The notes beneath the pieces were generated by a model. The model searched no databases, was not told where the DNA came from, and saw only the letters and a program-made list of their open reading frames with translations. Below, in pieces: positions 1 to 64,000 of a stretch of 64,000 bases of DNA. The position numbers and the translations under genes are program-made. The stretch is from Tillus elongatus (lineage: Eukaryota; Arthropoda; Insecta; Coleoptera; Cleridae), in the NCBI GenBank assembly GCA_964006375.1, contig OZ023267.1:34793766-34857765 (forward strand). The letters run 5' to 3'. The stretch's first letter is position 1. Each line of letters begins with the position of its first letter.

Positions 1-312
1 TGTAATAAAATAATGAGTTGATGTATGTCGATATTTTCGTCGTTGTATAGAGACTACTTTTATACTGTTATTGTTTAGTTATTTTATTGTTGTAACTGTT
101 ATCATAGTTATTATAGGCTAGTGCTAGTTTTTATGTTAAATATTGACATACATCACATAGACATTTTGAAAACCTCATCTGTCATCTGTGTTTCATTTTA
201 TTTTCAATTTGATAAAAATTTTTTGATCAAAACATCATATCATAACATAGCAACAGATATTTATTTGTAGTTGTCATGATTTCGTACTAATTCAATTTTA
301 ATCTGTCTGAAA

Positions 313-432
313 ATGCTGTCAAGCAGCGAAACTATAGTCACAGAAACATTGAAGAACATCCTAGAACTTCCAGAATTCGAAGGGCCACTTGTTCCAGTTA
401 GCTCACGCGCTGGCTACGTCCTTCACCACTAA
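313..432 (+). other. Small unrecognised ORF (39 codons)
   Basis: An ATG-initiated frame of 39 codons contains the stretch ILELPEFEGPLVPVSSRAGY, which is not low complexity and reads like real protein. I do not recognise the family. It stops just before the gypsy remnant that starts near 450, so it could be a 5' exon cut off by that insertion, or chance. The 300 bases upstream are AT-rich and show nothing else. Confidence 0.15.
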
Positions 433-480
433 AAACCAACAGTGAAGCCAGAGAAGTATTCTCCAAGTCTGTATGCAACC

Positions 481-729
481 TGTTATGACGTTTGAGCTAA
501 TCCGGCTGATTTTAAAGAAGTGCAGGTGTGGTTTTACAATCCAGTACGAAGTAAGGGACAGTCACCGAAACTACAGGAATTATGGGAAGGTCCGTATAAG
601 GTGGTCAAAAGGATCAATGACGTCTATCACATTCAAAGGAGACCAAAGAGCAACATGAAGGTGGTCCATATGCACAGGCTTATGCCATATGAAGAAATGT
701 CAGAATTTGACCGGGCCAGTCAAATGTAA
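481..729 (+). pseudogene. Ty3/gypsy Pol C-terminus (integrase GPY/F module), broken
   Basis: This is the last part of a gypsy-type polyprotein. The frame reads CYDV-stop-ANPADFKEVQVWFYNP and then the integrase C-terminal module with LQELWEGPYKVVKRI and KVVHMHRLMPYEE. The WEGPYKV motif and the closing VVH-hRLhPY are typical of the chromatin- and DNA-binding end of Ty3/gypsy integrase, which inserts the cDNA copy into the genome. A TGA at 493-495 interrupts the frame where CGA (Arg) is expected. One residue of the module (the second V of DVVYHIQ) is missing. Everything upstream (gag, protease, RT, RNase H) is absent. A polypurine tract and LTR follow directly. Confident as a dead 5'-truncated element. 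Confidence 0.78.
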
Positions 730-740
730 GAAGAGGGCAG

Positions 741-1156
741 TGTCACATCCGTCTTTATGAGAATTAAGTTTATGAACTTTGTTACTTCTATGGTCACAGG
801 CAGGTTGTAAAGTGTGTTGGTAACAGCGAACACTCTGAAATTCTATTTCTGGAGGGACCAGAAGTATTAGGTATAGAACAATGTAGAAGGCCTACAATCT
901 CTATGGACAGTATAAATAGGTGATCTGCACATAGTTAGTTGCATATTTGTTAGTTAGTTCAGTATTAAGTTAGTGTTGGTGCAGAACAAGTGATCATAGA
1001 AGGTGAACAGTGAAATATATTTCTATGGACATTTGTAATAGAGGAATATTTCAGTTGGTGTGTTTATGGTTGGGAAATAGTTGGTTATAATAAATTAGTA
1101 GTTTGGAAAGCTGTATTTTGTTAGTCGACCAATCCAGAACCCCGTAGAATGTAACA
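741..1156 (+). repeat. 3' LTR of the gypsy element
   Basis: A 416-bp segment starts TGTCAC and ends GTAACA, the TG...CA inverted ends expected of an LTR. It lies immediately after a purine tract (AAGAGGGCAG, 731-740) that would prime plus-strand synthesis. It contains a TATA-like box (TATAAATAG near 911), as an LTR promoter would. The 5' LTR is not in the window, so the boundary cannot be checked by comparing LTRs. Confidence 0.65.
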
Positions 1157-1158
1157 AT

Positions 1159-1443
1159 ATGTTAGTTGTTTTAAAAAAAATGCTAGGTAACCCAAAGGAT
1201 AAAGGTAAAACCACAGAAGTGTCAGGAATCTATGAAATAGATTGTAAGGATTGTGAACTTAAATATGTTAGGCAAACTAAAAGAACTATTGTAACTAGAT
1301 TTAAAGAACATTTCGCACAACTGAGATATGGCACTATTGATAAATCATGCATTGCTCAGCATATTTGGGATAATGATCATGTTGATAAAGAAAATCTCAA
1401 GTTAATCAAAAGTCTGGACGCAGCTAGTGCGTTATGGGAGTGA
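1159..1443 (+). pseudogene. Penelope-like element, GIY-YIG endonuclease fragment
   Basis: The 94-residue frame contains SGIYEIDCKDCELKYVRQTKR followed by FKEH and HIWDNDHV. This is the GIY-YIG nuclease domain found at the C-terminus of Penelope-like retroelements, where it nicks target DNA for reverse transcription. The usual Gly of YVGQTKR is Arg here, and a TGA follows ...SALWE where family members continue ESIFI, so the copy looks inactive. The reverse transcriptase that should lie upstream is missing; the gypsy LTR abuts this fragment at its left edge. Its 3' end runs straight into the 300-bp inverted-repeat block that recurs across the window, suggesting that block is the 3' part of this Penelope family. 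Confidence 0.8.
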
Positions 1444-1715
1444 ATTTTCATTAAAATGTTTTACATAGCAAATATGTGTTTTTTAAAGAGAGCAGGCATC
1501 AGATTTGGTTACCAGTATAACCTATATAGTAGAAACAATGTACCATATTTCATCAAAATAACTTTATTGTTTGAAAATGTACAAAATAAACTTAAAATGT
1601 TCCCGAAAAAACTAGTTTCCTTATCAAAGAACCTTATAGGTGAATAGCAAATTGAGCTGTTCACATTTGAAGCATTTAATAAAAATTCGCTACCATAACG
1701 CACTTGCTGCGTTCC
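1416..1715. repeat. Penelope-tail block with 35-bp terminal inverted repeats, copy 1
   Basis: A block of about 300 bp begins GGACGCAGCTAGTGCGTTAT and ends with the reverse complement of nearly the same sequence (ATAACGCACTTGCTGCGTTC). The interior includes a decayed frame with FGYQYNLYSRNN and YFIKITLL that recurs in other copies. Further copies or pieces lie near 6951, 25103, 27100, 27890, 28453, 34850, 39574, 48259, 51395 and 53812. Confidence 0.75.
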
Positions 1716-1965
1716 GAATTTCTTTTCTTGTAAACTTGCATTATAATTTTATGGTCGAAATTTGATACATTAAAGGTCAGATCAGAACTGGCACGGGCTG
1801 GGGGAATTCGACTATCTAATAGAAACAAAGGCATTTTTTAATCTATTTGAACTGAGCAGTTTTTCCTGGCTAACGAACTTGTCCAAGCCATTTGCAAAAG
1901 GAAAGTACTCACCAAATCTGATCATCATCGGCGTATTATTTTTTGAGTTATCAGTTTGACACACA

Positions 1966-2024
<59 letters not shown>
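1716..2024 (-). repeat. Composite repeat: spacer remnant and (AT)n tract
   Basis: This continues copy 1 of the composite repeat read from the tail end. Phrases shared with other copies include 'ctggctaacgaacttgtcc' and 'ttttttgagttatc', followed by an (AC) and (AT)n tract at 1970-2024. Much of the spacer is deleted relative to the full copy at 53812-55220. The right edge is the start of the large palindrome. Confidence 0.6.
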
Positions 2025-2029
<5 letters not shown>

Positions 2030-2186
2030 AATAATGGGGAAGATAGAAAAAGTAATTATGTATAATTTAAATTTTTTGTGTTTAATTAGGTGAGGTGTGT
2101 ATAATATTATGTGTATTATGATATGTTTCATATATTTGAAACACCCTGTATGTTAAATTTTAGATATGTAATGTGGTTTTAAATAA

Positions 2187-2535
2187 ATAAATAAGCCTCG
2201 GTGCTTCAGGGGCAAGAACGTGTGCCTCTGAACCGAAAGGTACTGGGTTCGATCCCAGGGTTCTCCTTTAACTTTTTCAGTACAAACTGTAACATTAACA
2301 TCAACCGAGGTTCTGGCATTGTATTGGAGCAAGTTGAATGTCTGCACGTTCCACCCTTCGGAGGGGGCGTAAAGCCGTCGGTCCCATATCCATGCGATGT
2401 TGGGCACGTTAAAGATCCCTACCCTCCTTACAGAAAGGCAGGGGTTCGGCAAAATTTCCAGGATAGTGAGGTGAAACTGCTCCCTGGCGTCGGTGATTGG
2501 CCATAGTCGCGGAAATTGGCCGACGTTAAAGACAA
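2187..2535 (+). repeat. tRNA-derived SINE, left arm of palindrome
   Basis: The element starts with a tRNA-like head ('gcctcggtgcttcagg') and has a good RNA polymerase III B box, GTTCGATCC at 2247-2255, near a weaker A box. The body contains 'gggcacgttaaagatccc' and ends '...gccgacgttaaag'. Related copies lie at 39153-39492 and 41665-41935. The central 'cgtaaagccgtcggtcc ... cacgttaaagatccc' region resembles the widely conserved core domains reported for some metazoan SINE superfamilies; that link is inference. Confidence 0.72.
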
Positions 2536-2563
2536 AAACATTGATACACAATTAGGAGATATG

Positions 2564-2709
<146 letters not shown>

Positions 2710-2737
2710 CATATCTCCTAATTGTGTATCAATGTTT

Positions 2738-3086
2738 TTGTCTTTAACGTCGGCCAATTTCCGCGACTATGGCCAATCACCGACGCCAGGGAGCAGTTTC
2801 ACCTCACTATCCTGGAAATTTTGCCGAACCCCTGCCTTTCTGTAAGGAGGGTAGGGATCTTTAACGTGCCCAACATCGCATGGATATGGGACCGACGGCT
2901 TTACGCCCCCTCCGAAGGGTGGAACGTGCAGACATTCAACTTGCTCCAATACAATGCCAGAACCTCGGTTGATGTTAATGTTACAGTTTGTACTGAAAAA
3001 GTTAAAGGAGAACCCTGGGATCGAACCCAGTACCTTTCGGTTCAGAGGCACACGTTCTTGCCCCTGAAGCACCGAGGCTTATTTAT
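2738..3086 (-). repeat. tRNA-derived SINE, right arm of palindrome
   Basis: Exact reverse-complement copy of the SINE at 2187-2535, as part of the palindrome. Its B box is at 3018-3026 on the minus strand. Confidence 0.72.
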
Positions 3087-3243
3087 TTATTTAAAACCAC
3101 ATTACATATCTAAAATTTAACATACAGGGTGTTTCAAATATATGAAACATATCATAATACACATAATATTATACACACCTCACCTAATTAAACACAAAAA
3201 ATTTAAATTATACATAATTACTTTTTCTATCTTCCCCATTATT

Positions 3244-3248
<5 letters not shown>

Positions 3249-3332
<84 letters not shown>

Positions 3333-3478
3333 TTTGAGTTATCCAACCGATACCTCAAAAAATACTTCACTGATTTGGACCAAATTTGGCAATTACCCTT
3401 ATTTTGCTAATGGCTTGGATGAGTTCGTTCATCAAATTTTAATGGCCAATTTTTCTTAATAAAAAATAAAAAAATATT
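3249..3478 (+). repeat. (AT)n tract and divergent composite-repeat spacer
   Basis: An (AT)n run to 3330 is followed by 'aaccgatacctcaaaaaata' and 'gctaatggcttggatgagtt', a diverged version of the composite spacer. The closest relative in the window is at 20180-20300, so there are at least two subfamilies. Confidence 0.6.
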
Positions 3479-3480
3479 TG

Positions 3481-3651
3481 ATGATGACTTGGTGAAAGCT
3501 GTAGAAAATCTTACGATGATTGGTTTATATCCACAAGACATTTACGACGGGTTTTATGGTTGTGATCATCATTTCCTTGATGAGGATAAAGTACCAGATT
3601 TAAATTGGTTTTTAAATAAATGTAATAGTTACTGTCCTAATAAAACACAAG
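3481..3651 (+). pseudogene. THAP-domain fragment, C-terminal half plus tail
   Basis: The frame reads LVKAVENLTMIGLYPQDIYD, then CDHHFLDEDKVPDLNWF and stops after NKTQV. The C-x2-H-F element and the spacing match the second half of a THAP zinc finger (C-x(2-4)-C ... W ... C-x2-H-F), a DNA-binding fold found in regulators and in P-element-type transposases. The Cys pair and Trp half is missing. The same protein, better preserved, lies inverted at 8144-8434. Relative to that copy this one skips about 20 residues and joins straight to LNWFLNK. The 3' flank is also shared. Probably a decayed duplicate. Confidence 0.6.
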
Positions 3652-4010
3652 TGTAATTTGTTTTCTTTGATTTTCCATTAATCATATCGATAGTAAAAAC
3701 TTATAGCTATATATAAGAGTTAAAAGGTTCAAATTGCCAATTAATTTTTCCTATGATTGCAATGCTGAAAACAGGCGTATGTGTGTTATTGAAACAGCAT
3801 CTTTTACTTTCACTATAAAAATCATTAAAAAACTTATTTGACTAATTTAATAAATTAAACTTATTTGGATTTGACAAGTGAAAATCAAATCAAATTTGCC
3901 ACATGTGACTTTTTAATCCATTGCGCCCACCAGAGGCGCTGTAATATTTTTCAAAACGTCAGCATTGGCGTTTCCCTTCTATAGGCAGTGTTCCGTGGTT
4001 ATCATTTCAG
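3652..4010 (+). repeat. 3' flank of the THAP fragment, inverted duplicate of 7340-7740
   Basis: The sequence from an AATAAA-containing tail ('aataaaacacaagtg') through 'aattgccaattaatttttcc' to 'gaggcgctgtaatatttttc' and 'cagcattggcgtttccctt' is matched in reverse complement at 7340-7740. Divergence is visible but homology is plain over more than 350 bp. Confidence 0.75.
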
Positions 4011-4149
4011 AGTTAAACAATTGAAATGCAATTGTCAGGCATTTTTTATTTACAATTCTTAAAAAGCCTCCTTCCTACTTATGTGGTTGCAAATGCGCAT
4101 AGTTTCTCGAATTATATTTAAAACTGTATGTATTTGCATTTATACTAGG

Positions 4150-4331
4150 AATGGGTGAAGATTGGAACCTGTGATGAGCACTGATAAGTACAGTTTGGAG
4201 AACCCAATTCATCACAGTTTTTAGACCTGACGATCATTTCAGTTTATTCATCCCTCTGATATGAGGCTAACTTGGAGAAACAATCGTCAGGTCTAAAAAC
4301 TGTGATGAATTGTGTTCTCCAAATTGTACTT
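4150..4331 (-). mobile_element. Retrozyme-like hairpin element, copy a (12-bp TSD)
   Basis: A 182-bp unit flanked by perfect 12-bp duplications, ATTTATACTAGG at 4138-4149 and 4332-4343. It is an imperfect hairpin: 'ggagaacccaattcatcaca' is mirrored by 'tgatgaattgtgttctcc'. On the plus strand the loop side keeps a degenerate hammerhead-like core (CTGATATGAG...GAGAAACAATCGTCAGG, 4256-4291). Compared with copies e and f the unit lies in reverse orientation. Confidence 0.7.
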
Positions 4332-4343
4332 ATTTATACTAGG

Positions 4344-5189
4344 TTAAATAATGCCGATATTGCTGCTTGTGAAGTATTCAACTGTAAAATATAATAGTGA
4401 ATGTACTGCATACACAAAATTGTCAGTAACTCAATTTGGTTTATTGATGATTAGAATCCCTCCTGTCAACAAATATCCAAAACATATGTGCTGTTTTGTT
4501 AATGGACGATATTATCTGGTTAGTACACATATTAATTAAGTGTCTATATATTTTACATAGAAATCGTACTTTCTATTATAATTCATAATATATAATTTAT
4601 ACTATAAACAATTCATAAATAAATGTTTAATAGTAAAATGAAAGTTATTTTTATAAAACAAAAAGTATAATTATTATTTGTTTTGTATATTTAAAATTCC
4701 CACCAAATTGTTGAAATGGTTCTTGACCAATAGATGGCGCTATGTAGCAGACATTTTTATACGGCGGTTATCGTTCTGAACAACAGTGTATTCTGTGGTT
4801 TTAAAGACAATGGCCGAGTTCACCAGACGCCAACAGTTGAATTGGTTGGTCAAGAAATGTGAATAAATGTTGACAAAACAATTCAGCTGTTGCCGCCTGG
4901 TGCACTTGGCAATTGAGTTCGTTCAGTGGACCCAGAAGTTGAGTGGTGTAGTCCACACTAACAATTTATTTGGGGTGTCCTCAACTGTTATGGAAGTGTT
5001 AAGCACAAAGATTATATACGTTCATTCAAAATTATGGATTAGATAGGTTGTCATGTAACACTGAGAGGGGAGAGACGCGAGACGAGGGCATACGTCATGT
5101 GTATTTTAGACGCGGATAACTCATATAGTTTCACATTGCGTTTTGGTGTTTTAAATAACATTTATTAGAAATTTGTATAAGGTTTAATG
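4344..5189. other. Non-coding interval with a small palindrome
   Basis: No convincing gene. At about 4817-4902 there is a short imperfect inverted repeat ('caccagacgccaacagttga' against 'ttcagctgttgccgcctggtg'), typical of a MITE end. The rest is AT-rich. Confidence 0.4.
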
Positions 5190-5430
5190 GGTTTGCTAAA
5201 AAATTTACGAATACGATCAGTTGCAAATTTATTATGTTTATTTCGTAGAAAATAGCAGTTAAATGGAAACTATTGTCTTAAAGACTATATTTTATTTTGT
5301 GAGGTATTGCATTGTAAACATAAACTGCACTTTTAATTAACGATATTACGAATTTGAGGTTATTTATTCAATATTATTTTTATATTTATTGATTAAATGG
5401 CGAATAAAGTTAGATATGTTATAACTTGCA
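5190..5430 (+). repeat. Dispersed repeat shared with 61700-61935
   Basis: 'ctattgtcttaaagac', 'atgtttatttcgta' and 'attatttttatatttat' occur in the same order in both places over about 230 bp. In the second location it lies just upstream of a THAP-like first exon. Confidence 0.6.
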
Positions 5431-5519
5431 CATAGCTGTGATAATTTATTCTCTTCAGAAAGGCATTCTAATGGAATGAATTGAATGACTTGGTCACAAA
5501 GAAAATATTTGTATTCGCC

Positions 5520-6236
5520 TGTACTCATAAAGTTTTGAAACGTTATGATACTCGAGTTTTATTGAAAAAATGCCAATTTTCACTAAATCACCCCTTGTTT
5601 ATCCGCTACGCCTTGAAGCGATCTTGCCCAAAAACAAATCGAAGCGTTCCTTTGTCGGCTGCTAACTGGATACCAAATTTGAAGATGATATCTCAATTCG
5701 TTCGAAAGTTATTACGCCTATTAACAGACAAACGTAAATGCCGACATACCAACAGACCGACAGATAAAATAATTTTCGTTCCAGAATCAAGTTTTCTATA
5801 TGTTTTGAGACTATTTAAGGCGTTTTAGCAAAACAAAATGTCGAAATTTCTGTCAATATTCCACCCCCACACATTCAACCCCTAATTTAATGTCAGCACA
5901 GAATACCAGATGTTTGATGAAATTAAAAGTTTTAAAATAAATAAACCCTAAAACGTTATATTACTTGAGTTTTAGCGAAAAAAAGGTCAATTTTCACCAA
6001 TAATCACCCCCCATTCATCCACTCCCCGCTAAAGCGATTTTACCCAAAAACAATCCGAACCATTCGTTTGTCAAGTGCTAACTGCATATCCAATTTTTAA
6101 AGTTATCGTGGCTACAAACAGACAGCGACGTACAGACTGACAGACAACAAAAATTTTCGTTCCCAAAATATGTTTTCTATATGTTTTGAAAGTTTTTACG
6201 ACGTTTAAGCGAAAAACAAATTTTGACATTTTTGTC
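5520..6236 (+). repeat. Two tandem diverged copies of a 300-bp module
   Basis: The segments 5520-5855 and 5938-6236 align in order: 'aaacgttatgatactcgag' versus 'aaacgttatattacttgag', then 'caattttcac', 'cgaa..gttc.tttgtc', a run with repeated ACAGAC units, and 'tctatatgttttga'. An open frame of 115 codons over the first copy is not kept in the second, so I treat it as non-coding. Such ACAGAC-rich modules are common in insect intergenic DNA. Confidence 0.6.
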
Positions 6237-6945
6237 GCCGATGCGATAATACTTCCACACGCGACGATGTGGGAGTAATGGGTTATAAGCATGATACAAA
6301 TAACGAGACATATGATATTCACACTACCTATTTTTAGACCTGTCACGCGCATGGTGTCAAGTGGTGAGTCCAATGCAACAATAATTTGCTGTCGTGGAGT
6401 GGGGTTTGACGTTTCATCACAACCACTTAACAAATTACGTATTTTACTAATATGCATACAGTTGGAAGTAATAAAAATGAAAAAGATTAAATTGAGTGCT
6501 GCGATCTATATTATCTGAAAAAGACAATATAGGCGTAACTTTAACCGCATTAAACTGACGTAAAATTTTTTTTTTGGATTGCGAATGACTTTGTTTTAAG
6601 TGTGTAGTTGGACTTCTATAACGTTACTCACCGCGTGACGTCATGTGAGGGGGCGGGGCATATGCGCAATATCATATCTCTTCTAAGTCATTATATCATG
6701 GGTTATAAGTATATACTTGAAATAATATAGTTGAATCTTTGATACAGTATGAAATGGTGGGATGGGGAGGAGCATTGAATTCTCAAATAAAAAACCTCTA
6801 AATCATCCAGAGAAGATTTATTAAAATAATATAGACATAGTAATAAATCAGTAGATTATCTAACGGAACTACTATACAAGGAGATCCAAATGATGTATAT
6901 ACGACAGTTATTCGCTAAAAAAATACGATTATGGATACGTAAAAG
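6237..6945. other. Interval with no recognisable feature
   Basis: AT-rich, no credible coding frame. A GC-richer patch near 6640-6670 has no identifiable role. Confidence 0.4.
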
Positions 6946-6950
6946 GTTTG

Positions 6951-7230
6951 CATGCAGCAATTGCGTTATGCTAATGAATTTTCAAAAAAACGTTTTTAAT
7001 GTCAAGTATGTCTTTTAAAAAATATAAAAGACATGGAATTTGGTATAACCTACATATTTTAGTAAAAACAGTGTACCTTATTTCATCAAAATAACTTTAT
7101 TGTTTGAAAAAGTACAATAACTCTCCGGAAATAAAATTAAAATGTTCCCGAAAAAACTGGTCCGATTTTCCTGGGCAACGAACATCTTAAGCTATTTACA
7201 CACCTGCTAAAATATATATAATTCGATAAT
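6951..7230 (+). repeat. Penelope-tail block, degraded copy
   Basis: Starts 'catgcagcaattgcgttatg' and contains 'taacctacatattttagtaaaa', 'aaaataactttattgtttga' and 'atgttcccgaaaaaactgg', the same order as in copy 1. The right inverted repeat is lost. Confidence 0.6.
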
Positions 7231-7339
7231 ATTTAAAGTAAATCTATTGGCGAGATCACCAGGAGCCAGTCGCTGCCAGCAGCATGTTAAGAAATGTTGA
7301 CAAACGTCAACATTTTGCCAAGATTTTTTGACATAACAA

Positions 7340-7796
7340 CACAGAACACCCCCTATACAAGGGAAACGCCAATGCTGACGTTTTGAACAATATTGCAGCG
7401 CCTCTGGCGGATGCGATGAATTTTAGTCACACGCGGGAAATTTGATTTCATTTTCATTTAGCAAATCCAAATAAATTCTATTTAATTTTATACCACTACC
7501 AGTAAAAAGGTTAAATTAGTCAAATAATTTTTTAAATGATTTTTATAGTAAAAGCAAAACAAGTTATGATTTAATAACACACATATGCCTGTTTTAAGCT
7601 TTGCAATCATAGGAAAAATTAATTGGCAATTTGAACCTTCTAACACTTGCAGCTTCAGTTTTTACTATCCATATGATTAATGGAAAATGAAACAAGATAC
7701 AATACACTTGTGTTTTATTAGAACAGTATTACTATTACATTTATTAAAAACCTAGAACAGTATTCCTATTACATTTATTTAAAAACCAGTTTAATT
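7340..7796 (-). repeat. 3' part and flank of the minus-strand THAP gene segment
   Basis: Reverse complement of 3652-4010 and of the LNWFLNKCN coding tail. On the minus strand a good splice acceptor (CTTTCAG) ends at 7797, immediately before AATTAAACTGG, the start of the shared tail. A local duplication of 'aaataaatgtaatag' is visible near 7740-7790. Confidence 0.6.
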
Positions 7797-8143
7797 CTGA
7801 AAGTAAGATGAAGTATATATTGCCATTCCTTATCGATGGGTAGGTATATTACAGCAGTCTGGTGCTTGTACAATATTACATTTATATGCTCACATGACCA
7901 CAATGTATGGCAAGGTTGGTTTTTCCTTCTTTTAGGGTATGTATAAATGACGTCATATTGTCATTTACTAGAAAAACATTTGTGCACCCTTTAATTCCCT
8001 TTTTTATTTAAAATGACACTTGGTAATATTCATCTGACAACAGTGTACACTATCAGGCTTTCTGGTCGCCTTCCTAATCCACCCGATCCATTGTTTACTT
8101 CCGAGATGTTGTATAAATAGAAATAGAAATTCTTATTTGCACT

Positions 8144-8434
8144 TTAAAATATATGAATACTTACTCGAAGGAAGATATAATATGGGAACAACAGTTCTTT
8201 CAGGCCTCTTCTCATTTCAGGTACTTTATCTGCATCAACGAAATGGCGATCACAAATATAAAATCTAACGTAAATGGCTTGTGGATATAAACCAAGCATC
8301 TTAGGGTTTTGTAAAGCTTTCACCCAGTCATCAAAATGGTCTTCAGATGATTTCAACGAAACACGATGTATTTTGCTAAATAATTCCAGGCACCCCGGAA
8401 CACAATTAACAATAAATCGTTTTCTTGGTTGGTA
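8144..8434 (-). pseudogene. THAP-type zinc-finger exon
   Basis: On the minus strand a frame opens at about 8434 and contains the full THAP signature: CVPGC, then DDWVKAL, then YICDRHF and DKVP. These are the Cys pair, the invariant Trp, C-x2-H-F and a trailing Pro of the C2CH finger that binds DNA. A consensus donor (GTAAGT) begins at 8164, and a matching acceptor lies at 7797, giving an intron of about 367 bp. Joined in phase, however, the reading stops after one codon (AAT TAA). The first exon carrying a start Met is not visible. THAP proteins can be host regulators or derive from P-element-like transposases. It could be a live exon, but the poor join and the decayed inverted copy at 3481 favour a pseudogene. 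Confidence 0.55.
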
Positions 8435-8439
8435 TCATA

Positions 8440-9365
8440 TGTATATCCACAAAGCTTCTGTAAGAAAACGTTATTTACTTATAACCTATGAACTACTAAA
8501 ACGTTTTAAACTTGCCTGAAAACTAAAACAGTTGTAATTATGTTTCACCAAAACACCTCGAACTATGAAAGCACCTTGCTTTTTTGATAAGAAAACTGAA
8601 AATAGAATTGAAATTACATGATTGATTAAACACAAAGCTTATGATAACGATCATATTTTGATTCACCAAAAAAAAACGCACTTTTAAAATACTAAACCGA
8701 CGAACAATGAAAACACTGTAAAGTATCCACTAAAAGTTAATATAGGTAAAATTAATTAAAAGAAACGTTTAGCAACAAACTTGTATTATAATTATACAAT
8801 GAAAGAACTAGAAGCGAACAAAAACTTGTTTGCATTCAAAACATTTGAATTTTAAATGTATGATAAAATGGCGCACTGAACAGGTTGTTCAGTAGAATTG
8901 TAGCACTACTAGCGACATCTACTATATGCGATGTCCGAACTAGAGCCCTAATAAAGTGCAGGTTAGCTCCATTTAGGTGAAACTTCTATAGGGAGTGTTC
9001 TGTGCATAACAATGCAGCTGATGGCGACGCTAGCAACCGGTGACCGGTGAACTCACAAAAGGGTTCTTTTTAATATCACGTGCATAGATGGGGCTTCATC
9101 TATGAGCAGTTCGCCGATGGTACCCACCCTAGAGAAACTTAGTAGGTCTATGGCAACATGTGAACCATAAATTATTGACTCAAGCAGTCCTCACGATTGG
9201 AAATGATTATTTCAACAAACTAATACTTTTACGGGCAATTAGCACCCTAATAAAAAAAAACTATATTGAGTTTTGTATAATAGATAATTGTAATAGATTT
9301 TAGAATAATAAATATTTATTTTTAAATTTAACTTAACCAGGATATTTGACAATTGATGGTTGGCA
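8440..9365. other. Intergenic, upstream of RpL40
   Basis: AT-rich with no coding signal. A short 'ctatagggagtgttctgtg' near 8990 resembles 'ctataggcagtgttccgtgg' near 3981 and may be an old repeat edge. Confidence 0.4.
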
Positions 9366-9369
9366 GTTG

Positions 9370-9401
9370 GCAACCTTGTCGATAAAACAGACTTCACTTG
9401 T

Positions 9402-9410
<9 letters not shown>
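9370..9410 (+). promoter_or_regulatory. RpL40 core promoter / TOP transcription start
   Basis: The pyrimidine run TCTTTTC at 9401-9407 fits the TCT initiator and 5' TOP start of ribosomal protein genes, which links them to growth-dependent translation. 'TCGATA' just upstream (9379-9384) resembles half of a DRE-type element. The exact start is inferred. Confidence 0.5.
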
Positions 9411-10097
<687 letters not shown>

Positions 10098-10168
10098 ACT
10101 TATTTGCTTATTTTTCTTTCCAAACTGTTATAACTTGATATTTTGGAATTTGGATGTAAGTAAGATGG

Positions 10169-10174
10169 AATAAA
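10169..10174 (+). terminator. RpL40 polyadenylation signal
   Basis: AATAAA 72 bases after the stop codon, with a T/G-rich stretch ('gttgcattttattttattg') following at about 10193. Confidence 0.75.
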
Positions 10175-10199
10175 ATTACAGGTTTGACGATAAGTTGCA

Positions 10200-10515
10200 T
10201 TTTATTTTATTGTTGACTCATCCATGTGTTTATTAAATTAGAGAAAAGGAGTGGAGTGACCTAGCCATGAAAGTTTTTATCAGCTCTGGTTGCTTTCTCA
10301 TTTAGCCTGTATGGGGAGCGAGCCCAGAGGGAGACCTCTGATTTTATTTATAAGTTCTTAACACTCGCCCACCTGTGCAATTTTGAGTGGTGTTTTAAGT
10401 TACTGTAAGCAGGATACTTTTTTTTAGTGACACGTGTTCAAAGATTATAACATTTTAATACAAACATTTGATGGAAGGAGTTTTTCCATATGCCAGTTTA
10501 ATTTACTTAAGCAAA
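10200..10515. other. Interval downstream of RpL40
   Basis: No gene seen. Ends at the TA target site of the Tigger element. Confidence 0.4.
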
Positions 10516-10630
10516 TACAGTGTAACTTCTATTTAACGAATATGCAAAATCCACCAAAAAAATTCGTTATATAGAAAATTCGTTATATAGAAAATGGTTA
10601 ATCTTGCAGGTTAGATGGTTGAGTGTGCAC

Positions 10631-11346
10631 TAGTGATGGGTCGTTATTTAACTGTTAGCTATTTTTAAACGGTTACCGAGCAGTAACGGTAACCACCAGT
10701 TATGGATTTATAAAAATAGCAGCTTAAAAAATAACGCTTTTTACACTAACCTAGATTTCGGAGTCGTGTCTGCTTCAGTTCTACTGCAACTAGTTCGGCT
10801 TCGATGAATAAAGATTGGTTTTCATCGGCAACTGTTTATTTCACTATTTAACGGGATGAATAGCCTTGAGATTGGGAATGCTAAACACGTTATTTATACT
10901 GTGTGCTCGCTCTCGCTAACAGCTTTAGGAACGTAGGCTTTTCGGTACAATAAAACGTTTTAATTTTAACTTTAACCGGTTGTTGATGGGGATACGGCAT
11001 ACGGACACTTCTACACAGAGTTATTCTGTTAAACTGAGAAGCTGTTATTTTTGAAACAGTTGAGTTTCCCACTAGCATGTAAAGCCAAATATTTAATAAT
11101 AAATAATGTTGGGTGAAAAGATGAATTTCTGTAAAAACGTGTTATTACTTTCACTATAGACAACGCAAAATAGGGTTATTTCACGTGAAATTAAAGTACT
11201 TATTTATTTAAATTTATATACATTACCTAAGAAAACAGTTAACACGTCATTTTCGTTTGTCTGATAATAGTTATCAAATTGATTAAAAAAATATAATGAT
11301 ACAACATTTTTTAATATCTATATACATTTCAATATAAAAAATTTAA

Positions 11347-11425
<79 letters not shown>

Positions 11426-12186
11426 GGTGTTTCCAAATTGATGCGAAAAATGTTACAGGGTGATTCTTTGGCGAAAATAAGGGGTGTCTTTTCATTAAGT
11501 TTTTCTTGAAACCCCTTCTCCTCCAAGTTACAGTCCTTTGAAATTTTTGAAACTAATTTTAAAACAACGAATATTAAAATAAGTAAATAAACAATTAATA
11601 CTATATATCTGCCAATTTTTTTTTAAAACTCAAACTCAATTTTTAATACTGTTTCTTTACCGAAATTTTATTTGCTGCGTTATGTTATGGAGTTCTTAGA
11701 ATCACTCCCTGTGTAGCAATAAAAGTTCTAACGTCCCAAGGCGTGATAAATAATGGTATTTATTGATTCTTGCTGTGGCATTGACATTTACGTAAAGACC
11801 CTGATAAAATAAATTTGTGAGAAATGACTAGTTTATAATTCCTAAAACATCTAAGTAAATACTAATATAAGACTCCTTTTTGATTTCTAAAAGTTTCACT
11901 TCAGTGTGGCAAAAGATTTACGACACGCTTATTATAATTTCTTAACCCTTTGTTTCCTTTTCATATCGACAAAATTTGAGATTTATACACTACGTGAAAT
12001 AACGGGGTAAAAATACAATGCATTTATACTAGTGTGCTCGCTCTCGCTCACAGCTTTGGGAATGTAGGATACTATCGATCGACTATCCAGTTTAAAATAA
12101 CTGAAGCCGTTATTTTCAACGGTTATTATTAAATAACGTTAACGGCTTCAACTGTTAACAGAAAATAACTGTTTTTCCCATCACTA
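10631..12186. mobile_element. hAT-like non-autonomous element nested in Tigger
   Basis: Ends TAGTGATGGG and CCCATCACTA are inverted repeats, flanked by perfect 8-bp duplications GTGTGCAC (10623-10630 and 12187-12194). An 8-bp duplication and a TIR of this form are the hallmarks of hAT elements. Inside there is no transposase, only a repeated 'gtgtgctcgctctcgct' segment (about 10899 and 12032, same orientation) and an (AT)n tract. The nesting shows it arrived after the Tigger copy. Confidence 0.85.
11350..11422. repeat. (AT)n tract inside the hAT-like element
   Basis: About 73 bp of pure AT followed by 'acatggtgtttccaaattga' and 'acagggtgattc', a flank unlike the composite repeat. Confidence 0.9.
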
Positions 12187-12438
12187 GTGTGCACATGTGC
12201 AGAACAAACAGTAATATTTTTTTAAATCGTATTTTCCTTGCCCTAATTTGTTAGGGATTTATACCAGATGTATAATTGTTTAAGGTATTAGGAGAAATCA
12301 TGTGCTGACATAAATATCAAAAGAAATTTATTATTTACCTTTACACAATGCATCTACATAGAGTAATTCATTCCTTGCTTGCAACATGTATAATCCGTAA
12401 TTTTCTTTTGGCTAGCACTACTGAAAATTGTATGATTT

Positions 12439-13897
12439 TCATAAAAAAACTTTGCATTTATTCAGCGAATTAAACACATTTTCCGGGACACTGTCACAAT
12501 ATTGCAGAGCTAAACGACACGTTTTGAAAGCCTGAAGCGCTTGTTCGTGGGAAGGTTTTTCAACCGGTTGCTCTTGAAAGTTATCAGCATCGTCACTATC
12601 CTGTTCTTCTTCACGTCTCACACTATTCAAAATGTCTTCCTCACTAGGATATTCATTGGTAACAACATTAGAATCCAGGTCAACATATTCAACAAGAGTA
12701 ATATTATCAACATTTCCTGATGATTTCAGCAAATTCCAAACATGATTTAGTTGAGAGAGTGGCAGCTCATCTTCCTCATTCCATTCTTTATTTGTCTCTA
12801 CACCTTGTTCAAATCCCGCTTGCCGAAAACAATTTTTAATGGTACCCTCGTTTACGTCATTCATCGAAACTTTGGAAAGCTCCGAAATGCAATCCCTAAG
12901 ATTTATTGCAGTTTGTGGGTTCCGATTTGATTCTAATTCATAGACAATCTTCATCAATATTCTTTTTCTATAATGGAATTTTTGATGATTCCTTGATCCA
13001 TAGGCTGCAATTTTGCTGTTACATTAGGCGGCAGAAGTACAAGCCTAACGTTTTTCAATTTTTCGGGGATACTGCGAGGATGTGCAGGACAGTTGTCAAC
13101 AATGAGAACAATTGTTCTATTTTCTCGGCTCATGCGTTTATCAATCTTTTGGATCCATTCCTCAAAGATATCACCAGTCATCCAAATTTTTTTGTTGAAA
13201 TTATAATCCACTTCTAATGATTTTGTTCCTGTAAAACAACGCGGATTTTTGGATTTCCCTATCACCAACAATTTAAGTTTTTCACTTCTGTCATATTAGA
13301 ACCAACTAGAACGGTGATTCTTTGTTCTGTTTTCCTCCGAAGCACTTGTCATTTTTGAAAGCTAATGTTCTGTTCGGCAACATTTATAAAAGAGACCCCG
13401 TTCATCCGTGTTGAAAACATCCTTGGGTCTATATTCCTCCATGAGTATTTTTTGTCTCCAATTTTCACAGTCTGTATCACTCACATCAGCACTTTCTCCA
13501 CAAATGATCTTTTCTGCTATCCTGTGACGTCTCTTAAATTTGTCTAGCCATCCGGTGCTAGCAGTAAATTCGTTGTGTCCAAGAGATCTAGCAAATTTCA
13601 AGGCTTGTTCTTTGATGATAGTACCTAATATCGGCATATGTTTTTCACGCAACATTTGCACCCATTTCAGGGCCGCATTGTCTATATCTTCATGGACACA
13701 CAATTTTACACGTTTTGTATCAGATGGCCTACCAGTTTCAACAGCATTTGAAATGAGCTTTCGATTTTTGAGATTTGTAAATAAACTGCTGGCAGGTATT
13801 CCATACTTCTGGGCGATGTCTTCTTCTTAATGCCGCTGTCTACGTCATTAAGAATTTTCAATTTATCATTCAAACTGAGACACTTGCGTTTAGACAT
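12439..13897 (-). pseudogene. Tigger transposase (CENP-B/pogo type), frameshifted
   Basis: Reading down the minus strand from an ATG at 13897: MSKRKCLSLNDKLKILNDVD is the N-terminal helix-turn-helix; ALKWVQMLREKHMPILG and FTASTGWLDKFKRRH form the CENP-B-like second DNA-binding domain. The DDE core follows with FNTDERGLFYK, LIVDNCPAHPRS and LQPMDQGII, so the three acidic catalytic residues are present in sequence. An acidic C-terminal region rich in E and D ends at 12439. The reading needs changes of frame near 13820, 13360-13270 and 12955, so no intact protein is made. Such proteins cut and paste at TA dinucleotides; several were domesticated as CENP-B-like host factors. Confidence 0.88.
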
Positions 13898-14568
13898 TTT
13901 TACGGACAGAAAATTACATATAAGTTTCGTATAATGGTTTAACTGTTGCAACTAAACAGTTTGAAATTCAAATGTAGACTGAAAATACAAAATCTGCTTT
14001 TATAGCCAAAATACAAACTGTAGAAAGAAACAAGGAAATCGTCCATTCACAAATCATGTTTGCTAGGCTTATTGTTAGATAGACGTTTTGTCTTATTTTT
14101 TATGCTTCAGAACAAATTTTAACATAAATAAGCAAAGCTCTATTTAGGCACGTATGTATTATCAGCAGTCGTTAAGTGCTCACCCGTAATCAGTGACTTT
14201 ATCATGTTTTTTTACTTGCCGGGCATCCGTAACCTTGAATAGGGGAAATTGTTTCATGTTCCAGAAGCAAGTCTGACCTAAACAAGCAAATCTGCATTTT
14301 GTCACATATATCGGCGGTCTTTAAATGATCACCCGTCATGATTTATTACCCCGGTGACGTTTATAACGTTTTACTTGCCACTTGCCGCACATCAGTTACC
14401 TAGAAGTATTCCCAGAAAATGATACTTTATTACAGCATTACAGTTCGATAAATTCATAAGGGATTCGTTATTTATGCAATGTTAATCCAGGGGCAAAGTC
14501 CAACACAATTATTAGTTATAGAGAGAAATTTGTTAAATAGACGTTCGCTATATGGAAGTTTCACTGTA

Positions 14569-14912
14569 TATGGGCAGGTTAGTTTGCCCTTTAGATTTTT
14601 TTAATCAATTTTAATTATGCAGCAGTAGTTATATTTGAGTTTTGTGTTGGAGTTAAGTAAGTACTCCAGTTTTTGTTGCAGATGTTTTAAACACTTTCAA
14701 TTTGTTACTAATGATATTCTGATTTCTGCTTTACTTTTGCTGCGCTACTGTACTCTGAACGCAGATTTCGGCATTTAAAAACTATTCAAGCATCCACTCT
14801 CTCCTGTTTTAATAATTGCGCAAACAGCTTTTTCATGCACCAGGTCAAGAGTTGGTGCATTAGAACGGTTTTAATTCCTAACCCAACACATTCGGAAAGC
14901 TGGAGTCATATA
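14569..14912. other. Interval with no recognisable feature
   Basis: Non-coding sequence between the Tigger element and the next hairpin repeat. Confidence 0.4.
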
Positions 14913-14913
14913 A

Positions 14914-15050
14914 TGAGTGAAAGTTGGAACCTATGGTGAGCAATGATAATCACATTTTGGAGAACCCAACTCGTCACAATACAGTTTTTAGACTTAACGA
15001 TTGTTTCACTAACAAAGTTAGCATCATCAGAGGGATGAATAGACTAAGTG
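14914..15050 (-). ncRNA. Retrozyme-like copy b, hammerhead ribozyme candidate
   Basis: On the minus strand 15034-14991 reads CCCT, CTGATGA, T, stem II GCTAAC-TTT-GTTAGT, GAAAC, AATCG, TT. This is the order of a type I hammerhead: CUGANGA core, stem II, GAAA, a very short stem III, and a GUH cleavage triplet (GUU). One extra nucleotide sits between the CUGANGA box and stem II. Only half of the hairpin unit is kept and no flanking duplication was found. Activity is not shown; the core bases are intact. Confidence 0.5.
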
Positions 15051-15199
15051 AATAAAAACTAGCGCTATTTATATGTTAGTTGCGAACAGCGTCCTCTACG
15101 AAGGTATTCACAGTCTCACTGTTCAGTCTTAAACCCCTGTAATTAAAATTGCATTGCCTGCTTTTGTAAAACTGTGTGTCATTATCACGCTCAGGCAGT

Positions 15200-17590
15200 T
15201 ACGTTTCCCGTAGCGAACGGAATTGGCCACTCTTCCATAGAGGCTAAAAGAAATTGTCTTTCGACCTCTAAATGAAATGACAATTAACGAATTTAAAACT
15301 CGTTTTGCGAGCACATACGATTTCAATTTAAGTGAAATTAAGGATGTAAACATGGCAGTTAAGATTTTTTTCGACACTTTTGTCTGGTGCTTTGAGGTAG
15401 CTTGTCCGAAAACTAAAAAAGTTGTCATGTCCGGTTTTAACGTAAAATATCGAATCAAGTTTTCACCAAAACTGCAACAAACACTGACCTGACTTGATCT
15501 GACCTGACCTAAGGCTTTTAAATTCAATGCGGAAACAATCCGGAGAGAGGGAGATTAACACTATGTATAAAGTAATGAATGCCGAGGTAAATAGGCTAAT
15601 TAAACAGGAAAAACAAAAAGACACAGCATCTTATATTTGTAAGGCCCCAAATAAAACTAAAGCACTATAGCAGCTTGTTAATCTTAAGAAAAACATCTAG
15701 TGAAGAGCACTGCATTTTGAATTTACTATACGAAAACAAAAATATAACTAGTAGGGTAGAAATTGCTGAGGTACTCCCCGGATATTTTTCATGTCTTGTT
15801 GAGAGGAAGCTCATGTTGCATTTAGGGGGCCAGATGTCTGACAGCTGCACAGCCGAACAATATAAGCCCAAAACACTTTTTATAACACCTGTAACTGAAT
15901 GTGAAGTTATTGAAATCATCAACGAATTTCCTAATAAAAAATCAAGCGGCTTTGATGATGTTCCAATAAAAATTATTAAGCAATGTGCTGCTGAGCTTGC
16001 CGCGCCACTTACAAAGATTATAAATTCCTGTATATGTCTAGGAAAATTCCCTGACATATTGAAACTGGCTGTGGTTGTTGCTGTGTTGAAGACGGGAGAT
16101 AGTACCAATTTGGAGAACTATCGTCCCATCTCTATATTAAGCATTTTTTCAAATATCATAGAAAGGGCAGTACGTAAAAGGATGGTCAAGTTTTTAAACG
16201 CTAATAATGTAATATCACCATCACAGCACGGATTTAGAACTGATCATTCTACAGAAACTGCCCTTATTGACTACACTCAATATGTAAATGAAAGAATTGA
16301 CCTCAATTACATTGTGGTGACCTTATTTTTTGACCTGTCCCGTACCTTTGACACAGTTAATCCTTTTTTTGTTAATGAGAAGATGTGGGCGTTGGGATAA
16401 GAGGCACTTGCAACGACCTTCTACTTTCGTATCTTACCAACAGACATTGACTTGTAAAAGCGAATAATATTAATTCCCAAAGATATAGTGTAAGTATGGG
16501 CACACCCCAGGGAAGTGTCATTGGCCCACGTTTGTTTACACTCTATGTAAACAATTTGCTGCAATTTATACAAGATTGAAAGGTCTTCATGTACGCTGAT
16601 GACACTTCTATCGTTGTCTACGGCAAGACGGTGGAGGAAACTGAATTAAAATTAAAATCAGTAGTACAATCTTTTGATGAATGGTGTTATAGAAATCGAC
16701 TAATTTTAAACTATGACAAGAATTTTTCTCTTGAAATGCATAGCTGCCACCGAAGAGAGAGGATGTGCGACAGCACTATTTTGGTGAACGGAAATCCGGT
16801 GCATTTCAAAAAGGTGACAACATTTTTGGGTGTTAGAATTGACAGTAGCCTGCTATATATAGACCAGATCGATCACGGTTGCAAGAAATTAAATTCCGCG
16901 TTTTATGCAATTTTGATGCTTAAAGATTCCTTAAGCTCAGAACATCTGCTGAAAGTCTATTACGCGGTTGTCTATTCACATCTGAGTTACGATATCGTTA
17001 TCGGGGGCCAATCTTCGGACTGCCATAGAATATTTGTGCTACAGAAACGAATCCTGAGAGTATTATACAAGCTACCTTATGGGCACACTTGTCATGACAT
17101 TTTTAAGAAAAATAACATTATGACGTTAACATCAGTTTATTTGTTCCATCTGTTAACTTACATTCATAAAAACAAGAGAAAATTTGTTATCAACTCTGAT
17201 TTTCATGAGTACAACACTCGTGAAAAAGATACGTTTCACCTGAATAAATGTCACCATTCTTTTTTTAAGAAGTCGCCATGTTACACAGGTTGCTTTTTGT
17301 ACAACCAGCTGCCTTGTTCTGTGAAGGACACAAATTGTACAAAAAATTTAGAAAGCAACTGAAGGTTGCTTTAATTACTCATAGTTTTTATAGTTTGAGT
17401 GAATTTTGTGAAGCTGCACTGTGAACGTATGTTTTTGTGTTGTGATGTGAAGCTCGTTAGATTTTAGATTTTTGGGCACGTACCTTTGATAAGTTGTGAT
17501 ACGTTTTTTATCTTTTTTATCTTGTAAGTTTTTTGACTTGTCCGATTTACAATAATTGTTACTAAAGGACCAAATATTATTATTATCAAA
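15200..17590 (+). pseudogene. Non-LTR retrotransposon, Jockey/CR1-like RT (LINE A)
   Basis: A 5'-truncated LINE. 15277-15492 encodes a linker between endonuclease and RT (INEFKTRFASTYDFNLSEI). 15675-16400 has RT motifs KKSSGFDDVP, NYRPISILS, SQHGFRTDHST and FFDLSRTFDTVN. After a frameshift, 16496 onward has MGTPQGSVIGPRLFTLY, a TGA at 16577, then MYADDTSIVVYGK (catalytic YADD at 16589) and the thumb FKKVTTFLGVRID. The C-terminal part runs to 17362 with LQKRILRVLYKL. The catalytic Asp residues survive but stops and frame changes make it dead. The 3'UTR is about 220 bp and ends near an ATT-rich tail (17565-17590). Clade is inferred from motif wording only. Confidence 0.85.
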
Positions 17591-17705
17591 TATTCCTTCT
17601 AAGAAGGGCAGAAGGATTATTAAGATACCAGTTTGAACAATGGACTACACAGAACTGGACCTACTCTATTCATCGAAACATTTTAGTTCAAATTTCTAAC
17701 ACACA

Positions 17706-19145
<1,440 letters not shown>

Positions 19146-19149
19146 TTTT

Positions 19150-19990
19150 GAATGCTGTGGCAAAAAGAAGGAAACTAAGAATTATTTCTGTGTTATCTGT
19201 CATGGAGTTTTTCATAAGGACTGTTTGGAAAGGAACAACTCCTTATACAAGTTGTGGAGAGATATAAAGTTGTTTGTTTGGAGAAATGTAGTGAGAATTT
19301 TGAAGTTAAAGGTGAGGAAGAATTGCAGTTGCAGAAGAATAAGATTGGAGAATTGCTGAAGGAGTGTGAACAGAAAGATACTTAAATAGAGGCACTGAAA
19401 AAAGAATCAGTTTATTTGAACTGGATGCTTATGACATGGAACAAAATTATTCGGGTCAAATGGAACACCAAAGAGAAATTATTAAACTTCTAAAGGATAA
19501 AATAGCAAAGGCAAAGAAAAACAGTGATCAACTGGAACCGCAGTCTGAATGTAATGGTTGTGTTTGACTTGGAAGGGATCTTCAGGAGAACATGATGAAA
19601 CTAAAGGAATTGCATATTGTAAATGAGGAATTGATGATGCAAACAAACAAGCTTAAAATACTAAATGAGTAGCTGCAAGTTCAGATTGAAGATATAAAAG
19701 AGGAGTTCGAGACAGAAAAACTTTGTAAACAACTTTTGTATATACCGGAACCACAACCACTTCAAAACACTGTAGCAGAAAAGCTGCCGGCAAATGTATG
19801 CAGTGGGCGAGTCTTGATTTTGTGTGATGAACAGAGTGGAAACATAAATAAAGCTCTATACCAAAAATTGAGAAACAAGAACTATAAAGTTGAAACAATA
19901 ATAAAGCCAGGAGCATTGTTTAGAAACATATTAGAGAATGTAAAAGAGCTTACTAATACATTTACTCTTAAACATTATCTAATTCACTAA
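19150..19990 (+). pseudogene. CR1-type LINE ORF1: PHD-like finger, coiled coil, esterase-like domain
   Basis: Three parts in order, spread over several frames. First, a Cys/His-rich finger: CGKKKETKNYFCVICHGVFH then KDCLERN (19156-19230), PHD/RING-like. Second, a long charged coiled coil (ELLKECEQKD, REIIKLLKDKIAKAKK, LQENMMKLKELHIVNEEL; about 19320-19720). Third, RVLILCDEQSGNINKALYQ, LRNKNYKVETIIKPGALF (19808-19925), resembling the SGNH-hydrolase (esterase) domain of ORF1 proteins in the CR1 group. In-frame stops occur at about 19385, 19564 and 19669. ORF1 proteins of this type bind the LINE RNA. The matching RT is not adjacent: a composite repeat follows at 19996. Confidence 0.65.
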
Positions 19991-19995
19991 TAGAG

Positions 19996-20083
19996 AGGTA
20001 TCGATGGTGAGACTTTGCAAAATTTTTTCAAATGAGCGCGAACTAGGACCCCTAGAACCCATATCCGGGGTTAGTTTCAATTT

Positions 20084-20181
<98 letters not shown>

Positions 20182-20340
20182 AACCGATAACTCAAAAAAT
20201 AATTCACTGATTTGGACCAAATTTGGGAATTTTGCTAATGGCTTGGATGAGTTCGTTCATCAAATCTTAGCGGCCAATTTTTCTTAGTAAAAAATAAAAT
20301 ATTTTTGAAAATGCAATATCTCAGATTTTTTATGTGATTG
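19996..20340 (+). repeat. Composite repeat: arm, (AT)n, divergent spacer
   Basis: 'cgaactaggacccctagaac' and 'tccggggttagtttcaattt' are the arm; (AT)n at 20090-20179; then 'aaccgataactcaaaaaata' and 'gctaatggcttggatgagtt', matching the subfamily at 3331-3478. Confidence 0.75.
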
Positions 20341-20528
20341 AAACGAAACTCTACAACGTAAAAGAACATAGACAGACGTGGTTGTGCGCCAATTTTCAAG
20401 TCTTTTGATCAAAGAAAAATAAAGTTATTCGCAATTAAAATTGAAATAATCCTCGACATCACTTTAGATTCTGTAACTAGATATTTTAATGTAAAATAAA
20501 AATTTGAGTGGATTTTTAATTTAAAAAT

Positions 20529-20893
20529 TTAGGTTAACCGAAAAATACAGGTAAAGCAGCGCTTCACCTGCCTCATCTGATGAGCCGCCACTGCTGCCAC
20601 CTTCGCAGTCGCCATTTCTACAAGAACTCTCCAACTTAGGTCACCGTAGACAAGCCTCACTCCCAAGAAAACTATGCTTTCACAAAAATTCATTTCCCGA
20701 TTATTAACAGAGAGTGTTATTAAAATCAACGAAGTTTGTTTTATATACATTAAAAAGCAAACCGTTTTCATCAAACCATCTATTAAAATCCTTTAAAGCA
20801 CCAACTGTCTTATCTTTTACGCTCTTTAGTTCTCTCACTACAAATGAGATCGTAGCATCATCAGAGGATAGCAAATTTGAATTTCTCATCCCC
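20529..20893 (-). pseudogene. LINE RT fragment (palm/thumb)
   Basis: On the minus strand: SSDDATISFVVRELKSVKDK (the YADD box reads SSDD), then FNRWFDENGLLFNVYKTNFV, then in a second frame REMNFCESIVFLGVRLVYGD and MATAKVAAVAAHQMRQVKRC. This order (catalytic DD, helix, K-T, FLGV) is RT palm to thumb. One frameshift and truncation at both ends. Confidence 0.7.
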
Positions 20894-20990
20894 TCATGAA
20901 ACTAACTTTGTTAGTGAAATCATCGTCAGGTCTTTAACATGTGTTTTGATGATTTGGGTTCTCAAGGTGTACCTACTTATAGGTACATAT
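20893..20990 (+). repeat. Retrozyme-like hairpin family, half copy c
   Basis: 'actaactttgttagtgaaat', 'catcgtcaggtc' and 'gatttgggttctcaaggtg' match one arm of the hairpin family. The CUGANGA box is lost; the stem II hairpin and GAAA remain. Confidence 0.55.
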
Positions 20991-21405
20991 AGGCATCATT
21001 AAATTTGCGGATAAGACTTAATTTTTGATGATACTAAAATAAAAGAACGACATATAATACCCGTGAATTCGGTTTTCAGAAGACAAGCAATTTAGCTATT
21101 AAAATATCAGTGGAACACAAACTAAAAATTACTTTAGCACGGGAAAAAATTCTGAAAGTGACAACACTGGTTCCGTCACAGCATCTTTATAACGGCTGCA
21201 ACAACACTTCTCACCTGGCGCATGTGCACAGGTAAAAATCATAGATCTTATTACGCGCGAGGTTGTCAAGCTGTAATAAATTCATGTCAACTAGGTATAT
21301 ATTGCTTCATCACCAAGAAACATAAGCCAAACATTGAATTCTTGCTGCTGACTTTTGTTATCCCGTAGCAAAGGGTAACTTAATCTATTGTTTCCTTTCT
21401 TTCGA
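20991..21405. other. Non-coding interval
   Basis: No gene or repeat recognised. Confidence 0.4.
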
Positions 21406-21409
21406 CTTT

Positions 21410-21800
21410 AACATACGAGGAGGGTTTAAAAAGTACTTAGCCTACAATAGAACATGCAATTTTTCTCAAAACAAAATTGCATTTATTTAACGTAATCTCC
21501 TCTAAGAGTTACACAGTTGGCAAAACGTTGTTCTTAAAACATAACTAAACCATTTACATTTTTTATCATGACCTTTAAACCACTCCTCAACAACACATGC
21601 GAGTTTGTCAAAAGTCGTGTACCTTTCAAATGTTTTTGGAGCTTTGGAAATAAATAATACTTTAATGGTGCTAAATCCCAAGAATGGAACTGGTGGTCGA
21701 AATTTAAAACCAGTTTTATCAATTGTTTACAACGTAATCAACGACTTGTGAGCAGGGGCCTTGTCTTGCAGAAACAGCACATCATTGGCCAGGTTTTTGC
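21410..21800 (-). pseudogene. mariner transposase C-terminal fragment
   Basis: On the minus strand 'VLFLQDKAPAHKS' (second catalytic region; family HDNAPAH) is followed by DLAPLKYYLFPKLQKHLKGT, the third catalytic region, and WFKGHDKK. The left edge carries the end 'acgaggagggtttaaaaagt', resembling a mariner terminal repeat. The N-terminal half is absent and the frame is broken. Confidence 0.7.
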
Positions 21801-22735
21801 AGCAATTTTCCAGAATTTTCTGGCGTAATTTGTAACCCACTACGCTCCCGTGTCAATTTTACACTGTTCCAGAAAATATAGTGAGAACACTGATCGTATT
21901 ATTTCTTTTTTTTTGTACTCACTGTGAATATAGCTCTTACAAAAGGTACTGTCTATTTATTATATACATAATATATACATACATATATGCGGTCACTGCT
22001 ACAAGTTTTTCTTTCACATATACACCCATGCATACAAACACATAGTACGGTTGTTTTTTTCTAGTCTTTTTCTTTTCCTAAGTTATGTTTATCTTACTGG
22101 AAAGTTTACAGGCTAACCAGATGTAAATGTAAATTTGTATACACGTAAGTAAACATAGAATGCAAACTGTAGACTCAAATTTTACAACAATCAATTAATC
22201 TCCAAAGAAAATGGTCTTAAATTGACAGACATCGGAGACCCTAGCGCTTAATCACGGTAGAGCAAGACTGTCTTTCGGCGCCTTTTGGTCGACATCTCGA
22301 ATCAATTATTATAATTCAGTTTCTTATAATTAAACACCAACTTTCAAACAAATCAACGTCTTTGGTGAATTTAAATTAAGTGGCTATTTAAGTAAATTTT
22401 ATTTAAATATTGATTTTGGTCACTTAGAATCACTGTGATTTTGATGAATGCCAAACAAAACGATATTTTCTGCAGAAATATAATATGAGGCTGCATTGGG
22501 TTTGAGATTTCAACTTTTAGCGCCACCAACGTAGATTATAGGTACTAAAACAATGTTTAAGGTCATCCATAGATTATACATTGTTTAATTAATCGTATAG
22601 GCATTTGGCCTCTCAGTGCTGCGGTGGGTCTTTTGTGCGTGACTCTTTTTTATAATAAAGAGTTCAGACTTTTATGTAGTCTACTATCTTTTTAGACCTT
22701 TTATACTTATTTCTGGGGTGTTAAGGTCACCCTCC
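21801..22735. other. Non-coding interval
   Basis: No gene recognised over this stretch. Confidence 0.4.
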
Positions 22736-22739
22736 AAGG

Positions 22740-22925
22740 TATCTGTGCCTTTTGCAAAACTGATCCATGCATTCGCATAGCAAAGTTCTGTTGTTTCTGC
22801 TGCTTCAGTGCAGTATCTGCAGTCTTCACTGTCCGCCTTACACATCTTCATAAGATGTCACCTTACTGGGGAGTGTCCTGTAAAAAGTCCTGTGATTATT
22901 CTTCTTCAGTCGTTCCTGTTCAATT
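22740..22925 (-). pseudogene. LINE C-terminal Cys-rich tail (LOA/I-type)
   Basis: The minus strand reads GHSPVR-like, then a CKADSEDCRYCTEA-like stretch with Cys spacing typical of the zinc-knuckle region after the RNase H domain in I/LOA/R1-type LINEs (compare the better copy near 28870-28960). It pairs with the RNase H fragment at 23752-23959 on the same strand; the two are now separated by about 0.8 kb holding mTERF-gene pieces. Confidence 0.5.
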
Positions 22926-23120
22926 GAACAAACAGTTCAAACTTTTTCCATGTAATATAATACTAAGCTCGATCTTTGTACCTCAGATAATTTATTTCCT
23001 TTCATTGGTTCCTCATTATTGATACATTCAAAAGCATTGGCAATCTTGTCCCTCGGATAGAGTAGTATATGAATCACCTTATATATAGTATGACTATGAG
23101 ACCTTTTATTTTTCAGATAG

Positions 23121-23450
23121 CTATAAGTTTCTTACATTCTTGACAAAGGCACCTGCATAAAAAAAGGATGCTTCTTCCATTTCCCTCAGATCCTCGTCAA
23201 AAATATCCTTTAGAAATATAAGTATATCTTTTATACTATTAATATGTTTGCCATCTTTTATATGATTGTCAAATATGTTTTCGCTGCCGCCTAGAACAAA
23301 TGTGCTGGCACATTTAAATTTAAGTTCCTGTAAAAATGACCATCTTGATTTAGCTCTATTGTGATGGACGACAAGTGAAAGAATGCGAGGGTTATTTACC
23401 AATACCTGGAATTCTGGTATTCGAGAAATCTCATTTAACCTAACCCCAAC
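23121..23450 (-). pseudogene. mTERF-family (mTTF-like) C-terminal fragment
   Basis: Minus strand: LNEISRIPEFQVLVNNPRIL then SLVVHHNRAKSRWSFLQELK, FKCASTFVLGGSENIF and IKDILIFLKDIFDEDL, ending at a stop at 23121. The NNPRIL-LV-HNRAK-R--FL-ELK-KCAS pattern is that of insect mitochondrial transcription termination factor (mTTF), whose mTERF repeats bind mtDNA and stop transcription. The 93-residue frame is open. But the neighbouring piece of the same gene (23480-23751) lies on the opposite strand, so the gene has been rearranged. Identification is from memory of the family pattern. Confidence 0.6.
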
Positions 23451-23479
23451 TGTGTCTGGCGATCAATTATAAACGCATG

Positions 23480-23751
23480 AGACTTTTATGTGAAAATATT
23501 TCCACAGCTCTAAACTTGGGTTACACACCGAAACAGATTCTTAAGTTTGGTTATTTGTTACACTACTATCGAAAATATTCACAAGAGGTGCTCAGGGATC
23601 TACCTAATAGTGCTGGTGCTGACATGAGAAGAGCCATGAAACTATATCCAAAATTAGTGATCACTTAAGAATTTTATCAAGATTTATGGCATTCTAAAGG
23701 AGTTTAATGTGTCGGATGAAGCCATTAGAAAACAGATGAATGTTCTCAAGA
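23480..23751 (+). pseudogene. mTERF-family (mTTF-like) central fragment
   Basis: Plus strand: LLCENISTALNLGYTPKQIL, KFGYLLHYYRKYSQEVLRDL, PNSAGADMRRAMKLYPKLVI; then, after a frame change near 23668, NFIKIYGILKEFNVSDEAIR and KQMNVLKT. These are mTERF repeats upstream of the C-terminal piece at 23121-23450 in a normal mTTF. At 23752 the sequence switches to a LINE on the minus strand. A dead or displaced copy. Confidence 0.55.
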
Positions 23752-24000
23752 CTACACACAGGTTTATAACAAGAATCTCTACTTGGAAGATGGTGGAAGT
23801 TTTTCCTAAGGACTTAGCGAGTGTAAAATTAGCTCTTATCCCTAGTCCTGCTTCCTCCATTTGTTTAGACCCGTCTGTATACCATAAAGATGAGTTATTT
23901 GTCAGCTTTTTACTGCCTCTCTCTCTCTCAAGCTTAGCGATCACGTATGACCACGTCAAATGGGACTATCGAGTCCAATTTAGCTGGCATTTGACTGGTC
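23752..24000 (-). pseudogene. LINE RNase H fragment (LOA/I-type)
   Basis: Minus strand: SLWYTDGSKQMEEAGLGI then SLGKTSTIFQVEILVINLC. The TDGS Asp and the FQ-E Glu of RNase H are present. This domain removes RNA from the cDNA hybrid in LINE clades such as LOA and I. Truncated on both sides. Confidence 0.7.
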
Positions 24001-24464
24001 TGTTGGTTTAGCGAGTGATTCCAATGAAACAATTTCCAGGATCTCCACGGAAGATTCACTGCACCCTCTGGAATCTGACTACAGCTAGAAAAGTACTCTA
24101 CAGTAGACAGCCGGCCGCTGCGGCTAACAGAATACAGAGTTCTGGAGTGTCAGTGCAGTGGTATATTGGGTGAGTAGCCTCCGCCACTCTACCCGTGCTT
24201 CTCAGTTGATATGTGCTAAAAAGGTGCTGACTAAATTTTATTCTTCGCGATTGCCATTCAAAATTTGGCGCCCCTTCCCACCCGATGCCTAGTGCGGTCG
24301 CTCTACCTCAGCGTCGCCGCTGTTGGCAAATGTCTTGTACAACATAATAAACAATCTATGATCTGCTAAAAGCGACCCAAGTAACCCGGAATCACCATAC
24401 CCGGTTTTCTTTGCTACTTTTAGTAGGAACAAAAAGTTCTGTACAATTTTTCAGGTTAATTAGT
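24001..24464. other. Non-coding interval
   Basis: GC content is higher near 24050-24310 but no gene or repeat was recognised. Confidence 0.4.
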
Positions 24465-24707
<243 letters not shown>

Positions 24708-24791
24708 CACACAGTGGCGTCTCCTGACCAAAATGTTCGGGTGTGTGGTAACGCTGTTAGTGGTGGTTTTAAAAATTATTAACACTAAATT

Positions 24792-24792
24792 T

Positions 24793-24876
<84 letters not shown>
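24792..24876. repeat. (AC)n-(AT)n microsatellite
   Basis: About 19 bp AC followed by 66 bp AT. Confidence 0.9.
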
Positions 24877-24879
<3 letters not shown>

Positions 24880-25102
24880 ACCTATATGGGAATAATACGT
24901 AGATTTTCCACTGCAACACTAACAAATTGAAAAGTCACTTAAAACTTTAAAACACGAAAAGAACATGGAATTATTATCAAGCTCTTCTCTTCACACAAAT
25001 TTGTGTTAGCGTCAGCACTGTACGGAACGGGGTGAAAACTGAAAACATTAAAAGTAGTTCAATGTTAATATGGTACTAAATAATAAAATGTGTAAAAAGC
25101 CT

Positions 25103-25477
<375 letters not shown>

Positions 25478-25751
25478 TATTATTATATAAATAGTACAAA
25501 GCATCTTACAAATAAGTCTAAACTTGTGGCTGCAAATGATGCAATTTTGACTAAATTTTAATCTAAATGTCAATTGTTCTAAAGTTCTGTCATCTGATTT
25601 CTAATCTCCAAAACTACCTCACCTCATTATGTACCATTACAATTTCTAGAAATATGGATGGTACTTGAAATCAGTTTCTTCATTTTAATCAAAAATTTCT
25701 ATATTTTAAAACTTGACTCAAATTAAATTCTACATATTTTTCAACAGAAAC

Positions 25752-25753
<2 letters not shown>

Positions 25754-25840
<87 letters not shown>
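25754..25840. repeat. (AT)n tract
   Basis: About 87 bp; flanked on the left by 'tcaacagaaacat', which also precedes the AT tract at 26174, so the two share a flank. Confidence 0.85.
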
Positions 25841-25844
<4 letters not shown>

Positions 25845-26170
25845 GGTATGTGAAGCTTCGAAATTCCGAACCGAACCTTCGGTTCGAAAATATGTTCGCA
25901 CTAGCGATGTTGAAATAGTTCGAAGTTCGTTGCTCAAAAATTCACTTTACAGGCATTGAATGTTGCCAAAAGTAGCGAAGTCGCGGCCCCTTTAACTCGG
26001 TAGCGGCGCTTTAAACTCATTGAGTCAATAGCGTAGTTTTAGGAGATTTCACTCGTGCATATATTTGACAGTAGATGGGAAAGATTGAGATACGACGGAG
26101 CGATTTAGCAGTCACAGTATTATTTTTCTTGTATATCCTGGCCTCCCAACACCTATTTTTCAACAGAAAC

Positions 26171-26173
<3 letters not shown>

Positions 26174-26250
<77 letters not shown>

Positions 26251-26375
26251 CTGACCCCGAATACGAGTTCTAGGGGTTCTAGGGGTCCTAGTTCGCGCTC
26301 ATTTGCAAACAATTTTTCAAAATTCAAAAGTCGAGATCTCCCCATTAGTGAATTTTTTCTACGAAAATTTACTAA
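26174..26375 (-). repeat. (AT)n and composite-repeat arm
   Basis: (AT)n 26174-26246, then 'gaaactgaccccgaatacga' and the terminal hairpin 'attagtgaattttttctacg'. Arm copy on the minus side. Confidence 0.75.
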
Positions 26376-26884
26376 AATGTATTATAGTCTTTGATTCTAG
26401 AATACTGTGGTCTGTGTAAGCGCAGTCGTAATGTTTGTAAATAATGCTATCACATAGTTTGTTAGACCGGCGTTCCATTCATTTGTCTTGAGTGGTATTT
26501 TTACCGCTCACTGCAGTGTTAAAAGCAATGGTTTTTTCCCCATTATTTTAAACACATGGGTGGGGGACTGTATTGTATACCAATACAGCTCTATCGACTG
26601 AAGTGTTCGGAAATATCAACGCACACCTAACCCGAATTCATTGCCAGTTGCTATTGACCTACTCATATTCTCGGAATCAAGACGTGGTACCTACTTCATT
26701 CCAAGTCACTATTAACCGACTATTTATGAAATCAAATAAGTAAATTAAATCGAATGTCATAAAATATGTAGTGTATGTGTATTAAGACTAAGGGAAAAAG
26801 AAATAAAACATATTTAACTGTACACATTTTGATTATATTTTAGGGTGTGCGGCGCACACCTAGCTCACTAGGAGAAATCGCCAC
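26376..26884. other. Non-coding interval
   Basis: No gene or known repeat. 'tagggtgtgcggcgcacacc' near 26842 is a small palindrome. Confidence 0.4.
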
Positions 26885-27253
26885 TGGTATCACACCCATA
26901 ACTCAAAAAATCATGGGCCGATTTTAATCAAATTTGGTGAGTACCTTCCTTTTGCAAGCGGCTTGGACAAGTTCGTTAACCAGGAAAATCTGCTCAGTTG
27001 AAATAGATGAAACAATGTTTTCTTTTCATTACACAGACGGATTCCCTCTAACAGTGTCAGTTCTGAGCCAGACTTACATGTGTGGAAATTTTTGTACATT
27101 TTCACACAATAGTTATATTTATGAAACATGGCACATTGTTTTTACTATATAGGTTATACTGGTAACCAAAATTAATGCCTGCTTTCTTAAAAAGAAAACA
27201 CACATATTTACAATAAAAACATTTTTATGAAAATTCACTGCTGCGTCCAGAGG
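26885..27253 (+). repeat. Composite repeat, internally deleted copy
   Basis: 'taactcaaaaaatcatgggc' and 'gcttggacaagttcg' from the spacer join abruptly to the Penelope-tail block ('acacaatagttatatttatg' to 'aaaattcactgctgcgtcc'). Confidence 0.7.
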
Positions 27254-27885
27254 TTTTTTTAAGTCTTAGCAGTAAATAAAAAGCCAAGTTATTAAAGAAA
27301 TATTAGGGAGTTGATCTTATTTAGTGTGGACATCTCCATATCGCTTAAGTGATTACCCCTTTTAACGAAAACAAAGAAAAAATCTATACATACTCGTATT
27401 AATGCATTTTTTACTAGTAAATAACGAAAAGCAAGTTATTAAAAACCATAGTGATTTCAAGGTATACAGTAAGAAAAGATCTGACAACTGCGGTTTCGAT
27501 TACCTTGGGAGAGAATCGTTGACCTACGCACCGCAACTTAAAACTTACGCCGTTCACTCTTTTAATAAACCTTTGATGCTGTTTATGTTTTCATTGTTTT
27601 GTTGCACGCAACCTAACGGATGCTGTGACGAAACTTAAATTGTTTTTTGTTGCAGTGACGTTTGGGATACTTTGCTCCAGACTTATTGCGCTAAATACAT
27701 TATGCGATCTGCATTTTGAGGTAATTTGAAGTTACGTTATTTTCAGAGGCTGATTCGAAAAAGAACACAGCTTCACTCATTCACAATCAAGGCTTTAGAG
27801 TAAAATTATGCTTTCACATGGAAAATTTAAGGTTTGAGGAAAAGTATAAAAAAATTATAAAACAATTCTCTTTCATAAGGAAAAA
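27254..27885. other. Interval with an unsupported 78-codon frame
   Basis: An ATG frame at 27402-27638 has no recognisable motif and no splice or poly(A) context. I see nothing else. Confidence 0.3.
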
Positions 27886-27889
27886 GGCC

Positions 27890-28130
27890 GGACGCAGCAA
27901 GTGCGTTATGGCAGTGAGTTTTCATAAAAATATTTTTAATAGCAAATGTTTTTTTAATGAAAGTATGGGTAACCAGTATAACCTATATAGTAGAAACAAT
28001 GTACCACATTTCATCAAAATAACTTTATTGTTAAAAAGTGCAAAAATTTTGCGAAAATAAAAGTTAAAATGTTCCCGAAAAAACTAGTCCTATTTTTATG
28101 GCCGACGAACTTCTTCAAGTTATTTACAGT
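27890..28130 (+). repeat. Penelope-tail block, 3'-truncated copy
   Basis: Begins 'ggacgcagcaagtgcgttat' and keeps 'aaccagtataacctatatag' and 'atgttcccgaaaaaactag'. The right inverted repeat is missing. 28131-28440 holds nothing recognisable. Confidence 0.7.
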
Positions 28131-28452
28131 CCTGCAAAGAAATAATTGTTCACAAAAAGCTTTTCACGATATTCAACAAAAATATGCATGAATTTGCGAA
28201 CAATCTTTTCACGAAAATCCGAAAAAAATTTTTACAATAACTTATTAAACATTTATTATTAATTACCAAAATTTCACAAAAACCTTACAGAAATGATTTC
28301 TATGGAAACACAAACATATTTGCAAAAAGAATACATAAATCAAATTATGAATATATCTAATCTAGATTTAAAATATAAAAAAAAGAACATGTATTTTTTT
28401 TTTAATTTCACCTTAAATTGAACCACTGTATCTAAGTAAAGACAATGCTTAA

Positions 28453-32467
<4,015 letters not shown>

Positions 32468-33226
32468 TAAGCGGAAAAGTACTCATATGTTCATGCCACA
32501 GGCTGTCAGAAATAAGAACATCACTTAAAAGTCTGTCACTTCAAAGTTTCATTTGACATTTGCGAAAACAATTCATCAACTACTCATACATTATAAAAAT
32601 GTAAACAAATAATCCTGCCAAACTAATTATTTCTTACCTGTACCCAAGTTATTAAATATATTTAAATATTTTTTCCGAGAATTCACGAAATAATCTCATA
32701 ATCTGATCGGTTATGAGAACTGAATAAAGAACTGAAAAAATAACAAAAACTGATCTCTACTCCTGGTATGCGATTATAAATGTAAATATTTCCAAAACTA
32801 GAGTCTGTAGCTATAGGGAGTGTTATACAAAACTTGAAGCGGGGTATGCCCTTCACCTCTGAAACACAAAATATAGGCTGTTCCATTTGAAAAAATTGAG
32901 TTACGGAGTTTGAATTTGTTCAAATTCAGTCACTAGTCTGTATATGGCATCTAGATTTTTTTCGACGAATAATATAAACGACAACCTGAATGCGTCATTT
33001 TCAGGGGACTCTGTTGTCTATTGGTATAAAGGCCATACCATAATTTTTGATATGTGCCAAAAATGCTAGAAGTTGCATAACAATTGAATAACTCAAAAAC
33101 CATAACGCTATCATTTTTTTACTTACAAATTTGCATTATAGTTCGATGGAAAACACACAAATGCAATAATATAAGTTGTTAATATAAATTGACCAGGACA
33201 GTATAGTCCAGTGGAGTGACCAGGCT
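32468..33226. other. Non-coding interval
   Basis: AT-rich, no gene recognised. 'cataacgctatc' and 'aatataagtt' near 33100-33180 are faint composite-repeat remnants. Confidence 0.35.
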
Positions 33227-33988
33227 ATGCATGGAAGGTACCCCAAACACCTGCAGGCAAATAATGTTGATAAAACCTCTTCGCTTATGTGGTTGGTTGA
33301 GGGGTAACTCTAACCGGAGACGGAGGGTTTTGTGATGGCCATTCAGGATAGGGTTATAAAAACTAAGAACTACGAGAAGCATTGCTTAAAATTAGAAGTG
33401 GTGGATAAATGTCGAAAATGCGCAGCTGTTGGAGAGATCATTGAACACGTCATGGCAGCATGTCCTGCCCTCTCAGACCCAGCTTACTTAGGCAGGCATA
33501 ACCAGCTCGCCAAGATCATCCACCAACAAATTGCTTTGAAATACAGCCTCCTGAACCCGTCAACAACACCAGCCTACTACAAGTATTTTCCGGAGGCGGT
33601 GCTGGAGTCGGCGGACTTTCTCCTGTACTGGGACCGACCCATGATAACGGATCGCACTGTGGACTTCAATAGGCCAGACATTGTCCTGATAAACAAACAG
33701 ATGAGGCTTGCTGTGATCATAGATATTGCTGTACCGCTGTCCCATAACATTCAGAAAACTGAAATTGAAATGATCACCAAGTATGAAAACTTGGCATATG
33801 AAATAAAAAACGTATGGAAACTCCAGAAGGTGGCTATATGTCCCTTCGTAATGTCGGCTGAAGGAATAGTCACTAAAAATTTCATGGGAAATCTAAAGGA
33901 ACTCGGACTACCACATAACATCCTCAACGTGGGGCAGAGGGCGATTCTGCTGCAAACATGCCACATAGTCCGAAAATTCCTCAGTTAA
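33227..33988 (+). pseudogene. R2-like LINE 3' end: zinc knuckle and restriction-like endonuclease
   Basis: Frame from 33227: MHGRYPKHLQANNVDKTSSL, MWLVEG, two TAA stops at 33305 and 33311, then ETEGFVMAIQDRVIKTKNYE. A CCHC-type knuckle follows (CRKCAAVGEIIEHVMAACP), then the restriction-like endonuclease with NRPDIVLINKQMRLAVIIDI, i.e. PD and the following acidic D typical of the C-terminal endonuclease of R2/R4-type elements. These nick a specific target and prime reverse transcription. After the second stop the 218-codon frame to 33988 is fully open, which is notable in this window. The RT itself is missing. The clade beyond the RLE class is uncertain. Confidence 0.75.
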
Positions 33989-34190
33989 GTGGCGACCTCA
34001 AACACGTCTGCTGTGTTGGAGCACCGAAAGTCAGACTCTACTGATAATATCGTCATAATGGGATATGATGAATTTCATCCCCATCCACCGAGCCGAGCCC
34101 CAACGTCGCGCGCGGGGGGTCGGTCAAAAGGTTTCCAGTAGTAATACTGAGAAAGTGTAACGCTTATATCAAATAATAATCATAATAATC
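33989..34190 (+). other. 3'UTR of the R2-like fragment
   Basis: A GC-rich tail ('gccccaacgtcgcgcgcggg') unlike the surroundings, ending near 'aataataatcataataatc' around 34172. Confidence 0.5.
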
Positions 34191-34524
34191 TTTATTGACT
34201 ACAATCATACAGCATGTCTATACAGATAAGTCTTATGACTTGTAAAGTATTTAGACACAATTTAGTTAAATGTCAACCTAAAAATGTTTTGACAGCTATT
34301 TTCCAAACATTATACTTCAAATTTTGGCACATTAAAAGTCTAGAATTTATATCTTCCGTTTCCATCCTCCATCCCAAAAATGCTTCCAAAACATTCGCTG
34401 CTTGATTTCCCTTTCTACTTAGCAATGCCCCACAACAAGAATCGTTCTTTTCTGCTCCATATTTTTGCGATATATTGAGCTTTACCCTAGAAATGCGCAG
34501 TCCTGTATATATGTAGACAGATAA
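34191..34524. other. Probable minus-strand LINE tail, unclassified
   Basis: 'aatctttattgactacaatc' at the left edge looks like the reverse complement of a LINE 3' end. No RT motif is recognisable. Confidence 0.3.
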
Positions 34525-35203
34525 AAACTGAAACTAGCCCCGTATATGAGTTCTAGGGGGGCTAGTTCGCGTTCATTTGAAGAAATGTTTTCAAAATTCT
34601 AATATTCTAAATACTCATGTAAACATTTTTTCCATTTCTGTCAAAAAGCTCGTGTAGTTTTTGTGTAAATTATGTGGACAGGCTCGTTGGCCAAGAAAGT
34701 CAGACTAGTTTTTTGGGAAAATTTTATTTTATCTTCGGAGAATTTTTGTACTTTCTCAAACAAAAAGTTAGTTTGACGAAGCACGGTACGTTGTTTCTCT
34801 ATAACTACTACATTACATGTCTTTCTTTAAAAACACATATTTAACATTAAAAACAGTTCTATATAAATCCGCTACCATAACCCACTTATTTTAAAATTAG
34901 TTTCACAATCACAGCGTGGTTCATAAGTCGTGGGTGATACAAATTTTCTTTTTCTAAATCGAACACCTCTTATGCATTTTTGCATTTTCCTCGAAATATA
35001 ATACATGCATGTGAGAAAAGAAAATCGGGCCGCGGCAACTAAGTTTTTGTAGCGAATTTTTATTAAATGTTTTAAATTTCAATAACTCAATTTGCTATTA
35101 ACTTAAGGTTCGTTGGGCTACGAAACCAGTTTTCTCGGGAACATTTTAAGTTTATTTTTGGAAACTGTTTGTACAACAATAAAGTTATATTGATGAAATA
35201 TGC
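34525..35203 (-). repeat. Composite repeat, rearranged copy
   Basis: An arm ('gaaactagccccgtatatga') without (AT)n, then parts of the Penelope-tail block in both orientations (34650-34890 and 35035-35203) with the spacer end 'cataagtcgtgggtgatac' between. Interrupted at about 35203 by the LINE that follows. Confidence 0.65.
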
Positions 35204-35204
35204 G

Positions 35205-37445
35205 CAATGCAACCCGAGGTTACACAGTCATCACACCCACGTATCGTTTGGCACTACAACTCCGCGAACTAGGACGAAATGCGGGATTACTTTTCCTCAT
35301 TTCCATGGGCGCCTGTCTGCTTCTCTCATCCTGACCCCTCTGATATCTCACAAAACGTCACCGAAATTATCCAAGCTGGCATGGAATTATTTATTCCACG
35401 TACACAGAAAACCTCTTCAGCCACTCCAAAGCCCTGGTTCTCTAAATCCTGTGACAAGGCCAGACTTGAAAAGGTCAAAGGTCACAAAACGCTTCTACAC
35501 AATCTCAGTCAAGAAAACCGTCAAGCATTTAACGACGCAAGAAACCGCTATGTCCGCATTCTTTCTGAGGCAAAAAACTCGTTTAATAACCACATCAAAA
35601 ACAAAGTCCTCTCAAGCTCCAACGGCAGCAAACCCTTCTGGGCTCTTGCTAAATCTACTGGGAATAATTTCGGCAAGAGCGCGTTGCCACCGCTTGTTTC
35701 AGGGGATGAAATTGTTTCTACCGCCCTGGGCAAGGCTGAACTTTTTGCCTCGTTGTTCGCCGGCAATTCTGCTCTCAACCCACCTCCAAATGTTCAACCA
35801 CCAACAGTCCCCAATGTCGCGCATAAAATGACGGATATCATTTTCAAAACTAAAAAGGTGCGAAAGATGCTCTCTTCTCTTAATACCAAGAAAGCGTCTG
35901 GCCTTGACGAGATCCCAGCAATTGTTCTCAAAAAATGCGCAACAGAACTTGCTCCTGTCCTGACTCGTCTGTTTCAGACATCTTACATTAGAGGCATATT
36001 CCCTAGTAACTGGAAAACTGCTCGAGTACAACCCGTCCCCAAGAAAGGATCCAAAGCGCTTCCTAGCAATTACAGCCTATTTTTCTCCTTTCAGTCATCT
36101 CTAAAGTCACGGAAAATTATATAAACATCAAATTACTAAAATTTCTGGAAAAATACAGTCTAATCCACGACAGGCAGTATGGATTCCGTCAGCGCAGATC
36201 AACTGCGGACCTCCTTTCCTCTGCCACCCATTCTTGGAACAAGTCTATGGAACTACACGGTGAATCCCAGATTGTCGCTTTAGACATATCCAAAGCATTC
36301 GAGCAGGTCTGGAACGCAGCGCTGCTTAATAAACTTCCGCCCTATGGCCTATCAGCAAAACTCTGTACCTGGACAGCAATTTTTCTCTCCAAGCGGAGCA
36401 TTTCTGTTGTCATGGATGGCCATTCTTCTAAACTGTATTCAATTAATGCAGGAGTCTCTCAAGGTTCAGCTTTAGCCCTTACTTTGTTTCTTCTCCACAT
36501 CAATGACCTCCTCTCTAGCACATCCAACCCAGTTAACAGCTAGGCGAACGACAGCACCCTCCACTCAAATATACAATATTCTAAGCCTGTCTCTTTAGCC
36601 CAATTAGATGAGGATCGCATACTCATGGAGGGTTCTGTCTCTGTGGATCTCAAAAAAATATTAGACTGGGGAAGTAGAAATCTTGTACAATTCAACTCCA
36701 CCAAATCTCAGTCTTGCTTGCTCTCATAAGAGATACACCAGCCCTAGACCCATTACAATGAACAACCAAGTTATTCAAAGTAATGAGTAGTTTTCACTTG
36801 TTGACATTTCTGTGGATCGAAATCTCAATTGACACCAACATGTCACATCAATTGCAGAAGCGGCTGCTAAGAAATTAGGTTTCCTCTTCCGGGCTCGCAA
36901 ATACTTTTCACCAGCCAATCTCTATACCTTATATACTTCACAAATAAGGCCACACCTAGAATACTGCTCCCACATCTGGGGTGCCGCTGCCACTTCTACA
37001 CTCGCTATCCTGGACTTCATTCAGAAGAGAGCTATACGTCTAATCGGTGACCATACTCTCACCCAAAGGCTGCCATCCCTTGCTCAGCGACGTGCCGTTC
37101 GTGACCTCTCTCTCTTTTATAGATATCTGCACGGGCACTGCTCAGAGGAGCTTTCTTCCACAGTTCCTCCAGCGGCTGTCCCCAACAAATCTACCAGGGA
37201 AACAGAGTGAATGCACACTTTTACTGTCCAGCTCGCCAGACATAGAACATCCTGTTATGCCCGCTCTTTTGTCCCAAGGACTTGCAAGTTGTGGAACTCC
37301 TTGCCGGCACATGTTTTTCCTTCTCCTCCGAACCCCCATACCTTCAAGTACAGCATTAACAAGTTGCCTCTTTCCTCCTTGTCGACACCCACGGTACGAT
37401 AATATTTAGGCTGTAAGCCCTCGTGGTGTGTTGTTGAAATAAAAT
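35205..37445 (+). pseudogene. Jockey-like non-LTR retrotransposon (LINE C, copy 1)
   Basis: 5'-truncated in the region between endonuclease and RT (MRDYFSSFPWAPVCFSHPDP at 35279). RT motifs: NTKKASGLDEIPAIVLKKC, FPSNWKTARVQPVPKKGSK, RQYGFRQRRSTADLLSSA, IVALDISKAFEQVWNAALL, INAGVSQGSALALTLFLLHI. The YADD box is destroyed: a TAG then ANDSTLH at 36541. The NYRPIS box reads NYSLFF after a small change. Downstream parts (36600-37400) carry many stops, including the C-terminal ARSFVPRTCKLWNSLPAHVF. The 3' end has AATAAAATAAAA near 37440. A second copy of the family with the endonuclease lies at 62205-64000 on the minus strand. Confidence 0.85.
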
Positions 37446-37471
37446 AAAAAAACAGAAGTATCTCAAGTACA

Positions 37472-37800
37472 CTATGACAGTGTGCAAAATATACTGCTTT
37501 TGCAGCCTCCTTCGTACTTCCCCATTCTACATTTGACAAGCAAGTTCCAGGTAAGTCGGCCATCGATATTAATGCCCAAAAATATAAGATGTTGCCGCTC
37601 GCTAGTTCTCTTAAAGTTTAAATAGTGTGTCTTCTTTTTATTCATTTTCAATTTGTTATCACTGAACCACTTTTTAGGTTTCTCCAGTGCATCCCATTTT
37701 ATTTTTACTAGTTCGTCTTCCTCAGACGATTTGACAAAAAACGAGGCATCATCCGCATAAAGGTAGTTATTCAACTAGAAGAATCGCAATAAACGAATTA
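37472..37800 (-). pseudogene. LINE RT fragment with YADD
   Basis: Minus strand: NNYLYADDASFFVKSSEEDE, KKWFSDNKLKMNKKKTHYLN, then LIFLGINIDGRLTWNLLV. The catalytic YADD, the K-T step and FLG thumb are intact in a 100-codon frame, but the rest of the RT is missing. Confidence 0.75.
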
Positions 37801-38555
37801 AATTCGCCATGATGTTGAGAAAAAGGCGACCAGACTTATCAAACTATAAGGCAAGTTTACTATCCAACTACGTCACGAATAATAGCAGAACGTTCGCGGA
37901 ACATGATAATAATTCGACATTTTTTGATTTTAAATGTCTTTTTCTGTCCACTATATATCTTTTGGGTATTTCAATGCATGTAATAATATTCCATGTATCA
38001 AAAACTATTACATAAATGCTAAATTCATGTGATGCAAAATCTATGCAAATTGTCTATTGTCCATGTTATAATAACTGATTTCTTGCATTATCTTCATTTT
38101 GGCGTTATTAGCGCATTGATGCCATTTATAATGTAAATAAAGTTAAAGAGGTATTAAGCATTATTTATATGCAATGACGTCTTTGTATAAGATTGAATGA
38201 AAGTAATCTTTAGTCTTAAGTAATCTACAACGTTACTTAATAACATTTTCTTCAGCAAGCCGTAGGTTGAATACCAGAGTGACGTTGACCTTTACCGACT
38301 AAACATATGAGTAATCTGAAATCGAAGTTGAATGAAAGTAAAAATACTATATTTGTAACCTTAATTCTACCTAATGAGCATTCGGTCGCTGAATTCTTTC
38401 ACAGATTCTTCTTGGAATTCAATGGTTTGGTAGATTTGGTGGCTTTTCTTCGTATCATTTATGACTGAATTAAAATATAATATGTTTCATCTGATTATTT
38501 GGAATAATTAAATTAATGGCGTATTCTAAGAATTATGTGCATGACGAAACGCTTA
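37801..38555. other. Non-coding interval
   Basis: AT-rich sequence with no recognised gene or repeat. Confidence 0.4.
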
Positions 38556-38762
38556 AAAATAATGGCTATTTCTAATAATAATAGATTTGGAATATTTAAC
38601 TGATCATAATATACTTCTTTCGGTAAATATGCAGCTTACCTCTCAGAGAGTTTTAAGATTTTTTTTCCAGAAACATGCTTAGAACCCCCCCTGGATGAAC
38701 AAACCCCACGAACAATTTCTTGTAAACAATCCGCAAGAAAGCTACGGGACCAGGAGTTGATA
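38556..38762 (+). repeat. Direct repeat with 46911-47115
   Basis: 'aataatagatttggaatatt', 'tacctctcagagagtttt' and 'cttagaaccccccctggatg' occur in the same order at 46911-47115 at roughly 85-90% identity by eye. At the second site the repeat runs directly into a transposase fragment. Confidence 0.7.
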
Positions 38763-39150
38763 GGAGTGCTGGGCGGGGAAGATGAAAGAGAATATGAGCT
38801 GAAAATGCGAAAATAACAGCTTTGCCGGACCTCTGAAAGCAGTTCTTTTCACATTTTGCAGCCATTCCTCCTTTAAACCTTGTCTACCCCGCATTCGACT
38901 CAGGTCCTGTAACTTTCTTGGGGGTTGTTCCGAAAAATTTTTTCATGTGGTTTAAGCATTGAGGGTGGTTGTAAGCATAAGAGGGGAAGGAAAACCCCAC
39001 GACCACCCCAGCCAAAAAAACGACGGAGTTTAATTTGAGAAAATAGTGATAGGTAGCTGCAGGGAGAAGGGGTGTACCGGCAAGAGAGCATCTAACATAG
39101 CAAGCGAAAAAATAGAGAAATTGTGAAAAAAATATAATTTCTAACTTACC
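38763..39150. other. Non-coding interval
   Basis: GC-richer than average, with 'ggaaggaaaaccccacgacc' near 38986. No gene recognised. Confidence 0.35.
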
Positions 39151-39152
39151 TG

Positions 39153-39492
39153 AGGGTCGGTGCTCCAGAGGTAAGAACCGGTGTCTTTGAATCGAGGGTA
39201 CTGGGCTCGATTCTCGGGGTTTCTCTTTCACTATTTCAGTAAAAACTGTAATAAATTAACATCAACCGAGGTTCTAGCATTGTGTTCGAGCAAGTTAAAT
39301 GTCTGCACATTCCGCCCTTCGGAGGCGGCGTAAAGCCGTCAGTCCTGTGTCCATGCTATGTTGCGCACGTTAAAGATCCCCACCCCCTGACATAAAACAG
39401 GGGTTCAGCAAAATTTTCAGGATAGTGAGGTGAAACTGCTCCCTAGCGTCGGTGATTGGCCATAGTCGCGGAAATAGGTCGACGTTAAAGTG
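39153..39492 (+). repeat. tRNA-derived SINE, full copy
   Basis: Head 'gggtcggtgctccagaggta', B box variant GCTCGATTC at 39205-39213, body 'gcgcacgttaaagatcccca', end 'ggtcgacgttaaag'. Same family as in the palindrome, diverged. Confidence 0.72.
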
Positions 39493-39573
39493 AGAAAAAA
39501 CCTATCGCACCAGGACAGCGAAAAGTTTGTAAATAACTCCGTAAATACAAGGAAGCAAAAAGTAAAAAAATTC

Positions 39574-40269
39574 GGAACGCAGCAAGTGCGTTATAGATGA
39601 GAATTTTCATAAGAATTTTACACTATTATTGTACGGCATATTAGTAAAGTTAATACTTTAAACTTACACAGACCTTGAAGATCGATTTTAGAGGTCCTAG
39701 TACGCGCACATTTGAAGAATTCCTTCGAAAGTGTTATCATCGATATCTCTCTATTATCACAAAAATCGTGTGTTCTAACTACTGTATTTTAATAACTGAT
39801 TGAATCCCCCAGCTAAATAACATTTACTTGGCAAATTTTAAATTTTATGTCGTCTATCATTTTCCACAATTGCGGCAGAGGTTTTACGATTGTTGGTTCG
39901 GGCAGTATGTTTTATGCCTGATATTTATTTAGTTTGGTTACCATTGATGTATGGTTTATACCTGTTGTATGAATCAATCTACGCGTAGCAGTTAACTACT
40001 CTATCTGTCAGATATTGGTCTGTTTCAACCCATGTATTTGGGATTTTATTTTTAATTAGGTAAAAACCCTAAATATTATGTACCAAATTACTTAAAATTC
40101 ACAACATAGGTTTATTTGCACCATTTCTAGCCACATCTAAAGTCTCATTCCAGTTACTCTGATACTTACAAAAATATAGCGTTTTCAACAATATTTTTGT
40201 ATATTTTTGGGGGAGAAATGTCCGCTATAGCTGATATACGAACTCGTCAGCGGTCTTAATATAATGAAG
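39574..40269. other. Short Penelope-tail edge, then non-coding
   Basis: 'gaacgcagcaagtgcgttat' at 39575 is a lone inverted-repeat end of the Penelope-tail block. 'gaggtcctagtacgcgcaca' near 39691 is a short arm remnant. The rest shows nothing. Confidence 0.45.
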
Positions 40270-40560
<291 letters not shown>

Positions 40561-40681
40561 GTAAGGTGCCAAACTTTATCTATTAGCAGTCGGTTTATCT
40601 AAAACTCTGCGGGAGGTAAATTGCAAATTCACCCTTCCTTCCTCATATATTAAGTGTAACATTACAATCGTAAGTGAATAT

Positions 40682-40845
40682 TGTGATGAGCACTGATAAG
40701 TACAATTTGGAGAACCCAATTCATCACAATACAGTTTTAGCCCTTACGGAGTTTATTCATCCCTCTAATGACGCTAACATTGTTAGCGAAACTATCCTCA
40801 GGTCTAAAACTGTATTTTGATGAATTGGGTTCTCCAAATTGTCTT
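40682..40845 (-). mobile_element. Retrozyme-like hairpin element, copy d (11-bp TSD)
   Basis: A 164-bp unit flanked by ATTACAATCGT at 40671-40681 and 40846-40856 (perfect). Hairpin arms 'ggagaacccaattcatcaca' and 'tgatgaattgggttctcc'. The plus strand 40761-40803 has a hammerhead-like order with a perfect stem II, GCTAAC-ATT-GTTAGC, then GAAAC; the CUGANGA box reads CTAATGA, so one core base is changed. Confidence 0.75.
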
Positions 40846-40856
40846 ATTACAATCGT

Positions 40857-41084
40857 CTTGATCCTAAAGGATTTGTTTTCCAAGCAAGTCCATATGCTGA
40901 TGGCGTGATATATTCCAAAGGATAAAATTTAAAGGCAATTCAAATATTTATACAAACATCCAATACAACTGAATTTTCTTTCTCCACTGAAAAAAATCAA
41001 GCGCATTTGGTTTTTTAAACTTATTTCACAAAACCTCCTCCATTAGCACTGTTGAATACTCAGCTACAGTATGTCCAAAAACAG
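40857..41084. other. Non-coding interval
   Basis: Nothing recognised. Confidence 0.35.
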
Positions 41085-41300
41085 TTTTTTATGGGGGCCC
41101 CTGAGATCATTGGTGTATCGGACCCCAATTGAAACAGAGGAGGAATTGAGGGACAGACTAGTGTTTTTATGCGACATCATTTGCAATACTTTTGGAATTT
41201 TTTAGAGTCCGTTGATCTGTGAGGCAAAAAGTGGAATCCTGCATCTTAGCAAGACGAGGTCAGTGTCAACAGTTTTTAAAGTTTTTTTTCACTGAGAGTA
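41085..41300 (+). pseudogene. Mariner-superfamily transposase C-terminal fragment
   Basis: FLWGPLRSLVYRTPIETEEE then LRDRLVFLCDIICN, the end of a transposase whose preceding part (HHGAPAHFS, FWGHLRSLVYRTSIETEE) is seen at 47246-47437. Only the tail is left here. 41301-41660 is non-coding. Confidence 0.65.
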
Positions 41301-41664
41301 ACTTTTAATTTAATAAATTTGATTCAATGTTAAAAATTGATTCAGATAGTTGACGGATGATTATTGTTCCCGTTACTTCCGTTACGTTCTTAAATCGCAT
41401 CGATCACTACTTTTGCAGATGAATCGAAAACGGTGGAAGATACGAGAATAATTCCAAAGACCAAAAAGCTAAAGAAATTAAAGAAAAATTCAAATTTCGT
41501 ATCAGAATTCACACAGGGTGCTCCAACAAAAAATTACGAAGCATAAAATAGTACATAACCCAAGAAAACATAAGACCCTGTATATGATAACTGACGATTT
41601 TGTCATTTTATTGTGGAGGCTCTTAAAGAAAATAGTTGACTATGTGTCTATTCATTTTTTTTCT

Positions 41665-41935
41665 TTTCAGTACATACTGTAACATTAACAACAACCGAGG
41701 TTCTGGCATTGCATTTGAGCAAGTTGAATTTTAGCGCGGTCCTCCCTTCGGGGGTGTGGGGGGGGTGTGTGTGTTTAAGCGGTCGGTTTCGTGTTCACGG
41801 GATGTTGGGAACGTCAAACTTCCCTACCCTCCTTACAAAAAGGCAGGGGTTCGGCAAAAGGATAGTGAGCTGAAACTGCTCCCTGGCGTCGGTGATTGGC
41901 CATAGTCGCTGAAATAAAGCGACGTTAAAGAAGGA
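41665..41935 (+). repeat. tRNA-derived SINE, 5'-truncated
   Basis: Lacks the tRNA-like head. Keeps 'acaaccgaggttctggcatt', a G-rich expansion near 41752-41775, 'ggcaggggttcggcaaaa' and 'gtcggtgattggccatagtc'. Confidence 0.72.
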
Positions 41936-42049
41936 AAAATATACACAACATTTTTTTTGTGAAGAATACTATTACTCCCTGAAATATCTGACGTTATGTT
42001 ACATCCTATATACAGTGTGTCCCAAACTGGATGGGAATATTTTGAGATG

Positions 42050-43080
42050 TTGGAATGTTATATTCGTTCTAACCGAAATACTGAGGCAGCTGCAAATTCA
42101 CATCAAAACAACTACCCAGAAAGACGATAACCAAACACCAAAATATTTCTCAGAATAGTGAACAATCTATTGAACGACGTTAGCTTCCACTGAAAGAAAC
42201 TACCAATGCCTAGAAATCAAGAAAGAAATAATGCCGTCTCACAGATTTCAAACGAAAACCCTCCGCAATTTGTTAGGTTTTATGGTGAACAAATTGACGT
42301 TTCAAAAAGTACGGTACACTGTGTATTAAAACAAAGTCATTACTATCCATACAAACTTACAATGGTACAAGGCTTCATTGTTGACGATTACCCTAAGCGA
42401 CTTCAATTCTGCAGATGGTATCAAAAATAATATGGACTGATGAATCCAGATTTACAAATTGTGGTGTGTATAATCGCCATAATAGGCATTATTGGGCAAA
42501 TGAAAATTCCCACCTAAAGGAAGAAAGACGATTGCAGGGCAGATTTGGTATTAATGTTTGGTGCGGCTTATTAGGTAAAAAACTGTTATTCTTATTTGTA
42601 GATTAGACAGTTGATTTAAAAAAAAATCAGGTAACCTCATTGTTGGACCGTTCTTTTTTTTTAAATACTTTAACTGAGGAAAGGTATCTTAATCTATTTA
42701 GAAATGATATCTTACCAACAATTAGAAGAGTTCATAATAATTAAGACGAGATTTCTTACCAACAAGACGGTTGTCCAGCTCAGGATCGTCAAAGAATGTT
42801 TGTACAAAAATTTTAATAATCGTGTCATTTGTAACAGTGGGCCGGTTCACTGGTGTGCTCGAAGTTCTGATATAACACCCATGGATTTTTATTTTTGGGG
42901 TACTCTCAAGAATGATGTGTAAAATTCGATCCACCACAAAATATCAATGAATTACGAAATAGAATCACGGAAGATATAAATCATATTAACCAAAACACCC
43001 TCACCAGAGTTTGCAGGCATGTTTCAAAAAGGTGTATAAAATGCATTGAACAAAACGGTGGCCATATTGAACAATTTTCT
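42050..43080 (+). pseudogene. Mariner-type transposase, degenerate
   Basis: 42206-42430 holds the linker after the HTH (MPRNQERNNAVSQISNENPP, VDDYPKRLQFCRWYQK). 42415 on: KIIWTDESRFTNCGVYNRHN (first catalytic Asp), RLQGRFGINVWCGLLG; 42740 on: YQQDGCPAQDRQRMF (second Asp; the His of CPAH is Gln); 42850 on: SSDITPMDFYFWGTLKNDV (third acidic region). The catalytic skeleton is visible in order, but there are multiple stops and frame changes. The cut-and-paste enzyme of the element at 42013-44503; now inactive. Confidence 0.8.
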
Positions 43081-43210
43081 ATTAAGTGTATTTTTAAGTT
43101 TCTAATTTATTATTTGTTAAGTTCCGTTTCTAATTGTGTTGTTTTGTGGAGTTTAAGTTTCTATTTGTTATATATAATTTCTGAACGTCACAGCGTCTGG
43201 GTTGAACATA

Positions 43211-43821
43211 TTTCCAAGGTAAAAAAAGAACAGAACAAGCTATACTCCATACTGAATTTATTCGGCCCATATATCTGGCCATCTTCATGGGCTTCGTTCT
43301 GTTTTTTATAACAGGAACTGAACTTTACAAGAAATCTATCATAGTGGCTGTTTTCATCGACTGTCGCTTCTGTTTCCTTGCACTATATGGGCGAAGGCAG
43401 AATTAAAAGCATTAAAACCTCAATTCACAGCAATGGACAAACGGCAATACAAATGAAAAATTTCGGATTTGAAATGGAGGACAGTTAAAAGCTGAATATC
43501 TTAAGTGAACGGGGATATTCGGCTTTTAACTGTCCTCCATTTCAAATGCGAATTTTTTTATTTGTATTGCCGTTTGTCCATTGCTGTGATTTGAGCTTTT
43601 CATGCTTCTAATTCTGCCTTCACCCATATAGTGCAAGGAAACAGAAGCGGCAGTCGATGAAAACAGCCACTATGATAGATTTGTAAAGTTCAATTCCTGT
43701 TATAAAAAACAGAACGAAGCCCCTGAAGCTGGCCAGATATATGGGCCGAAACGCGTAGGGCTTTTACTAAATAAATTCAGTCTGGAGTATAGCCTTGTTC
43801 TGTTCTTTTTTACCTTGGAAA
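43211..43821. repeat. Foldback element nested in the mariner
   Basis: Two near-identical inverted arms of about 280-310 bp (43211-43490 and 43511-43821) surround a loop of about 20 bp. For example 'tttccaaggtaaaaaaagaa' at the left is mirrored by 'ttctttttttaccttggaaa' at the right. No coding content and no second copy in this window. Confidence 0.85.
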
Positions 43822-44534
43822 TCTGTTTGTTATTGCCGGGTTTCGTTATTAAACTGTTTCACATAGTATTACCTAGCATTATTACCTAATTAAGTATTGT
43901 AAATTAAATCACAATATTTCTTTATCGTGAATCATTACGGAAAATTATGTTAAAAGTAGAAGTCTATTGTTATACTCCATGGCCTACTGCTTTTGAACAC
44001 TTTTTTTGTCATTTGTTTTCTGGTATTGTATTTTATAGCCTACTATCTTCAAAACGTTGCTTCTCAAAATTGTCAGTGCAATTACAAGATTTCTCAAGCA
44101 TGTTGTACATCATTGGCAAGATCTTTTCACAGGCTATCATATGAGCAAAAAATCCAATATGTCTGCCATAACAAAAACAAACGTAGATACCTGTAGCTCC
44201 AAAAACAAATAACAATCCTAACTTGAGAATAGCACAAAATGATTATTCTGTAAAAAGTGTCCTGATAATGTGCAAGTCTTAGACATGTTAGATCAACACC
44301 GACTTAGATATTGAAAAAAAAAAAAAGAAATCGTCAAATTTTGTTTTTTTCAAAATAACTCGAAAGCGAAAAAGGCAGGGCAAAATGCAAGCCATATTTA
44401 AAACGAGCATTAAATTCTACAAAATATTGCCAACTTAAACGTCTCCCTATCTCTAATAATAACGGAGATAGCAATACATTCCCATCCAGTTTGGGACACA
44501 CTTTATAGGCCCTGGTATAGAGATTTTATTTAAA

Positions 44535-44744
44535 AGCACACTTGGAGAACCCAGATCACCATAACACATTAAAAAAACCTAACGATTCTTTCACTAACCA
44601 AGTTAGCGCTATCTGATGCGCCTCTGATGACGTTAACTTGGTTAGTGAAACGATCGCTGGGGTTTTTAAAATATGTTGTGGTGATTTGGGTTCTCCAAGT
44701 GTGCTTATCAATGCTCATCACGGGTTCCAATCTTCACTTAGTGA
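44535..44744 (+). mobile_element. Retrozyme-like hairpin element, copy e
   Basis: A 210-bp unit. Flanks ATTTTATTTAAA (44523-44534) and ATTTCATTTAAA (44745-44756) match at 11 of 12 bases, consistent with an aged target-site duplication. The plus strand 44621-44662 reads CCT, CTGATGA, C, GTTAAC-TTG-GTTAGT, GAAAC, GATCG; the cleavage triplet reads GCT instead of GTH. The opposite arm has a weaker core. Confidence 0.7.
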
Positions 44745-44756
44745 ATTTCATTTAAA

Positions 44757-46571
44757 GTTGAAAATGTAGTGTTCCATCAAACCACCACCACACCAGGAGC
44801 CAAAGGACATTTTTATGTGCACTTCGAGAATCAGCTCGATGTCGCCAATTACCCGTAAGATTATGTCGGTACAAGCTGAAACATCCTGTATACTCGAAAT
44901 CTAATTAAACATTTGTTCGTCACCTGAATATAATTTTTCTGTAAACACCCCTGCTTAATAAAGTTTGGAGGGTAATAAATCTCTTTTTATGCTTCTACTT
45001 CCTTTGATCACCGTCAGAACATCCCTCTCACCCAATTTCGTGACTGTTGACATTTCCCTTTTTATAAATGATAGCATCAAATTTGTTATGACACCGCCAC
45101 ATTCGTCACTTTATCGGCTGAATATTCCCAGGGATTCTAGAATCCTTACAAACCCAATCCACACCCCCAGAAAGCTCACAGAGCCGGAACATTCGTCTAA
45201 GGTGTCTCTCCACAACCCAATTTGCTATGATTCCGGTGCATACAACAGAAGTTAAAGCCACACGAAGCGGCTTTATTCGGATGTTATGACGTAAAATGCA
45301 TTCAATTTCCTATGCACCCGGTTTCTGGGGCCACTTGATCTTATGATGGTGTGATGCCCGTCTCTTAGCCTCTAGCCTCTAGTACGCAAGCCGCTCTCTG
45401 TAGTATGGATTGTGTAGGAAGGCTGGCAAAGGTAGGGCGGGAGAACCAGAATACGGCTAAGCGGTAGAATTCAACATTCGTATTTTGTTGCCGTACGCGT
45501 CCGTAATCCTCTGCTGTTGTGTGGTGTTGCATTTGGAGCTTTTTACCGATCCCGATACAATTTACAGAGATTTCTTAAAGTTTTCTTGACAGAAAAGTGT
45601 TAGTGAATGCTGTGTAAGTGACAGAAAATGTATCTGTTTGTTTTGTTTTAGTTGTTGTTTCTTTTTAGTTCGTTTTGTTTGTGGATTATAACCTGCACGA
45701 ATTCTTCCTTGACAGGTTTGTAGATTTACGTTAGCAATGCACTCTCTTGACCACCTGCATATTTGAATGGCAATGTTCCTTGATATTTGACCTCATGTTT
45801 GTTAGTTTTAAGAAAAAGATGATAATCTACTTTCGTTTTCATTCATCAAATGACCACACTTTTGCTGCATGCTTAAAACACATCTGACCTCTTTTATGGC
45901 TTTTAATTCTTTTCGCTTTTATTAAGTGCAAGTTATTTCTTATCGACGTTTTATCGATATGTTTTTGTTTGTAAACACATGACTCATTCTTTTACAATTA
46001 AATGTACCTACGTATAGACGCTTTAATTTTATCAATTTTACAATTTTATCTGAATCATTGTGGCTTGTATAGGATGAATCGACGATTGAATAAAGTAAAT
46101 TTGTCGTTTAAGGGTAAACTTTTTAAATGAACTGTATATATTATAATATAAGGTTGCTAAGTATGTGCAATTTAAAATTATTTTGAACAGTGTTCCAAAA
46201 AAGCGGGGAAAAATTGGTATTTTTTAAGAAACACCTGGGTGTAATTCGATTTTTAAATTCTACACACTGAAACATTCTTATTATAGGTTTAATATAATAT
46301 GTAAAATTTATGGCTTTCAATTAATTTGAATTTTATACAAAAAATCACATTTACAAGTAACTTTATTATTACGTATACAGGGTCTGTTGCTTATAATTAG
46401 TGCGGCTTCTGCTACTTGTGTTTTTGGAAATATAAAAAAAATACCTAATGAAAGTTGTAGATCTTTTCACAAGTTGTGAGAATTTGCTTTTGGAAAAACC
46501 AGATCAACATTGCAGAATCAAAAAAATTACGTAACCTTATTTTTTGAAATAGAACATTACGATACGATTGC
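44757..46571. other. Long interval without a recognised gene
   Basis: A 96-codon frame at 44965-45255 lacks any family motif. The part 45290-45620 is GC-richer, contains several CpGs and a possible donor (GTGTAAGTG near 45613), so it could be a promoter with a non-coding first exon; this is weak. The remainder is AT-rich and featureless. Confidence 0.3.
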
Positions 46572-46701
46572 TCAGAATGAAAGTCCTTTTAGTGAATTTT
46601 CTTAAAAAAAAATCAGTAATGAGGAGATCCCGACTTTTCTTCAAATGAGCTCTAATTAGCCCCCTAGAGCACATATCCGCGGTCAGTTTCGATTTTTATA
46701 T

Positions 46702-46793
<92 letters not shown>

Positions 46794-46916
46794 TGAAACT
46801 TACCCTGGATATGGGTTCTAGGGAGGCTAGTTCACTCTCATTTGAAGTTTTTTTCAAAATTCAAAAGTCGGGATCGCCTCATTAGTGAATTTGTTGTAAG
46901 AAAATTCCCTAAAAAT
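46572..46916. repeat. Foldback: two inverted arms around (AT)n
   Basis: A complete symmetric unit. Left: terminal hairpin and arm (46572-46703); (AT)n 46704-46790; right arm with 'ggatatgggttctagggagg' and a terminal hairpin (46791-46916). It shows that the arm/AT/arm structure exists on its own, as well as within the 1.4 kb composite. Confidence 0.85.
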
Positions 46917-47115
46917 AATGACTATTTCTAATAATAATAGATTTGGAATATTCAACTGATCATAATATACATCATTCGGTAAATGTGCAATTTACCTCTC
47001 AGAGAGTTTGTAGATTTTTTCAGAAACATGCTTAGAACCCCCCCTGGATGATAAAACTGCAAGAACAATTTCTTGTAAACAACCCGCTAGAAAGTTACGG
47101 GACTAGGATTATTGG
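46911..47115 (+). repeat. Direct repeat with 38556-38762
   Basis: See 38556-38762. Here the last 20 bases overlap the beginning of the transposase frame. Confidence 0.7.
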
Positions 47116-47460
47116 GGATTATTCGAGAGGACCATTTTTTCTGCCGGTAAGACCGAATGGATGTAATTATTATCAATTTCCGGAAGAGGAATTTCCAGTG
47201 CTTTTAGAAGAGGTAAGATTTCTTTGCAGAAACCAAATGTAGTTCATGCACCATGGTGCGCCAGCACATTTCAGTATGGTGGTGTGGGAGTTCCTGAATC
47301 AACATTTTAACAACCGTTGGATAGGTCGAGGGAGACCCCGGCTATGGCCTCCTAGATTTCCATCACTGAATGGACTTCTTTTTTGGGGCCACCTGAGATC
47401 ATTGGTGTATCGGACCTCAATTGAAACAGAGGAGTAATTGAGAAATAGAATAGTGGCTTC
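47048..47460 (+). pseudogene. Mariner-superfamily transposase fragment
   Basis: Two overlapping frames: GTRIIGDYSRGPFFLPVRPN, FPEEEFPVLLEEVRFLCRNQ, then after a stop MHHGAPAHFSMVVWEFLNQH, RWIGRGRPRLWPPRFPSLNG and FWGHLRSLVYRTSIETEE. HHGAPAH is the second catalytic region (usually HDGAPAH, so the Asp is lost), and PRFPSLNGLLFWG the third. The N-terminal domains are missing here; a related HTH fragment lies at 50056-50310 on the minus strand. Confidence 0.75.
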
Positions 47461-47461
47461 A

Positions 47462-48563
47462 TGCGACATCATGTATGTATCACACCAATAACTCAAAAAA
47501 TAATGGACCGATTTTGATTAAATGTGGAGAATACCTTCCTTTTGCAAGTGACTTGGATAAGTTCGTTAGTCAGGAACATCGGCCCAGGTTTTCCCGGAAA
47601 ATTTTGTGTTTTCTTTCGAACAAAATTTATATCTCCGGAAATAACAAAGCAAGGGTTTATACAATTATAGGTAAATTACCTGCCAAAACTTAGCTCGGTA
47701 CGTCAAAAGACAAAAAAAGTTATACGCATTTAAAGAAAAATAAATTGGGGGTTTCCTCAAAACGTCAAAGTCGCGATTTAAGACATTAAAATTGGCAACA
47801 TTTAGGCAAAGAACTTGAATCTAATACGGGCTATGGGAAGAAAATGTATCAAGAAGAATGTTTTACAAACCCTGAAGTCTTGGTTTCAACCGTCATTGCC
47901 CTTCATTTTACTAAAATATTTCCAGAAAATTCATTTCAAATAGACCCTTTCTCTGATGCTTGGTAGTAGCCTTAGCAACAGAGTTTATCGTTTAATGGTA
48001 TATAATTTTTGTCGAATTTTCGTAAAAAATCAATAAAGCTCAATATATTCGTTATTATACAAGATATGAAAAAATTGTATACGTTAATTATGGGTGTCTT
48101 GAGCTACATCTTAAAAAATTATTTCTACAATCACAGGCTGGCCCATAAGTCGTTGGAGATACAAATTTTCTTTTTTTTTTAGTTGAACACGCCTTATGTT
48201 ATTGCATTTTTGCATTTTTCATCGAAACATAATGCATGTCTGTAAGAAAAGAAATTCTGGACGCAGAAAGTGCGTTATGGTAGCGAATTTTGATCAAATG
48301 CTTCATATTTGAATAGCTCAATTTGCTATTAACCTATAAGTCTGACCAAGAAACAAATTTTCGGGAACACTTTAAGTTTACTTTGGGAAATTTTTGTACA
48401 CTTTCAAACAATAAAGTTAATTTGGTGAAACATGGCACATTGTTTTTACTATATAGGTTATACTGGTAACCAAATTTAATACCTGCTTCCTTAAAAAAAA
48501 CACATATTTGCTATTAAAAACATTTTAATGAAAATTCAGTACCATAACGCATTTGCTGCGTCC
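47462..48563 (+). repeat. Composite repeat lacking the arm (spacer and Penelope-tail block)
   Basis: Begins 'atgtatcacaccaataactc' without an (AT)n tract, runs through the whole spacer ('ctttctctgatgcttggtag', 'aaagctcaatatattcg', 'cccataagtcgttggagata') and ends with the complete inverted-repeat block 48259-48563. 48564-48925 holds nothing recognisable. Confidence 0.8.
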
Positions 48564-48929
48564 AGACTTTTATTTTATTTTAAAAGTAAGATCATAGGTT
48601 ATATTATAATGAGCCGTTTTAAAAATATTCCGCGTCAAACATATTGATTCTACAGTACTAATTACCCATTGCGGAAAAGTATTCAAAGATTGCCATGAAA
48701 TGAATAAAATGACTGAGTAATCATAGGAGCTTAGAGAAAACAAATAACAATAGCTATGAAAACCAAATTTATATACCTACTTTTTTGCACCAATTATTTT
48801 ATAAGATAATGGTGTTTATTGTGAAGAAGAAACGTTTGAAACTTCACGATGACACACTGTATTTAATCACTAAAACAATATTAATAATGAATTCAAAAAA
48901 CAAACTATGAGTCCGATATCAAACGGTTG

Positions 48930-50040
48930 TTAGTGAATTTTCTTAAAAAAATCACTAATGGGGAGATCTGTAATAAGTACACTTGGAGAAAACCCAAATC
49001 ACCACAACACATATTTCAGAGACCTTACGATCGTTTCGTTGACCATGTCAACATCTTCAGAGGAAGAAAAATTCTTCTTCCTTTGAAGATGTTGACATGG
49101 TCAACGAAACGATCGTAAGGTCTCTGAAATATGTGTTGTGGTGATTTGGGTTTTCTCCAGTGTACTTATTAGTGCTCATCACATGTTCCAGTTTTCACAT
49201 AGGGGAGATCTGTGTTAATAATAATGGACCGATTTTGATAAAATTTCGTAGGTACCTTCCTTTTGCAAGTGGCTTGGATAGGTTCGTTAGCCAGGAAAAT
49301 CGGACCAGTTTTCCTAGAAAATTCTGGGTTATCTTTCGGAAAATTTTTGTTTCTCTGAAAATAAGAAAGCTATGCCAATCAAATCTGGTAATCAGGTTTA
49401 CACTATTAAACTTACCATACATGCCAAAATCAGATCACTAAGTTTAAAGAAAAAAAGTTATAGACATTAAAAAAAAACTTGGGTGCCATTGATGACCAGA
49501 GAACTGCACAAACCAAAACATTTTGTGTGGATAACAAAATCTATTATATAATACAGACAAAGATTAAGTTTTCTTGACGCAAAAAGGTCAAGAAATAATA
49601 GAAAAGTTACTTTGAAAAATTTATAGTTTTTCTTCTGAAAATGTCAAAGTCGCGATTTGAAACGTCAAAATTTGCAACTTTTGGACGGAGAACCTGAAAC
49701 AAATACAGATTATGTAAAAGAAATGTCATAAAAAATGTGTTTTACAACGCCTTAAGTTACAGCTTTAACCATTATTGTCCTTCATTTTACTAAAATATTT
49801 TCAGAAAATAAATTTCAAATAGACCCTTTCTCTGATGAATCGGCAGTAGTTTCAGTTATATTGTTCCTGGTTTAATAGTCTATCCTTTTTCGCGAATTTT
49901 CGTATAAAAATCGTTATTGAGAAGACCGCGACTTTAAAATTATAAAAATATTTCTTCAAATGATTGCGAACTAGGCCCCTTCGGGGGCAATTTCAGTTTT
50001 TACATGTTTACATATATACAGGGTGGTGCATTTTTACTGT
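48930..50040 (+). repeat. Composite repeat, divergent copy split by retrozyme-like copy f
   Basis: The terminal hairpin (48930-48960) is interrupted by copy f at 48971-49201. The spacer resumes at 49203 ('aataatggaccgattttgat' to about 49900), followed by an arm ('cgaactaggccccttcgg') at 49920-50020. Confidence 0.7.
48971..49201 (+). mobile_element. Retrozyme-like hairpin element, copy f (11-bp TSD)
   Basis: A 231-bp unit flanked by GGGGAGATCTG at 48960-48970 and 49202-49212 (perfect). It is an almost perfect hairpin with 95-bp arms (48972-49170) and a single-stranded-type tail of about 30 bp ('agtgctcatcacatgttcca'). A hammerhead-like core occurs on both strands: minus 49064-49021 with CTGAAGA, T, GTTGAC-ATG-GTCAAC, GAAAC, GATCGT, A; plus 49079-49120, the same but TTGAAGA. 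The minus-strand core is complete. Confidence 0.78.
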
Positions 50041-50055
50041 AAAGCTCAATATACG

Positions 50056-50330
50056 GGAAAATATTATAAAAGTTATGTGAGGATTCAGATTCAAGTAATC
50101 CAATCTCACTTCTTCGCTTACTCGAGGTCGACCTTCTCGAGGCGAATCTTTCACAGATCCTGTTTCCTATGAATTTGGCAACCAATTTACTTACTGTAGA
50201 TCTTGCAATTGGCGGTCTATCAAGATGTTGTTGTTTAAATAACTCGCATGCTTCCTGATGACTTCTAAGCCTGTCGCTATATCCAATCATCATTAATATC
50301 TTTATTCTTTTACTTTCAGTTAAAAGTGCT
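50056..50330 (-). pseudogene. Transposase N-terminal HTH fragment
   Basis: Minus strand: MMIGYSDRLRSHQEACELFK then HLDRPPIARSTVSKLVAKFI, a paired-like helix-turn-helix of insect mariner-superfamily transposases, followed in other frames by remnants of the GRP linker. 'acagggtggtgcatttttac' at 50018-50037 is a likely terminal repeat of the same element. It is squeezed between two composite repeats. Confidence 0.65.
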
Positions 50331-50331
50331 T

Positions 50332-51702
<1,371 letters not shown>

Positions 51703-52440
51703 AGGCTTTTTTTTGTGTTAAAATCGAATTATAATTGATCCCCTTTAGCACTTTTACACTTTCACTACTAAGGCTATTAATTATTAATTAACACGGCAGG
51801 TAATAATGGAAATTAGTTCACAATTTCACATTATTTACTGAATTCTAAATCCATACTGCGATAAAAGTCCGATAACTGAATACTGATGACAGCGAATAAT
51901 CATTAATTATCACGAGTGTGGTTAAAAATTTATTGTGACTACTTTCTATTTCACTTGTTAAATAGCTACATCACAAAGTATAAAAAATCACAAAATCAAG
52001 TGTTCATTACTTTAGAAAAGTGAAGGAAAACCTCATTATTCTAATGAAAGCTCGTCCTAAATAAAAAACGGTGAGAAATGTTCCTTATTTCTTATTACAT
52101 TTACGTTACCATTTTTAAAGTAAATGATGCTATTTTTTCAAAATAATTGTTATGCCAGGTATCACTTTTTTTCATCACCATATAAATAGTAAGCACGTCT
52201 ATAAAAACGGTAAAAAATATGGTTGTTTAAAAAAATTATGATGACGTCAGCATTCAGAAATAGGTGACGTTAGAAAAGTAATTTTTACGTCATAAGTTGG
52301 CAACTGAAGAGATAAAATTAACCTGCCCGAGCGTTTTCTTGGAAAATTAAATAACGCATTTATGAATTATGGTCCAAACTTTGTCATCACACTGTTGATA
52401 TTTTACTCATATAATTCATAACAAGATGAACAACTCTAGT
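51703..52440. other. Interval between the facing composite copies
   Basis: AT-rich, no gene recognised before the LINE fragment at 52445. Confidence 0.4.
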
Positions 52441-52444
52441 TTAG

Positions 52445-53180
52445 AGGTGAAATTCGCCTAGACAAGAACGCATCAACTTACACTGCTGGAGGAGTAGCAA
52501 TACTTAAAGCCCTTACCTACATTCTAGACCGGAAAATTCCAAATGCCTTGGTTATCCGCGACTCAAAGTCAGTCTTACAGAGTTTAAAACATTTTTCACT
52601 TAAAAACTATAAAGACGAAATTATCTGCACTTGAAGAAGAACATACGATGAAATTGCCTCCAACAATCAAAGCGTAATCTTTATGTGGTCGAAAGCTCCT
52701 TCCGGGATACCGGGAAATGAAGCAGTAGATCTACTGGTAAAGAACACAACTGTAAGCGGTAATAAAGTGATATAAGTTGAAGATTCAAATTAGAAGCAAC
52801 GTCGAAAAATCATTATGTGCAAATTCATCCTACAATTCCCTATAGAATACTGCACATAGAACAACATAACACCTCACGATTTTATACTCGGTCTCTTACA
52901 AGAATGAGGTTAAACCACGGACGGTTCCCAGCACACCTCCACAAAATAAGCAATGCAACTAGTCCAAAATGTTCCTGCGATAACGAATCCATAACTGATT
53001 TGAATCATATGCTATTCGCCTGCAATCATTATAATATACATACACAATCACTAATTTAAAATCAAAAGAACGGTGGCGTAGAGTTCCCAACAAGCATCGT
53101 TACATTGTTAATCCAAGAAAATATCACCATATTAGTCAAGTTTCTACAACAGGCAGATATTTCTTTATAAAACTGTATCC
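52445..53180 (+). pseudogene. LINE RNase H and C-terminal fragment
   Basis: RNase H: RLDKNASTYTAGGVAILKAL (the TAE Glu is Gly), NALVIRDSKSVLQSLKHF (Asp present), SVIFMWSKAPSGIPGNEAVD. Then the post-RNase H segment HIEQHNTSRFYTRSLTRMRL, NHGRFPAHLHKI, CSCDNESITDLNHMLFACNH with Cys/His spacing typical of Jockey/I-type LINEs. One stop within RNase H and frame changes. A (TAGTT)n run near 53252-53276 could mark the tail. Confidence 0.75.
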
Positions 53181-53519
53181 AGACACTTTAGCTACTCACA
53201 CTCACATTGATACATTAAAGAACACCGGATGAGGCTTTGTCATAGTTTTATGTAGTTTAGTTTAGTTTAGTTTATATTTCAAGGATTCAATGTCGATAGA
53301 GATCTGATATAACAACTCATGAGACTTTTAAATTAGATTAGTTTCAACAAGCATTCCTCATGTTTCACCTTGTGTCAAACCCATCTTATAGTGGCCACGT
53401 CTTGTACTGTCATGACAAAAAGAAGCCCTTATTGGCGCTAGGCTTGAAGAATTGTGCCCCTGTCTTTCCTATAGTTAAATAAGGTAATCCTACTTACGTT
53501 TGTATAAATTACGAGCATA

Positions 53520-53633
53520 AGTAATAAGTACACTTGGAGAACACCCAAATCACCACAACACATATTTCAGAGACCTTACGATCGTTTCGTTGACAAAGTC
53601 AACATCTTCAGAGGAAGAAAAATTCACATAGTG
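53520..53633 (-). ncRNA. Retrozyme-like unit, copy g (13-bp TSD), hammerhead candidate
   Basis: A 114-bp unit flanked by perfect duplications AATTACGAGCATA (53507-53519 and 53634-53646). On the minus strand 53615-53572 reads CCT, CTGAAGA, T, GTTGAC-TTT-GTCAAC, GAAAC, GATCGT, A, AGG. All bases of the hammerhead core (CUGANGA, GAAA, UH) are present; stem I can start with CCT/AGG. The other arm of the hairpin is absent, so this is a single-ribozyme unit. One extra base lies between the CUGANGA box and stem II, as in other copies. Confidence 0.6.
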
Positions 53634-53811
53634 AATTACGAGCATATAAGTATATACGTGTATATTTTTGATTAAAAAAAAGCTTTCATTACATTACATA
53701 AGCTCAGGTATGTAAATTTTAATGTTGTAAGTCCCAAACACCCCGCGAACTTGCCTATTAGTAGTTATTATATGTGTAAATATGTGTATATGCTTATATA
53801 AAAAAATCTCG

Positions 53812-55220
<1,409 letters not shown>

Positions 55221-55770
55221 GAGTCTGTGGCTAGTGGAACTTGCCTTTCGAAGCCATTCACTTATACACACACATGAACAACTCTATTTCTCAAAAGTAA
55301 GTCGATTGTTTTATGAAGTTTTGCTGCCAAAACGCACTCACTACGACATGACTTTTGTGTTTGTTGTACATAGATAGGTACAACCAAAGCAACTTTTATG
55401 TTCACTTTTTGATTGGTATAAAACACATTTAAGATTTATCGTTTCCGACTATAAAGGTATTCTGCAAAAATGTTCCTTTTGTTTCATTCTTTGGTAAAGT
55501 GTTATTAATTTAATTGCTGTTTTATAACACACTATGAAAAAATTGTTGAATGAAAAATGTCGTTCGGCTTGTTAATTTACAAGCTCTGTTGGACAATAGA
55601 GCTTTATTTGTTAACAATAGTTTATCGAGTGATATCTGAGCTATAAAGTTTACTTGTAACAATTAAGTATAAATCTATTGCATACAGTGTGGAACTGCCA
55701 AATGGAATAAATTCAGTATCCCAATTATTGTGCACATACAGGCTGGTCCAACGGTGCGTTCAAGTTCAAC
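55221..55770. other. Non-coding interval
   Basis: No gene recognised; 'ccaaaacgcactcactacg' near 55328 is a faint Penelope-tail remnant. Confidence 0.4.
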
Positions 55771-57067
55771 ACGAGGGCTGGTCAATAAGTCCGTGATTTT
55801 TTTAATGAAACACGTTTTTTTTGACAAAAATCATTTAATTTCTCAACATAGTATCCTTTGAGCTCTATACACTTCGTCCAACGTTTCTCCAATTTTTTTA
55901 CCCCTTCCAAAAAATAAGATTTGTCGAGGTCCTCAAAATAGGTATTTGTTTGTGAGATGATTTCATCATTGAAGTCAAATCTTTTTCCGCCGAGCCATTT
56001 ATTTAAGTTCGGAAACAAGAAATAGTCACTCGGGGCTAAATCCGGAGAATAGGGTGGATGAGAGAGCAACTCGTAGCCCATTTTATGCAATATGGAGACT
56101 ACATATGTGTGCACCCTTGCATTGTCTTGGTGGAAAATAACTTTTTTCTTGCCCAAATGTGGTCGTTTTTTCTTCAGATCGTCATTGAATCGGTCCAATA
56201 AGTTGGTATGATATTCGCCATTGATCGTTCTTCCCTTTTGAAGGTAATCAATGTGGATTATACCGCGTGCATCCCAAAAAAACGGTCGCCATGACTTTAT
56301 TGGCTGACAAACCCACCTTGGCGTGCTTCGGCGCCGATTAGCATGGAGAAACCCACTGTTTTGACCGCTGCTTGGTCTCTGGTGTGTTGTGGTGAATCCA
56401 TGTTTCGTTCATGGTTACGAAACGGCGCAAAAACTCGTTCCTATTGCGGTCGAACAACGCCAAACAGTCCTTCGAAGTTGTTACACGATTGCGTTTGTGG
56501 TCGATTGTGAGAAAACGCGGCACCCATCTTGCGGATAGCTTTTTCATACCCAAGTGATCATGCAAAATCGAGACCACTGAGCCATGTGATATGCCTATGG
56601 CTTCCACAACCTCCTCACTTTCAATATCCAACAAAATTTTCAATTGTTTCGGGTGTAGCGACCTAAACTGGGCGTCCAGAATGTTCGGCGTCATTTGTGC
56701 TTGTACGGCTGCAACAAGATTCAGTAAACCATATTTTTACCATGGAAATTGATGGTGCAGGGTCCCGATAGTATTTATTTAGCTTAGCCTGGGTTTGAGT
56801 GATGTTATTTTCCGCAAAAAATAATGTTTGATGAGCACACGAAATTCACTTTTTTCCATTTTCGTTATAACTCAAGATATTGTCTGCTTTTAATGGCTAT
56901 CTAATACAAACTAGATGACGCAGCTTGTTCAAAATTTGACAGGAGTCAACTGATAGGTGCCTGTTGACAGGAGCAGTGTTGCCCTGCCTGTTGACAGGAG
57001 CAGTGTTGCCCTTCCTGTGAATAGGCGGGAAATTTAAAAAGTCACTAACTTATTGATCCGCCCTCGT
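55771..57067 (-). mobile_element. mariner element, near full length
   Basis: Ends CGAGGGCTGGTCAATAAGT (left) and, inward from the right, CGAGGGCGGATCAATAAGT are inverted repeats; TA follows at 57067-57068. The length of about 1.3 kb is standard for mariner. A 24-bp direct duplication ('tgttgacaggagcagtgttg') occurs near 56963-57008. The transposase is on the minus strand. Confidence 0.88.
55782..56859 (-). pseudogene. mariner transposase, inactivated
   Basis: From an ATG at 56859: MEKSEFRVLIKHYF, frame change, then KYYRDPAPSISMVKIWFTES; ESEEVVEAIGISHGSVVSIL and RWVPRFLTIDHKRNR (the second HTH and WVPH-L motif, here WVPRFL). Catalytic sites: FVTMNETWIHHNTPETK, where the first Asp (MDETW) is Asn; VIFHQDNARVHT; PPYSPDLAPSDYFLFPNL. 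Frame breaks near 56800 and 56330-56200. With the first catalytic Asp mutated it could not cut even if repaired. C-terminal KCIELKGYYVEK is the family ending. Confidence 0.88.
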
Positions 57068-57780
57068 ATATTTATTATTCTTATATTCAATAATATTATT
57101 CAATAATAAAAAAAATGTTGGAACTGAAATTATTTTTGCATTACATGGTGTTGCACAAGTTAGATACAACCCAAACATCACTTTTTTAAAATGGTATACC
57201 CTGTATATTGTTTTATTTTCAATTCCTCTTGTTTTTCCAATTGATCAAGTGTGTAGTTGTTGGGGTCTACACAGAGTCGTTCAAAAGTCACGGCCACTTT
57301 TCTAAAACACCAGAGGCACATTTGACTGTATCTTCATTAATATGTCAGCATCCAACACTCTATCATGCCAAAAATCTGAAAAAGTATCCTTCTTTCAACT
57401 TCAATCAATACAGAAAGAATTCCTTGAAAACAGTATACAGGGTGAGTAAAATTACTGGAGTCAAGTTTTCTCAAGAGATTCAAATGGAACACCCTGTTTA
57501 TTATAATCAATGTCTATACATCAACAAATGTTCTTTTAGTTTCATCAAGTATTCCTTATACCTAAAACCAGTGTTTACTCAGATCTTGTGTGTTTTTTAA
57601 GAAAAAAGGTACATTTATACAAAGGAAAAAATTAGTGTATTATTTTTGAAAAAAAGTTTGTTGTTTAGACTCCTCTCGGTTTGATTAGTAATCGTCGGTT
57701 GGGGCATGTGAGGAATGATATTAATTTTCTCAGTCACTACTTCTCAAAACCTAGTACTTATTCCGACGTCGTTTTATTAT
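57068..57780. other. Non-coding interval
   Basis: A 130-codon frame at 57208-57600 has no family motif and contains 'acagggtgagtaa'/'acaccctgt' boxes typical of transposon ends. I do not call a gene. Confidence 0.35.
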
Positions 57781-57784
57781 ATTA

Positions 57785-59203
57785 TATTATCCTGCCGTGA
57801 AGTGTCGCTTGTCACAATACCAGCATGGGTTTATGGAGGGGTGCTCAACACTGACGAATTTATCCCCGTTCACTCAGTATGTAAGTGAAGCTTTGGATGG
57901 ACAGGGTCAGGTGGATGTCATTTATACAGACTTTTCCAAAGCGTTCGATCGTGTTGACCACTCAACACTTCTGCACAAGCTGCATTTGGCGGGGCTTGAT
58001 GGACGGCTGATAGCATTCTTTAGATCCTACTTGACTAACCGTGTGAAATTAGTTTTTTATAATGGATTTAAGTCTGAACCCTTCACTGCTAGCTACGGCG
58101 TTCCACAGGGTTCCAATCTTTGCCAACTCCTCGTTTTGTTATTTATCAACGACATAAGCTCTGTGATTTCTGGTAATCATCTATTATTTGCTGATGATCT
58201 CAAGTTATATCCAGTGTTAACGATATTGGTGACTGTTCAAGACTCCAGGTGGACCTTGATAACTTGCAGCTGTGGTGTGTTGAGAACAGACTTGAACTAA
58301 ATGTCTTGAAGTGCAAAGTGATGACATACACTAGAAAAACTAGCCGTATAGCTTTTCCCTACAAAGTGGGTGGTATACCATTGGCTAGGACTGAAACGCA
58401 CAGGGATCTTGGCATTGTATATGATGAACATTTAAGTTTCACTGGACATATTCAAACAATTACAGCATCCTGTTTGAAGTTGATGGGTTTCATTGTGAGG
58501 AATAGCAGATCATTTTCCAATTTGGGTAGCTTGAAAATTCTTTATTTTGCCTACATTCGATCGAGGCTTGAATATTGATCCCTTTTATAGTATTCATATT
58601 GGCGCTCTAGAAGATGTTCAGCGTCAGTTTTTAAAACACCTTGTGTATAGGGCATCTGGTACCTACCCACAGAGGGGATGTGATCATGGCGAATTGCTGA
58701 TGCAAGCTGGCATAACCAGTTTGTATTCGCGTATAAAAGTTGCATCTGTGATGTTCCTGCATAACTTGTTTCATGGTAAAGTTGATTGTCCAGACTTATT
58801 GATGCAATTAAATTTCTCAGTTCCACGGGCTGCATCTAGGGTGGTGAGAGTGTTTAAGCCTCCAATACCAAGGACTAACTTGTATATGAAATCACCTGTT
58901 TATACAATGAGCTCTGACTTTAATAACATTGTAAACTTGTGCGACTTCTATTCAGATAAGGCTGCGGTTATTCGTAGGGTGGCTATATCTTACTTTGTCG
59001 GTTATTAGAACCATTATATGTACTGTTTTGTGGAATTTGTGCCTTGTGATGTTTTGCACAGTATTTTAGTTTTGTAGTTTAGTTTAATATATTTTTTCTT
59101 ATAAGTATTTTTTGTTCATATTGTTACATCTTGTTCTTTTATGGTGCCCTATTAATGGGATTATCCTGTTGGGCATGTATTCAATAAATAAATAAATAAA
59201 TAA
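57785..59203 (+). pseudogene. Jockey/BS-like LINE (LINE D), 5'-truncated, with (AATA)n tail
   Basis: RT from motif 2a on: SQYQHGFMEGCSTLTNL, VDVIYTDFSKAFDRVDHSTL (Asp present), SYGVPQGSNLCQLLVLLFI, HLLFADDLKLYPV (catalytic ADD). After a frame change: LQLWCVENRLELNVLKCKVM, RDLGIVYDEHLSFTGHI; then another: ALEDVQRQFLKHLVYRASGT and PIPRTNLYMKSPVYTMSSDF to a stop at 59006. The 3'UTR contains 'gtgccctattaatgggatta' and the tail is AATAAATAAATAAATAAATAA (59183-59203). Only two or three frameshifts, so a fairly recent copy. Confidence 0.88.
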
Positions 59204-59429
59204 TTTCAGAAAACTTGCAAACGTCGGCTTGTTTCCACTGTGACATATTCCTTAAAGAATATATTGCCACCAATATACCAAAGCACGGAGGAAAAATATT
59301 CCTCAAATAAAAATAATAACTAGAAAAGAAAATTTTAATGGAAAAATTTAACAAGTATAAATTAAAGACTATTCGACTATTCGACTGTTCTATTGATTTA
59401 TAAAGTCCTACTATCACTTCCTAAGGGAA

Positions 59430-60000
59430 AAACAGGGTGTTGAAATTTTGAAAAAAGTTACAAAAAACTGTTTTTTTAAATTTCAACACTCTGTATTTTC
59501 TTTAGAAACTAGTAGCTGGACTTTAACAATCAATAGAACAGATCATTTGACAAAAAAATGATATAAACATAACTTCTAATTAGCTTCCTACGGGATATAC
59601 GGGGTGTTCAAGTTAAAAAAAACATAACTGCTTAAAAAAACTACTAATATTTCGATAACCGCTCAAGATAGCATAAAATACAGGGAACCAGAAATATTCA
59701 TAAGAGATTGTTATTTGAGAAAGGGGTATTATAAAAGGTCAGTGGTGTACGTGAAAGAAGTTATATTATTTCAGATAGTCTCCGGAACCCGGAAAAGTAA
59801 CACCCAGTATATCATTTAGGACAAGAATACCACCGAATAATAACCTAAATTTACATAGAACGTGTACGGAACTACATGTAAATATCTCATTCTGTTCCAA
59901 AGATATTGTAAGAGATTGTTCAAAAATATTAAATTTTAACACCCTGTATCTCCGTTAGAAAGCAAATTAGAGGTTATGTTTATATGAACTTTCTGTCTTA
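59430..60000. repeat. Imperfect inverted repeats with ACACCCTGTAT-type boxes
   Basis: 'acagggtgttgaaatttt' against 'aaatttcaacactctgt' (59432-59492), and 'tctaattagcttcctacggg' (59575) against 'ccgttagaaagcaaattaga' (59952). It looks like two old MITEs or one nested foldback. Confidence 0.5.
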
Positions 60001-60059
60001 GAATGATTTGTTCTATTGACTGTTAACGTCATGCTACTATACACTGTGACACCCTGTAT

Positions 60060-60370
60060 ATATACTTATATGTATCCACACGATAACTCAAAAAGTTATT
60101 AATCGATTTTGATGAAACTCGGCAAGAATCTTTCTTCTCTTAATGACTTGGACGAGTTCGTTAGCCAGCCATATCAGGCCAGTTTTTCTCAAGAAAAATC
60201 CGAAAAAAGTTTGTTTCTCAAAAAATCACACAGTTATTTTGATGAAATAGGTCGGTCTGTTGCCCTCGTAAATACCTCACTACATACCAAAACTCAGCTT
60301 TCTAGGTTTATAGAAAATTGAGATGCAAATTTGAAGAATTTATTAAAAATTTGCTACCATACCATACCAG
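60060..60370 (+). repeat. Divergent composite-repeat copy
   Basis: 'cacgataactcaaaaagtta', 'gacttggacgagttcgttag' and the end 'aaaaatttgctaccatacca' follow the composite order with strong divergence; (AT)n is reduced to 'tatatatacttatat'. 60371-61184 holds nothing recognisable. Confidence 0.55.
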
Positions 60371-61184
60371 AAATATAATTTTGAAATTTCTGTTGCCGAT
60401 GCCCAACTGCCACAGCGGAAGTAAAAGGGCAAGATTTTTGCTAGTGACGCTCTCAGTGTCGAGTAGTTTATTTTGCTAGGAGGGCAGTATGAAACTTATC
60501 GAAATAAACTTATTTTTTCGGAATAACTGATTAATTTGGACTGACCACTCAAATTATACGAGTATCAGCTATAGACTCTGAAAGGAAACACTTGCCGATT
60601 TTTGCCGAGCTTCGTTAAAATTAGTCAGTCATTTTTTTAGGTTATAACACTTATTCACTACAAAAATAACCAATACCCGAGGCCTATACATGATATTTAT
60701 ATTTCTCGGTGAGGGTTTTTCAAGCGATGGAAAATTTGGTCGCATGTTTATAAGACTGGCTCATTTTAACTTTGCAACTTTCAGTTAAACTCTGTAAGCC
60801 TACACTTTATATTAATGCCTTTAAGCCTTTTCCCTATAAAATCGTTTCAAATTCATGCTGGCGCTAAAGGAAATATTGACACCGTGTAAACATTGAGCTT
60901 ACAAGATTCTGGCAAATTGAAATGCATAACTGTTAAGAAATTATTCTTTTGTTGACTCTTTTTCCGAAGACTCTAGGACTTTCATGAATAATAAAGACTA
61001 AATATGATTACTCTATTATTCATTTAAGTTCACATCACGTCCCAACTAATTAGGATGTTTTATTATATACCGTTATTTCTTCCTAATGTTCTTATAGTAC
61101 ACTAGGTATTCCCACGTTTTCTCTTTTTTTGCATTATTTTTTAACACATGGTAAATGTAGCGGTCATATTTTTTATATTAAGAA

Positions 61185-61700
61185 GAACATTACTTTTTAT
61201 AGAACAATAACTTTGGAGCAGTAAGTGGGCTATAGTAGTGAATTTTAATAGAAATTATCTACGCATTTTATTTTGCGGAAATAAGATATACAGTCTGTCC
61301 AATATAAGGATGTCTATCATTAGGATCTCGGAAACTGTAATAGATAGAGTTTTGGTTTAACGGAGAAAAAGCTGAAGAACTAAATAGCTATTAATGAAAA
61401 ATTTAAAATAAAAATTCTTTGTGGTTTTCCCTTTGGTCATCTTTTTTTATATTCAAATGAACATTACTTTTAAAAGAACAAAAATTTTAGACGCAGTGAG
61501 TTGGCTATGGTAGCGAATTTTATTGGGAACTATCTACGTGTTTTCTTAGGGAAAATTATATACAGTCTGTCCAAGATAAGGATCTATCATTAGTATTTCG
61601 GAAAACATAATAGATACACTTTTGGTTTAACGGGTAAAAAGTTGAGGAACTAAATGGCTACGAATATAACATTTTAAAATTTAATTTTATTTTTGGTTTT
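61185..61700 (+). repeat. Tandem duplication of a 270-bp unit with Penelope-tail remnant
   Basis: Units 61185-61458 and 61459-61700 share 'gaacattactttt', 'agtagtgaatttta'/'ggtagcgaatttta', 'atacagtctgtccaa.ataag' and 'ttttggtttaacgg'. The 'agtaagtgggctatagtagt' and 'agtgagttggctatggtagc' segments are diverged versions of the block's inverted-repeat end. Confidence 0.7.
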
Positions 61701-61936
61701 CGAGCAATTAAACAAAAATAAATTTTTCAATTATGAGAATATGATCAGCTGCAGATTTATTTCAATGTTTATTTCGTACGAGATAGCTGGTAAATCAAAA
61801 CTATTGTCTTAAAGACACTATTTTATTTTTGAGGTGTTATGGTTTAAACATAAATGCACATTGATTCAACGGTATTACGGATTGGACGTTATTTGTTCAA
61901 GATTATTTTTATATTTATCATATAAATTGACGAATC

Positions 61937-61939
<3 letters not shown>
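61701..61939 (+). repeat. Dispersed repeat shared with 5190-5430
   Basis: See 5190-5430. It leads into an (AT)n tract and the THAP-like exon. Confidence 0.6.

Positions 61940-62010
<71 letters not shown>
61940..62010. repeat. (AT)n tract
   Basis: About 70 bp of AT following 'cgaatcgtgt'. Confidence 0.9.
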
Positions 62011-62013
<3 letters not shown>

Positions 62014-62072
62014 TGTATGTATATACTTGAAACAAGAACTTAATAGATAAGTTAACCTAAATATCTGTTTAG

Positions 62073-62200
62073 ATGCCTGGTGGAGTTGTTTGTAGTGTAT
62101 TAATGTGCAAAAATAAAGTATTAGGTAAATTTGCAGATAAGCTTACGGAGGGCTTTCCGAAAAAAAATCTGAAACATAGATTAGACTGTGTTTTTATACA
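62073..62200 (+). pseudogene. THAP-like N-terminal exon
   Basis: ATG at 62073 opens MPGGVVCSVLMCKNKVLGKF then LTEGFPKKNLKHRLDCVF. Met near the N-terminus, C-x4-C, a basic stretch and F-P before a basic helix are the first half of a THAP finger. An acceptor-like 'ctgtttag' precedes the ATG. The frame is lost at about 62200 where the LINE begins, so the second half (W, C-x2-H) is not seen. It could be the missing first exon type for the THAP pieces near 3.5 and 8.3 kb; the similarity cannot be tested because they cover different halves. Confidence 0.4.
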
Positions 62201-62204
62201 CTTT

Positions 62205-64000
62205 TCCATCACTTTAGAAACGACTCAAAGCGGAGAAATAGGCCTGTAGTTGCTAGGAAGAGCTTTGGATCCTTTCTTGGGGACGGGTTGTACTCTAGAA
62301 GTTTTCCAGTTACTAGGGAATATGCCTCTATTGTAAGATGTATGAAACAGACGAGTCAGGACAGGAGCAAGTTCTGGTGCGCATTTTTTGAGAAAGCATA
62401 TTTTGTACCGTTTTAGTTTTGAAAATAATATCCCTCATTTTATGCGCGACATTGGGGACTGTTGGTGGTTGAACTTTTGAAGGTGGGTTGAGAGTAGAAT
62501 TGCTGGAGAACAAGGATGCAAAGAGTTCAGCCTTGCCCAGAGCGGTAGAAACGATTTTATCCCCTGAAACAAGAGGTGGGAACGTGCTCTTGCAGAAATT
62601 ATTCCCAACAGATTTAACAAGAGTCCAGAAGGGTTTGCTGCCGTTGGAGCTTGAGAGGACTTTGTTTTTGATGTGGTTATTAAGCGAGTTTTTTGAATCA
62701 GAAAGAATGCGGACATAGCGGTTTCTTGCGTCGTTAAATGCTTGACGGTTTTCTTGACTGGGATTGTGTAGAAGCATTTTGTGAGCTTTGACCTTTTCAA
62801 GTCTGGCCTTGTTACATGATTTAGAGAACCCGGGCTTTTGAGTGGCTGAAGAGGTTTTCTGTGTACGTGGAATAAATAATTCCATGCCAGCTTGGATAAT
62901 TTCGGTGACGTTTTGCGAGATATCAGAGGGTCAGGATGAGAGAAGCAGACATACGACCATGGAAATGAGGAAAAGTAATCCCGAATTTCTTCCCAGTTCG
63001 CGGAGTTGTAGTGCCAAACGTTACGTGGGTGTGTCACATCGGGTTGCATTGCGCAGGAAGTAGTGACTACGCCGTTGTCTGAGCGATCAAGGGGGACGGT
63101 GACTGATGTCTTATAGCATTCAGGTTTTGTAGTCAGAAGGAGATTCAAGGGATTTAAGCTGTGTGTTGGGATGCGAGAAAAGTAAGTAGGTTGCTGAACC
63201 ATATTGGCTAAATAATTGTTGACTGCAAAGGCCTCCGCTGCTCTCCCTTGTGGGTCGGTTTTTGAAGATCCTAGCCATTCCTTATTATGGACATTGAAGT
63301 CACCAAGAATAGTGACCTCGGAGGAAGGATATTCAGAAATCAGATGGTCGCTTTTTTCAGAAAGGTAGCTGAAGAGCTGGAAAAAGTTCTTGTCAGAAGG
63401 TGACCGGTGAATGCAACAAATGAATTTAGTTGCAGCCCTGAGAGAGAGAGAAAGAGAGAGTTTTATCCAAAGTATGTATTTTCTTCCATTTTCTAAATTG
63501 GGGAGTCTGGTGCAGGGTGGATTGCTACGGACGTATGCACACACACCTCCATGCAATCTGAAGGAAGTAAGAAGCTCATACCTCGGGAAATTAAGGTGAT
63601 TAGTGGTTGTTTTGGCACTGATTTGGGTTTCGGTGAGGAAGAGGAGTTGAGGCCTATTAGCCTGGAGGAAATGTTGGACGGAGTTCAGGTTGGAACTTAG
63701 GCCACATATATTCGAGAAGGATATCTTAAATCTTGATGCCGGCGCCCCTGTACACCCTTCTCCCGGAGATCCGAATGGAGGGGTATTTTATCTCCGGAAT
63801 CTTTTGTACAGGGAGGAGCCATCATCATTTTTGTTTATAAGAGAAACCGACTCATACAGTAGAACCGGAAACGTCCGTTGGGAATTCACCGGCCGCTTGA
63901 TGTAAGGGGTGGTATCTCCTCGGGCGTGAAAAATCCTTTACTATCACGTAAAGGAAAAGTCCACTACCACCTGCCCCCCATTAGTCGTCTCTTACGACAG
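62205..64000 (-). pseudogene. Jockey-like LINE (LINE C, copy 2) with APE endonuclease, runs off the window
   Basis: Minus strand, frame from 63556: MHGGVCAYVRSNPPCTRLPN, IHRSPSDKNFFQLFSYLSEK, SSEVTILGDFNVHNKEWLGS (the GDFN-H box of apurinic-type endonuclease), ending region VPLDRSDNGVVTTS (the SDH box reads SDN). A frame change near 62930 leads to MELFIPRTQKTSSATQKPGF and the linker shared with 35279-35800. The start of RT is visible to about 62205, then the copy is cut off beside the THAP-like exon. A GAGA microsatellite at 63439-63459 inserts residues LSLSLSL into the endonuclease. The same family as 35205-37445. Confidence 0.85.

Follow-up and report, generated by a model that had tools for sequence, protein, structure and literature searches.

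Hairpin repeats with a minimal hammerhead-like core on each strand and their probable origin from Penelope-like element ends in Tillus elongatus

Features of the locus

We examined a 64-kb stretch of Tillus elongatus DNA, hereafter called the window, which contains a short hairpin repeat at positions 48972-49201 (Table 1). The two 88-nt arms of this unit are 98% complementary and meet without a spacer. Its calculated folding energy is -172.8 kcal/mol, compared to a mean of -48.6 for shuffled sequences (z -32), and the plus-strand RNA is predicted to form a single long hairpin whose 3′ tail is mostly free. These values bear out an earlier note on this DNA, in which the unit was described as a near-perfect hairpin. 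The same note listed seven copies, at 4150, 14914, 20893, 40682, 44535, 48971, and 53520, and all of them were recovered when each copy was compared by BLAST with the window.

Direct repeats of 11-13 bp lie exactly at the element ends in five of the seven copies. The copies at 14914 and 20893 are truncated, and a search for terminal repeats at these two gave none that is clear. Empty sites for five insertions were also sought in the window, with no match across any junction; near the 48971 unit, this search returned only separate repeats of the left and right flanks. The sequence at 49214-49370 is part of a dispersed repeat in or beside which this unit sits, and the right-hand part of that repeat (TGGACCGATTTTGATAAAATT type) occurs at about ten other places in the window with 77-84% identity.

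The window also holds an uninterrupted ubiquitin-L40e reading frame (9669-10094) and mariner-like transposase reading frames (55785-56736), with a Pfam Transposase_1 match within 55785-56408. In a large, near-identical inverted duplication with an AT-rich center (2153-3120), one 132-aa reading frame occurs twice, at 2153-2551 on the minus strand and at 2722-3120 on the plus strand. Another long hairpin that looks perfect, at 43462-43552, gives a sub-threshold match to mir-75 (47 bits, gathering threshold 60) and is probably a further foldback repeat.

Table 1. Hairpin units and their parts in the window (PLE, Penelope-like element)
Feature	Positions	Strand	Remarks
Hairpin unit described here, subfamily A	48972-49201	+	Between exact 12-bp repeats
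Left 12-bp target duplication	48960-48971	+	GGGGAGATCTGT
Right 12-bp target duplication	49202-49213	+	Exact
Left arm	48972-49075	+	Hammerhead sense on its minus strand
Right arm	49076-49170	+	
Unpaired 3′ tail, 31 nt	49171-49201	+	Common to PLE copies L104, L108, and L110
Complete minimal hammerhead core	49023-49063	-	CTGAAGA, extra T, 6-bp stem II, GAAAC, GATC, GTA
Hammerhead core with one change	49080-49120	+	CCTTTGAAGA; C3 to T
Half-unit	53520-53633	+	Left arm and last tail bases; 13-bp duplication 53507-53519 / 53634-53646
Complete minimal hammerhead core in half-unit	53574-53614	-	
Hairpin copy, subfamily B	44535-44744	+	Cores damaged; 12-bp duplication with one mismatch
Hairpin copy	40672-40845	-	Right arm shortened; core damaged; 11-bp duplication
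Hairpin copy, subfamily C	4150-4331	-	Right arm shortened; core damaged; 12-bp duplication
Left-truncated copy	14914-15035	-	Core letters kept at 14993-15033(-); stem I weakened by one mismatch
Truncated copy 20893	20879-20975	+	No tail; core damaged

A minimal hammerhead core on both strands

The element order CCT-CTGANGA-N-stem II-GAAAC-GATC-GTH-AGG is complete in two window copies, the 48971 unit and the half-unit at 53520, in each case on the minus strand. For the 48971 unit, the previous statement that the minus-strand core is complete and the plus-strand core has one change was confirmed from the letters. Both strands carry a core because the unit is a hairpin. Counted by subfamily, the 41-nt motif is intact in 57 of 65 cases for A, 21 of 45 for B, and 11 of 26 for C.

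Assignment of the motif to type I hammerheads with a very short stem III, as proposed in the earlier note, stands with respect to the order of the core elements and the 2-bp stem III, but not with respect to an Rfam match. The hammerhead model RF00163 has no match in the window either at its gathering threshold or at E ≤ 10, and none at E ≤ 10 in the family and PLE loci L110, L101, L102, L002, L099, and L109. At relaxed thresholds, therefore, a hammerhead is detected solely with a custom descriptor that allows an extra nucleotide before stem II. This descriptor, which was written after the motif had been seen and whose regular expression is limited, from any given start, to the shortest spacing, gives two matches in the window and none in 200 Mb of random sequence with 33% GC. 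Sub-threshold Rfam miRNA matches of the unit were rejected, as they reflect the bare hairpin.

Stem I comprises 3 bp, and competing local RNA folds are more stable in all three subfamily consensuses. The stem III sequence ACGAUCGU is self-complementary, which is what cleavage as a dimer would need. The minimal hammerheads of Penelope-like elements (PLEs) are said to cleave in this manner, and they share with the present motif the type I order and a very short stem III (Lunse 2017 and Cervera 2014, as cited in PMC7761336 and PMC11167929). Compared to the minimal hammerheads as summarized in those sources, the units described here carry the motif on both strands and have the additional nucleotide ahead of stem II, and their ribozyme is putative.

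The additional nucleotide is U in subfamily A and C in subfamilies B and C. A ribozyme of chrysanthemum chlorotic mottle viroid likewise has an extra nucleotide between A9 and the first base of stem II, and this viroid also carries hammerheads on both strands; at this position, U is reported as favorable and C as harmful (PMC3705267). The viroid differs in being an infectious plant RNA, and we claim no common descent. Judged from these sequence features, the units appear to carry a type-I-like minimal hammerhead core that constitutes a putative ribozyme.

A second, unrelated hammerhead family was encountered in the genome at ten loci (L009-L018, positions ~1501-1547). Its members score 30.1-33.7 bits with RF00163 (gathering threshold 34); their stem III is a short palindrome and their cores are CTGAAGAGTCC-like. 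These loci may represent a canonical retrozyme family.

Genomic copies and target duplications

The genome searched amounts to 1.72 Gb in 30 contigs, in which the 48971 unit has 40 scored relatives with 90-100% identity. Our samples consisted of 28 copies for subfamily A (window copy included), 30 relatives of 44535 for B, and 30 relatives of 4150 for C. Terminal duplications with a score of at least 9 flank 28/28 A, 20/30 B, and 18/30 C copies, whereas control pairings of flanks from different copies yielded such matches in 1/530, 1/580, and 12/586 cases, respectively. Four C loci (L073, L079, L084, and L090) have an almost identical terminal duplication (ATATTATATTGAT type), and therefore the C control is probably raised. 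These loci may be copies inside a larger repeat; L084 also has a duplicated motif.

The duplications of A are 9-18 bp long, and the overall pattern fits retroposition rather than a DNA transposon. Each of the 28 A copies lies as a single unit between its duplications, and no tandem direct repeats were found among them. Thus, of the retrozyme likeness suggested previously, the type-I-like core is upheld, while the tandem arrangement is absent from the copies studied.

The junction of the half-unit at 53520 recurs at a second locus, L112. About 20 half-units that had been inferred from matches to 53520 were rejected as a set: of four examined, only L112 is a half-unit, and the others are two PLE ends (L113 and L114) and a full hairpin (L115). 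In addition to the seven copies in the window, 12 arm-bearing copies are present in 210.6 kb of flanking DNA. This suggests that arm-bearing sequences number on the order of 10^5 genome-wide, a rough figure given that the flanks are not a random sample and that some of the copies in them are PLE ends.

Relationship to Penelope-like elements

The earlier note placed a Penelope element in the window, but none was found in a Pfam analysis of 30 of the 118 window ORFs of at least 75 aa, which gave five RVT_1 matches, LINE-like by eye, and none to GIY-YIG; nor does any of the 150 GIY-YIG matches listed for the genome lie in the window. The Penelope link itself held up, and more strongly than the letters of the window could show, because arms, ends, and tail of the unit are common to PLE loci elsewhere in the genome.

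Such GIY-YIG/PLE loci are common, with at least 150 scored matches in a search of the genome. Among the best-scoring 12 of the 150 listed, nine have a hammerhead arm in sense orientation ~230-760 bp downstream, three of these with the full tail, and three have no arm. For copy 20893, two relatives out of the 40 scored also lie downstream of GIY-YIG matches on the same strand, at distances of 159 and 239 bp.

The most informative locus, L110+L111, encodes RVT_1 and GIY-YIG domains in an open frame of 478 aa and has ~690-bp inverted repeats with 93% identity, an exact 13-bp duplication, and both outer ends (left and right) and the tail as in the hairpin. Because its relatives have frames of 780-790 aa, this copy seems to be 5′-truncated. 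A 12-bp duplication with one mismatch flanks L108; one was looked for at L104 and none was found. Among named PLEs, the nearest relatives come from a longhorn beetle and a springtail.

Hairpin A is closest to the PLE at L110 (95.7% identity, compared to 80.4% to B), and hairpin B is closest to the PLE at L102 (97.7%, compared to 82.4% to A). Therefore, the hairpins arose at least twice or follow the PLE lineage. They contain no RT and GIY-YIG ORF of the kind that defines an autonomous PLE, because their length of 114-245 bp leaves no room for one. From these sequence comparisons, the hairpin unit appears to be derived from a PLE end, and its common ends lead us to infer that hairpins are mobilized by PLE protein.

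Comparable architecture is reported for the PLEs of Adineta vaga, which have inverted pseudo-LTRs and an optional tail (PMC3846280). The elements are alike in their inverted terminal repeats and in a one-sided tail of 31 bp; both have duplications, those in A. vaga being 8-10 bp, and the terminal repeats are said to be sufficient for integration in trans. However, the repeats in the A. vaga elements covered by that account bound an ORF or captured DNA, whereas here the outermost ~100 bp of each repeat meet with no interior.

Arm ends, tail, and apex

Left arms start within a few bases of the stem base, and right arms end after the ~31-nt tail. The same stop base is found in 19 of the 28 A left arms, and none of these 28 arms runs more than 1 base beyond it, though PLE sequence continues. 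In eight of nine PLE arms a TATA-like box precedes this base (six are strict TATAWA), and the distance from box to stop base, counted by hand in the PLE arms, is 26-32 nt. A shared stop base ~30 nt past a TATA-like box makes the A arm look like cDNA that extends from an internal start site to the 5′ end of a PLE RNA, and the stop base of A left arms is a probable RNA start. Support in B is weak, as the equivalent base is reached by few arms and overrun by two right arms. For B and C, this test was limited to arms with an intact CAGAGG.

Diagnostic variants at three sites agree between the two arms in 15 of 17 cases. The 26 parsed copies display 19 apex strings, some of which recur (in four, three, and three copies); the other two of the 28 copies could not be parsed for an apex, and one of the strings is a parsing error. 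Matching arms with differing apexes are expected if one kind of RNA serves as the template of both arms at insertion and the copies are then joined. Single-base differences overall comprise 52 in one arm and 17 shared by both arms, and this one-arm excess is as expected from decay and uninformative. We also weighed whether a B-box-like string in the tail could be a Pol III promoter and rejected this, since the string is not kept in A and is located at the 3′ end.

In one PLE examined in vitro, reverse transcription begins at two internal sites that bound a “tail,” and the element cuts and extends both strands of the target (PMC11167929). The element Poseidon PAc of Anolis resembles the present case in its hammerhead near the RNA start and in these two start sites, and the template there is uncut by the ribozyme. 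Hairpin insertions are not described in the main text of that report, and host and sequence are different.

Constraint on the motif and the ribozyme cut site

The arm consensuses of A, B, and C differ at none of the 23 positions that are fixed in a hammerhead (core, stem I, and stem III with its loop), at 9 of the 18 permissive positions (N7, extra nucleotide, loop II, stem II, and H17), and at 14 of 50 positions outside the motif. Fisher tests for the fixed positions give 0.0025 against the outside and 0.00014 against the permissive positions. Stem II pairing is kept by two double changes in A versus B/C.

To these consensus data we add a set of 87 distinct 41-nt motifs, obtained from 141 motifs by removal of duplicates and of five not 41 nt long; L009-L018, a different hammerhead family, and L111 were excluded from the motif search. 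In this set, 92.5% of stem II cells are paired, and 48 cells are changed on both sides, versus 18.9 in shuffled motifs (0/500). Two of the five shuffle measures show no excess, namely doubly changed pairs (4 versus 3.8) and pair types (14 versus 13.8), and the double changes trace essentially to one A/B split. A rival 7-bp pairing of the core shows no double change, and in A two of its seven pairs are broken. Random base changes in stem II across a larger genomic set had been named in the earlier note as evidence against a hammerhead; the differences between subfamilies are compensatory.

The hammerhead motif is thus constrained at the sequence level, and its conservation suggests that it is important to the PLE. 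We infer that the motif matters to the PLE, in RNA processing or in the binding of the enzyme, and that the hairpins contain it only as a passenger.

We sought a peak of arm ends at the ribozyme cut site, and 0 of 167 measured arms begin at the scissile bond, a count from which 4/30 C right arms and 5/30 C left arms are missing for want of an anchor and in which long queries bias the fetched copies against cut arms. In subfamily C, the start of five right arms lies no more than 3 nt from the bond. The templates were therefore probably uncut. The in vitro study is in agreement: PLE RNA with a dead ribozyme is reported to insert normally, and cleavage in that system needed protein (PMC11167929). 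Since the arm ends ignore the cut site and the in vitro data agree, we assign the hairpins no ribozyme-dependent life cycle. We take the motif in them to be a component of the PLE leader.

Proposed origin and alternative explanations

On balance, we think it probable that the units are short insertions made by PLE machinery, with arms that correspond to the 5′ leader of the PLE RNA. According to this model, the PLE RNA would start ~30 nt past the TATA-like box in the PLE terminal repeat, and an arm would span the minimal hammerhead motif, reaching from this RNA start to either of two sites at which reverse transcription begins. These sites would lie 30-35 nt apart, and the stretch between them would form the one-sided tail. 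The PLE enzyme would cut both target strands, cDNA would be primed from each cut strand on the leader RNA, and the two cDNAs would be joined at the apex, leaving both strands of the resulting hairpin with a hammerhead core. The unequal inverted ends of L110 would fit the same reaction with longer cDNAs. A more specific version, to which we assign an even chance, regards the hairpins as a record in the genome, made up of perhaps ~10^5 arm-bearing sequences, of target-primed reverse transcription by a Penelope enzyme from both sides, in which each cDNA passed through the uncut hammerhead to the RNA 5′ end before the two were joined. Self-priming, which has been proposed for inverted PLE structures (PMC3846280), could be another route to inverted arms.

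One alternative, which deserves consideration although we do not favor it, is that each PLE lineage gave rise to a hairpin once, when the interior between its inverted terminal repeats was lost, and that hairpin RNA has since been copied in trans by the PLE enzyme as a self-propagating, non-autonomous family. The recurrence of some apex strings and of the half-unit junction at L112 would be in line with this history, as would the resemblance of L104 and L108 to interior-deleted PLE copies. However, most copies differ in their apex string, and loop II variants of the hairpins are also present in the PLE ends L113 and L114. Moreover, repeated copying of an old hairpin would need homogenization to yield the observed agreement of arm variants. 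It is distinctly less likely, in our judgment, that the hammerhead likeness is incidental and that the conserved letters serve another RNA structure, such as enzyme-binding stem-loops. The negative Rfam scans and the more stable alternative folds can be cited for this view, as can the C in B and C at a position where C is reported as harmful in the viroid ribozyme; yet the same account (PMC3705267) reports as favorable the U that subfamily A has there. The complete invariance of fixed positions beside the variation at half of the permissive ones also speaks against an incidental likeness, as do the failings of the rival core pairing and the occurrence of such motifs in PLEs (PMC7761336).

A life cycle like that of animal non-LTR retrozymes, in which the ribozyme cuts multimers into monomers that circularize and re-insert, seems improbable for these units. 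The two groups are alike as small, non-autonomous retroposed units with type I motifs, a similar size range, and high self-complementarity, and PLEs have been proposed as the source of the retrozyme enzyme (PMC7229834). Retrozymes as characterized there are tandem direct repeats that give rise to circular RNA, whereas the units in T. elongatus are inverted pairs. Their copies are single, with ends fixed away from the cut site, and a sense RNA of the full hairpin would bury the core in a stem of -170 kcal/mol. We attach hardly any weight to a MITE-like foldback DNA transposon or a miRNA gene, despite the near-perfect inverted repeats and a sub-threshold MIR5649 match (74.8 bits, gathering threshold 100): the duplications are not of fixed length, the one-sided tail renders the ends unsymmetrical, and these ends are those of a reverse-transcriptase element.

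Implications for Penelope-like elements

Minimal PLE hammerheads, inverted PLE repeats, tails, and extension of both target strands are already in print. In the open-licence literature, we found no account of leader-only PLE hairpins with the motif on both strands; most subscription papers and repeat databases were outside this scope. The role of PLE ribozymes has been called unknown in the literature, and the reason why PLEs carry inverted repeats, a tail, and hammerheads is unsettled.

If the origin proposed above is correct, palindromic repeats with a ribozyme motif on both strands would be made anew with each insertion, and the PLE transcription start, as well as the two points where reverse transcription begins, could be read from the hairpin ends. 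Large numbers of two-ended products would tie inverted repeats, tail, and hammerhead to a single step. That step would be open to testing, since every copy would preserve the two starts of reverse transcription, the 5′ end of the RNA, and the state of the template, cut or uncut. The proposal would also point to a likely origin of those long-hairpin repeats that could be mistaken in annotation for MITEs or miRNA genes.
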